Below, one piece after another: positions 1 through 64,000 of a stretch of DNA of 64,000 nucleotides. Origin of the DNA: Larkinella soli (GTDB lineage Bacteria; Bacteroidota; Bacteroidia; Cytophagales; Spirosomataceae); NCBI RefSeq assembly GCF_003703975.1, contig NZ_QTJY01000022.1, positions 19,853-83,852 of the forward strand, read 5' to 3'. The notes beneath the pieces were generated by a model that was not told where the DNA came from, did no database searches, and saw nothing but the letters and a program-made list of their open reading frames with translations. Each line of letters begins with the position of its first letter. The stretch's first letter is position 1. A program made the translations under genes and the position numbers.

Positions 1-1299
1 GGGGGCCAGCCGTTTCCGGCGGTGGAACCCATTGACGTCCCTCCGGCTTTCGGCGAGGCTCTGGGACGGACGGCCGGGCTGCTGAACGCGCAGGAAACCG
101 CCCCGTCGCCGGCCGTCCGGGTTCTCGTCTATGGGCAGTCGATCAGTATGCAGAACTGGTGGCTGGCGGTGAAGCGGTACCTTCAGGAGCGATACCCGCA
201 AAAACGGATCATCATGGAAAACCGGGCCATCGGCGGTTTCAGCGCGGAGCGGCTCAGGCTGATGGTCGATAACGACGTGGTGCCGTTCTACCCCGACCTG
301 ATCCTGTTTCACGATTACGGTAACGAGCCGGACTACGAAGCCATCATCCGGACCCTCCGAAGCCGGACCACCGCCGACATCGCCATCCAGACCGACCACC
401 TCGGCATCGGGCAGAACCAGGAGTGGCACGACCGCCATTGCTCCGTCTGGCTACCGGCCCTCTGCCGAACCTACGGCCTGGGCCTGCTCGACGTGCGCTC
501 GGCCTGGAAAGCCTACCTTAACCGCCATCAGCTGGAAGCCAAAGCGCTGCTGTCGGACAACGTTCACCTCAACGAGCATGGGAACTTCGTCATGGCGGAG
601 ATCATCCGGCACTATCTCGAAAGCCTGAACGGCCGAACCCCGGCCCCCTCTCCGGCCGTCCGGACGCTGCTTCCCGGCCGGGAGGTGGCGGTTCGCAAAG
701 ACCGGGTTCAAATCTCGTTTACGGGAAACCGGATCGACCTGGAAATGAACCCGGCCGGACCGGCAACCATCACGGCCCGGCTCGACGGCGCCGACCTCAC
801 CGTCCACCCCGCCGGCTATTTCCACACCCGCCCGGCCCTCCGGCCCGACGGCTTTTTCCTGACCCACATCGGCCTGCCGCTGACCCTGCGGCTGGGCGGC
901 CAGCCCCGCGAAGAAGACTGGACGATGACCATCACCTCCGTCGACTCGGTTCGTCAGCAACTCCGGTTCCGGGTCAGCGGATCGCTCACGGGCGAAGATG
1001 GAGAAGGCAGTAGCGAGGGGCGGTTCGTTTCCCGCTCCGGCCGGATCGGGCTGGATTCGGCGGGCTGGTTCCGGCGAAAAAATCCCGGCGACTTCCGGCA
1101 GTTCGCCTGGCTGAAACCGGGCGACCGGCTGCACTGGCGGGTCTTCCCGGCCTTTCAGACGCCGGGTTCCGCCCCCGCCGACGCGTCGGTCACGGTGGTT
1201 CTGGGCGTTGAAAACCGGGCACATCGCCTGGAGCTTCGCGGCCCGGGCGCCCGCCACATTCGGGCAATCCGGGTATTCCGGCCTCCGCTTCAACCCTGA
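1..1299 (+). CDS. SGNH/GDSL-type hydrolase with C-terminal beta domain (5' truncated)
   Basis: The frame is open to the left edge, so the gene probably starts outside the window; the GTG at 22 is only the first in-frame start codon seen. The N-terminal part resembles SGNH hydrolases. A block I-like GQSIS lies in a VLVYGQS strand, where the usual form is GDS; GQS is also typical of sialate O-acetylesterase-like members. A Gly-Asn block (YGNEPD) and a late DNVHLNEHG block would supply the Asp/His pair. After about residue 215 comes a second part, rich in beta-type sequence, with no recognised fold. An esterase acting on carbohydrate acetyl groups is the simplest inference. The neighbour on the other strand is a glycoside hydrolase. 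Substrate and export are unknown because the N-terminus is missing. Confidence 0.7.
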   Translation, partial: GGQPFPAVEPIDVPPAFGEALGRTAGLLNAQETAPSPAVRVLVYGQSISMQNWWLAVKRYLQERYPQKRIIMENRAIGGFSAERLRLMVDNDVVPFYPDLILFHDYGNEPDYEAIIRTLRSRTTADIAIQTDHLGIGQNQEWHDRHCSVWLPALCRTYGLGLLDVRSAWKAYLNRHQLEAKALLSDNVHLNEHGNFVMAEIIRHYLESLNGRTPAPSPAVRTLLPGREVAVRKDRVQISFTGNRIDLEMNPAGPATITARLDGADLTVHPAGYFHTRPALRPDGFFLTHIGLPLTLRLGGQPREEDWTMTITSVDSVRQQLRFRVSGSLTGEDGEGSSEGRFVSRSGRIGLDSAGWFRRKNPGDFRQFAWLKPGDRLHWRVFPAFQTPGSAPADASVTVVLGVENRAHRLELRGPGARHIRAIRVFRPPLQP

Positions 1300-1362
1300 A
1301 GTTTTTTGGATTAGGGCCTTGTCATCCGAAAGGACGGGCGGCTTTCACCCCCCGCCCCTTTA

Positions 1363-1568
1363 GAGGTTGTTTGGGGAAGCGTTCATCCTGAAGAACGAGA
1401 GACGCCGGACCACCCCCCAGCCCCCTCCTTAGCAAGGAGGGGGTGGCTCTGCAGGACTGAAAAGGGGCAGCGCACTCTCCCCCTCCTTAGCAAGGAGGGG
1501 GCCGGGGGGTGGTCAACAGGATGCCAAACCGCCCGGAAGGGCAAAAACGCTTCCCCAAACAGGTCCTG
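1363..1568. repeat. MITE-like inverted-repeat element, copy 1
   Basis: Non-coding element of about 205 bp. Its ends are inverted copies of a 16-base sequence containing GTTTGGGGAAGCG (1368-1383 and 1547-1562). Inside are two near-perfect hairpins of the form CCCCCTCCTT-agc-AAGGAGGGGG (1421-1443 and about 1478-1500), enclosed by an outer CCACCCCCC/GGGGGGTGG pair. A second copy with the same ends and layout is at about 17560-17782. Weak ORFs across it (proline/leucine/arginine-rich) are artefacts of the palindromes. It carries no transposase, so it would be mobilised in trans if at all. Confidence 0.8.
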
Positions 1569-1573
1569 AAACC

Positions 1574-2854
1574 TCATTCTTTCCGAACAAAAAACGGTAG
1601 GTTGGCGGTCGCCCAGTGGCCCCGGCCGTCGTAGGCATACACAAAGAGCCGGTACGCGCCCTCCTCCCGGGGTGCCCGGAAGGAAGGCCGGGCGGTATCA
1701 GGCTGGTCGATCAGGCCGGGGATAGCAGGCGGTCGTTTCTCGCCGTTGCCGCCGTAGGGGAACGACGTGCCTTCCCGCAAAATTTCCCACCGATACCGGA
1801 TGGGGTCGCCCTCGGGGTCGGTCACCCAGACCTGCGCCCGGTTCGGCTGCCCTGGCTTCAGGTAGATCCCCTCGAAGGCCGTCCGGCCGTTCAGTCGCAC
1901 CGAATCCAGGCGGGGGGTGCGGTTGGCGGGCCAGCGACCGGTCCACTCGTAATGCATCACGTCGACGGCCTCGGTTTCCAGCCCTTCAGCATCGAACATC
2001 CCGAACCAGGTGTGGGTCCGCTCCTGGTGCTGCCGCCAGAGAAAAACGTAAGACCCGAGGCAGCGTTCCCGGTCGGCCCGGATGGCGGTTTCGTAGCGTT
2101 TCCGGTATTGATCGGCCTTCACGCTGCTGGTTTCCTCGACGGGCGCCTTCCAGGGGGTTTTCGGCACCTGCCAGAAACCGGTCGGCCCCCACTCCGTCAC
2201 GGCGTAGGGCTTCTGCCAGCCGAACCGGCGCAGCCAGGAGGGAATCTTGTCCAGGTCCCCGTACTCATTGATTCCTAGGAGGTCGAGGTCCGGACATCGC
2301 CGGTTGAGATCCTGAATTTTTTCGGCGTTGATCGAACCGACCACCGTCATGACCGGGTGGTTCGGGTCCACGCGATGAATCTCCTTCGTCAGGGCGTTCA
2401 CGGCGTCCCAGACCCTGAGGTTATAGTGATCCTTTTCATTGGCCTGAATGAAATCCAGCTCATTGCCCAGCGCCCACATCAATACCGCCGGGTGGTCTTT
2501 GGTTTTCCGGACGATGTCCATGACGCGTTCGTGCTGCTTCCGGACGGCCGCCGTGTCGTCGTAGTTCATGCCGTCGCGTTCGGCCCGGACCGGGAGGTTC
2601 ACCAGCGCCGTCAGACCAAGGCTGTCGGCCCGGTTCAGGCCGGCGGGGTGGCTGCCGGTCCGGATGGAATTGCCGCCGTAGCGTTTCAGTTTTTCGAGAT
2701 AGTCGCTGCCGACGGCCCCCTGGATGAAGTAGGGCTGGTCGTTGCGGAGAAGCCGATAAGCCTCCCCCGTCTTTTGAAGGACGACCCGGCTCGGCTGGGC
2801 AAGGGCCGCCGTAGTCAATGGAAGGACGAGCAGGATGGGAAGCCGGATTTTCAT
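1574..2854 (-). CDS. Secreted glycoside hydrolase, GH2-like TIM barrel
   Basis: 426 aa from the ATG at 2854; the longer open frame upstream (to 3469) lacks coding character and the chosen start gives a clean signal peptide (residues 1-19, ending ALAQ). The barrel carries the GH2/clan A pattern: Glu132 in MWALGNELD as acid/base and Glu221 in VTEWGPTG as nucleophile. The last ~130 residues look like an appended beta-sandwich (DPEGDPIRYRWEI), a domain type common in secreted carbohydrate enzymes. Expected to cleave beta-linked glycosides in the periplasm or outside the cell; the substrate cannot be read from sequence. It stands alone on the minus strand between plus-strand genes, just beyond a repeat element at its 3' end. 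Confidence 0.8.
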   Translation of the reverse strand: MKIRLPILLVLPLTTAALAQPSRVVLQKTGEAYRLLRNDQPYFIQGAVGSDYLEKLKRYGGNSIRTGSHPAGLNRADSLGLTALVNLPVRAERDGMNYDDTAAVRKQHERVMDIVRKTKDHPAVLMWALGNELDFIQANEKDHYNLRVWDAVNALTKEIHRVDPNHPVMTVVGSINAEKIQDLNRRCPDLDLLGINEYGDLDKIPSWLRRFGWQKPYAVTEWGPTGFWQVPKTPWKAPVEETSSVKADQYRKRYETAIRADRERCLGSYVFLWRQHQERTHTWFGMFDAEGLETEAVDVMHYEWTGRWPANRTPRLDSVRLNGRTAFEGIYLKPGQPNRAQVWVTDPEGDPIRYRWEILREGTSFPYGGNGEKRPPAIPGLIDQPDTARPSFRAPREEGAYRLFVYAYDGRGHWATANLPFFVRKE

Positions 2855-3073
2855 ACAAGGGTCAGGAATTTCGGGTAATATTCGGAAAAACCGGCGGATC
2901 TCAAACCGTCCGGAAAAATTCCGGAACCAAACCGGGCCGGGCGTCGGTCCCCGGGGCAGCTTCGGTCCGTCGCCCCGAAACCACACCTCACCTCTGCGGC
3001 CACACGGCTTACGGAATAACAGGGGGTTCTTTCTTCCTTTCGGCGTAGTTTCGCCCTGAAATCTCAATCCCGG

Positions 3074-3625
3074 ATGAAACGATATTTTCTGGCCGGCCTC
3101 CTTCTGCTGACCCTCCCCGCCCTGACCTCCGGACAGACCCTTGCCGGATTTACCCCCACCCCCGACACCCACTACTACGATTTCTGGGAGGGCGACTGGC
3201 AGAAGCTGGTCGATGAAAAACCGGACTCCCTTGCGGACCGTTTTCAGGTGCGCAGGGGTATCCACGAAGCCTCCTTTCAGGAGCAGTGGCTGATGGTTTT
3301 TCCGGAAAACCGGGTGGTGCGGGCGCAGGCCCTGCGCGCCTGGGACCAGACCACCGGCCGTTGGATGTATACCTGGATCAGCGACAACGGGCTGTATCAG
3401 GTCTGGGAGGGAAAAAAGGTCGGAAACGACTGGTACATCTACCGGCACTTCAACATCAACGGCGATCAATACCTGTCGCGGCAGGCCTGGCTGCCCGACG
3501 GACCCGACCGGCTCATCCGGATCAGTGAAAAATCCTACGACGAGGGAAAAACCTGGCAGCTTCGCTTCCGGGAGCAGTACCAGCGCATGAAACCGGCCGG
3601 GTCGGCTGGCGTGCGGAGCCGGTAG
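3074..3625 (+). CDS. Secreted protein of unknown function, small beta-rich domain
   Basis: 183 aa with a signal peptide (residues 1-20, ending TSGQ). The mature part has many Trp/Tyr residues in alternating strands (YDFWEGDW, QEQWLMVFPENR, GRWMYTWISDNG, DWYIYRHF), which suggests a single small beta-barrel of the DUF1579/lipocalin-like kind. I see no catalytic motif. ATG at 3074 is the only start that gives the signal peptide. It is monocistronic, divergent from the GH2-like gene at 1574-2854, so the 219 bp between them would hold both promoters. Confidence 0.6.
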   Translation: MKRYFLAGLLLLTLPALTSGQTLAGFTPTPDTHYYDFWEGDWQKLVDEKPDSLADRFQVRRGIHEASFQEQWLMVFPENRVVRAQALRAWDQTTGRWMYTWISDNGLYQVWEGKKVGNDWYIYRHFNINGDQYLSRQAWLPDGPDRLIRISEKSYDEGKTWQLRFREQYQRMKPAGSAGVRSR

Positions 3626-3836
3626 CCGGTGGTTCTCCCCGCTTTTGCGACCGGTTGACCAACGACACCGAGCGCTCTGCCCAATATCCCTCCCGCATCG
3701 GAAGATGGAATCCGACAGCTTTGAATGTACTCCTCAGTATGGTAGACTAAATGAATGAATTGGTTTCCGAAACAGGCATAGGGGGAAGTGGGTAGGCGCG
3801 TGTCATTACCCCAAACAGGACAACAATACCTTGCGA

Positions 3837-6398
3837 ATGACACGCCACACCATTTCTTTTCATTTCAGATTCCTTATTAGTAGGTTGCCGGCGGACCGGC
3901 CATCGGTCCGCCATTCTCTATTACTCTTCCTGATCGCCTTCCTGCTGACGGCCGGACCGGCCGCCTTCGGGCAGACCCTGACCGGCCGGGTGACCGATGC
4001 CGCGACGGGCCAGGGCGTTCCGTTCGCTTCCATCGGCGTTCAGGGCCGACCGGCCGGGACGCAGGCCGACGAAAACGGTCACTATCGCCTGTCGATCAGC
4101 CGGCCGGCCGATACGCTGCTGGTGTCCGCCCTCGGCTACCGGTCCGCGCAGGTCGCCGTGACCGCCCCCATTCTGAATATTTCCCTGGCACCGACCCCTT
4201 CCGTTCTGGGGGAGGTGGTGGTTCGGGCGGGCGAGAACCCCGCTTTCCGCATCCTGCGGGCCGTTCACCAGCGTCGGAACACCAATGACTTCCAGCGGCT
4301 GAACGGCTATGAATACGAGTCGTATAACCAGCTTTCCATCCGGATGACGGACCTGGACGAGCGTTTCAGCCGGCGCCGGCCGGTTCGGACCCTGCTCGAA
4401 TCGATCCGGGCCGAAAACGGGGGCCGCCTGCCCTCCGAACTGCCGGTATTTATTTCCGAAAGCGTCTCCCGGATTTATTCCCGCCGGAATCCCGCCCGCC
4501 GAAAAGAAGAAATCCTGAAAACCAACATCAACTCCATCGGCATTACCGACGACAGCTTCATTGCTCTCTTCACGGGGGCGGGTTTCAATACGCTCAATTT
4601 TTACGACAACAGCGTGGCGGTATTCCGGAAGGAGTTCATCTCCCCGCTGGCCGAAGGCGGACGCCTGGCCTACCGGTATTTCGTGGCCGATACCGTGCTT
4701 CAGGGGGACCATCCCTGCTACGAGATCGACTTCGACCCCATCAACGACCGCGACCTGGTGTTTCAGGGAAAAATGTGGATCGATACGGTGAGCTACGCCC
4801 TCGTGCAGATCGACGCCCGGATCGGGGCCTCCGCCAACATCAACTACATCGACCGGATCGACCTCTCGCAGACCTTCGGGCCGGTTTCCGGCCCCGGCCC
4901 GGCCTGGATTCCGCAGGAAACCCGCCTGACCATCGGAGTCGGGGAAGTGGTGCCGCACACGTTTCGGGCCACGGTGGATTTTACCGGTCTGACCCGCGAG
5001 CCGGTCGTCGGGCGGCCCCGGCCCGTCGGTTTTTTCGATCTGGAAGTGAACCTTGCCGATGACCGCAACGAGGTCCCGCCCGGTTACTGGAGTACGCTTC
5101 GGCAAGCAGCCCCGCAGTCGGCGGCCCTGGAGCAGACGCAACGGATGCTCGACACGCTCCGCCGTCTGCCGGCCGTCAAAACCTATACCCGGGCGGCTCA
5201 GTTCGTCATGAACGGCGGTTATCTGCCCCTCACCCGGGGCCTCGATGCCGGATCGGTCTTTTCGGCCTGGGCGTTCAACCCGGTCGAGGGGCACCGGTTT
5301 AGGATGGGCGTGCAGACCAATCCGCAGTTCAGCCGCCACTGGCAGCTGTCGGGGTATGCCGCCTACGGGACGAAGGATCATGTGTGGAAGAACGGCCTGG
5401 AGATCAGCTACATCCCCAAACAACGCCCCCTGACGCTGTTCACCTTTAAACACGGTTACGATCTGGAGCAGCTGGGGCTTCGGCAGGAAGACCTCGCCGG
5501 CAACCCGCTGCTGCGGCTGACGAGCCGGTTCGGGGCCTACCGACAGGGGTATTACCAGCGGGAAACCGCCTTTACCGCCCAGCGTGATCTGAATGCGGAT
5601 GTTACCCAGAAGGCCGGGGTGCGGTTCCGTTCCATGAATTTCTTAGCCCCTTTCGGCGCTGCCTCCTCCCCACATCCGACCGCTGCCGGCATCAGTCTTC
5701 AGAATACCGAATATTTTCTGGAAACCCGCTATGCCCCCGGCCGCCTGCCCAACCGACGGGCGACGAGCCAGCGGGTCACCCGCCGGCCGACCGATACGGC
5801 CCCGGTGATCACCCTGCGCTACACCTACGGAACCGCAACCCAAAAAGGCGGTTCGGCCCTTCCCTATCATAAAATGCAGCTCCAGCTCGACCACGTTCTG
5901 CGCTGGGGGCTGATGGGCCGGACGCTGTATACCGTCCGGGCGGGGTATACGCCCTCCGTTCTGCCCTATCCCCTGCTGGAGATGCACCTCGGCAACCAGA
6001 CGCCCGTCTACAACCGGAACGCCTACAACCTCATGAACTACGCCGAGTTTGTCAGCGACAGCTACGTTTCGCTGGCAGCGGAGCATAAGTTCGAAGGGCT
6101 GCTGACCAACCGCCTGCCGCTCATCCGGCGGTGGGGATGGCGGTCGTTCGTGACGGGCAATGTCCTGTTCGGCCATGTAAGCCCGCAAAACCGCAGGAAC
6201 CTGACGGAGCAGGGCGTCACCGGCCCGGCCCGGATGTGGGGAAACCAGCTGTGGGAGAAACCGTACGCAGAGGTCGGTTACGGCTTCGAGAATGTGCTGA
6301 AAACCGTTCGCATTCAGGCTTTGCACCGACTGACCTACCGGGCCGGGCCGGGCGTGACGCCCTTTGCGGTCAAGGCGTGCTTCCAGCTGGGCCTGTAA
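3837..6398 (+). CDS. DUF5686 family outer-membrane protein with carboxypeptidase-regulatory domain
   Basis: About 853 aa. The first open codon is a TTG at 3831, but the ATG at 3837 is preferred. A signal sequence lies near residues 24-47 after a long basic n-region, ending in AFGQ. Then comes a carboxypeptidase-D regulatory-like domain (LTGRVTDAATGQGVPFASIGV, then ALGYRSAQV), a linker with EVVVRAGENPAF, the DUF5686 region and a C-terminal half rich in amphipathic strands typical of an outer-membrane barrel. Family members are predicted outer-membrane proteins of Bacteroidota; none has a firmly established function that I can cite. A second protein in this window (50797-53466) shares the N-terminal architecture but ends in a protease domain. 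Confidence 0.8.
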   Translation: MTRHTISFHFRFLISRLPADRPSVRHSLLLFLIAFLLTAGPAAFGQTLTGRVTDAATGQGVPFASIGVQGRPAGTQADENGHYRLSISRPADTLLVSALGYRSAQVAVTAPILNISLAPTPSVLGEVVVRAGENPAFRILRAVHQRRNTNDFQRLNGYEYESYNQLSIRMTDLDERFSRRRPVRTLLESIRAENGGRLPSELPVFISESVSRIYSRRNPARRKEEILKTNINSIGITDDSFIALFTGAGFNTLNFYDNSVAVFRKEFISPLAEGGRLAYRYFVADTVLQGDHPCYEIDFDPINDRDLVFQGKMWIDTVSYALVQIDARIGASANINYIDRIDLSQTFGPVSGPGPAWIPQETRLTIGVGEVVPHTFRATVDFTGLTREPVVGRPRPVGFFDLEVNLADDRNEVPPGYWSTLRQAAPQSAALEQTQRMLDTLRRLPAVKTYTRAAQFVMNGGYLPLTRGLDAGSVFSAWAFNPVEGHRFRMGVQTNPQFSRHWQLSGYAAYGTKDHVWKNGLEISYIPKQRPLTLFTFKHGYDLEQLGLRQEDLAGNPLLRLTSRFGAYRQGYYQRETAFTAQRDLNADVTQKAGVRFRSMNFLAPFGAASSPHPTAAGISLQNTEYFLETRYAPGRLPNRRATSQRVTRRPTDTAPVITLRYTYGTATQKGGSALPYHKMQLQLDHVLRWGLMGRTLYTVRAGYTPSVLPYPLLEMHLGNQTPVYNRNAYNLMNYAEFVSDSYVSLAAEHKFEGLLTNRLPLIRRWGWRSFVTGNVLFGHVSPQNRRNLTEQGVTGPARMWGNQLWEKPYAEVGYGFENVLKTVRIQALHRLTYRAGPGVTPFAVKACFQLGL

Positions 6399-6452
6399 AA
6401 CCGCATGCATTATTTACTTGAGTAACTATCTGATAAACAACAAATACAATTT

Positions 6453-7232
6453 ATGAACGACAAGCGTTATGCCCTGGTTACCGGGGCCAGCCAGGGTTTG
6501 GGGAAGGCATTTGCGGTAGAACTGGCCCGGAAAGGTATCGACCTGCTGCTGGTCAGCCTGCCGGAGCAGGGACTGGCCCGGGTGAGTCAGGACATCCGGG
6601 ACACCTACAGAGTGGACGTCCGGTATTTCGAAACCGACCTGACGGAAATGGAAAACGTGCTTGGCCTCGCCCGCTGGGCCAATGACCATTTCAGAATCTA
6701 CATCCTGATCAACAATGCCGGAACGGGCGGCACGCGAAAAATTACGGAGGCCGACGCCGACTACATCCGCCGGATAATTCAGCTCAACGTCCTGGCGACC
6801 TCGATGCTGACGCACCAGCTGCTGCCGAACCTGCTCCGGCAGCCGGAAGGGTACATCCTGAACGTTTCGAGTCTGGCGGCTTTCAGTCCCATCGGCTATA
6901 AAACCGTCTATCCGGCCTCGAAATCGTATATTCACTCCTTCTCCAGGGGGTTGTTTCAGGAGCTGAAAGGCACCAGCGTCTTTGTCAGCGTCGTGAACCC
7001 CGGTGCCATGAAAACCAATCCCGAAATCACCAGCCGGGTCGAGAAACAGGGGCTGTTCGGCCGGCTGACCCTGCTCGAACCCGAAAAGGTGGCCCGCATC
7101 TGCGTAAAAAAACTGTTCCGGAAAGACAGTGTGATCGTCGTGAACCCGATCAGCTGGTCGGTGCTGCACCTGCTGCCCATCTGGATCAAAATGCCTTTAC
7201 TGACACGAACCATCAAACGGGAAATTGCCTGA
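6453..7232 (+). CDS. SDR family NAD(P)-dependent oxidoreductase
   Basis: 259 aa, classical short-chain dehydrogenase. The nucleotide-binding motif TGASQGLG is at residues 10-17 and NNAG at 87-90. The catalytic set is Ser139/140 in NVSS, Tyr153 and Lys157 in YPASK, all intact. The C-terminal ~40 residues (VLHLLPIWIKMPLLTRTIK) are hydrophobic and may dock to the membrane, as in members acting on lipophilic substrates. The stop overlaps the next start (TGATG at 7230-7234), so the two are translationally coupled and probably share a pathway. Confidence 0.85.
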   Translation: MNDKRYALVTGASQGLGKAFAVELARKGIDLLLVSLPEQGLARVSQDIRDTYRVDVRYFETDLTEMENVLGLARWANDHFRIYILINNAGTGGTRKITEADADYIRRIIQLNVLATSMLTHQLLPNLLRQPEGYILNVSSLAAFSPIGYKTVYPASKSYIHSFSRGLFQELKGTSVFVSVVNPGAMKTNPEITSRVEKQGLFGRLTLLEPEKVARICVKKLFRKDSVIVVNPISWSVLHLLPIWIKMPLLTRTIKREIA

Positions 7233-8215
7233 TGAGCCGGAAACACGTTTTTGTGACGGGTGCCGGCGGCCTGCTCGGTACCAACCTGGTGCTCGAACTG
7301 CTGCGGCAGGGGTATATGGTCAAAGCGCTCCTTCGAAATCCCGCCGGGTTTGCCGGCGGGTCGCATCCGAACCTCCGGCTGGTCCGGGGCAACCTGTTCG
7401 AGGATCTCCGCCCCCACCTGGCAGACTGCCGGTATGTGGTCCATGCAGCCGCCGAAACCGGCCAGAACGTCTTTGACTATGCCGGATACGACCGGACCAA
7501 CGTGGCCGCCACGGTGCAGCTGCTGCGGGCGGCCCACGAAGCCGGGGTCGAGCGGTTCGTCTTCGTCAGTTCGGCCAACACCATCGGGTATTATTCCGAC
7601 GGCATCGGAGGCACTGAACGCTACCCGATCAAACCGCCGTTCACCGAGTCGTTCTACGCCCTGAGCAAGTGGAATGCCGAGCAGGAGGTGCTGAAGTATG
7701 CCGACCGGATGACGGTCTCCATCGTCAATCCGACCTTCATGCTGGGGGCCTACGACACCAGGCCCAGCTCCGGGAAGATCATTCTGATGGGGCTGGACAA
7801 ATGGGTGATCTTTTACCCGCCGGGGGGCAAGAATTTCGTCCACGTGCGCGATGCGGCCTCCGGCATCGTCCGCTGCCTGATCCACGGCATCAATAAGGAA
7901 CGTTACCTGCTGGCGGGGGAAAACCTCACCTACCGGGACTTTTTCCGGAAACTGACCGCTCTGAGCGGGGGCCGCCGGCCGGTGCTGGTTCCCATTCCGG
8001 CGACGGCCCTCCGGCTGCTGGGCCTGCTGGGGGATGCGGCCCGGAAGCTGCGCATCCGCACCAGCCTCAGTTCCACGAACATGAAGATTCTGGCCGTCCG
8101 GAATTATTACGACAACCGCAAATCGGTCGAGACCCTGGGGCTGACCTACCAAAGTCTGGATAAGGCCATCGGGGAAGCCGTGTCCTGGTTCCGGTCGGAC
8201 GGCCCGGTCCGCTGA
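7232..8215 (+). CDS. Extended SDR: NAD-dependent epimerase/dehydratase or dihydroflavonol reductase-like
   Basis: 327 aa extended SDR. N-terminal TGAGGLLG (residues 9-16) is the extended-SDR form of the dinucleotide motif; Tyr142 and Lys146 (FYALSK) form the catalytic pair. The overall length and the FVSSANTIGYY segment resemble 3-beta-hydroxysteroid/dihydroflavonol-4-reductase-like proteins more than sugar epimerases. Its start overlaps the stop of the preceding SDR gene. Two coupled reductases with no transporter or glycosyltransferase nearby fit modification of a small lipophilic metabolite; that is inference only. Confidence 0.8.
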   Translation: MSRKHVFVTGAGGLLGTNLVLELLRQGYMVKALLRNPAGFAGGSHPNLRLVRGNLFEDLRPHLADCRYVVHAAAETGQNVFDYAGYDRTNVAATVQLLRAAHEAGVERFVFVSSANTIGYYSDGIGGTERYPIKPPFTESFYALSKWNAEQEVLKYADRMTVSIVNPTFMLGAYDTRPSSGKIILMGLDKWVIFYPPGGKNFVHVRDAASGIVRCLIHGINKERYLLAGENLTYRDFFRKLTALSGGRRPVLVPIPATALRLLGLLGDAARKLRIRTSLSSTNMKILAVRNYYDNRKSVETLGLTYQSLDKAIGEAVSWFRSDGPVR

Positions 8216-8343
8216 ACCGGGGCTTTCCGTTTAATAAATGAATCGGACGGTGAATCCGATAAATACCTATCTTCCACCACGTTCGCTTGGCTACCCTTCC
8301 TGTCATTTAACGGTATTTCACCCCTTTCCCTTCCCGCATTATC

Positions 8344-9453
8344 ATGGGCAAGAACATCGTCATCTGCTGCGACGGAACGGCCAACGAATGGGCCTCTCCC
8401 GACAAGACCTCCAATATCGTCCAGCTCTTCTGCATGCTGCGGAAAGACCCGGCCAATCTCGAGCAGGTTACCTACTACGATCCCGGCGTCGGCACCCGGG
8501 GCTTTGCCCAGTGGATGGACTGGTGGGACCAGGCCACCGGCTGGAGCGTCGACGAGAACGTGAAGCAGGCGTATGAGTTTCTGATGAACTTCTACGAAGA
8601 GGGCGACCGCATCTATCTGTTCGGTTTCAGCCGGGGCGCCTTCACCGTGCGGGTGCTGTCGGGTCTGATCAGCAAAAGCGGGCTGCTCTTCAAACGGAAC
8701 GAGAACCTGATCGAATACGCCTTTAAGATTTTCAAGACGTCCAACAACGACGAACAGGCCAGGGATTTTCGCAAAAACCTGTCGCGAGAAGTACCGATTA
8801 CCTTCCTCGGTGTCTGGGATACGGTCAGCGCCATTCTCCACAAGGTAACGATCCGGAAGCTGCCCCGGTTTTTTGAGGATACCTGCCTCTCCGACCAGGT
8901 GAAATATGCCTGTCAGGCTCTGGCCATCGACGATTTCCGCCGGCCGGTCTTCAAACCCATCCTCTGGGGGCCGGTGGAAACTACCGACCGCATGGAGCAG
9001 GTCTGGTTCGCCGGAGCGCACTCCGACGTGGGCGGGGGTTATCCTGAAGATGCGCAGGGCCGGCGGCTGGCTCGCGTTCCGCTGCGGTGGATGCTCAAAC
9101 GGGCGGTCTCCAAAGGGCTTCTGCTGGAGGGTACCGTCGATCTGGAGGGGACCGCCGAACCCCAGGATCACCTGGGCGACTGCAATCGGCCCGACAAGAT
9201 CATGCCCTGGGCGCTGATGGCCCCCTGGAACGGCCCCCGGCCCATTCCCGACTCCCGGCTGAAAGAGAAAAACGGCCCGATCGTGCTGCCGAGAATTCAC
9301 GTTTCGGTGGTAAAGCGGCTGAAAAACCGGCCCGACTACCGCCCGAAAAACTTTCCCTCCCGGTACCAGATCGTCGACGACGAAGGCCGGCTGCTCGACC
9401 CTGACACCCTCCTGCCGGTGCCCGAACCGCAGGCCATTCCCTTGCCGGTCTAA
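8344..9453 (+). CDS. DUF2235 domain-containing alpha/beta hydrolase (Tle1-related fold)
   Basis: 369 aa with no signal peptide. It opens with the DUF2235 signature (KNIVICCDGTANEW), carries the nucleophile elbow GFSRGA with Ser96, and has HSDVGGGYPE further on, which would supply the Asp and the glycine-rich loop of this family. DUF2235 covers the phospholipase domain of type VI effector Tle1 and many stand-alone cytoplasmic proteins. There is no VgrG, PAAR or immunity gene next to it, so an effector role is not supported here. The preceding SDR gene is 128 bp upstream on the same strand. A lipase/esterase reaction is likely; the substrate is unknown. Confidence 0.8.
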   Translation: MGKNIVICCDGTANEWASPDKTSNIVQLFCMLRKDPANLEQVTYYDPGVGTRGFAQWMDWWDQATGWSVDENVKQAYEFLMNFYEEGDRIYLFGFSRGAFTVRVLSGLISKSGLLFKRNENLIEYAFKIFKTSNNDEQARDFRKNLSREVPITFLGVWDTVSAILHKVTIRKLPRFFEDTCLSDQVKYACQALAIDDFRRPVFKPILWGPVETTDRMEQVWFAGAHSDVGGGYPEDAQGRRLARVPLRWMLKRAVSKGLLLEGTVDLEGTAEPQDHLGDCNRPDKIMPWALMAPWNGPRPIPDSRLKEKNGPIVLPRIHVSVVKRLKNRPDYRPKNFPSRYQIVDDEGRLLDPDTLLPVPEPQAIPLPV

Positions 9454-9565
9454 GCAACTCTCACGGGCAGGCATTCGATCCGTGCGGTGATTGAAAAGGC
9501 AAAACAGCTTTTTTGATTACTTTACGGATCAAATGGTAACGTTTGATCCATATCAATTCTCCCGG

Positions 9566-10672
9566 ATGCGGAGGGGCGTCGTTTGTGTTTTGACCGGCGT
9601 CCTGCTGCCTTTCTTCGCTCCTGCTCAGGGCGTTGCCTCCGGAAAAGGGGTTTCCGAACCGGATACGGCCTTACGGTCGGTGGTCGAATATTTTCAAAAA
9701 TACCGGCAGTATACCCGGAAACCGGACCCGTCGCCTGCGCTGCTGGTGACCAAAAACTTTACGGTTACGCTGGGAGATTCGGCCCTGCACCTAAGGAAGC
9801 GGACGCTGAATCTGATCAACCCGTTCGGGCCGGAGAAATACCCGCTTTCCTATTCGGTGCTGTATCGGAACCGGCTGGTCAGCCTGCTGGCGCCCGGTTC
9901 TTTCGCCTGTTTTCACCCCGAGACCGGGCAACGGGATACCGTCCTCGAAAACCGGCTGAACACCCGGCTTTTCAGCCGCCACTGGCTGCTCGACGGCCGC
10001 CTGGTCGGGCAGTCGGGGCGCAGAAACTTCCAGTTCGACCCGGAGCGGGGTTGGCGGAAATTTGCCGGGCAGGTGCCCCTCGGTGAGCGGAACAAACTTT
10101 TTGAAGACGATACCTATCTGGTCTATAACGACTGCCGGGGCGAGTTCGGCGGAGAGGTGTTTTTCTATCACAAGCGGACCCGCAAAACCCATGCGGCCAC
10201 CTCCGTCTGCGCCGTCTGGGTACGTCGCGTATCGGAAGGCTATGAGGTTCTTTCCAACCTCGGGCATATGACAGGCCACGCCTATAAACAGCTCATTCCT
10301 AACCCGGAAGCCTTACCGGTATGGCGTCAGCCTTCGAAGCGCCGGACCGATCCCCGGGTCGATGCGGTTGGAGCAGTATGGCCCCGGTTTAACTTTTTAG
10401 GTTTACAGATTTTCGGTGGGATCGTATGGGGCAATAGGTCGATATACCTCCTGAACGTGGCCTCCCAGACGTTTCTCGCTACGCAGAATGATCAGACCTT
10501 CGCCATCGTCGATCCCTTTTTTACCAAAGATCTTTATGCACACGACCCGGTAACCACCCACTATCCCGGCATAACCCTGATCAACTTTGGCAGGTATGAA
10601 CTCGGCGTTAACTACGAAAAAACCTGCTTCCTGTTCAGGGAGGGCGAAGTGACTCAGATTCTTTGGAAATGA
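9566..10672 (+). CDS. Secreted protein of unknown function
   Basis: About 368 aa from the ATG at 9566, which gives a compact signal peptide (MRRGVVCVLTGVLLPFFAPAQG). In-frame starts also exist at 9533 (ATG) and 9491 (TTG); the first would only lengthen the n-region. The mature protein has basic, tyrosine-rich strands and no motif I recognise. It ends 104 bp before the convergent end of the enolase-superfamily gene. Function unassigned. Confidence 0.6.
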   Translation: MRRGVVCVLTGVLLPFFAPAQGVASGKGVSEPDTALRSVVEYFQKYRQYTRKPDPSPALLVTKNFTVTLGDSALHLRKRTLNLINPFGPEKYPLSYSVLYRNRLVSLLAPGSFACFHPETGQRDTVLENRLNTRLFSRHWLLDGRLVGQSGRRNFQFDPERGWRKFAGQVPLGERNKLFEDDTYLVYNDCRGEFGGEVFFYHKRTRKTHAATSVCAVWVRRVSEGYEVLSNLGHMTGHAYKQLIPNPEALPVWRQPSKRRTDPRVDAVGAVWPRFNFLGLQIFGGIVWGNRSIYLLNVASQTFLATQNDQTFAIVDPFFTKDLYAHDPVTTHYPGITLINFGRYELGVNYEKTCFLFREGEVTQILWK

Positions 10673-10775
10673 CGCCAGCTTGCCGGTGGGTCCCTCCTCT
10701 CCTAAGCCTTATTGGGTTTCAGCCGGTTGAGGGTAAAACAGACCAGATGGTTCGCCGGCGAATCGCAGGCCGGAG

Positions 10776-12077
10776 TTAGCCGTCATACCGGAACAGGGCT
10801 TCGTAATGATCGGAAGGGTTCAGAATGCCGCCACTGTGCCGGTAGAAGTCGTCGTCCAGTTCGAAGACGCCGTTCCTGACCTTCGTCCAGGAAGCTCCGG
10901 CGGCCGGGTGGTATTGCTGCATGGCCGACCAGTTCCGGTAGTTCATGTCGCCGTTGGTTTCCAGCAGGCCCATACCGAGGCCGGGGAAGGGAGCCAGCCG
11001 GGCGGCCAGATTTTTGTGCCAGTCGACCAGAATCGGATTGACCGTCAGGTCGGCGCAGAGGCAGGGCACCCCGCGTTCGTGGGCCAGTTTCGCCAGTTTC
11101 AGTGACAGGCTCAGCGTTTTGGCGACGCCTTTCAGCACCAGCGCCCGGTACCCCTGATCGAGTCGTCGCAGGGCGCCGGCTTCGTCGTGAACGCTCTCGT
11201 CGCCGGCCACCGGAATCCCGAGGTCGGAGACGTCTTCCTCGTTTTCCTCCCGGAGCGGTTCCTCGATCAGCACGATCCGGTCCAGCGCGCCGATGGCTTT
11301 GGCGTGGTCGAGGTAGCGCAGCAGCGTTTCCTTCCGCTCGTAACGGGCGTTGGCATCGAGCGTATACACCACCTTTCCCGTGGGGGTCCGGTCCGTTTCG
11401 GCCTGCCCGACGGCGCGGTGAATCTGGGTGAGCCGTTCCATATCCTTCCGGACCATCTCCTCCTGCGAACCGGGATAACCGGTCTTGATTTTCAGCACGA
11501 AATAGCCCTGCGCCACCGCCTGCCTCAGTTCCCCGACCGGCATCCCGTACGGAATCTGATACATAACGGCCACCTTGTCGCTGCGGTGGGAAAGGGCGGG
11601 CCGGTACGGTTCAGGGATCAGTTCGTCGAAGGTAGTGTACCCGTTCTCGGCAGCATACAGGCCCCAGGCGGCATTATCGACGCTGATGAGGGCGTTGTAG
11701 ATGAAGGCCGGGTGCAGGTCGGCTTTTCCCGTCAGGCGGTGAGCTTCCACCATCACCTCGGGCAGAATCCGGTCCAGCAGGTCCATCGGGGTAAAAAACG
11801 GCGACTGTCTTACCCGCAGCAGCGTCCGTTCGACCAGCGCATACATCAGGGCGTTGCCGCCGGCTTCGGAGTAAGCCGCAAACAGGTCGGCATCACCGTA
11901 CAGCACGCTCTGCGTCGCCAGGCCGACGGCGCTGCGGCCCGTGTCGGCCTCCAGCCGGGCGGCCACCTGCCAGAGTTCGGTCAGGTAGCCGCCCTTGAAG
12001 CCGAAGGACCGAATGAGGGGCTCGCGCTCGAAGTTGGAGTCGGTCCGGGCGACCCGGATGAGGTTCAGGCTGGACAT
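10776..12077 (-). CDS. Enolase superfamily protein (mandelate racemase/muconate lactonizing type)
   Basis: 433 aa. The barrel shows the expected set: KIK (Lys196/Lys198) on the second strand, metal ligands Asp241 (YTLDANARY), Glu272/273 (LIEEPL) and Asp293/Glu294 (VAGDES), and Lys316 (LVLKGVAKT) opposite. That lysine arrangement is the one used by the muconate cycloisomerase/dipeptide epimerase branch, but many sugar-acid dehydratases are related, so the reaction is open. It is the last gene of the minus-strand cassette, 9 bp after the DHDPS-family gene. Together they suggest dehydration of a sugar acid followed by aldol cleavage. Confidence 0.8.
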   Translation of the reverse strand: MSSLNLIRVARTDSNFEREPLIRSFGFKGGYLTELWQVAARLEADTGRSAVGLATQSVLYGDADLFAAYSEAGGNALMYALVERTLLRVRQSPFFTPMDLLDRILPEVMVEAHRLTGKADLHPAFIYNALISVDNAAWGLYAAENGYTTFDELIPEPYRPALSHRSDKVAVMYQIPYGMPVGELRQAVAQGYFVLKIKTGYPGSQEEMVRKDMERLTQIHRAVGQAETDRTPTGKVVYTLDANARYERKETLLRYLDHAKAIGALDRIVLIEEPLREENEEDVSDLGIPVAGDESVHDEAGALRRLDQGYRALVLKGVAKTLSLSLKLAKLAHERGVPCLCADLTVNPILVDWHKNLAARLAPFPGLGMGLLETNGDMNYRNWSAMQQYHPAAGASWTKVRNGVFELDDDFYRHSGGILNPSDHYEALFRYDG

Positions 12078-12086
12078 GGCGGTTCG

Positions 12087-13160
12087 TCAGAGCAGGACGG
12101 TTTCCTGCGTCAGCCACTGCTTCACGAAGGCGTCGTCGTTCAGATGCGGATAGGCCGCATAGACCCGGTCGATCTCCTCCATCTGGCCGGGCGACAGGTC
12201 CTCGGCCGGATTCAGGCACCAGCGGCCCTCCAGCAGACCCTGACGGCGCAGCACCTCGTGCAGACCGGCGATGCAGCCGTGGAAGGCGTGGCCGGGGTCG
12301 AAAAAGGCCGCGTTGCTGTCGGTCACCTCGACGTTCCGGACCAGGAGTTCGGCCAGTCCGGTGTGGCCGCCGGCCCGGCAGGCTTTGATCTCCGCCAGCA
12401 GTTCGACGGCTTTTCTGGTCCAGACGGCCCAATGGCCCAGCAACCCGCCGACAAAGCTTTTTTCCACCGTCCGGCCGTCGACCGCAAACCGGTAGGTCGT
12501 CAGCAGGTCGGCCACGATGTTGTCGTCGTTGCCGGTATAGAGTGCGATCTCGTCCCGGCGGCTCGAATGGCAGACCGCCCGCACGACATCCAGCGTCTGG
12601 TAGCGATTAAAGCTGGCGACCTTGATGGCGTGAATGTTCGGAATGTCGGCGAACTCCTTCCAGAATTCGTAGCTGAAGATGCGCCCGCCTACCGAAGGCT
12701 GAAGGTAGAACCCGAATACCGGAATGACCCCGGCCACCGCCCGGACGCGATCCAGAATGGCGGCTTCGGTCCAACCCTGCAACCCGCCCATGCTCAGCAG
12801 GCCCAGGTTGTAGCCGTAGCGGAGCGCCAGCCGGGCTTCGTTCAGGGCCTGTTCGGTCGGGCCGACGAGGCCGGCCACCTTGATGAACGGCCGGTTCAGG
12901 GCGGCTTCCGCAATCTCGTCGGCGGCCGTTTTCAGGACGGTTTCGTACAGGTTGATCCTGGGATCGCGGATTTCGAACTGGGTGGTATGGACACCCACGG
13001 CCACTCCGCCCGCCCCGCCGGCGATGTAATAGCGGGTCAGCCCGCGCTGTCGTTTTTCGTCGAACCGGCGCGATGCGTTCAGGGCCAGCGGGTGGGCCGG
13101 AATGACGGTGCCCTCGTGGAGCAGGGCCTGGATGTCGGGACGTAGGGAAGTAGCGTTCAT
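12087..13160 (-). CDS. Dihydrodipicolinate synthase/N-acetylneuraminate lyase family aldolase
   Basis: 357 aa, longer than DapA (~290). The Schiff-base lysine is Lys180 in IHAIKVASF and the conserved tyrosine is Tyr152 in FGFYLQPS; GGAGGVAVGVHT replaces the GTTGE-type substrate loop of DapA, which argues against lysine biosynthesis. The family makes or cleaves C-C bonds with pyruvate. The gene lies 6 bp downstream of the epimerase-like gene and 9 bp upstream of the enolase-superfamily gene, so they are one transcript. A role in splitting a 2-keto-3-deoxy acid is the most economical reading. Confidence 0.8.
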   Translation of the reverse strand: MNATSLRPDIQALLHEGTVIPAHPLALNASRRFDEKRQRGLTRYYIAGGAGGVAVGVHTTQFEIRDPRINLYETVLKTAADEIAEAALNRPFIKVAGLVGPTEQALNEARLALRYGYNLGLLSMGGLQGWTEAAILDRVRAVAGVIPVFGFYLQPSVGGRIFSYEFWKEFADIPNIHAIKVASFNRYQTLDVVRAVCHSSRRDEIALYTGNDDNIVADLLTTYRFAVDGRTVEKSFVGGLLGHWAVWTRKAVELLAEIKACRAGGHTGLAELLVRNVEVTDSNAAFFDPGHAFHGCIAGLHEVLRRQGLLEGRWCLNPAEDLSPGQMEEIDRVYAAYPHLNDDAFVKQWLTQETVLL

Positions 13161-13166
13161 ACCGGG

Positions 13167-14183
13167 TCAGAATTTACCGTTGCGTACCTGAAAATGAGTC
13201 GGTTTGTTGAGTTGACCGCCCCCACCCTGAAGCCAGGCGACGGTCATTTCCATCATCTGGCGGAGCGTTACGCGTGGATACCCGAACAGCCGGAAGGCTT
13301 CCGAGGCATTGCTCAGCAGCGCCGTCGTCTGGGCCTCACCGGTAAACCGGGGTTCTTTGCCCAGCATCTTCCCGTACTCCTGCGCCAGCCACTGAATCGA
13401 GACGGTTTCCGGGCCGGTGACATTCAGCACCCGGGCCGGAACGGAGCAGTGGCGGAGGGCGCGGAGGGCGATTTCGTTGGCGTCGCCCTGCCAGATGACG
13501 TTGGCGTTGCCCATCGTCAGGTCGATCGGCTTTTCGGCCAGGACCGATTTGGCGACTTCCAGCAGCACCCCGTAGCGGAGGTCGATGGCGTAGTTCAGGC
13601 GGTAGATCAGGGTCGGGGTATTGTTCTTTTCGGCGAAATACTGAAACACCCGCTCCCGGCCCAGACACGACTGGCCGTACTCCCCGACGGGTTCGGGCGG
13701 GGTCGCTTCCGTGGCTCCTCCGGAAGTGACCGGCGTAAACGGGTAGACGTTGCCCGTCGAGAAGGCCACGATGCGCGAGTTCCGGAATTTTTCGGCTACC
13801 CGGCCGGGCAGGTAGGCGTTCATCGCCCAGGTGAAGGCTTCCTTGCCGGTGGTACCGAATTTGGTCCCGGCCAGATACAGCACGTTGGCCACCTCGGGCA
13901 GGGCCGCCAGTTCGGACTCGTCGAGCAGGTCGGCGGAGAGGGTTTCGATGCCGTCGGCTTCAAGTGCACCCTGCACCGTTTTATCCGAAAACCGGGAAAC
14001 GCCGATGACGCGTTTCTGCATCCCGGCCTGCCGGATGGCCTGCCGCGCCAGCCGGGCAAGACTCGGCCCCATCTTGCCCCCGATGCCGAGAATGAGGATG
14101 TCTCCGTCGAGTTCATACAGATCGGACACCAGGGCGGCCGAGGGTCGGGTCAGTTCCTGTTCCAGTGCCTGTAAATCATTCAT
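13167..14183 (-). CDS. NAD-dependent epimerase/dehydratase-like protein lacking the catalytic lysine
   Basis: 338 aa with a Rossmann motif GIGGKMG (residues 33-39), an unusual form of the extended-SDR glycine motif. At the place of the YxxxK catalytic motif the sequence reads Tyr169-Gly-Gln-Ser-Cys173 (EYGQSCLGRE), so the lysine is absent. The upstream serine/threonine strand (FSTGNVYPF) is kept. A fold kept for binding, or a reaction with changed acid-base chemistry, are both possible. The gene lies between the Nramp-like transporter (18 bp upstream) and the aldolase gene (6 bp downstream). Confidence 0.75.
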   Translation of the reverse strand: MNDLQALEQELTRPSAALVSDLYELDGDILILGIGGKMGPSLARLARQAIRQAGMQKRVIGVSRFSDKTVQGALEADGIETLSADLLDESELAALPEVANVLYLAGTKFGTTGKEAFTWAMNAYLPGRVAEKFRNSRIVAFSTGNVYPFTPVTSGGATEATPPEPVGEYGQSCLGRERVFQYFAEKNNTPTLIYRLNYAIDLRYGVLLEVAKSVLAEKPIDLTMGNANVIWQGDANEIALRALRHCSVPARVLNVTGPETVSIQWLAQEYGKMLGKEPRFTGEAQTTALLSNASEAFRLFGYPRVTLRQMMEMTVAWLQGGGGQLNKPTHFQVRNGKF

Positions 14184-14201
14184 ATAGAAAACGAGAACAA
14201 A

Positions 14202-15467
14202 CTACTTGAAAAACAATTGGTTGACATTACTCAGCGCCAGTCCGAAAATCACCAGCAGCCCTAGCCCGGCCGCTATTCGGGCGGCCGTCGAATTGACATA
14301 CCGGCCCATGATCCGGGCGTCGTTGCCGATGGCGTACATGGCGACGCCGATAAACGGGACGACCAGAATCGTGACGCTCTGGGCAAAGATGATCAGTTGC
14401 AGCGGCAGCTTGCCGAAGATGATGGCGATGGACGCGCCGACCACCATCACCAGGGCGATCAGCAGTTTGACGACCTTCGAGCTTAACTGGCTGCCGTAGC
14501 CGAGGGCCTCGCCCAGGAGCGTCCCGCCCACGGAGGCATTGCCCACCAGTGAGGAGAAAGAGGCCCCGAACAGGCCGAGCAGGAACAGACCGGAGGCATA
14601 CGACCCGAAAATGGGTTCCAGCGCCCGGCCCATGTCCGACGCGCTGGCGACTTTCAGGCCCTTCGGATGCAGGACGGCGGCCGCGCAGATCAGCACCGTG
14701 GCGCTCATGAAACCCATCAGGGCCATGCCCGTCACGGTATCCACCCGCTGCTCGCGGACCTTCGGGTTGACCCGCACCCGCTCCTGTACCAGATAGGCCT
14801 GATAAAAAGCGCCCACAATGGAAAAACAGGAGGCCGTAAAGGCGATCACCAGCCCCAGCGACCCCGTCGGGACCGAGGGGACGAAACCCGTCACCACGTC
14901 CGAATAATCGGGACCGGAGAGCGCCAGCGTCACCACGAACGCCACCACCATTACCCCGATCAGCAGGATCATCAGCTGTTCCAGTACCCTGTAGAAAGTG
15001 CGGAAGAACAGCAGCCCGATGCCGAGGGCCGTAAACAGCACAATCCAGACGTTGACCGGCGTGTGGGTGGCCTCGGCGATGGAGATGCCTACCCCGATGG
15101 AGTTGCCCGCCTGAAAGGAGGTCGCCACCAGGAAGACGCCCACGCCCACCGCTACGGCTGCCGGGTTGCCCCACTTCTCCCGGATGGTCGCCAGCAGGGA
15201 CTGCCGGGTCGCCAGCCCGATGCGGGAGGCCATCGCCGTAAAGACGGTCATGAAAAAGATGGCCATGACGATGATCCAGAGCAGGGCATAGCCGTATTCG
15301 GCCCCCATCTTGGAGGTGATCGTCATTTTGCTCGGCCCGAACACCAGGGCGGCCGTGATCAGGCTGGGGCCTAAGGAAGACCACCAGCCCCGGAAGGACC
15401 GGGCGGGCGTCCGGGCGACGGACGGAGAGGGCGTTTCAGCCGGGGAATGCGGAGTTTTGGAAGGCAT
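14202..15467 (-). CDS. Nramp-related transporter without the metal-binding motifs
   Basis: 421 aa, about 11 predicted membrane helices after a proline-rich N-terminus of 24 residues. The overall pattern is Nramp/LeuT-like, beginning SLGPSLITAALVFGPSKMTITSKMGAEYGYALLW. In Nramp proteins the first helix carries DPGN; here the same place reads GPSK (residues 44-47). The sixth helix normally has MPHN; here the segment is SIVGAFYQAYLVQER (about 216-230). The metal ligands are therefore gone. It shares a tight operon with a secreted protein and three catabolic enzymes, so import of their organic substrate is more likely than metal uptake. The start is the ATG at 15467. Confidence 0.75.
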   Translation of the reverse strand: MPSKTPHSPAETPSPSVARTPARSFRGWWSSLGPSLITAALVFGPSKMTITSKMGAEYGYALLWIIVMAIFFMTVFTAMASRIGLATRQSLLATIREKWGNPAAVAVGVGVFLVATSFQAGNSIGVGISIAEATHTPVNVWIVLFTALGIGLLFFRTFYRVLEQLMILLIGVMVVAFVVTLALSGPDYSDVVTGFVPSVPTGSLGLVIAFTASCFSIVGAFYQAYLVQERVRVNPKVREQRVDTVTGMALMGFMSATVLICAAAVLHPKGLKVASASDMGRALEPIFGSYASGLFLLGLFGASFSSLVGNASVGGTLLGEALGYGSQLSSKVVKLLIALVMVVGASIAIIFGKLPLQLIIFAQSVTILVVPFIGVAMYAIGNDARIMGRYVNSTAARIAAGLGLLVIFGLALSNVNQLFFK

Positions 15468-15534
15468 GACGGATTCGGTGTTTACTTCTTGCCGGATCGT
15501 CCCGACCGGGGACGAAACCGGGCTCGGCAGTTCG

Positions 15535-17289
15535 TCACAGAGAGTTCAGCAGGGCTTTGGCAGGCATCAGCTGTGCGGCCGCCGGGGTGCCGGAGAGCTT
15601 CTCCACCTCAAAGGCATTCAGGGCTTTATCCAGCTGCGCGGCCTTGTCGGCCTGGCCTTTCTTCCCGAACTCATCCCGGAGGATTCGGATTTTTTCGTAA
15701 TCCTGAATGCCTTCGATGAGCCGCTCGAACCGGACGGAAGTGCGCGGCCCCGGATAGACGATGTAGGTGTCCCCGGCCGGCCAGGTCCGAAAGCGCGAAT
15801 CGCGGAGGGGATCTTTCACCCAGCAGTTGTAGGCCCAGCGCAGGTAACCGTCGTAGCCTTTGTTGGCCGCAAACCAGCTGATCCAGGCGGCTTCGGCCGG
15901 GGGCGAAAAGGTGAAGGTGTTCGGATAGCGTTCGGAGCAGCAGGTGTAGTAGGTAGTATTGAACCCGGCCTGCCGCCGGCGCTGCATCGTGGGCGCATCG
16001 ACCTCCTGGTTGGTGGCGACACAATAATCGATCAGATCGTTCTGTAATTCAGGGTGATACAGCCCCGCCAGCGACAGCTTGAAGTCCTTGTCCACACTTT
16101 TGATCAGCGACAGAGCCTGCTGCATGGCTTCCATCGGCCGCTCGTCCATGGCGATGGTGGTTTTTTCGAACCAGCCTTTCTCCTTCAGGTGCCGGGCAAA
16201 ATCCGTCAGCATGGGCCGCCAGTGGGCCTCGTATTCGGGCGTGCCGGTTTTGGCGATGAGGAAGGTATCCTTCCGGGCGGCTTCGTCGTAGTAACTGAAC
16301 TTCAGATTCCACGGAATCATGCTGTAACAGTTGATGAACCGGTCGATGCCGAGGTCCATCATGTAGGTCACCCAGCGGTCGAAAATCGTGTAGTCGAAGG
16401 CCCAGGTACCGTCCTTCTTTCGGGTCCACTGCACCATCGAGCCGTACACGTCTTCGGTCTGGCTCCGCCAGGGGTCGTTGATGATGGTGGCGGTAATCGA
16501 CTTCTGCCCGGCGTCGGCCAGCATTTTCATATAAGGCCGCATCAGCTCCATGTGTTCCGGCGACCATACCTTCACGCCATGCACCCGGGCCACCGAGTAC
16601 GGGTTCTGCCATAGGTCCAGGTGAAACTTCCAGTCTTTGGGCGCGGGCAGCGTCCGGTTCAGCACCTCGACGGTGTAGGTCAGCTGCGCCGGCCGGCCCG
16701 AGGTTCCGGCGACGGAGACCGTCCCGGTGTAGGTTCCGGCCGGCGTGGCCGGAGGCACCGAAACGCTCAGCCAGACCGGCTGGGTGGTACGTTGCGGAAT
16801 GTCCAGCACGCTCGTGAGATCGATGGGGTCGGCCACCAGCGAGGAGTCGTATTTGCCGGGGGGGCGCTGGTCGCAGCCCCCGCCGGTAGGCGGCAGGCCG
16901 TCCGTCATGACATACCGGACAAACCGGGCGGAGATGCTCCCGGCCGGAATCGAATTGCCTTTGGCGTCTTTGGCGTCGGTCCAGCTCAGACGGGTTTGCG
17001 GCAGGGCCGACGCACTCCAGATCACCGCCTGGGTGTGGACCTTCTCCCCTTTCCAGGCTTTCGTCGTCCAGGTTTTCCTTAGGCTGGCCGAAACCGGGGC
17101 CGCGTGTTTCGCGTAGCGGACGTCGGCGGTGCCGAAACTGAGGTTCAGCCCCGGTTTCACCGATGCCCAGGCGGCCGCCGGAGCCGGTTTCGGGTCGGGC
17201 AGTTCCTGATACCGGGTCAGGTCCACCGGCTGGGCAAAGGCCCCGGCGGCAGACAGGCAAAGGGTAAGGGCAAGCCAGTACTTCCTCAT
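15535..17289 (-). CDS. Secreted DUF4091 domain protein (putative glycoside hydrolase fold)
   Basis: 584 aa from the ATG at 17289; a longer frame starts at 17352 but only the inner ATG gives the signal peptide MRKYWLALTLCLSAAGAFAQ. An N-terminal beta region (to about residue 210) is followed by a barrel-like part (FHLDLWQNPYSVAR, RFINCYSMIPWNLKF, TTIAMDERPMEA) and the DUF4091 C-terminal region (GYDGYLRWAYNCWVKDPLRDSRF, YPGPRTSVRFERLIEGIQDYE). DUF4091 proteins are widespread secreted proteins in carbohydrate loci. It is the first gene of the minus-strand cassette, 67 bp before the transporter, which fits release of a substrate outside and import by the transporter. Confidence 0.8.
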   Translation of the reverse strand: MRKYWLALTLCLSAAGAFAQPVDLTRYQELPDPKPAPAAAWASVKPGLNLSFGTADVRYAKHAAPVSASLRKTWTTKAWKGEKVHTQAVIWSASALPQTRLSWTDAKDAKGNSIPAGSISARFVRYVMTDGLPPTGGGCDQRPPGKYDSSLVADPIDLTSVLDIPQRTTQPVWLSVSVPPATPAGTYTGTVSVAGTSGRPAQLTYTVEVLNRTLPAPKDWKFHLDLWQNPYSVARVHGVKVWSPEHMELMRPYMKMLADAGQKSITATIINDPWRSQTEDVYGSMVQWTRKKDGTWAFDYTIFDRWVTYMMDLGIDRFINCYSMIPWNLKFSYYDEAARKDTFLIAKTGTPEYEAHWRPMLTDFARHLKEKGWFEKTTIAMDERPMEAMQQALSLIKSVDKDFKLSLAGLYHPELQNDLIDYCVATNQEVDAPTMQRRRQAGFNTTYYTCCSERYPNTFTFSPPAEAAWISWFAANKGYDGYLRWAYNCWVKDPLRDSRFRTWPAGDTYIVYPGPRTSVRFERLIEGIQDYEKIRILRDEFGKKGQADKAAQLDKALNAFEVEKLSGTPAAAQLMPAKALLNSL

Positions 17290-17982
17290 CGAAGAAAAGA
17301 TTAAAGGTCGGGTTGGGAATCGAATGATCATTTTCAATTTCAATATGGCCAAAATAATTGAACCAAAGACACCGCCCGGTCGGGAAAGTACCCGATGGGG
17401 GCAGCTGACTACCTCTCTCCCGGCGACACGCAGCCGTCGTCCAGGCGGCCGAAGCGCTCCGAAAAATGAATCTGCTCCTCCACGACCTTATCCTGACCGG
17501 GTTTTCAGATTATGCCATGCCCAATTTCCTCGGCCCGTTCGGGGGATTTGGTGATCCTAAAGAGGTAGTTTGGGGAAGCGTTCATCCTGAAGAAAGAGGG
17601 ACTCCAGACCACCCCCCGGCCCCCTCCTTGCTAAGGAGGGGGAGAGCTCTGCCCGATTCAAACTCTGCGGAGCCACCCCCTCTTTACAAAGGAGGGGTCG
17701 GACCGGCGCTCCGGCAGGGGGGTGGTCAGCGGGAGGGCAAACCGGTCGGGAAAGCACCTTTTCCCTTCCCCAAACGACCTCTTTTTAGAGGTAAAGGCCC
17801 GGATGCCGGTGATGATGACTGAAACGGGCAGCCAACGCTTTCTCGTCCCGCAGCGAAACACACCGCAAAACGTCGTTTTCCTGAGGCAGGGCAGATGAAT
17901 AAGACCTGATTCGTGAATAACTACCGGTGCCGCTTTCCGGTTAAAGATAAACCGGCCGCCGTGAGTTTAGAATTTTCGATTT
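17290..17982. other. Intergenic region around repeat copy 2
   Basis: This 693-bp gap lies between the divergent DUF4091 and epoxide hydrolase-like genes, so it must hold both promoters. About a third of it is the second MITE-like element. The left part (17330-17360) is AT-rich just upstream of the DUF4091 start. I see no convincing gene. Confidence 0.6.
17560..17782. repeat. MITE-like inverted-repeat element, copy 2
   Basis: Second copy of the element at 1363-1568. The ends read AGAGGTAGTTTGGGGAAG on the left and, inverted, CTTCCCCAAACGACCTCTT on the right (about 17765-17783). The left 30 bases match copy 1 closely (TTTGGGGAAGCGTTCATCCTGAAGAA in both). Inside are the same CCCTCCTT/AAGGAGGG hairpin, a second, diverged hairpin, and the CCACCCCCC/GGGGGGTGGTC outer pair. 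The body between hairpins has diverged, while ends and stems are kept. Confidence 0.8.
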
Positions 17983-18846
17983 ATGCAGTCTGCGTTTATC
18001 CAAACGAATCACCTCCGTCTGCATGTCATGCAGGCCGGACCGCCCGACGGCCCCCTGGTGATTCTGCTGCACGGCTTTCCGGAGTTCTGGTATGGCTGGC
18101 GGCACCAGATCGAACCGCTGGCCGCGGCCGGATTTCGGGTCTGGGCGCCCGACCAGCGCGGCTACAACCTCAGTGACAAACCGCCGGGCGTTGAATCCTA
18201 TACGCTCGACCGGCTGGGGGCCGACATTCTGGGCCTGATGGATGCCGCCGGGGTGCAGAAGGCGAGTGTCGTCGGGCACGACTGGGGCGGGGGCGTTGCC
18301 TGGTGGCTGGCCCTGAACCATCCCGAACGGCTTCACCGGGTTGCCATTCTGAATATGCCCCATTTCAGGGTGCTGTCCCATACGCTCCGGACCAGACCCC
18401 GCCAGATGCTCCGAAGCTGGTATGCGGCTTTCTTCCAGCTGCCCAACCTGCCCGAATGGCTCCTCCGGCGCGGCAACTGGTGGCCGGCCACCCGGATGCT
18501 CCGCCGAACCAGCAACCCCGGCACGTTTTCGGACGACGATCTGAACCAATACCGGCGTGCCTGGAGCCGGCCCGGCCCCACCGGCAGCCCGGCCCTGCGG
18601 ACGATGATTCACTGGTACCGGGCTTTCGTACGGAAACACCCGTTCCGGCCCCGGAGCCCACGGGTCCGGGTGCCGCTGCTGCTGATCTGGGGCCGCCGGG
18701 ATTCGGCGCTCATTCCGGAGATGGCCCGGCCCAGCATCGATCTCTGCGACGGTGGAAAACTGGTTTTCCTGGAAGAGGCCACCCACTGGGTTCAGCATGA
18801 AGCCGCCGACCGGGTCAACTCCCTCCTGATCGGGTGGATGCGCTGA
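17983..18846 (+). CDS. Alpha/beta hydrolase, epoxide hydrolase-like
   Basis: 287 aa without a signal peptide. The oxyanion-hole motif HGFPEFWYGW (residues 30-39) is the epoxide hydrolase/haloalkane dehalogenase form. The nucleophile is Asp100 in GHDWGG, the acid is Asp240 in WGRRDSALIP and the base is His268 in THWVQHE. Lid tyrosines that would activate the epoxide are candidates at Tyr147 and Tyr190. All elements of a soluble epoxide hydrolase are visible; the substrate is unknown. It precedes an SGNH hydrolase by 121 bp on the same strand. Confidence 0.85.
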   Translation: MQSAFIQTNHLRLHVMQAGPPDGPLVILLHGFPEFWYGWRHQIEPLAAAGFRVWAPDQRGYNLSDKPPGVESYTLDRLGADILGLMDAAGVQKASVVGHDWGGGVAWWLALNHPERLHRVAILNMPHFRVLSHTLRTRPRQMLRSWYAAFFQLPNLPEWLLRRGNWWPATRMLRRTSNPGTFSDDDLNQYRRAWSRPGPTGSPALRTMIHWYRAFVRKHPFRPRSPRVRVPLLLIWGRRDSALIPEMARPSIDLCDGGKLVFLEEATHWVQHEAADRVNSLLIGWMR

Positions 18847-18967
18847 GCGGCTGGTCCGCCGTCCGGTGAAAGTTTATGGGCCGCGAAGCATTAAAACCGG
18901 CGGGGTCTTTTCCTTTTCGGGAAGAAACCCTCCCGGCTCCCACGCCGGCCCGTTCCGAAACGCCCCG

Positions 18968-19792
18968 ATGAAGCGACGCCTGATCCTGATTGCCCTTGTT
19001 TTTCTGTTCAATGCCTCTACCCGCCGGAACCTGAACTGGGTCGCCATCGGCGATTCGATCACCTACCTGAACGAGCACCTGAAAGAAACCGGCGACCGGG
19101 TGACCAGGGGGTACATGACCCGGGTAATCGAGAAGCTGCCCCACATCAACTACGTCAATCAGGGGCATAACGGCTGGACGGCCATCCGGATCGCCGAGCA
19201 GATCGACAAGCTGAATCTGACCAAAGCGGACGTGTACTCCATTTTTCTGGGAACGAACGACTGGTGGGGCAGCCGGCCGCTGGGCCGGCTGAAGGATTAC
19301 CGGGACAATACCGGCAACGGCACGGTCAACGGAGCCTTCCGCACCATCGTCGACAAGCTGCGGAGCCTGAACCCCGACGCCCGGATCATCCTGATCACGC
19401 CCATGCAGCGGGTCGATTTCGTCTACCTGTTTAACTTCAAAAACAACGCCTACGGCTCCTATAAGCCTAAAAACGGACAGACGCTGGAAGCCTTCGCCCA
19501 GGCCGTGGACTCCATCGGCCGTCTGGAACGCCTGCCGGTGGTGGACCTCTATCACCTGAAGGGTCTGGGTATGAGGGAGCTGGTCCGGTTCAAACGGCTG
19601 AAGGACCCGCAGACAGGCGCCTACCGGAATTATTCCTACCCCGACTTCATCGACGTACCCTTCAACCCCGAAACCGACGAATACCCCTACCCCATCGAAG
19701 CCGTCGGCAAGACCTACGACGGCCTGCATCCTTCCGACGCCGGCTACCAGCTCATCAGCCGCCGACTGGTCCGGATCATGAAGAAATATTGA
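18968..19792 (+). CDS. SGNH/GDSL hydrolase
   Basis: 274 aa from the ATG at 18968, which gives a short hydrophobic leader (MKRRLILIALVFLFNAS); the frame is open upstream to 18866 without coding character. Block I (AIGDSITYLN) holds the serine, block III (FLGTNDWWG) the Asn, and block V (DGLHPSDAGY) the Asp and His, so the full SGNH set is present. Such enzymes deacylate sugars or lipids outside the cytoplasm. It ends 49 bp before the convergent end of the first permease gene. Confidence 0.85.
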   Translation: MKRRLILIALVFLFNASTRRNLNWVAIGDSITYLNEHLKETGDRVTRGYMTRVIEKLPHINYVNQGHNGWTAIRIAEQIDKLNLTKADVYSIFLGTNDWWGSRPLGRLKDYRDNTGNGTVNGAFRTIVDKLRSLNPDARIILITPMQRVDFVYLFNFKNNAYGSYKPKNGQTLEAFAQAVDSIGRLERLPVVDLYHLKGLGMRELVRFKRLKDPQTGAYRNYSYPDFIDVPFNPETDEYPYPIEAVGKTYDGLHPSDAGYQLISRRLVRIMKKY

Positions 19793-19841
19793 TGTCCGGA
19801 AGCCTAACCGACTTCCCGGGCGGGTTGGCCCGGAGCCGCCT

Positions 19842-22283
19842 TTATTCGCTCTTCAGTACCTTCGCCGGATTGCTCCGGGCCGCTTTCACGGTCTGCGATC
19901 CGATCAGGATGAACGCGATCAGCAATACCGCCCCCAGGCCGATGAACAACTCGGCAACCTGCACGGGGGTGTGATACGGAAAGTGGGTAAGCACTACGTT
20001 TTCGAAGAAAAGGTACGTTACGGGCAGAGCGATCAGGGCCGATAATGACAACTGAACGAGAAAACCGCGGCTCAGTAAGAAGACAAGGCTGCCCGGTCCG
20101 GCGCCCATCACTTTGCGGATGCTGATCTCCTTCAGCCTGGTTTCGGTAGTGAACGCCACCATGCCGAACAATCCCATCGAAGCGATGGAAATGGCGAGGA
20201 AAGAGAGGAAGCCGATGATCTTGATCATGGCCGAAAATTCGCTGTAGGCCTCTTCGATGGCCTCGTCGTAGAACTGAGCCTCGAACGGATGAACCCGATC
20301 GATTTCCTTCCATGCCGACTCGATCCTGGCCAGGGTCGCCGGCATATCGGTACTGCGTATTTTGGCATTGATCGTGGCCCTGTTCTCCGGGGTCCAGGAC
20401 AGGAAGGCTACCGGCCCGATGAGGTTGTCGACCTTGCCGTAATGAAAATCCCTGATGACGCCGACAATGGTCATCTTCCGCGGACTGATGTTGAAACTGC
20501 TGAAGGTGATCACCTCCCCGATGGCTTTTTCGGGATCGTTGCCCGCAATATTGAACCGTTTCAGGACCTGCTGGTTCACGATCACTTCCGTGGCCGCGTC
20601 GGCGGTGGTGGGTCGTGCCTTAAAATTTCCTCCGGCAATGAGCTTGTATTCATGTAACGGCAGATAGTTCTCGTCGACGTGGTTGGTCAGGACCAGCACC
20701 GAATCCCGCGAGTCCCGGTATTTCATGAAACCGCCCCAGGCGTTGCCGACGCTGGTGATGATGTGCGACCGGGACAGGGCGCTTACTTCCGGCATTTCGC
20801 TCAGTTTTTTGAGTAGCACATCGGGTTTATTCCCCTGCATATCGATGTTCAGGATGTTTTCCGTGTTGAATCCCAGATCGAAAGCCAGGATGTTCTTATA
20901 CTGCACATAGCCGATGGCGGTGGTGGTGATGAAGATCAGGGTGAGCGTATACTGAACCACCACCAGGGCGCGCCGGAGGGTTACGTGTTTAAATACCTTC
21001 ACCGTCGACACATTTTTGAGGGCATTGATCGCGCTGACTTTCGAAAAGAAGACGGCGGGCATGAAACCGGCCATCACCCCGACGGTGATCGAAAAGAGGA
21101 TGAAGGCCGCGACCATGGCCGGAGTGAGTTCGAGCTTCACCGTGCGCTGCATCTCCGGAGCCAGGCTGATCAGCAGCGGCCGCAATCCGAGAAACAGGAA
21201 GTAGGACAGAAGCAGGGCCGCCAGGGAGATCATGATGGCCTCCGCCAGAAACTGCTGCCGGATCTGGCCCTTACCGGCGCCGATCGCTTTGCGAAGACCC
21301 ACTTCCTTGAAACGGCGCATGGCCCGCGCAATCGACAGGTTGGTATAGTTGAAACACGCCGACAGGATCACGATGAGGGCAAGCCCGCCGAGGATCCAAA
21401 GCACCACCGGGGGCATGTGAGGGCCGATGGAGCCAGGCCCCCCCTCGGAGGCCCGCAGACTCTCCCCGACGACGATCTCGTATAAAGGAAGGAGTTCGAG
21501 CCGGATCCTGGTGGGTTCGCCGGCGAGATTTTCCTGCTTCGCGATGGCGTCGAGCTGCGACTGAATGGAGGCCCGATCGGCATTTTCCGGCAGCCGGACG
21601 TACACGAAGTTCGACGACATGTTTGTCCATTTCTCAAAGCTGCCGTCGTTTCGGTGGAGCTGACCGGCCGTCGACAGCGATACCAGCGCTTCGAAACTGA
21701 GGTGCGAAAAGAAGGGAACGTCCTTCATGACACCGGTCACCTGGTAGGGAAGTGAATTGAAATGGATGGCCTTCCCCAGCGCCGACCGGCCGCCGAACAG
21801 CTTTTTCGCGGCCGTCTCCGTCAGAACGACCGAATAAGGTTCTTTCAGGGCCGTTTCGGGATTACCCTCCAGCAAGGGAAACGTAAAGATCCGGAATAGC
21901 GACGGGTCCGCCCAGAAGCCCCTGATGGGCAGAACCTGGTCGCCCACCTTGGCGTCCTGCGAAAAATCGTTGCGCAGAATGGCCACTTCTTCGATGCCCG
22001 GTACTTTCTCCCGGATCAGCTTTCCGGCCTTGATGGAGGTGGTGGCATACTTGCCCCCGGATCGCGACCCGCCTTGCTCGCCTTCGGCAGTCACGACGCT
22101 GGTAATGCGATAAATTCTCTCCCCATCCTTATGAAACCGGTCGTACGAACGCAGGTCGAGGACGAACGCGATCAGAAGTAACCCGACGGACATACTGATG
22201 GCCAGGCCGACGATATTGATGAAGGAGAACAGCTTGTTGCGCATTAAGTTGCGTCTCGAAGTTTTGATGTAACTTCCGATCAT
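19842..22283 (-). CDS. ABC transporter permease, MacB/FtsX type
   Basis: 813 aa from the ATG at 22283. An open frame extends to 22481, but that start lies inside the -24/-12-like promoter, and the family normally begins near MIGSYIKTSRRNLMRNK. The architecture is the long Bacteroidota form: helix 1 (LFSFINIVGLAISMSVGLLLIAFVL), a periplasmic MacB core domain, three helices around an FtsX domain (VVLWILGGLALIVILSACFNYTNL), then a second periplasmic domain and a second FtsX domain (about 690-810). It would need a separate ATPase; none is adjacent. Proposed roles are export or mechanotransmission at the inner membrane. Confidence 0.9.
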   Translation of the reverse strand: MIGSYIKTSRRNLMRNKLFSFINIVGLAISMSVGLLLIAFVLDLRSYDRFHKDGERIYRITSVVTAEGEQGGSRSGGKYATTSIKAGKLIREKVPGIEEVAILRNDFSQDAKVGDQVLPIRGFWADPSLFRIFTFPLLEGNPETALKEPYSVVLTETAAKKLFGGRSALGKAIHFNSLPYQVTGVMKDVPFFSHLSFEALVSLSTAGQLHRNDGSFEKWTNMSSNFVYVRLPENADRASIQSQLDAIAKQENLAGEPTRIRLELLPLYEIVVGESLRASEGGPGSIGPHMPPVVLWILGGLALIVILSACFNYTNLSIARAMRRFKEVGLRKAIGAGKGQIRQQFLAEAIMISLAALLLSYFLFLGLRPLLISLAPEMQRTVKLELTPAMVAAFILFSITVGVMAGFMPAVFFSKVSAINALKNVSTVKVFKHVTLRRALVVVQYTLTLIFITTTAIGYVQYKNILAFDLGFNTENILNIDMQGNKPDVLLKKLSEMPEVSALSRSHIITSVGNAWGGFMKYRDSRDSVLVLTNHVDENYLPLHEYKLIAGGNFKARPTTADAATEVIVNQQVLKRFNIAGNDPEKAIGEVITFSSFNISPRKMTIVGVIRDFHYGKVDNLIGPVAFLSWTPENRATINAKIRSTDMPATLARIESAWKEIDRVHPFEAQFYDEAIEEAYSEFSAMIKIIGFLSFLAISIASMGLFGMVAFTTETRLKEISIRKVMGAGPGSLVFLLSRGFLVQLSLSALIALPVTYLFFENVVLTHFPYHTPVQVAELFIGLGAVLLIAFILIGSQTVKAARSNPAKVLKSE

Positions 22284-22459
22284 GATCCGGTTTACAAAAA
22301 GGTTGTCAAATGCTGGACTTCGTACCGTTTCGCTTCCGATGACCCTGAAGGCACCGGCCCCGTCGATCCGCCCGGCGCGACGCGGTCTGATGGGGCATAC
22401 CTTCCGCCCGATGCTGCGGAGAGCAAGGCCGGGGTTGTTCGTTGGCTGAAACGAATGAA

Positions 22460-22474
22460 TCAAATCTGGTGCCA
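22460..22474 (-). promoter_or_regulatory. Putative sigma-54 (-24/-12) promoter, permease 1
   Basis: On the minus strand the sequence is TGGCACCAGATTTGA. The -24 part (TGGCAC) matches the sigma-54 consensus and the spacing to TTG is exact; the final base is A where C is expected. It lies 52 bp downstream of the paired palindromes and about 180 bp upstream of the permease ATG. Confidence 0.55.
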
Positions 22475-22525
22475 GCGGCAAAAACGGTCTTTCAGGGGCC
22501 CTGACCCATCATCTTCCGGGATACA

Positions 22526-22565
22526 CTGTCCAGAAGCGGACAAGTCCCTGTCCACGATTGGACAG
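22526..22565 (-). promoter_or_regulatory. Tandem TGTCC-N6-GGACA palindromes (activator site), permease 1
   Basis: Two palindromes: TGTCC-AGAAGC-GGACA at 22527-22542 and TGTCC-ACGATT-GGACA at 22549-22564. Their centres are 22 bp apart, about two helical turns. The arrangement, including spacer length and centre distance, is repeated upstream of the other permease at 25532-25569. The position upstream of a -24/-12 element is that of an enhancer for an NtrC-type activator. Confidence 0.75.
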
Positions 22566-22622
22566 GGAAATGAGCGCCAATGGGTATCTCCAAATCCGAT
22601 AAATACCCCAAAGGGATGGTTT

Positions 22623-25271
22623 TTACTCCGACCGCAGGCTATTCACCGGGTTGATGAGGGCGGCCCGGACGGCCTGAATGCTGACGGTCAGCAACGTAAG
22701 AAGCAGCGCACCGACCCCGGTTACGGCAAACACCCACCACGATAGATCGGTGCGGTATTCATACTGCCGGAGCCAGTTGCCGAGAAAATAATAGGCAATC
22801 GGGACGGCAAGGAAAAAAGCGATCAGCACCAGCACCACGAAGTCTTTCGATAACAGCCGCCATACGTTCAGAACCGACGCGCCGAAGACCTTGCGAATGC
22901 CGATCTCTCTGGTGCGCTGCTCGGCCACGAACGACGACAGCCCAAAAAGCCCTAAGCAGCTGATGAAAATAGCCAGCATCGCAAACCCCGAAGCGAGGGT
23001 GCCGATCCGTTCTTCTGCCGCAAACTTGAGGGCGTATTCCTGATCCGCAAACGTATATTCAAACGGCGAGGCCGGATTGCGTTTTTTAAAAATAGCTTCC
23101 AGGCTCCTGAGGGCGGTGTGGACGCCTGCTTTGGGATGGAGCCTGATATGAATGACGTTCAGACCGCGTTCCTTCGTGTTTATCATGAATACGGTCGGTA
23201 CTACCGGCTCAAACGGTGATCTCATCACCATATCCTTCACGACCCCGATCAGTTTCCAGCTCTTATCATGCCACCGGATCGTTTCACCAACCGGCTTTTT
23301 CAGACCCGTCAGCTTTACGGCGGCTTCATTCAGCAGAAACGCCAGCGAGTCACCGGCATACTGCCTTGAAAAGTCACGGCCTTCCTTTATTTTCCAGCCA
23401 ACCACCTTGCCAAAATCCGGGGTAACGGAGATGGTTCCGAACGAGGCCGGCCGGTTGGGGTCTTTCCCCCGCCACTCCAGATTATTGGCCGATGACCAGA
23501 TGCTGGTGATCGGGCTGGAGGATTCAGCCATATCCGCGACGACTCCGCTGGCCAGTAGTTCCTGGCGGAGTTCCTCGTAGCGGCCCTGAATTTCGGGGGT
23601 ATTCATCGTGATGTTGATCAGCCCGTCCCGGCTGTAGCCCACCGGGCGGTTACGGGCAAACTGAATCTGGCGGAACACGACGATCGTTCCGATAATGAGG
23701 GTAACCGATACACTGAACTGGACCACCACCAGAACCTTGCGGGGCACGGTGGCCAGACGACCCGACCTGAATGTTCCTTTCAATACCCGGATGGCCTGGA
23801 ATGAGGAAAGATAGAAGGCCGGGTAACTACCGGCCACGAAGCCGGTAACGGCCATAAAACCGAGGCAGAGGAGCCAGAACACGGGATTCGACCACGGCAT
23901 GACCAGCCGTTTGTCGGCGATTTCATTGAACAAGGGCAGCATCAGCCAGACCAGCCCTGTACAAAAACCGAAAGCGGCCGTCACGACCAGGAAGGATTCG
24001 CTCAGGAACTGGCCGGCGAGCTGGCTCCGGACCGAACCCAATGCCTTGCGAATCCCCACTTCCTTTGCCCGCTTTTCGGAGCGGGCCGTGCTCAGGTTCA
24101 TGAAATTGATGCAGGCCAGCAACAAGACAAACGCGCCGATCATCCCGAAAAGCCAGACAAACTGGATGCGGCCCCCGGAATTGGTCCCATTCTTAAACTC
24201 GTTGTACAGATGCCATTCCGGCATTGGGTACAGAAAAAGCGACGACCGGGTCTTGTCCTGAATATGCTGATGGAGAACGTTCCTGATTTTGCGGGAAACG
24301 TCGGCGGCCTGGCTGCGCGGGCTGAGCAGCGTATAAATTTCAAAGGAACTGCTGCGCCAGTCATCCAGGCCCTGACCGGCCTCGAAAAGCAGCCCGATCG
24401 GCGCCAGGAAGGCCGCGTTTTTAAAGGTCGAATTGTGGGGCAAATCCCTGTAAACGCCCGCTACCTGCACCAGGTAGCGATTCCCGATTTTAAGGGCTTT
24501 ATGCAGAGGATCGCCCGTGCCGAAGAGTGCCTTTGCGGTCGTTTCGGAAATCAGGACGGAAGTAGGGTCCTTTAACCCCAGACGGCTTCCCTGAATCATG
24601 TCAAACGTCATCATTTCCGGGAAGTCCGATTCCACGAAGCCGCCCGACCGGGTAAATTTCCGATCCTGAAAAGCAACGATCTGGTCCGTCCAGACGGCGG
24701 CAGCGACGGATTTGAAATCATCCGGATACCGGGTTCTCAGCTCCCGGCTCACGGGCATCGGCAAGGCGGCAAACGTCTGGACGCCCTGCTCCAGCGTTTG
24801 GTTTTCCATGACCTGAGCAATGCGGCCGGAATGCTGGTGAAAGCCGTTGAAGGACAGCTCGTCCCAGATCCACAGACCGATCAGCAGGGCCACTGCCATG
24901 CCGCTCGCCAGACCGGTGATATTGATGATGGAGTAGGTTTTCTGTCGGATCAGATTGCGCCAGGCGATCTTAACGTAGTTGCGAAGCATAGCCATATGGA
25001 AAGAAACGGGTTGAGGATCGTCATGAGTGGGTTTCGTTCGGGGTCGGCTAAAGGGGCGTATCAACCGCAGGACGGCCAGTGCATACCGCCGGCGGGCGGT
25101 CCGCACTCCGACGGTCTTCACCCAGTACGCGTACATTTCCAGCAGATCGCCCTGTAGTTCATCCTCCAGACCGGGCGGACTGAAGCGGTTCAGTAACCGA
25201 TCGGCCCAGCGTGGCGGCTTCCGGGCCGACCTTCGGCGATCCGGCGGGTCTGTACGACGTTCATCGCTCAT
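22623..25271 (-). CDS. ABC transporter permease with N-terminal permease prefix domain
   Basis: 882 aa from the ATG at 25271 (885 aa from the ATG at 25280). I prefer 25271 because its ATGA overlaps the stop of a short upstream ORF. Residues 10-75 form a soluble 'permease prefix' domain (LNRFSPPGLEDELQGDLLEMYAYWVKTVG), known from Bacteroidota permeases. The rest is MacB/FtsX: helix 1 (YSIINITGLASGMAVALLIGLWIW), a periplasmic core domain, an FtsX domain (FVWLFGMIGAFVLLLACINFMNL), a second periplasmic domain and a final FtsX domain. It is a paralogue of the permease at 19842-22283. No ATPase gene is adjacent. The upstream regulatory region matches that of its paralogue. Confidence 0.9.
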   Translation of the reverse strand: MSDERRTDPPDRRRSARKPPRWADRLLNRFSPPGLEDELQGDLLEMYAYWVKTVGVRTARRRYALAVLRLIRPFSRPRTKPTHDDPQPVSFHMAMLRNYVKIAWRNLIRQKTYSIINITGLASGMAVALLIGLWIWDELSFNGFHQHSGRIAQVMENQTLEQGVQTFAALPMPVSRELRTRYPDDFKSVAAAVWTDQIVAFQDRKFTRSGGFVESDFPEMMTFDMIQGSRLGLKDPTSVLISETTAKALFGTGDPLHKALKIGNRYLVQVAGVYRDLPHNSTFKNAAFLAPIGLLFEAGQGLDDWRSSSFEIYTLLSPRSQAADVSRKIRNVLHQHIQDKTRSSLFLYPMPEWHLYNEFKNGTNSGGRIQFVWLFGMIGAFVLLLACINFMNLSTARSEKRAKEVGIRKALGSVRSQLAGQFLSESFLVVTAAFGFCTGLVWLMLPLFNEIADKRLVMPWSNPVFWLLCLGFMAVTGFVAGSYPAFYLSSFQAIRVLKGTFRSGRLATVPRKVLVVVQFSVSVTLIIGTIVVFRQIQFARNRPVGYSRDGLINITMNTPEIQGRYEELRQELLASGVVADMAESSSPITSIWSSANNLEWRGKDPNRPASFGTISVTPDFGKVVGWKIKEGRDFSRQYAGDSLAFLLNEAAVKLTGLKKPVGETIRWHDKSWKLIGVVKDMVMRSPFEPVVPTVFMINTKERGLNVIHIRLHPKAGVHTALRSLEAIFKKRNPASPFEYTFADQEYALKFAAEERIGTLASGFAMLAIFISCLGLFGLSSFVAEQRTREIGIRKVFGASVLNVWRLLSKDFVVLVLIAFFLAVPIAYYFLGNWLRQYEYRTDLSWWVFAVTGVGALLLTLLTVSIQAVRAALINPVNSLRSE

Positions 25272-25378
25272 GCGTCCCATCGCTGTTTTACCCGGGTTGA
25301 AATCAGACGGAAAGCCTGGGGGGCAGCCCCCGTCGGCAGGGCGGCTTTTTCAATCTGGTCTAAAAACGTTTCTTTCAT
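25268..25378 (-). CDS. Short ORF coupled to permease 2
   Basis: 36-aa ORF beginning MKETFLDQIEKAALPTGAAP and ending KQRWDA. Its TGA overlaps the ATG at 25271 of the permease (ATGA). It is the first ORF after the putative -24/-12 promoter, with a leader of about 75 nt. In related genomes a PadR-type regulator often precedes such permeases; this peptide is too short and shows no winged-helix pattern. It may be a coupling or leader peptide, a remnant, or chance. Confidence 0.35.
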   Translation of the reverse strand: MKETFLDQIEKAALPTGAAPQAFRLISTRVKQRWDA

Positions 25379-25453
25379 AGCCACATTCAGAACATCCGGA
25401 CGAAAGTCAGGTGCGCCGGGTACCCGGCTCCTGATTAGTATAGGCTTTGTCGT

Positions 25454-25468
25454 ACAAATAGCCGGCCA
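25454..25468 (-). promoter_or_regulatory. Putative sigma-54 (-24/-12) promoter, permease 2
   Basis: On the minus strand the sequence is TGGCCGGCTATTTGT, with the same TGG-to-TTG spacing as the element at 22460-22474. The match to the consensus is weaker (TGGCCG for TGGCAC, TTGT for TTGC). It lies 63 bp downstream of the palindromes, one helical turn more than in the paralogue. Support comes mostly from the parallel arrangement. Confidence 0.4.
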
Positions 25469-25530
25469 AACTTGTCAGCATAGGCAAGCCGGCGAAAATG
25501 GGGCTTTTTTTGAAATTGGCAGGTGGTAAG

Positions 25531-25570
25531 CTGTCCAAAAACGGACAGGCGGCTGTTCAGTAGTGGACAG
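25531..25570 (-). promoter_or_regulatory. Tandem TGTCC-N6-GGACA palindromes (activator site), permease 2
   Basis: Palindromes TGTCC-AAAAAC-GGACA (25532-25547) and TGTTC-AGTAGT-GGACA (25554-25569), with centres 22 bp apart. One half-site has a single substitution. The flanking C and G of the first permease's sites are also kept. The sequence between and around the sites has diverged, so the match is selective rather than a simple recent duplication. Confidence 0.75.
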
Positions 25571-25691
25571 GAAGGGAACGGGCCTTCGGCTACGCTCCGG
25601 AGGAAGTTGGGCCGATTAACCGCCGGAGCTTCCCAAACAACATCCGGCATTCGGGAAACCCGGGCGGTAAACGGCAGGGAACGCGGCCCGG

Positions 25692-26495
25692 TCAGATCTG
25701 CGAGAAGGCGGCCGGAACCAGGAACGTGCGATGAATATTGGAAAGAATGCGATCGTTGGCATATTCGGGCCGGGCGCTGACCTTCTTCCACTCGGGGTCA
25801 CTGCCGAAAGCCTTCCAGTTCTGGTCGTGTTCTTCCATGTTGTCGAAGGTCAGCATATAGGTCAGGTTCGGGCGCAGGGGGCCGATCAGGGTTTCCCCGA
25901 AAAATACCGGCGTCAGCCCGACCCGTTTGAAGATGGCGATCTCCCCGGCTTCGTTGAACATCTCGATCTTCTTCTTGCCGGCGGCCTCGCTCGGGCTCTC
26001 ATACCGGCGTAACTCGAAGATACGGGGCTTTTTCTCAGGGGCTTCCAGTTTGGGCATGCCGGAAAACGCCTTCAGCAGGGAGCTTTCGATGCGTTCGTAG
26101 GCCGGGGTGGCGGCCTCCGCATTCAGGTATTCCGAAGCCGCCTGCTGGTAGGCCGAATCTTTGGCGAGCTGGTCGGCCGACGCGAAATAACTTTCGAGCG
26201 ACGGAAAGGGAATCAGCACCACCAGCTTGGTAAATCCTTCGGGAAGATAGTCGGAAAACACGCCGATGTTCCGGCTGCCCAGGCGGTTCAGGGCCGGGAT
26301 GGCGGCCTGCTGCCAGTAGTTCTCGACGACTTTGCGCTGGCGGCCGTTCTTCAGGGTATACACCCGTAATTCGTAATAATCGGTATCGGCATTCGGTTGA
26401 GTTGAGGAGGGGGCGGAAGGCGATTGCAGCGGCTGGATCAAACCCGCTCCCGTGCCGGTCAGCAGGGAAGCCTTCACAAACGTACGTCTTTTCAT
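25692..26495 (-). CDS. NIPSNAP family protein with twin-arginine-like signal
   Basis: 267 aa. The N-terminus MKRRTFVKASLLTGTGAG has a twin-arginine pattern (RRTFVK) and a short hydrophobic stretch, so folded export by Tat is likely. Two NIPSNAP ferredoxin-like repeats follow: YYELRVYTLKNGRQRKV near residue 40 and RIFELRRYESPSEAAGKKK near 165, each with the E-L-R-x-Y strand. NIPSNAP proteins have no agreed enzymatic role; some relatives act on small reactive compounds. A perfect hairpin separates it from the sugar dehydrogenase gene upstream. Confidence 0.85.
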   Translation of the reverse strand: MKRRTFVKASLLTGTGAGLIQPLQSPSAPSSTQPNADTDYYELRVYTLKNGRQRKVVENYWQQAAIPALNRLGSRNIGVFSDYLPEGFTKLVVLIPFPSLESYFASADQLAKDSAYQQAASEYLNAEAATPAYERIESSLLKAFSGMPKLEAPEKKPRIFELRRYESPSEAAGKKKIEMFNEAGEIAIFKRVGLTPVFFGETLIGPLRPNLTYMLTFDNMEEHDQNWKAFGSDPEWKKVSARPEYANDRILSNIHRTFLVPAAFSQI

Positions 26496-26588
26496 ATCAA
26501 TGGCTCTGGGCGTTTGGCGACAAAGGAACGCGCTTTCCGAAAGCCGTCAAAGTGCCGGGCTGAAAATTCATTCTCCGGCCCGGAGAAA

Positions 26589-26618
26589 CCACCCCCCGGC
26601 CGGAGCGCCGGGGGGTGG
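26589..26618 (-). terminator. Hairpin after the PQQ-type dehydrogenase gene
   Basis: Perfect 12-bp inverted repeat CCACCCCCCGGC / GCCGGGGGGTGG with a 6-base loop, 13 bp beyond the stop of the minus-strand dehydrogenase gene. On the minus strand it is followed by TTTC, a poor T-tract. The stem shares its CCACCCCCCGGC core with the outer hairpin of the MITE-like elements, so it may be a shortened relic of one that now serves as a terminator. Confidence 0.6.
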
Positions 26619-26631
26619 TAATACTCCGCGA

Positions 26632-27864
26632 TTACTTCTTTCCGATCCGGTACAGGCGGCCCTGGTCGGTCACGGCATACAGGGCGCCGTCCGTCCCCTG
26701 GGTGATGTCGCGGAAACGCTGGTTCTCACCGGCCAGCAGCCGCTCTTCGCCCACGACCCGGTTGTTCTCGATCACCAGCCGGATCACGTGCATCCCGCTC
26801 AGGGCGCCGACGAACAGGTTGTTTTTCCATTCCGGAATCTGATTACCGGTATAAAACGTCATGCCGCTCGGCGAAATGGAGGGATCCCAGTAATATACCG
26901 GCTGCTCAAAGCCCTCCTTCTGCTGAATGCCCTCCCCGACTTTCGGGCCGGCATATTCGATCCCGTAGGTGATGGTCGGCCAGCCGTAGTTCTTCCCGGC
27001 TTCGATGCGGTTCAGTTCGTCGCCACCACGCGGTCCGAATTCGTTTTCCCAGAGGTCGCCGGTAACCGGGTGGATCGCCAGCCCCTGCACGTTCCGGTGG
27101 CCGTAGGAATACAGCTCCGGCCGGGCGCCGGATTTACCTTCAAACGGATTGCCGGCCACGGGTTTGCCGTCGGTCGTGATCCGGACCACCTTCCCGAGGG
27201 CGGCATTGAGGTCCTGGGCTTTCGGGCGGGTTACCAGATCGGAGCGCTCGCCGGTGCTGATGATCAGGTTGTTGTTGCGGTCGAACAGGATACGGCCGCC
27301 GTAATGCAGCGTTCCCTTATAGGCCGGGGCGGCCCGGTAGATGACGGTGGCTCCCTCGATCTTCTTTTCGTCGGCCGAAAGCTTCCCCTTCGCCACTGCC
27401 GTCAGGTTGCCTTCGGCCAGCGGCTCGGAGAATACCCAGTATACCATCCGGTTCTGGGCAAACGCCGGGTCGACCCGGACGCCGAGCAGACCGCCCTGCC
27501 CGTTGGCATTGACGGTCGGAAGGCCCGTGATGTTACCGCTGACCTTGCCGTCCGCCGACACGATCTTCAGGGTGCCTTCCTTCTGGGTAATCAGGAAGCG
27601 GCCGTCGGGCAGGGTGGTGATGCCCCAGGGGCTGTTCAGGTCGGAGGTCAGCACCTTGCCTTCGTAGGGCGTGGAGGATTTCACACTCCGGACGCGGGTC
27701 TGACCGGAAAAAGCCGGTTTATAGGCGGAATTGGCCGCCTTCGTCTCGACCGGCGCCCCCGTACTGTCGGCGGAAGTCACTTCGGTGTTGTCGTTGAATG
27801 TTTTGCCGCAGGAGGTCAGGCTGATCATGGTGCCTGACACAAGAATCAAAAGTTCTTTAGTCAT
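26632..27864 (-). CDS. PQQ-dependent sugar dehydrogenase-like lipoprotein
   Basis: 410 aa from the ATG at 27864. The signal ends in a lipobox (SLTSC, Cys near residue 19), so it is a lipoprotein. The body is a six-bladed propeller of the soluble glucose dehydrogenase family: SPWGITTLPDGRFLITQKEG, GQGGLLGVRVDPAFAQNRMVYWVFSE, GGRILFDRNNNLIISTGE, YSYGHRNVQGLAIHPVTGDLWENEFGPRGGDELN and NYGWP. These are the segments that build the PQQ and calcium site in the family. It would oxidise an aldose or a related polyol in the periplasm. No PQQ biosynthesis gene is in the window. Confidence 0.85.
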   Translation of the reverse strand: MTKELLILVSGTMISLTSCGKTFNDNTEVTSADSTGAPVETKAANSAYKPAFSGQTRVRSVKSSTPYEGKVLTSDLNSPWGITTLPDGRFLITQKEGTLKIVSADGKVSGNITGLPTVNANGQGGLLGVRVDPAFAQNRMVYWVFSEPLAEGNLTAVAKGKLSADEKKIEGATVIYRAAPAYKGTLHYGGRILFDRNNNLIISTGERSDLVTRPKAQDLNAALGKVVRITTDGKPVAGNPFEGKSGARPELYSYGHRNVQGLAIHPVTGDLWENEFGPRGGDELNRIEAGKNYGWPTITYGIEYAGPKVGEGIQQKEGFEQPVYYWDPSISPSGMTFYTGNQIPEWKNNLFVGALSGMHVIRLVIENNRVVGEERLLAGENQRFRDITQGTDGALYAVTDQGRLYRIGKK

Positions 27865-27948
27865 ACCAGGTAGAAGGATAAATAAGCACTGCATTGGTAA
27901 CGACAAAGTACTGGAAAATCTGCGACAATTCGACCGGAAAAGCCGGGT

Positions 27949-28548
27949 TTATCGCGCCCGGTTCCGGCGGAAACCGTAGGCGACCCCCACCGTGAACGCG
28001 CCCCGGCCCCGGGCGAAAGTGGTGAAATAACCGGCGGTGAGGTCCAGAAAACCGCCCACCTTCAGCGGCAGCAGATAACCGGCTCCGGGTTCGATATGCG
28101 GGGCGGAGACGGCATGACGGTTCACGGCCAGGTCCACCCCGGCCATCAGGTCGGCATGCACCCGCTCGCTGACGTACCAGCGCGGCCCGACCTGAATCGG
28201 GATGCTGACGGCCGTCACCCGGTATTCGTACCCGTAGAAGTTGTAATACAGCGTATTGAACCCGAACCCGGAAATGGGATTGTACCCGTAGCCCAGGTAG
28301 GAGGTCGGGACCAGAAAGAAACTGTTGATCCGGTGCAGGTCGAGGCCGAGGCCGGCCGTTAACGCCCATTTTTCAGCAACCGGATGCTGGTATCGCCCCC
28401 GGATCCCACCCCCAAAGTCGATGGCGGAATACCGCGCCGAGCCCTTGACGGCCTGCAGGCCGGCGAAGATCAGCGGGTCAGGACGCTGCCCGGCCGACGG
28501 AGCGATTGGCAATACCGACAGAAACAATACGACCAGAATGGCTTTCAT
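27949..28548 (-). CDS. Small outer-membrane beta-barrel-like protein
   Basis: 199 aa with signal peptide MKAILVVLFLSVLPIAPSAGQ. The mature part alternates glycine/aromatic strands (DFGGGIRGRYQHP, WALTAGLGLDLHRI, GFLDLTAGYFTTFARGRGAFTVGVAYGF) and has the size of an eight-stranded barrel. The C-terminus is basic rather than ending in Phe. It is 21 bp downstream of the lipoprotein gene on the same strand, so the two are probably cotranscribed. No more specific function can be given. Confidence 0.65.
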   Translation of the reverse strand: MKAILVVLFLSVLPIAPSAGQRPDPLIFAGLQAVKGSARYSAIDFGGGIRGRYQHPVAEKWALTAGLGLDLHRINSFFLVPTSYLGYGYNPISGFGFNTLYYNFYGYEYRVTAVSIPIQVGPRWYVSERVHADLMAGVDLAVNRHAVSAPHIEPGAGYLLPLKVGGFLDLTAGYFTTFARGRGAFTVGVAYGFRRNRAR

Positions 28549-28569
28549 AACGATGATGCGGTCGGTTGG

Positions 28570-29004
28570 TCAGCGGGTGGCCGTAAAGGCGAGCCGGGCG
28601 TCGGTGGCCTTGACGTCGAAGCTCAGCTTATTGCCGTTCACGGTCGCGATCTGGGTGCCGTCCAGCGACAGGTTATACCGCGATCCGCTTTTCTTCACCT
28701 CCACGGCCTCGAAATCAAGCGACTCGGCCTGGCCGTCGAAATCCAGACTCAATACCATATTCACCTGATTCGGGTCGTCGGTTTCGGTCAGTTCCACCAC
28801 CCCGGAGTAGGTCGTGCGGCCCTGCTGAACTACGGGCAGGGTCGGGATGACCAGTTCATCGTCTTTCGTCTGGTACCGGAATGAAGTAAGTTCGTAAGAA
28901 CCGGCTACCTCGCCGGCGGGGCCTTTGGGCGCCACGGCGTCGGCGTCTTTTTTACAGGCGGAAAAGGAGGTCGAAATCAGCAGGATCAGAAGGAGCTTTT
29001 TCAT
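28570..29004 (-). CDS. Small lipoprotein of unknown function
   Basis: 144 aa from the ATG at 29004; the open frame further upstream is not coding. The signal MKKLLLILLISTSFSAC ends in a lipobox, followed by KKDADAVAPKGPAGEVAGSYELTSFRYQ. The rest looks like a small lipocalin-type beta-barrel (strands ending in DFKA/DFDG patterns). It precedes the barrel protein by 21 bp. Confidence 0.7.
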   Translation of the reverse strand: MKKLLLILLISTSFSACKKDADAVAPKGPAGEVAGSYELTSFRYQTKDDELVIPTLPVVQQGRTTYSGVVELTETDDPNQVNMVLSLDFDGQAESLDFEAVEVKKSGSRYNLSLDGTQIATVNGNKLSFDVKATDARLAFTATR

Positions 29005-29098
29005 GGCGTCGGAGATGTTTTGCGGGTGACCGGGGTTGGTCACCGGGACAAAACTACCGGCCCGGCCGGGGCGGCACAATACGCCAAATGCATGATTT

Positions 29099-29734
29099 TT
29101 ACCGCCTTCCGAGGTACTTGTTCACGGCCTCCACGCGGGTGTGGACCTGCAATTTTTCGTAAATATTGAAGATGTGTTTCCGCACCGTGGTGGGACTGAC
29201 GAACAGAGCTTCAGCCACCTCCCGGTGGCTGTGGCCTTTAGCCAGCCGGTCCAGGATTTCGCGCTCGCGGGGCGTCAGAGTATGCAGTTCATCCCGGGTC
29301 GAAGGCGTATCGTGAAACGAACTGGCGATCTTGCGGGCGATGCTGCTGCTCATGGGCGAGCCGCCCTCGTGGAGTTCCGTAATGGCTTCGAGGAGCTTGT
29401 GGGGCGGGCTTCTCTTGAGAATGTAGGCATTGGCCCCCGCCTTGAGCGATTCGAAAACGGCTTCGTCCTCGTCGTACATGGTGCACATCATGAACTGGGT
29501 GTTGGGGCAGCGGGATTTAAGCAGCCGAACGCATTCGATGCCGCTCATGCCGGGCAGGTCGATGTCCATCAGGACGACATCGACGCCCTCGAAAGGCAGG
29601 GCTTCCAGAGCCTCCTCGGCCGTTTCGAAGGCGGACCGGCACGAAAAGCCGTCGGCGCCGTCGATCAGGATCGCCAGCGACTGACGGATCGGCTCCTTGT
29701 CTTCCACAATGGCGACGGTAATGGGCGATTTCAT
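29099..29734 (-). CDS. NarL/LuxR-family response regulator
   Basis: 211 aa. Receiver: acidic pair Glu11-Asp12 (VEDKE), phosphoacceptor Asp57 (LMDIDLPGMSG), Lys107 (AYILKRSP). The C-terminal HTH begins near residue 150 with LTPREREILDRLAKGHSHREVAEALFVSPTTVRKHIFNIYEKL, a standard LuxR-type domain. It lies 48 bp downstream of the TPR histidine kinase gene on the same strand; that kinase is the evident partner. Its regulon cannot be read from this window. Confidence 0.9.
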   Translation of the reverse strand: MKSPITVAIVEDKEPIRQSLAILIDGADGFSCRSAFETAEEALEALPFEGVDVVLMDIDLPGMSGIECVRLLKSRCPNTQFMMCTMYDEDEAVFESLKAGANAYILKRSPPHKLLEAITELHEGGSPMSSSIARKIASSFHDTPSTRDELHTLTPREREILDRLAKGHSHREVAEALFVSPTTVRKHIFNIYEKLQVHTRVEAVNKYLGRR

Positions 29735-29782
29735 CCGGCAATATTGCGTTTATTTCGGCAGGAACGCCATACTCCATTTGCA

Positions 29783-31747
29783 TTATTTTCCGGTAACGGC
29801 CACGGCGAACGGATACAGAATTTTGACGCAGGTGCCGGCTTCCGAAGGGATGATTTCACAGCTCCCGCCCGACTCCGCCATCCGGTTTCGCATATTGCCG
29901 AGGCCGTTCCGCTGGCCGGGCTTCCCGCCGGACGCAAAACCCTGTCCGTTGTCGCACACCTCGATCCGGAGCCGGTCGGATTCCGGCTTCATGACCAGCC
30001 GCACCTCGGTGGCCCGGGCGTGCTTGACCACGTTGTTGAGCGCTTCCTTGACGGTCAGGAACACGTTCCGCCGGTCGACGCCCCGCATCCAGACCTCCTG
30101 CGCAGACTCTTCCACCTCCGTCCGCAGACGCAGGCCCGCATCTTCCATGAAGTCGCTGGCGTAGGCGCGGGTGTAGGCGATCAGGCCGTTGAGGCTGTCG
30201 TTTCCGGTGTTGAGCGACCAGATGATCTCGTTCATCGTCGTTACCATGTCCGACGAAATGGAAGAGATTTTTTCGATTTCAGGGGTGATGGCCGGTCCCA
30301 TCCGGGATTTGACCACCTCGCTCAGAAGCCCGATGGCGGTCAGCGAGGCCCCCAGGTCGTCATGCATTTCCTTGGAGATCCGGAGCCGCTCCTTCTGCTG
30401 GCCCTGAAGCTCGGACTGCACCACGGCCAGTTCGCGTTCACGCTCGGCCGCCAGCAGGGCCTGGCCGGCCGCCCGCTGCCGCTGCCGGTAATAGAGATAG
30501 CCGAATGCCGCCATACCGGCAACGGCCGCCGTCAGGATGCCGGCCAGCCAGAGCCACTGCCGCTGCCGGTTGCGTTCGGTTTCCAGCCGGGCGATCTGCC
30601 GCTGCTTTTCGGCCAGATTCTGGCGGGCCTCGGCCTGCTTCAGCCGGACCCGGTAGCCTTCCAGCAGTTCCTTGGTTTCCTGATTGTTGATCGAGTCGTC
30701 GACGGCGATGTATTTGTCGAGCCAGCCCGCGGTGGCCCGGTAGTCGCGCAGGCCCTCCGTGGCCAGGGCGTATTCCCGGTAAATGTTGCGCAGTTCAGCC
30801 CGGCCGACATTGTTTTTGCGGGCAATGGCGTAGGACTGGTCGAGCAGAGACCGTGCCCGGCCGAACTCCTTCATGCGGTTATGGGTCTGGGCCATCGCCA
30901 TCAGCAGGTGGAGTTCATGACGCGGGTTTTCGAGCCGGCGGCTGATGCGGAGGGCTTCCCGCTGGTAGTACAGCGCCGAGTCGTAGCGGGCTTCCTCGCT
31001 GTACTGGTAGGCTATGTTGTTGTAGAGGTTGACGGCAAAATCCAGGTCGTTCTGCGGGTCGATCCACTGTTTGGCCTTCAGATAGTATTGCTGCGACTCG
31101 CGGGACCGGTCCTGCTTGCTGAGGACGTTGGCGATGCTGAAGTAGTCGATGGCGACGGACCGCCGGTCGTTCGGGTCGGTCAGGTCGAAGGCGAGGGCTT
31201 TGCGGTAATGCGCCACGGCCTGTTCATACATTTCCTGCTGTTCGTAGATGTACCCCAGGTTCTGGTTGATGACGGCGACGTTTTTCAGTTTTCCGCTCAG
31301 CCGCATGAAGTGGGCGGCCTGCTGGTAATACGGCACGGCTTCGACCAGCCGTCCGGAATACAGGGCGGTGTTGGCAAGGGCGAAGTAACTCAGACCCAGG
31401 TGGCGTTTCGAGGTATCCTGTCGGGCCAGCGTCAGGGCTTCCCGGGCGATCTTTCCGGCTTCCGTGTGGCGGCCCATGTTGTTGAGCTGATACACCATCA
31501 GCCGGATGCTTTCAAAGTAGCCTTTGGTGAAGCCGGTCTGTTTCGAGCGTTCGTAGGCCCGGCGGTAATAATCGAGGGCGGTGCTCACCTGCCGGGTTTC
31601 TACGGCCTCACCCTTCCGCAGCAGTTCCATGACGAAGCTCGTATCACGGGGCGACGGACGGGATTCGGCCCGCGCCGGGCCGATCACCGTCAGTACCGGA
31701 CCCAGCAGGGCAAAAAGACGGAATAGGGAAAAGACACGACGGAACAT
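29783..31747 (-). CDS. TPR-containing sensor histidine kinase (NarX/DesK-type)
   Basis: 654 aa. Signal-like N-terminus (1-29), then about ten helical TPR-like units (residues 30-360; for example AVAHYRKALAFDLTDPNDRRSVAIDYFSIANVL), a coiled coil, one membrane helix (WLWLAGILTAAVAGMAAFGYLYY, near 395-417), then a HisKA_3 dimerisation domain with His462 in ISKEMHDDLGASLTAIG and a HATPase domain (DNGQGFA, GLGNMRNRMAESGG). The periplasmic TPR domain is the likely sensor. This is a common Bacteroidota type paired with NarL regulators, and the gene at 29099-29734 follows. Confidence 0.9.
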   Translation of the reverse strand: MFRRVFSLFRLFALLGPVLTVIGPARAESRPSPRDTSFVMELLRKGEAVETRQVSTALDYYRRAYERSKQTGFTKGYFESIRLMVYQLNNMGRHTEAGKIAREALTLARQDTSKRHLGLSYFALANTALYSGRLVEAVPYYQQAAHFMRLSGKLKNVAVINQNLGYIYEQQEMYEQAVAHYRKALAFDLTDPNDRRSVAIDYFSIANVLSKQDRSRESQQYYLKAKQWIDPQNDLDFAVNLYNNIAYQYSEEARYDSALYYQREALRISRRLENPRHELHLLMAMAQTHNRMKEFGRARSLLDQSYAIARKNNVGRAELRNIYREYALATEGLRDYRATAGWLDKYIAVDDSINNQETKELLEGYRVRLKQAEARQNLAEKQRQIARLETERNRQRQWLWLAGILTAAVAGMAAFGYLYYRQRQRAAGQALLAAERERELAVVQSELQGQQKERLRISKEMHDDLGASLTAIGLLSEVVKSRMGPAITPEIEKISSISSDMVTTMNEIIWSLNTGNDSLNGLIAYTRAYASDFMEDAGLRLRTEVEESAQEVWMRGVDRRNVFLTVKEALNNVVKHARATEVRLVMKPESDRLRIEVCDNGQGFASGGKPGQRNGLGNMRNRMAESGGSCEIIPSEAGTCVKILYPFAVAVTGK

Positions 31748-31834
31748 ACCGGTTCAGCGTAGTTTGGACGAACATACGGCCAAACCGGCAAAATTGCACT
31801 ACCCGGCACCTCACCGGCAGGGAATCAGGCCCCC

Positions 31835-32272
31835 TTACTCTTCATTCGATTGGGTCAGGGGGTGGCCGGGATGCGTCACGAACTGGTTCCAGTATATGCT
31901 GAATTGTTCGAACATCTGCACCATCCTGGAAATCTTGTGCGGTTTGACGAAATAGCTGGTGGCCCCCAGTTCGTAGGCCCGCTGAATGTCCGCGTCGTAG
32001 TTGGAAGAAGAAAAAACGAAAGTCGGTATGGCTGCGGTCCGGGGGTTGGCCCGAAGAATCTCCAGCGTTTCCAGACCGTTCAGACGGGGCATGTTGATGT
32101 CCAGAAAAATAAAGGTGGGCGGGACGGCCGCCGACTCCAGTGCCAGCAGTAAAGCCTCTCCATCATCGAACACCAGTACCTGGCCTTCGGGGTAAAACTG
32201 TTTTAAGGTCATCCGGAACAACAGTGCATCATCCTCATCGTCCTCGGCCAGGTAAATTTGTACAGGATTCAC
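31835..32272 (-). CDS. Single-domain response regulator (receiver only)
   Basis: 145 aa, GTG start at 32272. Receiver with acidic cluster EDDEDD (10-15), phosphoacceptor Asp58 (FIFLDINMPRLNG), Ser/Thr switch region (FVFSSSN) and Lys110 (SYFVKPH). No output domain. The C-terminal tail FSIYWNQFVTHPGHP belongs to a pattern shared with the other single-domain receivers in this window. It probably passes phosphate or acts by protein contact. A TATTTTTG -7 box lies about 45 bp upstream. Confidence 0.85.
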   Translation of the reverse strand: MNPVQIYLAEDDEDDALLFRMTLKQFYPEGQVLVFDDGEALLLALESAAVPPTFIFLDINMPRLNGLETLEILRANPRTAAIPTFVFSSSNYDADIQRAYELGATSYFVKPHKISRMVQMFEQFSIYWNQFVTHPGHPLTQSNEE

Positions 32273-32316
32273 AAAATCAAGTTAGGCGGACTTACTTAAT
32301 ACGGGGTGCAAGTCTA

Positions 32317-32347
32317 CAAAAATAAATGGATTAATTCGGGATAAAAA
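32317..32347 (-). promoter_or_regulatory. Putative sigma-A type promoter of the 31835-32272 receiver gene
   Basis: On the minus strand: TTTT (32347-32344), 19 bases, then TATTTTTG (32324-32317), which fits the Bacteroidota pattern TTTG-N19-TAnnTTTG with one mismatch in the upstream box. It is placed 45 bp upstream of the start codon. Confidence 0.5.
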
Positions 32348-32371
32348 ACAGGCTTCATTCATATGGAATAC

Positions 32372-32402
32372 AAATGCCGGCCTGAAAAAAGGGCTGGCAT
32401 TT
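32372..32402 (-). terminator. Hairpin between two receiver genes
   Basis: Eleven-base-pair stem AAATGCCGGCC / GGCTGGCATTT (one G-U pair) with an A-rich loop, 26 bp beyond the stop of the 32428-32853 gene. No T-tract follows on the minus strand. It likely ends the upstream transcript or stabilises its 3' end. Confidence 0.45.
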
Positions 32403-32427
32403 ATGGGATCCGGTTGCTGGTAAACGA

Positions 32428-32853
32428 TCATTCCTCCGGGCGTTTCGGAGGGGGGACCGACAGGTTCCAGTACGCCTTGAAACTCTCGGCGAAACTGACC
32501 AGACCCGCAAACGTTTCGGGCTTCACGAAGTAGGAGCTGGCTCCCAGTTTATACGCTGTATTGATGGTTTTCTCATCCTCCGTCCCGGAAATCAGGAAGG
32601 TCGGCACGGTGGCGAGCCGGCGGGTTTCCTTCAGTTCGGACAGGGTATCGATTCCGTTCTTTATCGGCATATTGACGTCCAGAAAAATAAACGTGGGGAG
32701 CACTTCGCCTGAACGGATTTCCTTCAGCAGGTCACCCCCGTTTTCAAACACCCGTATCTCACAACCCGGAAAGCACATTTTAAAGGCGAGGGTAAAAAAA
32801 CCGGCGTCGTCGCCATCGTCCTCGGCCAGATAGATTCTCTTTAAGGTGTCCAT
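32428..32853 (-). CDS. Single-domain response regulator (receiver only)
   Basis: 141 aa. Acidic cluster EDDGDD (11-16), phosphoacceptor Asp59 (FIFLDVNMPIKNG), Lys111 (SYFVKPE). It is about 45% similar by eye to the 31835-32272 protein and ends FKAYWNLSVPPPKRPEE, the same aromatic tail pattern. No DNA-binding domain. The two genes are separated by a hairpin and the downstream one has its own promoter-like sequence, so they are probably transcribed separately. Confidence 0.85.
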   Translation of the reverse strand: MDTLKRIYLAEDDGDDAGFFTLAFKMCFPGCEIRVFENGGDLLKEIRSGEVLPTFIFLDVNMPIKNGIDTLSELKETRRLATVPTFLISGTEDEKTINTAYKLGASSYFVKPETFAGLVSFAESFKAYWNLSVPPPKRPEE

Positions 32854-33420
32854 ATCAGTATCGCTGCTGTGGTTTCTACTTAAAGATAACTGCTCAATCC
32901 GGCAAACCGGTATGATCTATTTTCATATTAAAAAGTTTTAATTTTTCCCCTTAATTTCCAGCCGGAGCCGGTCCCCTCCCCTGCCGCTTCCCTTCATTTT
33001 CAAGCGGGAAACCGGTAAGGACCGCCAGTCCCGGAATTAAAATGCCCGAACGAATTAACTCACTTTTAATCCACGGGAAAGGAGAAGGTGGCCGTTCCGG
33101 CATCATGTCAGCTCCCGTTTTGACATTCATGGGCCATCTTCATCGTTCGGCCCGGTCTCGCGGGTGCCTGAAACCGCTTTATTTTCAATTTTGAGCCCTG
33201 AACAACAAATCATCCCTTCATGAAACCTGTATCCTCCCAGTTGGTCGGCAGGGCCTGCTCTGCGCCCTGACCGGCTGGAAGCATACTGAAACGGCCGATG
33301 CGACGCAGAATTCCGGATCGAACTGAACCGGGAGACCGGCCGGTAATTTGCCGGCGGCCGTAGCAATCTTCCCGGCCGGTCCGTTAGTTTTGCGGTTCAT
33401 CAACCGTCTGGACATACCCC
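32854..33420. other. Intergenic region, 567 bp
   Basis: This lies between divergently transcribed genes. Around 32910-32960 it is AT-rich and may hold the promoter of the receiver gene. A TAGTTTTG -7-like box is at 33385-33392, 28 bp before the M28 peptidase start. The rest shows no credible ORF or RNA structure. Confidence 0.4.
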
Positions 33421-34929
33421 ATGAATTTTCGTCGGAATCAAAGCGGCCGGACCGGCGTCTGGCCGCTGGTAATCGTCAGTATTTTCCTGATCGGCAGCTC
33501 GCTGCGGGCACAGCCGCGCAAACCGGACGGTCCGCCCGCCAACGCCCTGTCGGCCATTTCGGAACAGGACATCAAACGGGACCTTTTTGCGCTGGCCGGC
33601 GACCACTTCCGGGGCCGGGAAGCCGGAACGCTCGATGAGCTGAAGGCGTCGGCCTGGATTGCCGAACAACTGCGGGCCATTGGCCTGCAACCGGCGGGCG
33701 ACGACGGCACGTTTTTCCAGTTCTTTCATATTCAGCGCACCCGCATCACCGAAACCAGCCGGCTGAGCATCGGGGACCATCGGCTGACGCACGGGCAGGA
33801 CGCCTTTCTGCTGGCACCGGCCATTGCGTCGGTCAATGCGCCCCTGGTGTTCGTCGGTAAGGGAACGCCCCAGGAGATGGCCGGGGTAGACCTGAAGGGC
33901 AGGGCGGTGGCGCTCGAATTTTCGGGAACCGCGCCGGCCGACATGAGTTACCGGCGTTTCCTGTTCGGCACGATGCAGCGCCGGGCTGCCGAGCTGGTGA
34001 AGGCCGGGGCGCTGGCGGTGGTCTGGGTGTCGGACGAACCGGCCCAGTATTATTTCGAACGCTGGACCACCGGCCTCGAAAGGGGTCGGTATGACCTGCC
34101 GGGCGGCCCCAACACCCGAATTTTCTCCCAGGCCCCGACCGTCTGGCTGCCCGCTTCGGCCCTGTCCTGGGTCAGACAGCCCGGTCAGCAGTTTACCAAT
34201 GTGGTCAACGTGGAGAGCTTCAACTACCCGTCGGTGAACATCGTCGCCAAAGTGCCGGGCACCGACCCGGCTCTCCGGCAGGAACACGTGCTGTTCAGCA
34301 CCCATCAGGATCACGACGGCGTTCGCCGGGCCGTAGCCGGTGACTCGATCTGGAACGGGGCCGACGACAACGCCAGCGGGTGCGTCGCCACGCTGGCCCT
34401 TGCGCGCGCCTTCGTGAAAAAGCCGGGCCGGCGGTCGGCACTCTTCATTTTCCACGGCGCCGAGGAGCGCGGCCTGCTCGGCTCCCGGTATTATGTGGCC
34501 ACGCCCACCGTGCCGAAGGAGTCGATCGTGGCGGTTCTGAACGCCGAGATGCTGGGGCGCAATGCCGCCGACAGCGCCTGTATTCTGGGCCAGCAGCCGC
34601 CCCACCGCAACTCCGCCGAACTGGTCGATGCCGCCCTGAAGGCCAACCGCAGTACGGGGTTCAGACTGGATACGCTCTGGGACCGGCCGGACCACCCTGA
34701 AGGCTGGTATTTCCGCAGCGACCACCTGCCCTACGCCCGGGCGGGGATTCCGGCGATTGCCTTCACCTCCCTGCTCCATGCCGATTACCACACGCCGAAA
34801 GACGAACCGGACCGCATCGATACGGCCAAAGTGACGAACATCACCCGCTGGATGTACCTCACCGGCTGGGACATCGCCAACCGCCCGAAACGGCCTGCCG
34901 TGGATCGGAACTTCCAGCTGGAACGCTGA
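33421..34929 (+). CDS. Secreted M28 family zinc aminopeptidase-like protein
   Basis: 502 aa with a signal anchor/peptide (residues 13-30, ending LRAQ). A PA-like insert spans about 110-270. The metallopeptidase set is present: His295/Asp297 (STHQDHDG), Asp315/Asp316 (NGADDNASG), Glu348/Glu349 (GAEERGLLGS), Glu376 (LNAEMLGR, where many members have Asp) and a late His in YHTPKDEPD. This is a periplasmic or outer-surface peptidase that probably trims N-terminal residues. It is monocistronic, convergent with the next gene. Confidence 0.9.
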   Translation: MNFRRNQSGRTGVWPLVIVSIFLIGSSLRAQPRKPDGPPANALSAISEQDIKRDLFALAGDHFRGREAGTLDELKASAWIAEQLRAIGLQPAGDDGTFFQFFHIQRTRITETSRLSIGDHRLTHGQDAFLLAPAIASVNAPLVFVGKGTPQEMAGVDLKGRAVALEFSGTAPADMSYRRFLFGTMQRRAAELVKAGALAVVWVSDEPAQYYFERWTTGLERGRYDLPGGPNTRIFSQAPTVWLPASALSWVRQPGQQFTNVVNVESFNYPSVNIVAKVPGTDPALRQEHVLFSTHQDHDGVRRAVAGDSIWNGADDNASGCVATLALARAFVKKPGRRSALFIFHGAEERGLLGSRYYVATPTVPKESIVAVLNAEMLGRNAADSACILGQQPPHRNSAELVDAALKANRSTGFRLDTLWDRPDHPEGWYFRSDHLPYARAGIPAIAFTSLLHADYHTPKDEPDRIDTAKVTNITRWMYLTGWDIANRPKRPAVDRNFQLER

Positions 34930-34942
34930 CGGGCCTCTGCGG

Positions 34943-36898
34943 TTATTTCAGCCGATAGGATTCGACCGTCACCTTCAGGACGGGGCGGAAACCCGTCCGG
35001 CCGCGAACCCTTTCCTCAAAGGTGATGCCGGTCAGCGCCTTATTTTTCACCCGTCCGGTGGTGAGCAGTTGCCGGGCATCGGACAGATCGTCCACCCGGG
35101 CATTGATCAGCATTCCCTTGGCGAGCAGGGATGGAATCGCCCGGTACCGGACGGCGGTATGGTTTTCGGCCTGGAGGGTCATGAAGAGCTGCGGGGGCTG
35201 GAACAGAACATTCAGCAGTTGGCCGTACGGCGAATAGTCGGATCGGACGTAGGCCACGTGCAGCAGCGAGTCGGCTTTCGGAAGGACCAGCGTTTCACCC
35301 AGCCGGACCGGCACGGTTCGGCTGCGGACAAGTTCCAGCGGCCGTACCCGGTCCTTCTTTCGGAGGAACAGCGCACGCGGGCTGCGGTCGTCTACCTCAT
35401 ACCGCTGCAGCAGGGCCAGCAGGGTCTGGGTTTCGTCGGCCAGCGGGTATTTGCCGTCGATTCCCTCGTACCGGTAGATCACCCAGTCCGGCGCCGAAGC
35501 GGAAAGGTATTTTTGCTGGTTCCGCCGATCCAGGTAGGCATTGTAGGACTGATAGGACTGAAGCGTCGGGCGGGGATTATAATTCAGCCCGTTGAAATAG
35601 ATTTCGGAAATATCGTTCGGAACGACGTCGGCGGACTGCCTGCCGATTTTCCGGCGGATGGATTCAGGCAGGGTAGGCTGAGGCACCGGGTAGATTTCCG
35701 AGCTTGCCCGCCGGAAATAAACCGACATGATGTTCAGCCGCTGCACGAATAAACTCCCGAAATTGGACGGTATTTTTCCGTAAACCGGCGCATAATAACT
35801 GATATAACACCAGCCATTAAAAAGCAGTAATAAAAAGTAGTGATTCCGTATCCAGGCCACTTTAACACAAGCAATTACCGCCAGAAAAAGAATGCTGGAA
35901 TGCTTTACGAAAGAGGTGACATGGCCGTCGTCGGCCCGGGTGAAGGCGTACTTCAGGAGAATGAACGAAATGAACACAACCCATCCTACCGTAAACAGGG
36001 TATCCAGGTGCCTTCGCTTCGGTCGGCTTCCTGAAGATAAAACCCGGAACACATACCAGATAACCGCCAGAATCTGCAACAGAAAAGTGCCATAGGAAAG
36101 CAGGACGAGCCGGAGTTTATGGAGCGGATAAATAGCCTGGGATTCGTTATAACCGTCGATGATATAAAAGCTGGAAACCACATACCGGATCAGGTCGGTC
36201 CGGAGAAGATAGGCGCCCGTCAGCAGCAGGGCGATAAAAACGGATAGATTCAGGGCATACCGCCCGAGGCTCATCTGCCGGGTCAGCCGAAGATAGGTCA
36301 ATACGGAAAGCATGAAGACCACGCCGATCAGGCCGTAATTCACCTTCATAAAGAGGTTGACCACACTCAGGACCAACAAATAATACAGGAACGGCGCCGG
36401 GGTGGCGGGCTGATAAAAAAACCGGATGCCGCCGTAGATGACGTAGAAAAACCAGACAAAATGCACCCACTCGCCCATCATGCCGTTCACGACGGCCCAG
36501 ATTGAAAAGTAGACAGGCAAGTGCCAGACTCTGAGCGGCTTCGGCAGGAGGCTATACAGTAAAACGGCCAGATTGAGGGCAAAGAACGAATCGACCAGGA
36601 GCAGTTCGAGCGGGGAAGTGGTGATGATGTACCGCTGGAGCCATCGCCCCAGTGGGCCGTAGGTGAAAATGACATCCTGGCCCCAGACCACGGCTTTCCG
36701 GTGAATCAGCTCCAGCGCCATCCGCCAGGAATTGTCGAGGCCGGCCGTCGGGATATGGGCAAAGTCCAGATAGGGAAAGCTGATCACCATAATAAAGGCG
36801 ATGAAGCTTAATTTTATGGCGGGATGTTCGATCCTGGTCTGAAGCAGCCTTCCGGAGGTGTTCCGGACCGGGTGTGGATAATGATCAACCGATACCAT
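34943..36898 (-). CDS. Large multi-pass membrane protein, glycosyltransferase-like topology
   Basis: 651 aa. About ten hydrophobic helices occupy residues 28-400, followed by a soluble C-terminal domain of about 240 residues. The first extracytoplasmic loop reads GLDNSWRMALELIHRKAVVWGQDVIFTYGPLG, placed as the acidic catalytic loop is in C-type (GT39/PMT-like) glycosyltransferases, with Asp55 the candidate. I cannot assign it to a named family with certainty. The C-terminal domain has tyrosine- and arginine-rich strands. No other polysaccharide gene is adjacent except a deacetylase at 39978. Confidence 0.55.
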   Translation of the reverse strand: MVSVDHYPHPVRNTSGRLLQTRIEHPAIKLSFIAFIMVISFPYLDFAHIPTAGLDNSWRMALELIHRKAVVWGQDVIFTYGPLGRWLQRYIITTSPLELLLVDSFFALNLAVLLYSLLPKPLRVWHLPVYFSIWAVVNGMMGEWVHFVWFFYVIYGGIRFFYQPATPAPFLYYLLVLSVVNLFMKVNYGLIGVVFMLSVLTYLRLTRQMSLGRYALNLSVFIALLLTGAYLLRTDLIRYVVSSFYIIDGYNESQAIYPLHKLRLVLLSYGTFLLQILAVIWYVFRVLSSGSRPKRRHLDTLFTVGWVVFISFILLKYAFTRADDGHVTSFVKHSSILFLAVIACVKVAWIRNHYFLLLLFNGWCYISYYAPVYGKIPSNFGSLFVQRLNIMSVYFRRASSEIYPVPQPTLPESIRRKIGRQSADVVPNDISEIYFNGLNYNPRPTLQSYQSYNAYLDRRNQQKYLSASAPDWVIYRYEGIDGKYPLADETQTLLALLQRYEVDDRSPRALFLRKKDRVRPLELVRSRTVPVRLGETLVLPKADSLLHVAYVRSDYSPYGQLLNVLFQPPQLFMTLQAENHTAVRYRAIPSLLAKGMLINARVDDLSDARQLLTTGRVKNKALTGITFEERVRGRTGFRPVLKVTVESYRLK

Positions 36899-37373
36899 TT
36901 TTTAACAGGAAATGAGGTGAAAATTCCGATTCCTTTTGGTTAAAAGACATACCCTGCCCACCGCTTCCGACCGAGCCGAAAGGGAAAGGTAAAGAGCATG
37001 AAAGGTGCTTGTTAAAAATCTGGGCCTGCTGATTCCTTCACTAACTCATCAACGGGGCAACCCCAGAATCGGAATCCCCGACTCTGCCGGATTGCCGAAC
37101 TATAAACCAAAGCGCGTGGAAAATAAAAAATCGGGGACGGTAGATTGTTATGTAATAATTCTCTGAATTAACGTATTTATAACAACTGATTTTTTCTAAA
37201 TATTTAAAACGTATAGTTTCAATCTGATCTCGGTTTCCTCAAAAATATTTTCATAAAACAGGAACTGCAATTTAGGCTTCGGATCACATTCCGGCTATCG
37301 TCTTTGAGACAAAAGTTATCCTGTTTGGGACAGAATTTAATTCAGGGGTAATTTCTTTTCCGGGGAGAGGCAA
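36899..37373. other. AT-rich intergenic region, 475 bp
   Basis: Positions about 37110-37330 are far more AT-rich than the flanking genes (runs such as TAAATATTTAAAACG). Both flanking genes are on the minus strand, so the region should hold the promoter of the membrane-protein gene and the 3' end of the TonB receptor transcript. I see no ORF, tRNA or obvious hairpin terminator. Confidence 0.5.
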
Positions 37374-39914
37374 TCACTGCCGAATAAACGTCAGGTAATA
37401 AAAACCACCGACCGACGGGCCTGCCACAAAGGTGACATACGGGCGGTTCAGGAGGTTGGTGGCTCCCAGCTTCAGGTCGAGCCGTAGGCTGCGGAGCCGA
37501 TAGCCGGCCTGGGCGTCTACCGTATGGACGGCCGGCACCCGACCGGTCGCCAGGGACGACTGCCACAGAAAAGCGCTCTGGTGTTTATAGGCCACCGAAA
37601 CCCCCAGCCCCCGCCATAAGTTGCTGTTGCCGAAACTCAGATTCGTGATCCATCGGGGGGTGTTGAAGGCTTCTTCCAGCCCGTCGCCACTCTCCTTGCG
37701 GCTCAGACGGGCCAGGGTCGCGTTTCCGGAAACCATCCAGCTGCCCCGGAAGGAATACCGCAGGCCGAGACCCGCCCCGTAGTTGAAAACCGTGGTTCGA
37801 GAGTTGGTCCAGAGCCGATACCGGCTTTGGCGTGTCCGGTCGGCGAGGTAGTAGGCTACCGAATCGGGATCCGGGCCGTTCGGGATGTTGGCCTCCACCT
37901 GGGCCATGAAGTTTCGGTAGACGTTGTAATAGGCGTCGGCGTCGACAAACAGCTTATTCTTCAGCCAGTAGCCCTTGTAGCCGATTTCCGCGCTGTTGAC
38001 CCGCTCCGGCTTGAGGTAGGTGTAGGTGTTCGGTTTCAGCAGCCCCCGGTTCTTTTCGATAGCCTGGGCGGTGGTCAGCCGGCCGGTATTGACGTCGGAG
38101 TTGATGGCCGCCTGAAAAGCGTCGATGGAGGTACGGAAATATGAGCGTTCGAAGATGCCCCGGGCCATCAGCGGCAGCCCGCCCACCCGCTTCACCCCGC
38201 CCGAATTCACGTTGGAAAAGGCTTCGAACAACGACGGAAACCGGTAGCCGTTCTGATACGACACCCGCACCGAATGGGTTTCGGAAGGCGAAAATACCGC
38301 CGAGAGCCGGCCGTTCGTCCGGGCGTTGAAATAAGAGTTCCCGTCCACCCGCAGGGAGCCCGTCAGCCGCAGCCGCTCGCCGAAGAACGACCGCGCTGCC
38401 TGAACGAAACCCCCGCCCTTCCGGTAAACCAGATTTTTTCCCGGCGACTCCGGATTGATGAAATAATTGCAGTCGGGATACACGACGTACTGCCGGAAAT
38501 CGAATCCGGCCAGCAACTGAAGCCCCGTGCGGTCGGCGAAGGACTTCCAGAGGACCCGCGTCGGCTCGACCTGACCGTCCAGGTGGGCCATCCAGGTTCG
38601 TACCTGCAAAGCTGCCCCCCGGTCCCAGTTGTTGATCTGCCGCAGCGTTTCCACCTCCTGTTCGAAGGCCGCCGAATGGGGTTGCAGGCGGCCCTGATCG
38701 GCCCCGGCCCGGGCCAGTTGGAGGGCAGCCGGGACGGACTGGCCCGCAGCGGTGGCGGCATTGAACTGACGGCTGAAATCGGCAAACCACTGGTCGTCCG
38801 GTTTGAAGCCCCGGTCGATGTTCTCGGCCATGGAGCGGATGTTGTAGGAGCGTCCGGTATTTTCGCGGGTATGGTAGGCCCGGAACTGTACGGAGGGAGA
38901 CAGGAGCGTCAGGGCGTGCTGATCGAGCCGGTAGTTCTCCAGCCGGAAGCGGTTCGTACGCTGGTAGACATTGTCGATGGTGGCGCCCTGGTAGGTATAG
39001 GCCAGCTCCAGCCCCGGCACGATGCGGTAATGCAGGGCCAGATCGCCCCGGAGGTTTCTCAGCCGGTAATCCGTCGTTTCCTCCTCCAGATACCCGGTCC
39101 GGGCCACCACATACCGTTTGCCGCCCAGCGTCAGCGTCCGGCGGTTGGCCGACTCGTCACCATAGGCGTTCACCCGGTCGCGGCCGGGGTTATCCCCCCC
39201 GAAAAGCCCCAGGGAAGCGTTGGCGCCGGGATTCAGGTCGGCGGTACTGCGGGCCAGCCAGTCGTAACCGGTCTGGTAAACCAGATTGATTTTAAAAGCC
39301 AGACGGGAACCCGGCGCCAAGGCATACCGAAGACTGGTCTCACTAAACAGTCGGGCCCCGGTTCCGGCTTCGCCCACGTGATTGACCCCGGTTTTCTGGC
39401 TGACGCTCAGCCCGGGCGAATCGAACGGATTTTTGGTGATCAGATTGACCAGACCGTTGAGCGCATTCATTCCGTAGAGCGCCGAGGCCGCCCCCGGCAG
39501 CACCTCCACCCTGCTGATGTCCAGGTCGGAAGGAGCCAGCGCCCCGGCGACGGGTGAGCCGATGTGCGGAGCCTGATTGTCCCGGCCGTCGACCATCTGA
39601 ACGAACCGGACGTTGGTCGGGTTGGCAAAGCCGCGGGTGTTGTAGACCTTGAAGCCCAGGCTGGACGTCAGCAGCTGCACGCCCCTCAGATTTTCGATGG
39701 CGTCGAACCAGGAAGGCTGGGCCGACTGCCGGATCTGCCGGGCGTCGAGCCGCTCGATGGCGACCGGCGATTTCAGGATGGTTTCGGGAATCCGGGAAGC
39801 GGAAACGACGACCTCGCCGAGTTGAATCCGGCGCAGCGAATCCTGCGGGGAAACCACACTGTCGGACAGGGCCGGCGGGCCGGCCAGCATGAGCATCAGT
39901 AAAGGGAGCGGCAT
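37374..39914 (-). CDS. TonB-dependent receptor
   Basis: 846 aa. Short signal-like N-terminus, TonB-box-like region (GEVVVSASRIPETILKSPVAIERL, about 33-56), plug domain (YNTRGFANPTNVRFVQMVDGRDNQ; VEVLPGAASALYGMNALNGLVNLITK) and a long barrel. It lacks the N-terminal carboxypeptidase-regulatory domain of SusC-type receptors, so it is closer to classical siderophore/cobalamin-type receptors. No SusD gene is adjacent. The last residues are FYYLTFIRQ. The start lies 17 bp after a TATATTTG box, so the leader is very short or the true start is a little downstream. Confidence 0.9.
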   Translation of the reverse strand: MPLPLLMLMLAGPPALSDSVVSPQDSLRRIQLGEVVVSASRIPETILKSPVAIERLDARQIRQSAQPSWFDAIENLRGVQLLTSSLGFKVYNTRGFANPTNVRFVQMVDGRDNQAPHIGSPVAGALAPSDLDISRVEVLPGAASALYGMNALNGLVNLITKNPFDSPGLSVSQKTGVNHVGEAGTGARLFSETSLRYALAPGSRLAFKINLVYQTGYDWLARSTADLNPGANASLGLFGGDNPGRDRVNAYGDESANRRTLTLGGKRYVVARTGYLEEETTDYRLRNLRGDLALHYRIVPGLELAYTYQGATIDNVYQRTNRFRLENYRLDQHALTLLSPSVQFRAYHTRENTGRSYNIRSMAENIDRGFKPDDQWFADFSRQFNAATAAGQSVPAALQLARAGADQGRLQPHSAAFEQEVETLRQINNWDRGAALQVRTWMAHLDGQVEPTRVLWKSFADRTGLQLLAGFDFRQYVVYPDCNYFINPESPGKNLVYRKGGGFVQAARSFFGERLRLTGSLRVDGNSYFNARTNGRLSAVFSPSETHSVRVSYQNGYRFPSLFEAFSNVNSGGVKRVGGLPLMARGIFERSYFRTSIDAFQAAINSDVNTGRLTTAQAIEKNRGLLKPNTYTYLKPERVNSAEIGYKGYWLKNKLFVDADAYYNVYRNFMAQVEANIPNGPDPDSVAYYLADRTRQSRYRLWTNSRTTVFNYGAGLGLRYSFRGSWMVSGNATLARLSRKESGDGLEEAFNTPRWITNLSFGNSNLWRGLGVSVAYKHQSAFLWQSSLATGRVPAVHTVDAQAGYRLRSLRLDLKLGATNLLNRPYVTFVAGPSVGGFYYLTFIRQ

Positions 39915-39930
39915 AGGCGTTATTTCCGAT

Positions 39931-39938
39931 CAAATATA
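39931..39938 (-). promoter_or_regulatory. TATATTTG -7 box of the TonB receptor gene
   Basis: A perfect match to the Bacteroidota -7 consensus TAnnTTTG on the minus strand, 17 bp before the receptor start. No good -33 box is seen 19 bp further upstream, so the call is tentative. Confidence 0.4.
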
Positions 39939-39977
39939 ACGAGTGCACGCTTACGGAAGCCTATTCTTTGTGTTATT

Positions 39978-40739
39978 TCATATGGAGCCGGCCGATGCCC
40001 CGGCGGCTTCAGCGTTTGGCCGTTTCCGGTAATGCAGCAATTCCGAAACGGTGACGAACCGGTAGCCTCTCTTCTTCAGTCGGGTAATCAGGGCTTTGAG
40101 GGATTTCCTGGTCTCGCCGTCGCCGGGGTTCATGCCATGCAGCAGGATGATGGAGCCGGGGCGGGTGTGCGCGGCCGTGTAAGCCGCAATGCGGTCGGCG
40201 CTGCTCCGCACGTCGGCGAAACTTTCGGGTTCTACGTCCCAGGTGATGGTTTCCCGGCGGTGTTCATGAAGGTACCGGGGCAGTCCGATGAACTTCTTGC
40301 AGTAGGGCGGCCGGAACAGGATGTGGTTTTGCGGGGCGATCCGTCGGATCAGGCTATCGGTTTTTTCCACTTCCTGCCGGATAAAAGCTGCGTCTTTGAA
40401 CACCATCCGGTGGTGGCTGTAGGTGTGGTTTCCGATCTCATGGCCGGCTGCGGCCAGGCGCCGTCCATATTCCGGATGCTGCCCGATCAGTCCTCCGATC
40501 AGAAAAAAGGTGGCCTTTACGCCTTCGCTCCGCAAGACTTCGATCAGTTCGTCCGTAAATTCCGTCGGCCCGTCATCGAACGTCAGCGCCACGACTTTCC
40601 GGCCGGTTTCCACCCGATGGACGATACCGCCATAAAACTGGAACGTCCGGGAATTGATCAGGAAGTAAAAGGCCGTCAGGGCCGACGCGGCCAGACAGAG
40701 CGGTAAGAGAAGGCGGGTGATGAGCCGAAAGAAATTCAT
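39978..40739 (-). CDS. Polysaccharide deacetylase (NodB domain)
   Basis: 253 aa with an N-terminal membrane anchor (residues 7-30). NodB motifs are complete: TFDDGP (Asp55, Asp56), HTYSHH (His105, His109), RPPY (143-146), and a late LLHG with His201. It removes acetyl groups from an N- or O-acetylated glycan, probably peptidoglycan or a surface polysaccharide. Divergent from the MgtC gene with 148 bp between. Confidence 0.9.
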   Translation of the reverse strand: MNFFRLITRLLLPLCLAASALTAFYFLINSRTFQFYGGIVHRVETGRKVVALTFDDGPTEFTDELIEVLRSEGVKATFFLIGGLIGQHPEYGRRLAAAGHEIGNHTYSHHRMVFKDAAFIRQEVEKTDSLIRRIAPQNHILFRPPYCKKFIGLPRYLHEHRRETITWDVEPESFADVRSSADRIAAYTAAHTRPGSIILLHGMNPGDGETRKSLKALITRLKKRGYRFVTVSELLHYRKRPNAEAAGASAGSI

Positions 40740-40887
40740 CCTGACAAGATCGGGCGAAGGGCTGAATGAACCGAAAGTTCGCTCATTTCGCTCATTTTCC
40801 TGCCATTTTTATCGTGGTAAAAAGCAAGTGGCTCCCCGTTGCGGTTATCTGACCATTCAGGAACCTCTGCTCAATTTCAATTCAGGA

Positions 40888-41364
40888 ATGGATCATCTTT
40901 TGTGGGAAGAAATTTCTTCGGGTTTACCCTCTACCCGGCAACTGGTTCAGGTGGTGATCCGGCTGCTGGCGGCTACCCTGCTCGGAGCCGCGATCGGGTT
41001 CGAACGAAAAAAGGCGCGGAAACCGGGCGGAGTGCGGACGCACGCCCTGGTCTGCTTAGGGACGACGGTTCTGGTGCTTTCCTGCTGGCAGGTGGGCATG
41101 GAACTGGAGGACATCTCCCGGGTTTTGCAGGGAATTATTACCGGCATCGGCTTTTTAGGTGGGGGAACGATCCTGAAGCTAAGTCAGGAGAAGGACATCC
41201 AGGGCCTGACCTCGGCGGCCAGCGTCTGGATGACGGCCGCCATCGGTCTGAGCGTAGGTCTGGGCGCCATCGGCATCGCGTTGCTGAGTACGGGCCTGGC
41301 CCTGCTGATCCTAACCCTCACCGGGCGTTTCGAAAATCGTTCTCCGGGCCACGGCGATAGGTAG
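40888..41364 (+). CDS. MgtC/SapB family membrane protein
   Basis: 158 aa from the ATG at 40888, which has AGGA four bases upstream; the frame is open back to 40717 but not coding. Four predicted helices with the family motifs GFERKKARKPGGVRTHALVCLG (cytoplasmic loop) and GIITGIGFLGGGTIL. Only the membrane domain is present; the soluble C-terminal ACT-like domain of Salmonella MgtC is missing, as in many members. MgtC proteins affect envelope physiology and ATP synthase activity in other species; the role here is not known. Confidence 0.85.
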   Translation: MDHLLWEEISSGLPSTRQLVQVVIRLLAATLLGAAIGFERKKARKPGGVRTHALVCLGTTVLVLSCWQVGMELEDISRVLQGIITGIGFLGGGTILKLSQEKDIQGLTSAASVWMTAAIGLSVGLGAIGIALLSTGLALLILTLTGRFENRSPGHGDR

Positions 41365-41498
41365 GAGCGCCTGATTCCTCCGCTTCCTGCCTCCTGTTTA
41401 CCTTCATAGCAACCGTTCCCGTCAGGGCGGCAATCTGCCAAATGGCTTTTCAGGATATAAAATCCGGGAACTTACCATCCGGTAAGAAAACGTATACT

Positions 41499-41529
41499 CT
41501 TGACATTGAACGCCCGGCGGCTAACTTTG
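41499..41529 (+). promoter_or_regulatory. Sigma-A type promoter of the degenerate receiver gene
   Basis: CTTG at 41499-41502 and TAACTTTG at 41522-41529 are separated by exactly 19 bases, close to the Bacteroidota consensus TTTG-N19-TAnnTTTG. Transcription would begin near 41536, leaving a leader of about 100 nt. Confidence 0.65.
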
Positions 41530-41637
41530 TAACTGTTTTCCGCCTTTTGAGGCCACATAGTTTTCGCCTTACCTCCCGGGTTCCTGGCCGGCCCTCCTGC
41601 CGGCACGTTCACCGGCTCATCAACGCACGAAGGAATC

Positions 41638-42063
41638 ATGAGACACAGCCTGTTTTTGATCGACCCGAAGGCCGATCGCCGACACCAGATTCAGGGTCTT
41701 CTGCTGCAACTTTTTCCAAAAGTCCATGTGGCAGGGTTTGAAGACCTGCTGGCCATGAAGAATCACGTAGCGATGACCGAGCAGTTTCCTTCCGTGCTGC
41801 TGGTGAACCTCGAACCGGATCAGGAGGCCATGATTGCCCGGGTAGCCCGGCTGAAACAGATGACCGACTGGCAGCTGGTGATGGTCATTGGCTGGGCCCA
41901 CTCCCTCACCTATCCGCAGGTACGGTCTGCTTACCAGGCCGGTTTCAATTCAGCCCATAACCTTCCGACTCATCCCGGGGAGATGACCGCTGCCCTGAAG
42001 CTGATTGTGGATTACTGGCTGACGGTACCGGTATTGCCGGCCATCCGGAAAACGGAGCCGTGA
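41638..42063 (+). CDS. Degenerate (pseudo-)receiver protein
   Basis: 141 aa with a good ribosome-binding site (AAGGA). The fold and length match the window's single-domain receivers, including the tail LIVDYWLTVPVLP. Key residues are lost: the phosphoacceptor position holds Asn57 (LLVNLEPD), the conserved lysine is replaced by Leu109 (AHNLP where others have FVKP), and only one Asp of the acidic pocket remains (LIDPKAD). It cannot be phosphorylated in the normal way and may bind a partner constitutively. Confidence 0.7.
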   Translation: MRHSLFLIDPKADRRHQIQGLLLQLFPKVHVAGFEDLLAMKNHVAMTEQFPSVLLVNLEPDQEAMIARVARLKQMTDWQLVMVIGWAHSLTYPQVRSAYQAGFNSAHNLPTHPGEMTAALKLIVDYWLTVPVLPAIRKTEP

Positions 42064-42470
42064 TGCAGGCCCCGGAAAGGCAAAATTCCATTCTTCGGAG
42101 CGTTTGGATCAAATATATTTTGGAACCTGCCGGCCGAATCCGGACAATTTAAGGTGATTTTAATCTGGCGAATTGATGTACCTACTTGTTTTGTTTCTGG
42201 TGTAAACGGCTTTGCAAGCTGAGAAACTGTACATTACAAGATAGATGTTTCCGACAGGCCCGGCTCCTTGCGCCGGGCTTTGTTTATGATCAGAGCGCAC
42301 TGGCCCCGTTTTTCCGGTAATCTTCATGGCAAAGGCCTATGTGTATTAGTTCACCGGCTAATTCATGAACAGCGCTTCCCACCCTGCCCTGAATGCCTGC
42401 CCCCCTATTTTGTTACCTCTCACTGATCAACTGCCCCGATCCGGCAAGCCCGGCGGTCACCAACCTGCCT
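42064..42470. other. Intergenic region with terminator-like hairpin
   Basis: 407 bp between convergent genes. AT-rich stretches (42100-42220) precede a hairpin with a T-rich tail at 42260-42290. The hairpin is about 200 bp beyond the receiver stop, so either the transcript has a long 3' UTR or a small RNA lies between. Nothing else was seen. Confidence 0.45.
42260..42287 (+). terminator. Rho-independent terminator-like hairpin
   Basis: Perfect 7-bp GC stem GCCCGGC / GCCGGGC with a 7-base loop, followed on the plus strand by TTTGTTTAT. It is the clearest intrinsic terminator in the window. The LytTR regulator gene ends on the other strand 184 bp further on. Confidence 0.6.
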
Positions 42471-43181
42471 TTATACGCCCAGTTGTTTCAGGAATGCCTC
42501 CCGGTAGGTAGTGCCGATCGGAATTTCGTACGAACCTACAAACACGCGGTTGCCTTCGATATGGCTGATCCGGGTTCTGTTGACCACAAAAGATCGGTGA
42601 ATCCGAAGGAACTGATCCGAAGGAAGCAGTTCGAGGAAGCCGGTGAAGGTCATGCCCGGCACCAGCATCCCGCTGCTGAGAATTATTTTGGTGTAGTTCC
42701 CACTCGCTTCGGCGAAAAGGATGCCGTCAAGATTGATTTTATAGATTTTACCATCCGTTTTCAGGAAGATGGTCTCCTCCTTTTTTGGTTCACCGACCGG
42801 GGAAACGACCGCTGGGGAAGGCTGTAACCGTTCGAGTGCCTTGTCGACGGCAACGATAAAACGCTCCAGCGAGAACGGTTTGAGTAGATAATCGCAGGCC
42901 GCCAGATCAAAGGCGTCGACCGCATACTCTTTATAAGCGGTAGTGAAAATGATCTGAGGCTGGTTTTTCAGGGTCTTCACAAAAGCCAGCCCGTTCAGAA
43001 CCGGCATGTTGATGTCCAGGAACAGAATATCGATGGGCTGTTTCTGTAGTTCGGTTTTAGCATCCAGGGCATTGTCGCAGCAGGCCGCAACGGTTAGCTG
43101 CGGTAAATGCCGGCAGTAGGTTTCAATGATTGCCCGGGCAATCGGCTCATCGTCGACGATCAGACAGGCTGCTTTTTTCAT
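42471..43181 (-). CDS. LytTR-family response regulator
   Basis: 236 aa from the ATG at 43181, which overlaps the kinase stop (ATGA). Receiver with Asp10-Asp11-Glu12, phosphoacceptor Asp56 (LFLDINMPVLNG) and Lys101 (DYLLKPF). From about residue 140 a LytTR DNA-binding domain follows (IFLKTDGKIYKINLDGILFAEASGNYTKI, RIHRSFVVNRTRISHIEGNRVFV). It forms a pair with the LytS-type kinase. The divergent barrel gene at 44458 shares their upstream region and is a candidate target. Confidence 0.92.
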   Translation of the reverse strand: MKKAACLIVDDEPIARAIIETYCRHLPQLTVAACCDNALDAKTELQKQPIDILFLDINMPVLNGLAFVKTLKNQPQIIFTTAYKEYAVDAFDLAACDYLLKPFSLERFIVAVDKALERLQPSPAVVSPVGEPKKEETIFLKTDGKIYKINLDGILFAEASGNYTKIILSSGMLVPGMTFTGFLELLPSDQFLRIHRSFVVNRTRISHIEGNRVFVGSYEIPIGTTYREAFLKQLGV

Positions 43182-44218
43182 GCCGTACGAAGCTGTAGTT
43201 GAACCCAATAAAAGCCGTCGGCATCTTCGATGGCTAAATCATGGGCGTTTGGATACAATAAGTTCAGCCGTTTCCGCACATTGGCCAGCCCTAACCCGCT
43301 ATGGGGATTCAGGTGCCCGGCAGGCTCCCCGGTTTGAGAATAGGAATTTTTTACCGAAAACAGAATCGAATTGCCCCAGCGGGTCAGCTTGATATCGATG
43401 ACAATCTTCTGTTCCATGGTGTTACGGGCATGTTTGAATGCATTTTCGACGAAAACGACCAGCAGCATGGGGGCAATCCGGACCGTAGGGTCGGTTACCT
43501 CTTCAAGGGCCGTCTTCAGCGAGAGTTTGCTGCCGATCCGCAGCGCTTCGAAATCGATGTAGTTACGGATGTAGGTCAGTTCGTCGCTCAGGGGCACATA
43601 AAGTTCCTTCGTGTCGTAAACCGAATATCGTAACAGTTCGGAGAGCTTCAGCAGCAGAGACGGGGTTTTATCCGGTTGCGAAATGGAAATGCCGTAGAGA
43701 TTATTCAATGTATTGAACAGAAAGTGAGGACTTAGCTGGGATTGCAATAACTGCAACTCACTCCGGCTGTGCTCCGCCTGGGCTCTGGCGGCCTGCAACT
43801 GGCGCTGGACGCGGGTCCGGATCAGTTTGATAAATATACCCGACACAAGGCAGAAAAGAAACAGGGGCAGCCCCAGAAAAAGGGCATAAGTAAACTTGAC
43901 ATTGTGCTGCAAACTGGAAGCGAAGGTGGCGACCAGGAAGGCAAAACCAATCATCAGAAGGGGCAGCACTCCCAAAAGCCAGTCGGGAACCGGTTTGCCG
44001 GGCGGAGCCCAGATCTGGGCCAGATAACGACCACAGTACCCACCCGTCAGACAAAAAAGCGCAGCCGCCAGAGCCGCTTCCTCGTCGTACACCGTTGTGA
44101 TGGTCTTCAGATAAAGCCGAAATACAAAATAAAGCGAAACCCCGGCCAGGGCTGCGATCAGCAGGTGCTCCCGGAACCGCAAATCGTCGGAAGGGCGTAT
44201 CGTTGGGTCTTTTTTCAC
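43178..44218 (-). CDS. LytS/YpdA-type sensor histidine kinase
   Basis: About 346 aa from a GTG at 44218 (MKKDPTIRPSDDLRF). The open frame reaches 44410, but its first 64 residues have no coding character. Four hydrophobic helices (LLIAALAGVSLYFVF, ALAAALFCLTGGYCG, WLLGVLPLLMIGFAFLVATF, YALFLGLPLFLFCLVSGIFI) precede a coiled coil and the His_kinase domain with LSPHFLFNTLNNLYG, then HATPase (FVENAFKHA, GLGLANVRKRLNLLY). The start is the least certain part. Its ATGA overlap with the regulator shows coupling. Confidence 0.85.
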   Translation of the reverse strand: MKKDPTIRPSDDLRFREHLLIAALAGVSLYFVFRLYLKTITTVYDEEAALAAALFCLTGGYCGRYLAQIWAPPGKPVPDWLLGVLPLLMIGFAFLVATFASSLQHNVKFTYALFLGLPLFLFCLVSGIFIKLIRTRVQRQLQAARAQAEHSRSELQLLQSQLSPHFLFNTLNNLYGISISQPDKTPSLLLKLSELLRYSVYDTKELYVPLSDELTYIRNYIDFEALRIGSKLSLKTALEEVTDPTVRIAPMLLVVFVENAFKHARNTMEQKIVIDIKLTRWGNSILFSVKNSYSQTGEPAGHLNPHSGLGLANVRKRLNLLYPNAHDLAIEDADGFYWVQLQLRTA

Positions 44219-44457
44219 GTCGTGTTGAAAGTTGCGTACCGCAAAGCTGAGGGCGCCTGCCGACTTCCCTAAACATACCGGATGGATACCTGAAAACCAC
44301 TGACGAACAGATCGTAATCCGGGTCGAACCGATTCGACCCCCGAAAGCCGCATTCCGTCAGGAAAGCCGCCCCGTCCGACCGAATTTCTTGAAGCCCCGG
44401 GCCGCCCCATCCACCTTTGCTCCGAAGATAAGCGATCGAACTCTTAAACAACCGACC

Positions 44458-46902
44458 ATGCGCCCTGCCTTTGTATGTTTCCTGCTACTGATCTGTTCTT
44501 TTTCCGCCTTTGCGCAGCTTTCGTCCAACCGCCTGAATGGAATGGTCAGCGATGCGCTGAATGAACCGCTGCCGGGGGCTGCGGTACGGCTGCTTCGGGC
44601 GTCCGATTCGACCCTGGTGCGGGCGGTGCTGACCGGCGGCAACGGAAAATTCGGGTTTACCAACCTCCCGGCGGATGCGTACCGGGTGCAGGTCACGAGC
44701 GTAGGCAGCAACGAATATCGGAGCGGAACGATCCTGATCGACGGTCGGGCCAGGACCGTTACCCTGCCGGTATTTATCATGACGCCTTCGAAGACCCTGC
44801 TGAATGAGGTGAAAGTGGTGGCTAAAAAACCGCTGCTCGAACAGGAACTCGACCGGACGATCGTCAACGTCGAGGCCATGATCGGCAGTGCCGGCAGTAA
44901 TACGCTGGAGGTGCTCGAAAGGACCCCGGGCGTCAGCGTCGACGGAAACGGCGACATTAGTTTGAACGGACAATCCGGTGTACTGGTGCTGATCGACGGG
45001 CGGCCAACGTATATGTCGGGTCCGGATCTGGCGGCTTACCTAAGATCGTTGCCGGGTGGGTCCATAGACAAAATCGAACTCATGACCAACCCGCCCGCCC
45101 GATACGACGCAGCCGGCACGTCGGTCATCAATATTCGACTGAAACGGGCCAGAACCCAGGGGTATACGGGGGATATCGCTTTCAGTTACAACCGGGGGGT
45201 TACCAGCCGCAGCAACGATGTGGTCAACCTGAATTACCATCACAAAAAGATCAACCTGTTCGGCAGTCTGGGTTACTCCAAAGACGGGAACTATGCCGAA
45301 GACAGGTATGAACGGAGGGTATATGACTCCACGGCGAACCTAACCTCCACGATAGGGCTCACGAACCGGTATAGGTCCGGCAGTCAGGGAGGCATGGCAA
45401 GGCTGGGGATGGATTATACCGTTTCCCCCGCCACCACCGTAGGGATGGTATTGCTGATTCAGCGCAGACCCCGATGGGAGCGGCTGGACTCCGATAGCCG
45501 GCGGTTCGACGGCCCCCTCGGACCGGATTCGGTCGGCAACGGCTCAACCGACGGCCGTTTTCGCTGGTCCTCGATCAGCGCGAACGGCAACCTGCAACAC
45601 AAATTCGGGAAGACGGGCCGCGAAGTCAGCGCTGACCTGAATTTCGCCAAGTACACGACCCGGGGCGAGCAGCGGCTCCGGAACCAGATCGAAGGGCCGG
45701 ACGGTACGTTGCCGGCCGTCGACCGGTTTTTGCATAAGCTGCCGTCGACAATCGCCATTTACTCGGCCAAAGTGGATTACATTCATCCGCTGGTCAACCT
45801 GGGAAAACTCGAAGCCGGTCTGAAATCGAGCCGGGTTTTGAATGCCAACAACGCGCAGTATTTCGACCTGGATGGTTCTCTCCTGCTTCCGGATTACGGA
45901 AAGTCGAATCATTTCCGGTACCTGGAAACGATACTTTCGGCTTACGCCAATGTTCGGAAAGATGGAAAACGGCTGGCCGCCCAGGGCGGTCTGCGTCTGG
46001 AAAGCACCCACCTGCACGGCCGGCAACTGGGCAACCCGGAGATCGCCGAAACCTCGTTCCGCCGAAGCTTCAGGAGTTTGTTTCCCTCGGTGTTTCTGGG
46101 CTATAAACTGGATGGCGCGGGAAGGAACACCCTGACCGCCGGCATTTCCCGAAGGATCAGCCGTCCAAATTATCAGTTACTCAATCCCTTTCTGGCGTTC
46201 CGCGATCCCTATTCGTTCACGACGGGCAACCCCTCCCTGAAACCCCAATATCGTTGGCAGTACGAATTGAAATATCAGCATAAACAGGTAATCGGGATCG
46301 CCCTGCAATACAACCGGTTCAGGGATATAATCTTCCAGTTGACCGAAGCAGTCGGCGACGTTTTTATACATCGGCCGGAAAACGTAGCGAAAGGCTATAT
46401 TCTGGCTCTTAACACCAACGGCTCCGTAGCTCCGGCCAAATGGTGGAACGTCAATGCCACCGTCATGCTGGCCCGGATGGCCCTTCAGGGCACGGCCTTT
46501 TCTCAGCCTCTGAATCCGGGCCTTTTCCATGCCCGCATGAGCCTGCTCAACCAGTTCCGTTTCGGCAGCGGATGGAGCGGGGAGATGAGCGGCTATTTCA
46601 GTTCCCGGGATTTGGCGGGCCAGACGATAACCGAACCGCGCTACCGGGTGGCCGGCGCCCTGCAGAAAAAACTCTTCCACGAAAAAGGCAGCATCCGGTT
46701 GACGCTGGACGATCTGTTTCACTCCTGGAAAGCCTACGACCGGACCATCAGCCTGAAACGCACGGAAGCCGTTCACCGGAACGTATCGGACACCCGCCGG
46801 ATTGGCCTGGCCTTTACCTACCGTTTTGGAAAAGAAACGTTTAAACGGAAACGGAATCACCCGGACAATGCCACGGATGAGGAGAAAGGCAGAGTCGATT
46901 AA
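44458..46902 (+). CDS. Outer-membrane beta-barrel (TonB receptor-like) protein
   Basis: 814 aa from the ATG at 44458, with signal peptide MRPAFVCFLLLICSFSAFAQ. A carboxypeptidase-regulatory-like domain (LNGMVSDALNEPLPGAAVRLLR, about 25-100) leads to a linker (LLNEVKVVAKKPLLEQELDRTIVNVEAM), a plug-like domain (LEVLERTPGVSVDGNGDISLNGQSGVLVLIDGRPTYM) and a barrel. This is the Bacteroidota 'outer membrane beta-barrel family' that often sits beside LytTR systems, as here. It is divergent from the kinase gene, with 239 bp between. Ligand unknown. Confidence 0.88.
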   Translation: MRPAFVCFLLLICSFSAFAQLSSNRLNGMVSDALNEPLPGAAVRLLRASDSTLVRAVLTGGNGKFGFTNLPADAYRVQVTSVGSNEYRSGTILIDGRARTVTLPVFIMTPSKTLLNEVKVVAKKPLLEQELDRTIVNVEAMIGSAGSNTLEVLERTPGVSVDGNGDISLNGQSGVLVLIDGRPTYMSGPDLAAYLRSLPGGSIDKIELMTNPPARYDAAGTSVINIRLKRARTQGYTGDIAFSYNRGVTSRSNDVVNLNYHHKKINLFGSLGYSKDGNYAEDRYERRVYDSTANLTSTIGLTNRYRSGSQGGMARLGMDYTVSPATTVGMVLLIQRRPRWERLDSDSRRFDGPLGPDSVGNGSTDGRFRWSSISANGNLQHKFGKTGREVSADLNFAKYTTRGEQRLRNQIEGPDGTLPAVDRFLHKLPSTIAIYSAKVDYIHPLVNLGKLEAGLKSSRVLNANNAQYFDLDGSLLLPDYGKSNHFRYLETILSAYANVRKDGKRLAAQGGLRLESTHLHGRQLGNPEIAETSFRRSFRSLFPSVFLGYKLDGAGRNTLTAGISRRISRPNYQLLNPFLAFRDPYSFTTGNPSLKPQYRWQYELKYQHKQVIGIALQYNRFRDIIFQLTEAVGDVFIHRPENVAKGYILALNTNGSVAPAKWWNVNATVMLARMALQGTAFSQPLNPGLFHARMSLLNQFRFGSGWSGEMSGYFSSRDLAGQTITEPRYRVAGALQKKLFHEKGSIRLTLDDLFHSWKAYDRTISLKRTEAVHRNVSDTRRIGLAFTYRFGKETFKRKRNHPDNATDEEKGRVD

Positions 46903-47249
46903 CCGCTGCCCCTTCAAACGACGGATGACCGGTTTCCGGATGGAAGCCGGCAGGATCGGAAGAGAAGGCGCAGGACCAGATCCGGGTCCATGGTCGCTGC
47001 TCCAATCCAACCGGTTTTCATTCCGGCTTTAGCCCGGCGTAAGGGAAGCTGGCGGTCCCGGTCAATGCCTCTATTGGCCGTTGCCTCACTATTTCATAAA
47101 AGTTTTAAAGGGCCTGCCCGCTAATCCATTATTTTTCAGCTAAAATTCGACTCAGGACGGACGTGCAACCCAGCGGGTTTGATAACTTCCTTTTTAAGCC
47201 GGCAAAACTTCGGACAGCCCCGTTTTTCATTGCTTTTCCCCTGAGCAGG
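46903..47249. other. Intergenic region, 347 bp
   Basis: Between two plus-strand genes. The stretch 47095-47150 is AT-rich (AAAAGTTTTAAAG, CATTATTTTTCAG) and is the probable promoter of the receiver gene. No hairpin terminator or ORF was identified. Confidence 0.4.
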
Positions 47250-47708
47250 ATGACTCATTCGGTGAACAAGAATAACTCAGGCCAGGTCCTGGTGATCGAA
47301 GATAATCCGGATCATTGGGTAATGATGCAAAACGCTCTGGTCAGTCTGCTGCCCGGAGTGGAAACGATCCGGACCGTCAGTCACGAAACCACCGAAGCTT
47401 TTCTGAACGAGTGTATGGCCCAGGGACGCTACCCCCACCTGATTATTCTGGATCTGTATCTGCCGGACCGGGAGGTCGGCCTGAGTATCCTCCGGAAGAT
47501 CCGGCAGCTGGCTTCTCCCGGCCGGAAAATCCCGATCCTGGTACTGAGTAATTCGAACCACCGCGAGGACATCCTCCAATCGTACGATCTGGGAGCCAAC
47601 TCCTACATCATCAAGCCTTTGAACCTTCAGGAGTGGCTACCCTACTTTCAGGCCGTCACCGAATACTGGTGGCAATCGGTGACGCTGCCCCGGATTGACC
47701 CCTACTGA
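47250..47708 (+). CDS. Single-domain response regulator (receiver only)
   Basis: 152 aa from the ATG at 47250; a GTG at 47163 would add 29 residues of non-coding character. Receiver residues are complete: Glu17-Asp18 (VIEDNPD), Asp68 (LIILDLYLPDREVG), Lys122 (SYIIKPL). It ends VTEYWWQSVTLPRIDPY, the aromatic tail shared with the other stand-alone receivers here. No output domain. Monocistronic, with a hairpin just after the stop. Confidence 0.85.
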   Translation: MTHSVNKNNSGQVLVIEDNPDHWVMMQNALVSLLPGVETIRTVSHETTEAFLNECMAQGRYPHLIILDLYLPDREVGLSILRKIRQLASPGRKIPILVLSNSNHREDILQSYDLGANSYIIKPLNLQEWLPYFQAVTEYWWQSVTLPRIDPY

Positions 47709-47710
47709 AA

Positions 47711-47730
47711 ACCGGCTTCGGAAAGCCGGT
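47711..47730 (+). terminator. Hairpin after the receiver gene
   Basis: Perfect 8-bp stem ACCGGCTT / AAGCCGGT with a CGGA tetraloop, starting two bases after the stop codon. There is no T-tract, so it may protect the 3' end rather than terminate by itself. Confidence 0.4.
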
Positions 47731-47947
47731 CGGCCCGGCAATTGGGGTGAGGAATGCCGCAAGGGAAGAAGCAAAAAAGCCGGCAATCAACCGACTTCCG
47801 GCGCAGAAACCGGCCCAATGTCCGTAACCCATCCTTGTTTCTGTTTTAGTACCGGGAAATGGAAGCAAACCTAAACGTTTTTGTGATTCGCTTTGGCGAT
47901 GGGCTTGTTATCGGATGTGAACGAAAGGACGGAACGGGCTAAAATGA

Positions 47948-47955
47948 TATCTTTG
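47948..47955 (+). promoter_or_regulatory. TATCTTTG -7 box of the URO-D-like gene
   Basis: Perfect match to TAnnTTTG, 49 bp before the ATG at 48005. No matching -33 box is seen at the usual distance. Confidence 0.4.
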
Positions 47956-48004
47956 TCCATAGGCCGTCCCGGCCTCCTCATTTCTTCCCGGACTGCCAAA
48001 CGAC

Positions 48005-49066
48005 ATGAGCCTTTCTACCGAAAACCCCATCAACCGGCGCCGGTTTATCGGCGCTTCCGCCCTGGCGGCAGCCGCGGTCGGTACGTTACCGAAAGCCTTC
48101 GCCAAAGCAAACCCGCCCGCTAAATCCCGACGTGAGCTGGTCATGCAGGTGCTTGACCCATCCGGAAGGCCGAACTACGTACCGGCCGCCTTCTTCCTGC
48201 ACTTCCCGCCCGAACAGCGAACCGGCGATGCCGCCATCCGGGCGCACCTCGACTATTTCCGGGCCACGGGCATGGACCTGATGAAGGTACAGTTTGAGCA
48301 GCGCTACCCCAAAGAAGTGGAGGTGAAAACGCCCGCCGACTGGGCCAGAATCCCCGTGCTGAAAGAAAACTGGTTCGAGCCGACGCTGTACGTGATCCGG
48401 GGACTCGTGAAGGCGGCCAAATCCGAAGCGCTGATCATTCCTACCATGTATTCGCACTATCAGATGGCCAATATGGTGGTACCTAAAGAAACCCTGCTCA
48501 GGCACGTGCAGGAAGACCCCGAAGCCGTCAGCCGGGGCATGGAAAACATCGCCCTGTCGATCATGAACTACGTCCGGGCCGCCACCCGGGCCGGCGTCGA
48601 CGGGTTCTATACGTGTTCGCAGGGCGGAGAGGCCAATGCCGTCGCCGACCGGGCGTTGTTCCACCGGGTCATCAAGAGCTTCGATATGCTGGTACAGAAG
48701 GAAGTAGCCCAGCTAACCCCGGTCAATATCCTGCACGTGTGCGATTACGAAGGCGCTTACGGTGAGTTTGGGAGCCGGTTTCAGGATTACCCCGGGCAGA
48801 TCGTCAGCGTACCCCTGGCGGCCGAGGGCAAGCCGCTGTCGCTGAGCCAGGCGGCCGGCCTGTTCAAACGGCCGGTGATGGGTGGCCTCGATCGGCACGG
48901 GGTGCTGTCGACGGGTACGCCGGCGGACGTAAAGAAAGCCGTCGAACAGGTGCTGACCGATGCCCCGGCTCACCTGATTCTGGGCGCCAACTGCACCGTT
49001 CGAACGGATATTCCGATCGAAAACCTCAAAACGGCGATTCAGACCGCTCACCGGTTCCGGGGGTGA
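48005..49066 (+). CDS. Tat-exported uroporphyrinogen decarboxylase-like protein
   Basis: 353 aa. The N-terminus has a twin-arginine signal (NRRRFIGASALAAAAVGTLPKAFA, residues 10-33). The remainder resembles the URO-D/methyltransferase (MtaA/CmuA) barrel: HLDYFRATGMDLMKVQFEQRYP, RAATRAGVDGFYTCSQGG, MGGLDRHGVLSTGTPADVKKAVEQVL and LILGANCTV. True HemE is cytosolic and has no signal, so this one is not haem biosynthesis. Export of a URO-D-type barrel points to an unknown periplasmic reaction. Convergent with the GH43 gene. Confidence 0.75.
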   Translation: MSLSTENPINRRRFIGASALAAAAVGTLPKAFAKANPPAKSRRELVMQVLDPSGRPNYVPAAFFLHFPPEQRTGDAAIRAHLDYFRATGMDLMKVQFEQRYPKEVEVKTPADWARIPVLKENWFEPTLYVIRGLVKAAKSEALIIPTMYSHYQMANMVVPKETLLRHVQEDPEAVSRGMENIALSIMNYVRAATRAGVDGFYTCSQGGEANAVADRALFHRVIKSFDMLVQKEVAQLTPVNILHVCDYEGAYGEFGSRFQDYPGQIVSVPLAAEGKPLSLSQAAGLFKRPVMGGLDRHGVLSTGTPADVKKAVEQVLTDAPAHLILGANCTVRTDIPIENLKTAIQTAHRFRG

Positions 49067-49087
49067 CTTTCCTCCTAAGCGGAAACT

Positions 49088-50251
49088 TCAATTTCTGTTG
49101 GGCAGCGGCAGACCCGAGGGAAGCTTCTGGGGAGTGGTGGTGGGTCCGGAGACGGTAATTTTCCCTGCTTTCACTTCCATGCGGTCGATGAAAACCACCC
49201 TTTCCTCACCGGTTTTGGTGGTTCTTCCGTGATAGACGCAAAACATCTCACGGCCGTCGGGCGAGTAGGTGATACTGTTGTGGCCCGTGCCCGTTACCGT
49301 GCCGCCCTTCGCCGTATTTTTTTGCAGCACCGGATTATCGGCAGACTTTTTAAACGGTCCTAAAGGAGAAGATGAAGTCGCATACCCGACGGCATAGTGC
49401 TGACCGCCAAAATAATTGGCCGAGTACATGATGTAATAGATACCCTCTTTTTTGAACGTCACGGATCCCTCCGTCCAGCGCCGGTTCACTTCGCGGGAGG
49501 TGACCGACCGGCTCTCCCACTCGGCCTGTTTATCGGTAAGCCGGACCGGCGGGCGCAGCAATAACACCGGCTCGCCGATGGCGCCGGAAAAATCAGGCCG
49601 GATCTCCACCCCGTATACCCAGCTTTCTTCCACTTCCTTAAACCACCCTTTCTTTTTGGCCCAATCGGCTATTTCGCTTTCCACCGGGTGTTTATAGGCC
49701 GCACGGGAGTAGTACAAATAGGTTCTGCCGTCGGTATCGAAAAACACGTTGGCATCGATGATGGGATAGCCCGGGTCAAAAATCGGCTTGTTGGTTAAAT
49801 CGATGAACGGGCCGGTCGGCTTGTCCGCGACGGCCACGCCGATGCGAAAATTTTCAACCTCCCGGGTCGGGTTTACCTTCCATTGGGCGCTGTAAAACAG
49901 GTAAAACTTTCCCTTTACCTCATACACTTCGGGTGCCCAGTAGGCCCCGCCCCAACTGGCTTCCGGATCGCTCCAACCGTTTCTGTTGTCGTGAAAATAG
50001 ACCTGCCCTTCAGGTTTCCAGTTCACCAGGTCTTTGGAGGAATAAGCGGCAAAGCCCTTATTCGCTCCGGCCCCCGTGCCGTACATGTAATACGTCCCGG
50101 CCGTATAGAGTACGAAAGGGTCACCAAATTGTACGTTTAAGGGGTTGGTATAAGTGGTTTTGGCCGTAGCAACTCGCTGGGTGGTTTGGGCCGGAAGCCG
50201 GTGAAGAGACAGTCCGGTGAAGCAGAATAGGAGCAGAATATATTTCATCAT
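49088..50251 (-). CDS. Secreted glycoside hydrolase family 43-like enzyme
   Basis: 387 aa with a signal peptide (residues 1-21, ending LPAQ). A five-bladed propeller with the GH43 triad: Asp44 (NVQFGDPFVLY) as base, Asp166 (PIIDANVFFDTDG) as pKa modulator, Glu261 (RRWTEGSVTF) as acid; WAPEVYEVKGKFYLFYSA and GTGHNSI are further family segments. GH43 enzymes act on arabinan or xylan side chains, and some on galactan. It stands alone, with no SusCD pair beside it. Confidence 0.9.
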   Translation of the reverse strand: MMKYILLLFCFTGLSLHRLPAQTTQRVATAKTTYTNPLNVQFGDPFVLYTAGTYYMYGTGAGANKGFAAYSSKDLVNWKPEGQVYFHDNRNGWSDPEASWGGAYWAPEVYEVKGKFYLFYSAQWKVNPTREVENFRIGVAVADKPTGPFIDLTNKPIFDPGYPIIDANVFFDTDGRTYLYYSRAAYKHPVESEIADWAKKKGWFKEVEESWVYGVEIRPDFSGAIGEPVLLLRPPVRLTDKQAEWESRSVTSREVNRRWTEGSVTFKKEGIYYIMYSANYFGGQHYAVGYATSSSPLGPFKKSADNPVLQKNTAKGGTVTGTGHNSITYSPDGREMFCVYHGRTTKTGEERVVFIDRMEVKAGKITVSGPTTTPQKLPSGLPLPNRN

Positions 50252-50796
50252 AACGAAAGAGTTTCCTGGAATCTAAAGTAAGCGAATTTTTCTTAGCAGC
50301 GTCCTGGAATTACCGATACAGTATGGACCCCGAGGAGTTCTTCGCCTGCTGTCTGCCCCTGACGCAGCGGGTTCAGCACATCCAGCCCACGCCCCGGCTC
50401 CAGAAGCGCGAAGGCCGTTTGGCAGACCGTTTGGAAGGAAACGGATTGCAAAGGGAAATGGTGATCAGGCGGGGTCAAAGACAATGAATACAATATAGCA
50501 CTTACTTTAAACTGATTGCCGTTAACAACGTTCGGGAAACGGTCCAGGAGACGGATTTGATAAATGGAAAGGCGGCCTTCGAATAGGGATAAAATAAGTC
50601 CTTATGAAATGCCCGAATAAGGAGATGGCACACAAATGAACAATAAGCCATGTTGCATCTCATTACTCCCCTTCAGTAATGAGACGATGTGGAGCAGGCA
50701 GTTTTAGTAGGGTATGTCCAGGCCAGCGTCTGCAAATACCCTGAATCCCAGCTTTTTGATTGGCCGACCGATGCACCTTAATTAATCTGATGGCCG
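50252..50796. other. Intergenic region, 545 bp
   Basis: Between two minus-strand genes. It contains a 10-bp perfect hairpin at 50658-50684. A 66-codon open frame at 50293-50493 has no recognisable sequence. The promoter of the GH43 gene should be near 50255-50320. Confidence 0.4.
50658..50684. repeat. Hairpin TCTCATTACT/AGTAATGAGA
   Basis: Perfect 10-bp inverted repeat with a 7-base loop, 113 bp beyond the stop of the minus-strand S41 fusion gene. No T-tract on either side. It could be a terminator for that gene or a protein-binding site. Confidence 0.4.
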
Positions 50797-53466
50797 TTAG
50801 CGGGATGCTCCCGCACGGTTCTGCTTTCTGATCAGTTCAAAACTGCGGGTCAGTTCGACATCCCTCTTATCCAGGTGGTCCTTCAGCGTATAACGAACCG
50901 GGTAATCGGGCTGCACTCCCCGGCCAACCATGCCGGCTGGAACAACTGCTAAGTCATATCGCCCCAGGGGAAGGCTCAGTCGGAGCCGCGAATGAGGCAG
51001 CGTCAGTACCGGACTTGCCAGGCTGCTGTTCCCCATATACCCTCCGCCGGTTTCCTGACCAATAAACTGCCCCCGCTTTTGGCTTCGAACCAGTGCCGCG
51101 AACTCGGCCGCCGTCGAAAAGGTCCCGCCGTTAATGAGCACATAAACCGTTCCGGTGAATCCCGGCGTTCGAGGTGCCTGAAGACCCATATTGAGATGGT
51201 TGGTATACAGAAAGCCGCTATCGGTTTTTTGAATGCCTGATCGGTAGTCGGGCAGTACCTGTAACAGCGGCAGGTCACTGACGGATAAGCGGTTTAACCA
51301 GGTGCTGTCGGCCGTCGCAACCGAAATTCGACGGTAATAGTGGAACGGCTGATTCGCCAAGTAAGCGTACAGTAAGGCCCCATAGTCATCCCGCCCACCC
51401 TGGTTGTTTCGCAGATCGATTACCAGGCTCGAGAGCCGGCGCTGGTTCAGGGTGCGGAAGGTTTCCTGCAGGAAGGCCGGAAAGTCCTGCGTGGTGGCAA
51501 AGGAAGGGATTTTCAGCACCATCGTTTGCAGCGAATCATGCACCTGGGCAGTGGCGAATTCATCCGGCCGACTGGGGGCCGGGAAGCCGGCCCCGGCCAG
51601 TCGTACTGCCCGTAAGCTTCCGCTCGGTTCCCGGATCTGTACCTCGAAGGTATCCGCTGGTTGCACATACCGGGCAAACAGGGTCGAGAATTCGTTCTGA
51701 AGGCGAAACGATTTGTAGGTTTGGTTGTAGCCGTCCGACGGCAGTACCGACCGGAGCCTACGCAGGGTTTCCACCTGTTCATGGCCATTGACGGAGACGA
51801 TGGCCGACCCTTGGGGAACGCCGGGGTAATCCTGAGTGACCAGGGTGCTATCCCCCGTGATCCACAAGTCGAGCGGCAACCGTTTCGCAACGAGCGACAA
51901 GTAGTCGTGCGTCGTGACCGAGGGCAACAGTTCGGTGTGACCACAATGAATTTGCTCGATCAGCGTACTTAGCCGGTAATACAGGTCGGATTCCCGGGTG
52001 GTCTTCGTCAGCGCGCTTTTTAGCTGGTCGAAGGCCCGATCCAGGCTCGGCTTGTCGGTATACCAGTAGAGTCCCGGATGCAGCTTTTCCAGGCTTTCCT
52101 GAAGGTAGATCAGGTCTTCGACGACCTGGGAGGCTGTGTACGTCCGGCGGGTCATCGCCTTTCGGGTCACCTCGATTCGCTTGTCGCGTTCCCACTGCTC
52201 ATTCTTACGCCGGAGCCGGCGGGCCAGCTCCGTGAGGGTGGTATCGGCCCGCAGGTAGTTGACCTGTGACCAGTTGACCGGCTCTTTTTCAAATTCTTTT
52301 TTGATAAAGTTTTGCAGCGTAGGCAACCGACCCACGTCTTCCAGATTGGAAACGGCGCCGGTATTTCCTTCAAGAGTGTCAATTTGGGTCACGATGCGTT
52401 CAGAATGAAGCCGAAGCGAATCCTGACGGGCCTGTACCAACCCCATAAACACCAGAGCCGCCGAAAAGTCGGTTTCGATGACCTGACTATGGAGGTACCA
52501 TTTTTGACCGAATTGCCGGTAGGTAGTCACCCAGCGGTCCTGGGAAACGGTCAGGCGCTTGGGAGCCTGACTGATGGCGACCCCACCCCAGTTCTGGTGA
52601 GTCTTTAGAAAGGGGAGACCGTACGGACTCAACTGGTGCTCGAGTTTGACAATGGCGGAGGATTCGGCATCAATATAAATGGTGCCTTTTAGGAGGGGTT
52701 TGCGGACGTTTTTCTTTTGGTCGAAGTCGATCAGGTAAACTTCTTTCCCATTCAGGTAGCTGGTAGTTCTCAAAACAAAGGTGTAATAGCGTGCCAGCGC
52801 GCTTTTCCGGCTTAACGCCACGCCTAAAAACGTCGGCTGAGCCGGCGATTGGATGCCGGAAACATCCGTCCAGCCAAAGGTGTAAAAGCCGCCCCGGGCC
52901 GGATTCCAGAGAGGTGCTTTGGCGGCCTTGTCCTCTACAAACCAGGCGTCGAGCACCGAAGAAACGTGCGATTGAGGGGTGCCGCTGGATCGAAAAGCCA
53001 CTTCCAGTAACTGAATTACGGACCGACCGGCGGTGACATACTCCCGTTGAAAGCCTTCAGCCTGGTAGGGTTTAGTCGCGTAGTTATGACCTAATTTATC
53101 CAGGGCCCGAGTGACCAGCAGCAGCGGGTCAAGGGGTCGAACCACTACTTCGTTTAGCTGGACGGGGTTAGGCGCCAACGCAATCGTCAAATTGTTTTGA
53201 TCCTTGGAAAAGCCGGTCAGCTGAACGGATTGATAACCCACATACGAAAAGATGACTACCGGATTTGCCGTCGTGCTTGGAAATCGAAAGACAAAATCGC
53301 CGGTCTGGTTCGTCGTGGTTCCTAAACTGGTACCGACTAATTGAATACTAGCGTAGGGAAGTGCTTCTCCCGTGATTTTGTCGGTTAATTTGCCGGTTAA
53401 GGAGCGTGGCTGGGCATCCGCCCAACGAAACGCCAGCAGCAGGAAGAAGAGCGGGAGTAGCTTCAT
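50797..53466 (-). CDS. Carboxypeptidase-regulatory / DUF5686-like N-terminus fused to S41 peptidase
   Basis: 889 aa with a signal peptide (MKLLPLFFLLLAFRWADAQ). Residues 21-110: carboxypeptidase-regulatory-like domain (LTGKLTDKITGEALPYASIQLVG, FSYVGYQSVQLTGF). About 110-430: a region resembling the start of DUF5686 proteins (NEVVVRPLDPLLLVTRALDKLGHNYATKPYQAEGFQREYV). From about 450: an S41 protease (LEKLHPGLYWYTD, EQIHCGHTELLP, PDZ-like section, LVIDLRNNQGGRDDYG, NGGTFSTAAEFAALVR with Ser784, IGQETGGGYMG). Each half is usually a separate protein. It is probably anchored at the outer membrane facing the periplasm. Confidence 0.85.
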   Translation of the reverse strand: MKLLPLFFLLLAFRWADAQPRSLTGKLTDKITGEALPYASIQLVGTSLGTTTNQTGDFVFRFPSTTANPVVIFSYVGYQSVQLTGFSKDQNNLTIALAPNPVQLNEVVVRPLDPLLLVTRALDKLGHNYATKPYQAEGFQREYVTAGRSVIQLLEVAFRSSGTPQSHVSSVLDAWFVEDKAAKAPLWNPARGGFYTFGWTDVSGIQSPAQPTFLGVALSRKSALARYYTFVLRTTSYLNGKEVYLIDFDQKKNVRKPLLKGTIYIDAESSAIVKLEHQLSPYGLPFLKTHQNWGGVAISQAPKRLTVSQDRWVTTYRQFGQKWYLHSQVIETDFSAALVFMGLVQARQDSLRLHSERIVTQIDTLEGNTGAVSNLEDVGRLPTLQNFIKKEFEKEPVNWSQVNYLRADTTLTELARRLRRKNEQWERDKRIEVTRKAMTRRTYTASQVVEDLIYLQESLEKLHPGLYWYTDKPSLDRAFDQLKSALTKTTRESDLYYRLSTLIEQIHCGHTELLPSVTTHDYLSLVAKRLPLDLWITGDSTLVTQDYPGVPQGSAIVSVNGHEQVETLRRLRSVLPSDGYNQTYKSFRLQNEFSTLFARYVQPADTFEVQIREPSGSLRAVRLAGAGFPAPSRPDEFATAQVHDSLQTMVLKIPSFATTQDFPAFLQETFRTLNQRRLSSLVIDLRNNQGGRDDYGALLYAYLANQPFHYYRRISVATADSTWLNRLSVSDLPLLQVLPDYRSGIQKTDSGFLYTNHLNMGLQAPRTPGFTGTVYVLINGGTFSTAAEFAALVRSQKRGQFIGQETGGGYMGNSSLASPVLTLPHSRLRLSLPLGRYDLAVVPAGMVGRGVQPDYPVRYTLKDHLDKRDVELTRSFELIRKQNRAGASR

Positions 53467-53752
53467 AAAACGAGTTGATCCAGGGGCTGCGACCAGGGCG
53501 CTTGCAAAGATGAGGATTGTGTCCCTGAATCAGCCAGAGTCGCTTGTTAAAAAGAGTTAACGCTATCCTGAGGAACTCTTTTTACTCCTTTCTATTAGGT
53601 ACAGACGAAAACCTCCGACGAACTATTCGTTTTTGTTCACGTTTTTAAACGCCCGTTTGGGGCTTGACGAATGGAGCGTATTGTGATCCTGTTTCAGCAG
53701 CTACTTAAAATTTTAGTAGATTGGCTGCCATAATTGCACTTATAGAATAAGA

Positions 53753-54796
53753 ATGAAAAGCATTACCTTCCTTGCCATTGGGTTTCTTCTGCCGGTCCTA
53801 CAAGCTTCGGTGGCAATAAGTCAAACAATTGCCAAGCCGGAAGAAAGAATAATCTGTGCTCAACTGGCCTACCTTAAGGAGGTTAAACAAAGAGTGGCTA
53901 AAAGTCACTGGCCTGATTTTGGGCGACAAGTATGGGAAGGAGAAATCAGGATAATGACGCCACAATCTATTTTTATAGTCAATCCTGAAAAGGCCAGTTT
54001 GGACGGGCAACCGTATGAGGAATGTGCTTGCCCGGTGGTGAAAGTGGTCCGTTTGAAAGACACCGTGAACACCGCCTTCGTGATGAATACGAACTTCTAC
54101 GATGGTATAGCCGCTTGTAGTGACTGGTCGATCAGTCACAAAGTAATCCCTGGAATCGATGACACCGAATCGTGGATATTGATGGTGCTTCACGAAATGT
54201 TTCATCAGTTCCAGAGCCGCCAGCCTGCCTTCCGTGAACAGTTTATGGACATGTGGCATAAAAAGCAGTACATACCACAAGATAGTGTTGGGCGTCTGTA
54301 TAAAAAGTACCCTGACTTTCAGGAACAGGTACAACAAGAGAACGACCTATTGTTGAGTTGCTTACAAACAGACCATTCCGTTCATATTGACTCCATGCTG
54401 CATGCCTTGTTACAAATTCGTCAAAATCGGCTGGCTACCTTCAGGAAAATAAGCGGTTTTGACATTGAGCCTGATGAGAATTTCGAACAGATTGCCGAAG
54501 CCGGTGCTCGTTACATTGAATACCATTTTGCAACCGGACTAGTCGATCAACCAGCAGACGAATCCTTAGCCGCTATCGACGCTAATTATCGTCGGCATGA
54601 GCTGTACAAATCCTATAGTTTACAAGATCAGGGACGGTACCTTTATATTCCAACTTCAAAATACTTTTATGCGTTAGGTTTCAATAGTATTCGACTATTA
54701 GAGAAGCTTGGTTTTCCTTTTAGAGAACGGTTATATTCGAGGAAAGGAGTTTCTTTTACGGCCTTGTTTAAGGAATATCTGGAAACTAAAAAGTAG
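53753..54796 (+). CDS. Secreted HExxH putative metallopeptidase
   Basis: 347 aa with a signal peptide (MKSITFLAIGFLLPVLQASVAISQ). It has the zinc-binding motif His147-Glu148-x-x-His151 in LMVLHEMFHQFQ, and a downstream Glu near 249 in QIAEAGARYIEYHF that could be the third ligand, as in gluzincins. I do not recognise the family. Codon use is more AT-rich than in genes to the left, so it may mark the beginning of an acquired region. Monocistronic. Confidence 0.6.
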   Translation: MKSITFLAIGFLLPVLQASVAISQTIAKPEERIICAQLAYLKEVKQRVAKSHWPDFGRQVWEGEIRIMTPQSIFIVNPEKASLDGQPYEECACPVVKVVRLKDTVNTAFVMNTNFYDGIAACSDWSISHKVIPGIDDTESWILMVLHEMFHQFQSRQPAFREQFMDMWHKKQYIPQDSVGRLYKKYPDFQEQVQQENDLLLSCLQTDHSVHIDSMLHALLQIRQNRLATFRKISGFDIEPDENFEQIAEAGARYIEYHFATGLVDQPADESLAAIDANYRRHELYKSYSLQDQGRYLYIPTSKYFYALGFNSIRLLEKLGFPFRERLYSRKGVSFTALFKEYLETKK

Positions 54797-55173
54797 CTAC
54801 AGAGTATATATAAACTACCTCGTTCACTAATGACCGAAAATAGTCATTATTAGGTAAGTTGAATGACCTATCGGGCGACGATTTACCGCTGGCGGAAAGA
54901 GTATTCCCCTCAGGAAGAAACCAAACGCCGGTCTCTACGGGAAGAACTGTTGCGGACTGACCCGAATGGAGATTGGGTCATCAAAGAGTAGTGATGGGAT
55001 AGCTCAGGTAGGTAAGCCTCCATACTTATTCCGATTATCTCACATCACGGGTATTTCAGGAAACATCTAACGTACGAATCGAACGCGATCGACTTTCGGT
55101 TACTAAATCCAGTTGCCTCTTAGGGGAAGTGGGCCGTACCGGCAGGGCATACCGTTAAAAAAAAGTATGACCT
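54797..55173. other. Intergenic region with short orphan ORF
   Basis: 377 bp between two plus-strand genes. It contains the 42-codon ORF listed separately and no other credible feature. A run of eight or more A residues precedes an ATG at 55167 that is out of frame with the TPR gene. Confidence 0.4.
54863..54991 (+). pseudogene. Short ORF, possible DNA-binding/transposase fragment
   Basis: 42 aa: begins MTYRATIYRWRKEYSPQEET and ends DPNGDWVIKE. The segment ATIYRWRKEY resembles the recognition helix of IS3-type OrfA proteins, but the rest does not continue that family. The frame is closed directly upstream by TGA. It is either a fragment or a chance ORF. Confidence 0.25.
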
Positions 55174-56673
55174 TTGGCTTGCCTACTGTATACCAGTCAG
55201 TTACCTTCCTTTCAATTTTCTGTACTTTCCAGAAACAAGGCCAAGATTTGCAAGGACTCCCTCCCAAACCGCCCTTTTTTGGGCCTCTGGCTTTTCCCGC
55301 GGCCGGGGGCAGAACAACCAGGGACCGTTCCTCTTCGAAAAACCTGTTTGATTCTTCTCCTGACCTTCATTCTGAACGCAACCTTTGCCCAGCGAGGCTT
55401 TAACTACTACCGGGATTCCAGCCGGGTCGGCTCTTCCAATCCCAAAGCCTTCACTTATTTCAAGAAAGCCTACTACGACCATATCTGGACCTGGAGCCGG
55501 GCCGGTGCCGACAGTGCCGAATATTACCTGAAGCTGGCGATCCGGGAAGATTCCTCTTACTCGGCGGCTTACGCCTTTCTGGGGCATGTCTATCAATTCA
55601 AAACCTACGACAACGTGGATTGGGACCACAAGCTGGCGATGCAAAAGCACTATGCCGAGAAGGCCCTGAGCTTCCACCCAAAAACCGGTGATGCCTACTC
55701 GCTGATGTCGGATGTGAAATGGCACGAAAAAGATACCCTCCAGGCGCTGAACTTACTGCGCCAGGCGATCGCCCAGGAACCGGATCACGTGGGTAATTAT
55801 ATTTTTCTGGCCATCCGCTTCACCCAGATGAGACAGGCTGCGGATAGTGCTATTTATTACCTGCACCGGCTCCTGACCTTGGATCCCCAGTATGGTCAGG
55901 CCTATATCAAACTGGCCAATGTATACCGCGATCTGAATCAGATAGATAGTGCTAAATATTACTACCAAAAAGCCATCACTCACTATCAGACCATTCAACC
56001 CAGAGACATCCGAATGCTGGGAGCCTATTACTGGTTGGGACAGGTACTGCTGAAGCAAAAGCAGTATGATTCAGCCAGGTACTATTATCAGGCGTTTCTA
56101 AAAGAAATGGAGCCGACGGATTACTACATGAAAGATCAGGCGCTAAGTTCGGCTCATAAAGACCTGTATGCCTGCCACCAGGCCCTGGCGGGCAGGCACC
56201 TGACCGACTTTGTCAGCCTGAACCTACGGCGGCTGAAAGAGCATCCGACGGACGGGCCGTTTCAACTGGGGATCCTGGATGATTTCATGGCGATCGAACA
56301 GGATTCGGTGGCGGAAAAATATGCCTTGCCCCTGGCCCGACGCTTAAAAGCTTCCCAATTGACCCGGCCGGACCTGCAACTTTTTGCCACGTTTTATGAA
56401 TATGACCTGTTAAAAAGGTTAAAAAGACCAGGAGAAGCGATAGCCATTTTACAAGCCTACAACGCCAAAACGCCTGACGACCCGATGATTCTGTTTGAAT
56501 TAGGCCGAATGAGTGTGTTGAGTGGCAAATCCCAGCAAGGTCTGATCTACCTGCAAAAAGCCAAACAACACCTGAACGGGATCGTAACGAAGGAAGGGTT
56601 CATAGCGGAGTTGCAGGGGCCTGATTTCGACAAGGTACGGGAAAGCCAGGCCTACAAAGCCCTGCTTCACTAA
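55174..56673 (+). CDS. TPR-repeat protein, start undetermined
   Basis: Open frame of 500 codons; the coding part begins near 55340. A signal-like segment LRKTCLILLLTFILNATFAQRG is followed by TPR units (SYSAAYAFLGHVYQF, PDHVGNYIFLAIRF, GQAYIKLANVYRDLNQIDSAKYYYQKAI, LGAYYWLGQVLLKQKQYDSARYYYQAFL). There is no ATG in frame before residue ~150; possible starts are TTG at 55174 or TTG at 55348. An ATG at 55167 opens a different frame that overlaps the beginning. Either a non-ATG start is used or a frameshift separates the true start. Function: protein-protein scaffold; partner unknown. Confidence 0.65.
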   Translation: MACLLYTSQLPSFQFSVLSRNKAKICKDSLPNRPFLGLWLFPRPGAEQPGTVPLRKTCLILLLTFILNATFAQRGFNYYRDSSRVGSSNPKAFTYFKKAYYDHIWTWSRAGADSAEYYLKLAIREDSSYSAAYAFLGHVYQFKTYDNVDWDHKLAMQKHYAEKALSFHPKTGDAYSLMSDVKWHEKDTLQALNLLRQAIAQEPDHVGNYIFLAIRFTQMRQAADSAIYYLHRLLTLDPQYGQAYIKLANVYRDLNQIDSAKYYYQKAITHYQTIQPRDIRMLGAYYWLGQVLLKQKQYDSARYYYQAFLKEMEPTDYYMKDQALSSAHKDLYACHQALAGRHLTDFVSLNLRRLKEHPTDGPFQLGILDDFMAIEQDSVAEKYALPLARRLKASQLTRPDLQLFATFYEYDLLKRLKRPGEAIAILQAYNAKTPDDPMILFELGRMSVLSGKSQQGLIYLQKAKQHLNGIVTKEGFIAELQGPDFDKVRESQAYKALLH

Positions 56674-56831
56674 ACCGGGAGCGGGACCACCGATTCATTC
56701 GCATCGGGTAAGCAGCAAGCCTTTCCTTAGCGTCATGCCTGTGCCGGAGAGGGCAACTTAAACGCTACAAATCGGCCGGTTGATTGACGCTCGGCGTGAC
56801 CCGGTCCGGTTAGCCTGCTCGTCTGGGTAAC

Positions 56832-57668
56832 TTAGCTATTCGTGTTGATAACTTCGTACCGGGCACGTACAAACATGAATATACCGTAGCAAAACAAGCC
56901 CAGCGCAACGGCCCCGAGCAGAATGGAGCCGTAACTGCCTTTCTCCAGAAAGGCAAAGGCACTGCTACTGCCTCCGGCCTGACTGGCATTAGCCTCCAGA
57001 GCCGCTTTAATAAATAAGTATCCGATCAGCCCCCAGACGATTCCCCGCGCGATGTAACCAATCTTCCCGGACCGGATGATCATCTCCTTGAGCTCCGTTC
57101 TGATGGAAGAAGTCTGGACATTTTTCAGGTATTCACCAGACAAAGCCCGGTAGATCTGATATAATCCGATGCCAATGATACACAAGCCAATCAGGCCGAC
57201 GAGCCACTGGCCAAACGGTTTCTGCAGTATTTCCCAAACGAGGGTCTGCTGCGAACGATCCCCGCCCTGATTACCCTGGCGACCCAGTACCATCCGGAAA
57301 GAACCATAAGCCAGGAACCCATAGACCAGCCCACTGAAGGCATACCCCAACCGGCGACCAATGCCTTTGGCGTCGGTCCCTTTATGCTCGGTATCGAGAA
57401 AAGCCTGCGTTAGCCGCCAGAGGGTGTAGCAGACCAGACCTGCCGCCACCAGTGCCAGCAAAATCCTTCCAAACGGCTGATCCAGTATAAATCGAAAGAT
57501 TCCCTGTTTGTTGAGATTACGTTCCGAACTGCCGCCGATTTCAAAAGCAGCCATGAACGCAAGGATACCAACCAGACAGTAAACAACTCCTTTGGCCGCC
57601 AGGCCAAACCTGGCAAAACGCTTCACCCATTGAGGCTGGGTCGAGGATATGCTGGATAAGTTCATCAT
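56832..57668 (-). CDS. DUF1206 domain membrane protein
   Basis: 278 aa starting at the first of two adjacent ATG codons (57668). Three related two-helix units are visible: RFARFGLAAKGVVYCLVGILAFMAAFEIGG, GIGRRLGYAFSGLVYGFLAYGSFRMVLG, RSGKIGYIARGIVWGLIGYLFIKAALEA, each with an R-x-G-x-x-x-(K/Y)G-x-V-Y/W core; this triple repeat is the DUF1206 pattern. It is an inner-membrane protein of unknown role. The frame stays open upstream to 57953 but shows no coding character there. Confidence 0.85.
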   Translation of the reverse strand: MMNLSSISSTQPQWVKRFARFGLAAKGVVYCLVGILAFMAAFEIGGSSERNLNKQGIFRFILDQPFGRILLALVAAGLVCYTLWRLTQAFLDTEHKGTDAKGIGRRLGYAFSGLVYGFLAYGSFRMVLGRQGNQGGDRSQQTLVWEILQKPFGQWLVGLIGLCIIGIGLYQIYRALSGEYLKNVQTSSIRTELKEMIIRSGKIGYIARGIVWGLIGYLFIKAALEANASQAGGSSSAFAFLEKGSYGSILLGAVALGLFCYGIFMFVRARYEVINTNS

Positions 57669-58914
57669 CTGAATCGTTTTGTGAAAATTGCTTTCAACAG
57701 GATCGGTCTTCTGTAAATAACAGAAATGATTTAGGAGAATAAATGTTTTTGTTTCGATGCAGAAAATGCCGTTGACGGTAGAAGTACGGAGATGAAAGTC
57801 AGGAGTGGGCGGCTTGTTCCAGCCGGTTCTGGCCCTCACCGGCCACCCTCCCCGAATGCTGATCAATATGTGGGGTTCGTCTGGGCGGTGCTGGGCGATG
57901 CTATCTATACGTTTGCCGGATACCACCAAACCCGCAGAACATTCGATTTTCAAAATACCTCAGAGGAACGGATCCAAGTCCGACATAGACTGATTTTAGC
58001 CGCCGGCGATGTGGTTATTATCCAGGTATCCGGTCGTAATTCCGCTGGCTCCATGCTGGTTGTCGATGCGCGGGTGCCCGCCGGCGGGGGGCCTCCGGTT
58101 ATCTACCGGAATTTGGCTTCCAATCTCCTGCCGAACGATTCAACCTATTCAATCCAAAAAGTATCGGGCTTACCGTAAAAAATTTGTCAAAATGCCGTTA
58201 GTATCTTTTTCGGTAAAAACGGTAAACCTCTTTTTATCGTAACGGCACAAACCCGAGTTCCTGGTACCCACCCACAGATGGCCCGCCCTATCTTCTAAAA
58301 TGGACCAGACATCGTTGTTGACCAGGCCATCGCTGGTGGTCAGGCAAGTGAACGCTTTGCCATCATATCGGTAAAGTCCACGATGACCACCTCCACAGCA
58401 ACAACCATCAACCACAAAACAGATAGGAGTGCGTGTTGCATTATGTTATCTTTTTCTCTACCAAAGGGTTTCAACAAACCTGCAAGACTTTTTTCTGAGA
58501 ACGGTTTGAGAGCCTGTAAAAGAATGTTAATGAAACGTAAAAGCTGCATTTAATGACGGCCGGAGAAATTTGCCCTTAAGGAATCGGGAAACGTGATTAC
58601 ACTGAATACCGATTCATCCGGCTTTTAGCCAGCACCTGGCGCAATGGCGGACCTTCTACAATCGCTCCGGCGAACCGGTTCCATCGTCCCCACAGTTCAT
58701 TAAAAGGAAAAACCGCAACGGCGGACGGTGCCGGCTGACTTTCCCTTTGCAGCTTAATAAAACGTGGAATTTTTGACGTTGGCAAAAAACCTAACATGAG
58801 AGAACTCTTAAATAATTTCCATGTACTTGCAAAGGCAATTGAGTGGGGGTTACGTATATTAAGCAACCTTTATAAGTAACCTTATTCTTGCCCTGACCCT
58901 TTAGTTGCCTGCTC
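57669..58914. other. Long region without an intact gene
   Basis: 1.25 kb. It contains a broken propeller gene (58170-58441). Open frames at 57792-58178 (plus) and 58597-58866 (minus) have no recognisable sequence. The last 50 bp are upstream of the histidine kinase start. It looks like decayed sequence. Confidence 0.5.
58170..58441 (-). pseudogene. Remnant of a two-component-regulator propeller protein
   Basis: One frame gives GLYRYDGKAFTCLTTSDGLV and then NDVWSILEDRAGHLWVGTRN, a clear pair of Reg_prop propeller repeats, before a stop at 58170. A different frame just upstream gives a signal peptide, MQHALLSVLWLMVVAV, from an ATG at 58441. Joining them needs a frameshift near 58390. Only about 80 residues of a protein that is normally 900-1400 aa remain, so this is a frameshifted and truncated N-terminal fragment of a hybrid two-component sensor. 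Confidence 0.7.
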
Positions 58915-61098
58915 ATGAAGTTGCTGCCACTCCTCGCTCTGCTCTTCCTGACCGTGGGCAAGGTTTTAAGCCAGTCTCCCGTTCCTATTGATAGTTTACC
59001 TGTCCAGGGCATTCTCCTTCATCAAGGGTGGCGGTGGCATCCGGGCGATAACCCGAATTGGGCCAGTGTGAAGGTCGACGACAGGCAATGGCTTACCATT
59101 GATCCCAGCCGGAACATCACCGATCTGCCTCAAATCCAGCAAGTCCCCATCGGTTGGATGCGGATCCATCTTCAGATCGACTCAACGTTAACCAACCAGG
59201 TAATCAGTATGCTCGTTGACCAGCAGGTGGCTTCCCATATCTACCTGAACGGGCGGCTGATTGCCCGGTTTGGCCGGGTGAGCACAAACCCTGACCAGGT
59301 AGAAGCCTACAATCCATCCGGCGCAGACCAGGCCTTGTGGCAAGTCACCCACTTCCAGTTAGGGGCTCAGTCGCACCAGGTACTGGCCGTCCGTTTCGCC
59401 CGGCAACCGGCCATACCTTATTATAAATTTTGGGGCCAGCCCATTCCCTTTCTGCTCATCAAACTCCACCAGGCCGACCAACGCAATCAGCACCGGCTCG
59501 ATAGCGTGGGTAACTTTGATGTCACATTTTTAGACTTCTTCAAAGCGGGATTATTTCTGATTTTAGCCCTGTTGCATCTATTGTTTTACAAATGGTATCC
59601 TGCTCAAAAAGTGAATGCCTGGTTTGGCCTCTACTGCCTGTTTGGGGCCTGGGCTTATCTAAACCAGCCGCTTATTTATCAATTCGTTCATTCGGTACCT
59701 CTGCGAATGCAAGCCGCCGTTGGGCAGTTGATCTTGTTCTTTTGCATTCATCTGGCCTTTCTGGGAGCTGTTTATACCATATTTGACAAGCGCATCGGCG
59801 TTCTGTTTTATACCGCGCTGGTGGTCTTTATCGGTTATGTTGTTTTATTCTCCCTACAGGTAAAAATGCCCGATGGGCTGAGTATTTATCTAGCCCTGTT
59901 GCTGACAGATGTTCAGTCCACCCGGTTGCTGTTACTGGCTTCGAGAAAACGGGGGAAAGAATACTGGATTCTGACCGCTGGGGCAATCGGCTTCATCGTC
60001 TTTTTGATCGCCTATCAGGCGGTCCCGTTCCTACCGATGAGTCCGTATACCCGGCATATTTTCCTTCATGTGTTTTATAACCTGAGTACGCTGAGTTCTC
60101 CGATTAGTGTGACCCTGTTTCTGGCCAGACGGTTTGCGCAAACCAACCACACCCTGGCGGAGAAGTTATTGCAGGTCGAAGAACTGTCGGCTCAGACACT
60201 AGCCCAGCAGCAGGAAAAGGAACACCTGTTAACGACCCAAAAGGAAACGCTTGAACAACAGGTTAGCAGCCGAACCGCGCAGCTTAGTCAATCCCTCAGC
60301 GAGTTGAAAGCCACGCAGGCTCAACTCATTCAAAAAGAAAAGTTAGCCAGTTTAGGTGAGCTAACGGCGGGTATTGCCCATGAGATTCAAAACCCACTGA
60401 ACTTTGTCAATAACTTCTCGGAAGTCAGTGGAGAATTGGTGGAGGAGCTCCGGGAGGGGCCTTTTCGGCATCTGCCCGAACCCGAGCAGGCTTACGCGAA
60501 CGAAATTCTGGGGGATTTGATCCAGAATCTGCAGAAGATTAACCACCATGGCAAACGGGCCGACAGCATCGTCAAAGGCATGCTGGAGCATTCCCGCAGC
60601 AGTACCGGGAAGAAGGAGCCTACCGATCTCAACGCCCTGGCCGATGAATACCTGAAACTGGCTTATCATGGACTTCGCGCCAAGAATAAAGATTTTAACG
60701 CCAAACTAGTGACCGAATTTGATCCCGATTTAGGAACGGTGGAGGTGGTGCCGCAGGACATTGGACGGGTGCTGTTGAACCTATACAATAACGCCTTCTA
60801 CGCCGTGCTACAGAAGCACAAAGCAGCTCCTGAAAGCTACGAGCCCAGGGTAACCGTCAGCACACTTCGCCACAAAGGTCTGGTGGAAATCTGGGTGAAG
60901 GATAACGGCACAGGCATCCCCGAACCGGTGAAGCAAAAGATCTTTCAGCCTTTTTTCACCACGAAGCCCACGGGAGAGGGAACCGGTCTGGGTTTATCCC
61001 TCAGTTACGATATCATCACCCAGGGACATGGCGGAAGTTTAGAGCTAAAAACCCAGGAGGGGGAGGGAACTCAGGTGAGCATTCAATTACCCATCTAA
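58915..61098 (+). CDS. Sensor histidine kinase with 7TM-type membrane domain
   Basis: 727 aa with a signal peptide (to about residue 19). A periplasmic beta-jelly-roll region (about 30-200) resembles the 7TMR-DISM extracellular domain; seven helices follow (215-415). Then a coiled coil (LAEKLLQVEELSAQTLAQQQEK), a HisKA domain with His489 (ELTAGIAHEIQNPLNFVNNFSEV) and HATPase (NLYNNAFYAVLQ, VKDNGTGIPE, FTTKPTGEGTGLGLSLSYDII). No response regulator is adjacent; the closest is the receiver at 62512. It is intact in an otherwise decayed neighbourhood. Confidence 0.9.
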   Translation: MKLLPLLALLFLTVGKVLSQSPVPIDSLPVQGILLHQGWRWHPGDNPNWASVKVDDRQWLTIDPSRNITDLPQIQQVPIGWMRIHLQIDSTLTNQVISMLVDQQVASHIYLNGRLIARFGRVSTNPDQVEAYNPSGADQALWQVTHFQLGAQSHQVLAVRFARQPAIPYYKFWGQPIPFLLIKLHQADQRNQHRLDSVGNFDVTFLDFFKAGLFLILALLHLLFYKWYPAQKVNAWFGLYCLFGAWAYLNQPLIYQFVHSVPLRMQAAVGQLILFFCIHLAFLGAVYTIFDKRIGVLFYTALVVFIGYVVLFSLQVKMPDGLSIYLALLLTDVQSTRLLLLASRKRGKEYWILTAGAIGFIVFLIAYQAVPFLPMSPYTRHIFLHVFYNLSTLSSPISVTLFLARRFAQTNHTLAEKLLQVEELSAQTLAQQQEKEHLLTTQKETLEQQVSSRTAQLSQSLSELKATQAQLIQKEKLASLGELTAGIAHEIQNPLNFVNNFSEVSGELVEELREGPFRHLPEPEQAYANEILGDLIQNLQKINHHGKRADSIVKGMLEHSRSSTGKKEPTDLNALADEYLKLAYHGLRAKNKDFNAKLVTEFDPDLGTVEVVPQDIGRVLLNLYNNAFYAVLQKHKAAPESYEPRVTVSTLRHKGLVEIWVKDNGTGIPEPVKQKIFQPFFTTKPTGEGTGLGLSLSYDIITQGHGGSLELKTQEGEGTQVSIQLPI

Positions 61099-61122
61099 GT
61101 GCATTGAACGAGAATTAGTGCC

Positions 61123-61551
61123 TTACCTGACGACCAAGAATTGGTACAGGGTTTCTACTCCATTTTTATTGATCATGCCTGGCGTCCACTTGGGCATCCG
61201 GCTACCGATTCGGCTAATCTCTTTTTTCAGGGCAGGGTCATGGTCATACGTTGGCTCTAAGGTGATGACTTTACCCTCACTATTGACCGTAGCGGTGAGC
61301 CACAGCTTCTTTTTGAACTTAACAGGGTGGTCGGAGTCCACTGCACTTTCCAAGACGAAATCAACCAATACCTTTTCCCCACCGGGAAAGGCAGGAGGAG
61401 ACTGGGTCAGAATGGAAACGGGCCCGGAGGTATTATAGGTAATAATGGGCTTGCCACCATTTATTCCAGGCTGTGCTACAGAATCAATAAAAATGATAGT
61501 AGCCAGGCAAACGAGTGCCAAACGGAGGAGGGTTAATGCGGATAGGGTCAT
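61123..61551 (-). CDS. Small secreted TonB C-terminal-domain-like protein
   Basis: 142 aa with a signal peptide (to about residue 26, ending SVAQ). The rest is a single TonB C-terminal-type domain: a PAFPGGEKVLVDFVLE start and RMPKWTPGMINKNGVETLYQFLVV end, matching the W-x-P-x-x-x-N-G pattern of that family. No membrane anchor or proline-rich spacer is present, so it is not a working TonB energy transducer. It may bind a receptor or have another periplasmic role. Convergent with the kinase gene. Confidence 0.75.
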   Translation of the reverse strand: MTLSALTLLRLALVCLATIIFIDSVAQPGINGGKPIITYNTSGPVSILTQSPPAFPGGEKVLVDFVLESAVDSDHPVKFKKKLWLTATVNSEGKVITLEPTYDHDPALKKEISRIGSRMPKWTPGMINKNGVETLYQFLVVR

Positions 61552-61864
61552 TTTATTGGCTTTTTTGGGAGATGCGGATCTTGATCAAATGGTTGCACTA
61601 CCCTTCAAAACAAAAGAAATCTTTCTAACCAACTACCCTCCGTCTTAAAGAACTCGAAATGTTTCAATAAGTCATACCCTGCGGCAGGCTATCCATCTGC
61701 TTCGGCAGTCCGATCATGGCCGTGATGCCGCGTCGGCGACCGCCCGCGTCGGACCAATACCCTGACTGACCGGGGGTACTTTATGAGCCTGTGAAGTGGC
61801 GTCTCACAAAGAGAGGGATTGTTGGGACCTTGATATTTTTAAAATAGCCACTTGAAATTTTTGT
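61552..61864. other. Intergenic region, 313 bp
   Basis: Divergent spacing between the TonB-domain gene and a small membrane-protein gene, so both promoters should lie here. No credible ORF or structured RNA was seen. Confidence 0.4.
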
Positions 61865-62122
61865 ATGTTGGCTATCATAAAAGGGATTAGAAAACAAAAG
61901 AAAGCTGCCTACCATATGAGTTTTTCAGTCTTTGCGCTGTTTTATGGTATCATTATATGGCTGGTTTTTGGTCAAAATGTATTCCTCAGGTATATAAGTG
62001 CCCAAAAAGACAAATGTCCTTTCTGGAAAAGACTCTACAACTATAGATACGCTCTATTGGCGGTTATAATTAATCTCGTTTTAGAATTGGCTTTTATCCT
62101 ATACAAAGCAGTAAGCAGTTAG
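61865..62122 (+). CDS. Small membrane protein of unknown function
   Basis: 85 aa, two predicted helices (FSVFALFYGIIIWLVFGQNVF and YALLAVIINLVLELAFILY) separated by a short basic loop with CPFWKRLYNYRY. Basic N-terminus (IIKGIRKQKKAAYH). AT-rich codons. Not recognised. Confidence 0.5.
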   Translation: MLAIIKGIRKQKKAAYHMSFSVFALFYGIIIWLVFGQNVFLRYISAQKDKCPFWKRLYNYRYALLAVIINLVLELAFILYKAVSS

Positions 62123-62511
62123 CCTAAAGCCACTTGTACTACTTCAAATAATTGATAATAGCGAGTGAAAATGGTCGGGCATCTACAATGCCATGCTGAC
62201 CTATTCGACGATCGGGGAAACTTCTCAGGAACTGCACCTGGTGTACCGTATACTTTTGCCTGTTGGATGGCCAAAAAGGGGCATACCCGAGTCCAGCCCC
62301 CCATATCCTAAAATCTTACCTCCTGGCAACTCTAAAGCCGGCCGTGCGCTTTTCATTTGATCTATTGTAAACAAAGGATAAATAGTAAATCCCTTTGAAT
62401 GTAGTCCTCCTACCTGATCGTCATTCCACCATCATTCCAATTGTCCTCCTCCCAGTAACGCACCATTTTGGAACGCGGCTCTCAGCGTGGCCGCTTTTGT
62501 CTTTTTAGTCG
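62123..62511. other. Intergenic region, 389 bp
   Basis: Between convergent genes. An open but ATG-poor frame at about 62188-62360 (reading HLVYRILLPVGWPKRG) may be a fragment but is not recognisable. A weak hairpin with a T-rich tail lies at 62477-62507. Confidence 0.35.
62477..62507 (+). terminator. Weak terminator-like hairpin
   Basis: GCGGC / GCCGC stem of 5 bp with a 10-base loop, followed by TTTTGTCTTTTT on the plus strand. The short stem makes the call uncertain. Confidence 0.3.
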
Positions 62512-62958
62512 CTAATGCCCGCTACCCGCTGAAGGCTCAACCACTATTGGTAAGCTTACACACCCAAACCAGAAGTTACGAAGCCCATCCATAAAGATTT
62601 TCATGCGCTCTACGTTTTCTGGCTTGTGAACAACTGCATTGGCATAGGCCTGGTAGCAGTGTAAAATCTTTTGCTGATCATCCGAATCGCTATAAATTAA
62701 TACGGGTATTGGCTGCCAGTACGAATCCTGATTCAGTTCCCACAGAAGTTCATACCCGCTCCGGTCGGGGATATTCAAATCCAACAGGATCAGGGTGGGT
62801 AATTGCGCCGTTTCCTTTCTATAGGCGTCGAAGGAGGACGCAGAGGAAAATGACAGCAGGTGACAGTCCTGACAGTACATGTCAACGATATACTGCATTA
62901 GAAATTGATCATCCTCGTCATCATCGACTAACACAATCACAAAGCGTTTTCCCTCCAT
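62512..62958 (-). CDS. Single-domain response regulator (receiver only)
   Basis: 148 aa. Acidic cluster DDDEDD (12-17), phosphoacceptor Asp60 (LILLDLNIPDRSG), Lys112 (AVVHKPEN). It ends LRNFWFGCVSLPIVVEP, again the aromatic tail pattern of the window's stand-alone receivers. It is the only receiver near the orphan histidine kinase at 58915, with two genes in between. No output domain. Confidence 0.85.
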   Translation of the reverse strand: MEGKRFVIVLVDDDEDDQFLMQYIVDMYCQDCHLLSFSSASSFDAYRKETAQLPTLILLDLNIPDRSGYELLWELNQDSYWQPIPVLIYSDSDDQQKILHCYQAYANAVVHKPENVERMKIFMDGLRNFWFGCVSLPIVVEPSAGSGH

Positions 62959-63066
62959 ACTAGCTGATTTGATTACAAATCTCTAAAGATATCAACTCCA
63001 TGCAGACCAAGTAGTTTATCCACTAGTTCCTTTATTCACGGTTCGCCAGAGCGCCAGCCCGAAAAT

Positions 63067-63336
63067 TTAGTAGAGAGACAACGACATGCCCGGAATCGAC
63101 ATCGTTAACAGGATGCAATTTTTGTCGACGTGAAAGCTGCCCAACGGGAAGTCCAATAGGGTAGCAAGCTGCTGAGCCTGTTCATTTTCTATCACTGGAA
63201 AAAATATTAGGATCAATATAGGGTGTCCACCAATCTGGACACCTTTTCCCAGTACCCGAATAGGAAGTTTTTTTACAAGTCGCCAGATAGTGTAAGGATT
63301 TGGCCCGAAATCTTTACAGATGGGAAGGTGTACCAA
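63067..63336 (-). CDS. Unassigned ORF
   Basis: 89 codons. It reads ILIFFPVIENEQAQQLATLLDFPLGSFHVDKNCILL near the C-terminus, which looks more like a real protein than the competing plus-strand frame (63223-63447). No family was recognised. It may be the C-terminal remnant of a larger protein. Confidence 0.3.
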   Translation of the reverse strand: MVHLPICKDFGPNPYTIWRLVKKLPIRVLGKGVQIGGHPILILIFFPVIENEQAQQLATLLDFPLGSFHVDKNCILLTMSIPGMSLSLY

Positions 63337-63510
63337 TTCAATATAGGTTACTGCGAAGGGATAATGAGCTATATCACCCTTTCAGGAAGCCGGCTTAAGC
63401 CGCGGCTGATGAATCCTCGTTTCCTGAATTACCCTGATAAAGCTTAAATTTTTTCAGTCTTATTGTAGGCTGTATTGTTTCTAATAGAGAAAGGTTGTCC
63501 TATTTTAACT

Positions 63511-63690
63511 TTAGCCCTGTCGTTTCCGACTAACTTTGGCTTCCGCTGTGGCCGTCAGCGTAATGGTCAACCAGGTCATCAGATCCGCCTGCCGGGTCGT
63601 TCCATCCGAGTCAATCAATAACCAGCCTTTTAGGGCGCCCTTGCCTTTCATAGTGTAGGGGCGGGCACCGGGCCGATTCAAAATTCAAAA
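63511..63690 (-). pseudogene. C-terminal fragment, TfoX N-terminal-domain-like
   Basis: The frame reads RPYTMKGKGALKGWLLIDSD and continues GTTRQADLMTWLTITLTATAEAK to a stop at 63511. The K-G-W/Y-hydrophobic-D pattern followed by an amphipathic helix is how TfoX_N/Sxy-like proteins end. An in-frame TGA near 63690 cuts off the rest, so only about 55 residues remain of a ~100-residue domain. Confidence 0.4.
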
Positions 63691-63748
63691 GCAGCGCTAT
63701 TAATATGGAAGCAGAGCAATTGGCAAGGATACATAGTTTGAAAAGAGA

Positions 63749-63925
63749 GTGGCTTATTTTAAACCAAATAGGCAGAACCATCCATATAGATTTAGTATTT
63801 ATCTTGGCAATTATAAAAATTCTAAGGTAATTGGCAGGTCACCCTCCCTTCAATCAAAAGCGATTCCCAGTTATGATGCTAAGCAATTTGCACGAGTCAT
63901 CAAGGATGAGGTAGAAGCAGCATAG
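63749..63925 (+). CDS. Short unassigned ORF (GTG start)
   Basis: 58 aa beginning MAYFKPNRQNHPYRFSIYLG and ending DAKQFARVIKDEVEAA. The composition (basic beta part, then amphipathic helix) is protein-like, but there is no ATG, the frame is closed by TAG shortly upstream, and no family is recognised. It may be a fragment. Confidence 0.25.
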   Translation: MAYFKPNRQNHPYRFSIYLGNYKNSKVIGRSPSLQSKAIPSYDAKQFARVIKDEVEAA

Positions 63926-64000
63926 CCCGAAGTTAGGTTCATATTTTTACCTATACTGATTAGAACGTCTTGTAAGCTTCCCTAAAATGTGATCGGTTGG

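What the first reader, a model, noticed from the sequence alone, without database searches (positions are those of the whole stretch)
22460..25570. Same paired palindromes and -24/-12-like promoters before two paralogous permease genes
Seen directly: TGTCC-N6-GGACA occurs twice upstream of each permease gene (22527-22564 and 25532-25569), with centres 22 bp apart in both cases. Each pair lies upstream of a TGG-N9-TTG element with sigma-54 spacing (TGGCACCAGATTTGA; TGGCCGGCTATTTGT). The gap from palindromes to the -24 box is 52 bp in one and 63 bp in the other, a difference of about one helical turn. Established: NtrC-type activators bind paired palindromes upstream of sigma-54 promoters. Inferred: both permeases belong to a regulon of one sigma-54 activator, which is not encoded in this window.
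Basis: partly seen in the sequence, partly recalled or inferred. Interest (0 to 1): 0.85.

Follow-up and report, generated by a model that had tools for sequence, protein, structure and literature searches.

The report
One switch for many permease operons
The paired DNA palindromes seen before two membrane-transporter (permease) genes recur in nearly the same layout before at least 25 permease operons of this bacterium, where they are likely the docking sites of one sensor-controlled sigma-54 activator that would switch the whole scattered set on together.

Summary
It is far from chance. Scanning the genome for the double palindrome alone gives 11 promoters, with none for the reversed-pattern control. 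All 11 precede MacB/FtsX permease genes or PadR-permease operons, and all 11 carry TGG-N8-TTG (shuffles average 0.39 of 11). Further scans bring this to 25 permease promoters with both elements, plus three paralogous small secreted-type proteins. The genome has one rpoN. The likely activator is an NtrC-type response regulator (P0001) on another contig, beside its histidine kinase, with the same palindromes between it and an HlyD-ABC-permease operon. Its orthologs and the motif are both present or both absent in 37 of 39 genomes. Relaxed sites are about 28-fold denser just upstream of such regulators in 80 named loci. A paralogous regulator goes with a palindrome differing by one base (GTGC for GTCC) and with another recognition-helix residue. 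It is a new, unusually large regulon of a known kind; a sigma-54 link to FtsX permeases as a family is already in print (PMC12316311).

The parts
22527..22542 (.). palindrome TGTCC-N6-GGACA, promoter-proximal, permease 1
   Evidence: exact match
22549..22564 (.). palindrome TGTCC-N6-GGACA, distal, permease 1
   Evidence: exact match, centre 22 bp away
22461..22474 (-). predicted sigma-54 box TGGCACCAGATTTG, permease 1
   Evidence: TGG-N8-TTG 52 bp from the palindromes; shared with 20 of 20 aligned promoters
19842..22283 (-). permease 1 (813 aa, MacB core and FtsX domains, two stretches each)
   Evidence: Pfam
25532..25547 (.). palindrome TGTCC-N6-GGACA, promoter-proximal, permease 2
   Evidence: exact match
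25554..25569 (.). palindrome, distal, permease 2; one mismatch (TGTTC)
25455..25468 (-). predicted sigma-54 box TGGCCGGCTATTTG, permease 2
   Evidence: TGG-N8-TTG 63 bp from the palindromes
25281..25454 (-). leader of permease 2 with a likely remnant of the start of a PadR gene
   Evidence: aligns to the leader and first codons of the C6 PadR gene, score 87.8 against a maximum of 50.8 in 200 shuffles; part of the score is the shared leader
22623..25280 (-). permease 2 (885 aa, permease prefix domain 2, MacB core and FtsX domains, two stretches each)

Best explanation
The paired palindromes are likely the enhancer of one NtrC-type response regulator (P0001, encoded on another contig beside its histidine kinase), which would drive sigma-54 RNA polymerase at a TGG-N8-TTG box 51-65 bp downstream and so switch on a regulon of at least 25 permease promoters, both window promoters included. 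Shown directly by sequence: the palindrome pair, the fixed box spacing, two distance classes about one helical turn apart (51-55 bp in 10 and 62-65 bp in 10 of the 20 aligned promoters), the placement before permease operons, and the same palindromes between P0001 and an HlyD-ABC ATPase-permease operon. Inferred: P0001 is phosphorylated by kinase P0008, binds the two palindromes as dimers on one face of the helix, contacts the polymerase by DNA looping and uses ATP to open the promoter. Inferred more weakly: the signal is envelope stress or a membrane-active compound, because the kinase has, by eye, two membrane spans with a very short outer loop, like sensors that work with ABC exporters (recalled). 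Many targets are PadR-permease operons, so the PadR protein would add local control. The regulon likely grew by copying the promoter of a self-controlled exporter operon.
For: Double palindrome: 11 promoters, reversed control 0; 11 of 11 before permease genes (7) or PadR-permease operons (4); TGG-N8-TTG in 11 of 11, shuffle mean 0.39, maximum 4. Nine more by palindrome plus box, control 0, all nine before permease operons. Five more with box before permease operons among 15 model hits read. Spacer identity averages 50% over 43 columns while TGG and TTG are invariant in 20 of 20. One rpoN. P0001 has receiver, sigma-54 activator and Fis-type domains and is followed by a kinase gene. Ortholog and motif agree in 37 of 39 genomes. 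Sites 0.736 per kb within 700 bp upstream of P0001-like genes against 0.026 elsewhere. 15 of 25 ortholog loci in relatives have the relaxed site upstream, 9 of 9 in the genus. P0002-type loci carry GTGC palindromes instead.
Against: No transcript start, binding or mutant data. The C that usually follows TTG is missing in 24 of 29 promoters. 51 of 80 P0001-like named loci have no relaxed site within 700 bp upstream, some because little upstream DNA is held. G318 has an ortholog without a motif match and G315 a match without an ortholog. In some relatives the motif match may be the site beside the regulator itself, so the co-occurrence is not a pure test of the regulon, and related genomes are not independent. 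Of 15 further model hits read, two have neither box nor a fitting gene.
Confidence: 0.85

Rival explanations
1. The sites are read by another sigma-54 activator of this genome, for instance the paralog P0002, not by P0001.
For: Seven strong activators exist. P0002 is 43% identical to P0001 and adjoins a similar exporter operon. Loci L277 and L288, found with P0002-like genes, hold a TGTCC palindrome.
Against: P0002-type loci carry GTGC-N6-GCAC in 16 of 19. The own genome has only one such palindrome with a box, at P0002's own operon. Genomes G307 and G309 have 14 and 20 motif rows; the listed matches show no P0002-like full-length hit there (list cut at the end). L288's regulator has a P0001-like helix residue and L277 has both palindromes.
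Confidence: 0.06
2. The palindromes are operators of the PadR proteins encoded in many of these operons, as repressor sites.
For: Of the 20 promoters first collected, 10 lead into a PadR gene.
Against: The other 10 have no PadR gene next. The sites lie 51-65 bp upstream of the box, where an activator would sit, and occur beside P0001-like genes across phyla. PadR operators recalled from the literature have other half-sites (not tested).
Confidence: 0.04
3. TTTG belongs to the -7 element of the ordinary Bacteroidota promoter, or the whole motif is only carried along by recent gene duplication.
For: ATTTG occurs in most boxes and the textbook C is usually missing. Many permeases are paralogs, and the leaders of permease 2, C6:88127 and C6:83002 look alike.
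Against: TGG stands exactly 8 bp before TTG in 20 of 20 while the spacer averages 50% identity. Unrelated small-protein genes carry the same layout.
Confidence: 0.03

Closest known systems
NtrC-type two-component sigma-54 regulons (NtrC, AtoC, ZraR)
   Same: Receiver, sigma-54 AAA+ and Fis-type domains, a linked kinase, paired palindromes upstream of a -24/-12-type box.
   Different: Below every cut-off listed (best: 383.4 against 502.6 for TIGR02915; AtoC 353.3 against 714). Targets are dozens of scattered permease operons. The loop reads GAFTDA, a variant listed as compatible with function (PMC4641369, passages).
GlrR/QseF of Enterobacteriaceae
   Same: Consensus site TGTC-N10-GACA (PMC8745638, passages) has the same outer half-sites and spacing.
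   Different: P0001 scores 266.9 against a GlrR cut-off of 763. Known GlrR target glmY is a small RNA, not permeases.
Sigma-54 promoters before COG0577 (FtsX-like) permeases, PMC12316311 (passages)
   Same: Predicts sigma-54 control of this permease family, enriched in Bacteroidia among other classes.
   Different: The passages I saw name no enhancer site, activator, PadR operon or single regulon; PadR does not occur in its main text.
ADOP-type duplicated permeases with PadR partners (TIGR03434, TIGR03433)
   Same: PadR-permease operons and duplicated MacB/FtsX architecture.
   Different: Permease 2 scores 272.3 against a cut-off of 622.3; the C10 PadR 35.9 against 101.8. Permease 2 carries permease prefix domain 2.

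Membership tests
sigma-54 promoter | TGG (-24) and TTG (-12) 8 bp apart | tested here: met
   20 of 20 aligned promoters; selected partly by this box in 9 of them, but 11 of 11 when selected by palindromes alone
sigma-54 promoter | C after TTG (the GC of -12) | tested here: not met
   5 of 29 promoters have C; textbook consensus recalled
sigma-54 promoter | start about 12 bp downstream, rpoN dependence | not testable with these tools
   needs 5'-end mapping and a mutant; rpoN is present
NtrC-type activator | receiver, PF00158, Fis-type HTH | tested here: met
   P0001
NtrC-type activator | GAFTGA loop | tested here: inconclusive
   GAFTDA in P0001 and P0002; listed as a variant that would keep function in PMC4641369
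NtrC-type activator | linked histidine kinase | tested here: met
   P0008 starts 4 bp after P0001
NtrC-type activator | binds the upstream palindromes | not testable with these tools
   only co-occurrence and position
GlrR/QseF | score over the GlrR cut-off | tested here: not met
   266.9 against 763
ADOP permease (TIGR03434) | score over cut-off | tested here: not met
   permease 2: 272.3 against 622.3; permease 1 not scanned with NCBIfam after the failed
permease prefix domain 2 transporter (NF038404) | prefix domain over cut-off | tested here: met
   permease 2: 81.4 bits against 35; permease 1 not scanned

The most novel reading that the evidence does not exclude
A single kinase-activator pair has captured roughly thirty promoters by spread of one enhancer-promoter cassette from its own exporter operon, so that dozens of orphan permeases, including a 90-kb stretch with 28 of them, are expressed together and share the one ATPase and membrane-fusion protein of the founding operon: a switchable library of exporter permeases. 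Two sister circuits are kept apart by one base of the site (GTCC against GTGC), read by one residue of the recognition helix (Q450 of P0001 against F in P0002).
Probability: 0.3. Interest if true: 0.78.

Novelty: new member of a known kind. Interest (0 to 1): 0.6.

Why it matters
This genome holds 64 genes with the MacB core domain by my clustering, and many sit with no recognised ATPase gene beside them and no known job. A shared enhancer turns them into one testable unit: delete one regulator and see whether the whole set responds. The work names the likely regulator, predicts its DNA code down to one base and one residue, and offers a natural series for asking how an enhancer-promoter cassette spreads while keeping to two distances about one helical turn apart.

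Tried and rejected
Single palindromes as evidence: in the window, matches with up to 2 mismatches are not above chance (37 against 29.2 expected), so I relied on pairs and on palindrome plus box.

Exact TGTCC palindromes near P0001-like genes were too strict: 6 of 80 loci within 700 bp upstream. The relaxed form TGTnC-N6-GnACA gave 29 of 80, but I relaxed it after seeing the variants of the own genome. The unbiased ranking put TGTCC only fourth at spacer 6, behind AT-rich palindromes, and found others (ACCAT at spacer 4, CAGGT at spacer 8) in more loci; whole loci, genes included, were ranked there.

Class-wide scan: 23 of 295 genomes, the own one included, reached E 1e-3. At most 12 candidates per genome were scored with strict filters, so this is a lower bound. 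The best hits of G267, G127 and G032 had no recognised neighbour.

Of 15 further model hits read in the own genome, six do not fit cleanly: C30:1620 (box present, PadR gene, no intact permease), C6:83002 (decayed permease, box spacing N7), C5:281826 (no TGG-N8-TTG, a 188-aa gene first, permease 1.4 kb on), C11:1913 (no exact TGG, a lumazine-binding-like gene), C20:20312 and C17:114029 (no box, unrelated genes). C2:301802 belongs to a PadR-permease operon on the strand opposite to the reported match; its box was not checked. The model search scored 150 of 1606 candidates, so weaker members may be missing.

A gap of 73 bp printed for C2:71652 is counted from the distal palindrome; from the proximal one it is 52.

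Nine answered paper searches for this regulon gave only PMC12316311 as directly relevant; most subscription papers are not held. Structure prediction, fold search and the large protein search were not used.
Full report
What was claimed and what is there. The window carries two minus-strand genes for large permeases with MacB core and FtsX domains, each in two stretches (19842-22283 and 22623-25280). Upstream of each lies a pair of TGTCC-N6-GGACA palindromes with centres 22 bp apart; one of the four has a mismatch. Downstream of each pair, at 52 and 63 bp, is TGG-N8-TTG.

More than chance. The window lies in G000 (6.92 Mb, 82 contigs). Searching that genome for the 38-bp double palindrome with up to 3 mismatches gave 12 forward rows, which are 11 promoters because one site is a triple, and 0 rows for the reversed control. 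All 11 lie before a permease gene (7) or a PadR-permease operon (4). Under random placement, the chance that a site lies within 1 kb of one of 64 MacB-domain genes is about 0.009. These 11 were chosen without regard to any box, yet 11 of 11 have TGG-N8-TTG downstream; dinucleotide shuffles give a mean of 0.39 and at most 4 of 11, and of the other spacings from 4 to 13 only one single hit (at 11) occurs.

Extending the set. One palindrome plus box gave 16 rows, 0 in control; 9 are new and all 9 precede permease operons, one of them an HlyD-ABC ATPase-permease operon. The 20 promoters align with TGG and TTG invariant, while the spacer averages 50% identity over 43 columns. The gap from the proximal palindrome to TGG is 51-55 bp in 10 and 62-65 bp in 10. 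Palindrome centres are 22 bp apart in the 11; in the other nine, by eye, 21 bp in seven, 20 and 23 in one each.

A model built from the 20 found 12 further places in the genome at E up to 0.21; I read these and three more. Five precede permease operons and have the box, which makes 25 promoters with both elements before permease operons. One more is a PadR-permease operon on the other strand. Three, with box, precede paralogous small proteins of 123-127 aa with a signal-like start. The other six are listed under Tried and rejected.

The small proteins. They match no NCBIfam model and only weakly DUF3244, below its cut-off. A profile of the three finds relatives in 24 of 39 genomes, the own one included. 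Of 30 fetched loci, 20 have a promoter-model match in the stretch, including all 16 strong matches from the own genus and genome G290. They therefore look like members of the regulon by conservation; their function is unknown.

Which regulator. The genome has one rpoN and seven strong sigma-54 activator matches (four more are weak). P0001 (G000:C5:338658-340043) has receiver, AAA+ and Fis-type domains and is followed by kinase P0008. Between P0001 and the divergent HlyD-ABC-permease operon lie two exact palindromes, with TGGCACGTCAATTG 55 bp from them on the operon side.

Four comparisons support P0001. First, in 39 genomes (own one included), presence of an ortholog (51% identity or more; G303 counted on a C-terminal piece of 54%) and presence of a motif match agree in 37: 25 both, 12 neither, G318 and G315 discordant; Fisher p = 4e-8, and 2e-6 without the own genus. 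Relatives are not independent, and some matches may be the site beside the regulator itself, so the p-values overstate. All nine genomes of the genus have 26-45 match rows (rows count both strands of a site). Second, in 80 named loci with P0001-like regulators, mostly Bacteroidota with some Acidobacteriota, Latescibacterota and Proteobacteria by record title, TGTnC-N6-GnACA occurs 40 times in the 700 bp upstream (0.736 per kb, 29 loci) and 17 times elsewhere (0.026 per kb); the reversed and two other control palindromes occur 0 times upstream and 8, 3 and 8 times elsewhere. Third, in the class scan 19 of 22 other genomes with a match have it beside HlyD, ABC, permease or regulator genes, 9 of them beside a P0001-like gene. 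Fourth, 15 of 25 ortholog loci in relatives, 9 of 9 in the genus, have the relaxed site upstream.

A sister circuit. P0002, the closest paralog (43% identity), follows another HlyD-TolC-ABC-permease set. An unbiased ranking of palindromes over 19 such loci puts GTGCG-N4-CGCAC first, in 16 of 19. In 10 of these 16 it lies 52-53 bp before TGG-N8-TTG. The recognition helix reads xRFALYRR in 16 of the 18 fetched loci and in P0002 itself; 16 of these 17 have the GTGC palindrome (L292 does not). The two fetched loci without F lack GTGC palindromes: L286 has S there, L288 has G there and a TGTCC palindrome. L277 has F with both palindromes. P0001-type helices have Q, A, T or G at this place. One base and one residue thus vary together, but this rests on few independent changes.

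How it most likely works. Phosphorylated P0001 would bind the palindrome pair as two dimers on one face of the helix, assemble, and open the polymerase complex held at TGG-N8-TTG. Two distance classes about one turn apart fit looping with a fixed face. The signal is unknown. By eye, the kinase has two membrane spans with a loop of only about eight residues, which recalls sensors paired with ABC exporters (recalled, not tested). A PadR gene downstream of the promoter would let a local repressor trim each operon. Before the second window permease only a likely remnant of such a gene remains.

What does not fit. The C after TTG is missing in 24 of 29 promoters. P0001 and P0002 have GAFTDA where the other five activators have GAFTGA, GSFTGA or GPFADA; GAFTDA is listed among variants that would keep function (PMC4641369, passages). 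Whether the loop variant and the missing C go together is open. 51 of 80 P0001-like named loci show no relaxed site close upstream, some because little upstream DNA is held.

Known or new. Sigma-54 control of FtsX-like permeases as a family was proposed in 2025 from promoter scans (PMC12316311, passages). GlrR/QseF sites have the same outer half-sites (PMC8745638, passages), but P0001 is not a GlrR by score. My nine answered paper searches (listed under Tried and rejected) found no report of this enhancer, this regulator or this regulon, in an open-licence library only. I file it as a new member of a known kind, unusual in size and target.

Noticed in passing
G000:C5:245980-336070 (L025, L098, L099, L100, L276, L032, L038): A 90-kb stretch with 28 MacB-domain permease genes, ending at ABC ATPase, HlyD and the P0001-P0008 pair, with a second ABC ATPase gene at its other end and several of the promoters described here inside it.
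   Followed up: partly
L103:10178-10561, L104:8114-8491, L107:7628-7999 (minus strands): Three paralogous small proteins with a signal-like start, weakly like DUF3244, each behind the same enhancer and box; conserved in the genus.
   Followed up: partly
L036:1613-1628 and relatives L277-L294: Sister circuit of regulator P0002 with GTGC-N6-GCAC palindromes and a different recognition-helix residue.
   Followed up: partly
L038:7659-9044 and L036:7687-9069: Both regulators carry GAFTDA instead of GAFTGA, and 24 of 29 promoters lack C after TTG; possibly related.
   Followed up: partly
G000:C6:83002-83117 (L106): A decayed permease gene whose promoter box has spacing N7, as if promoter and gene decay together.
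   Followed up: no
G000:C8:136298-136357 (L031): Three palindromes in a row at 22-bp steps before one permease, instead of two.
   Followed up: no
window 29099-31747, minus strand: A LuxR-type response regulator with a 654-aa gene just upstream; not of the sigma-54 activator type.
   Followed up: no
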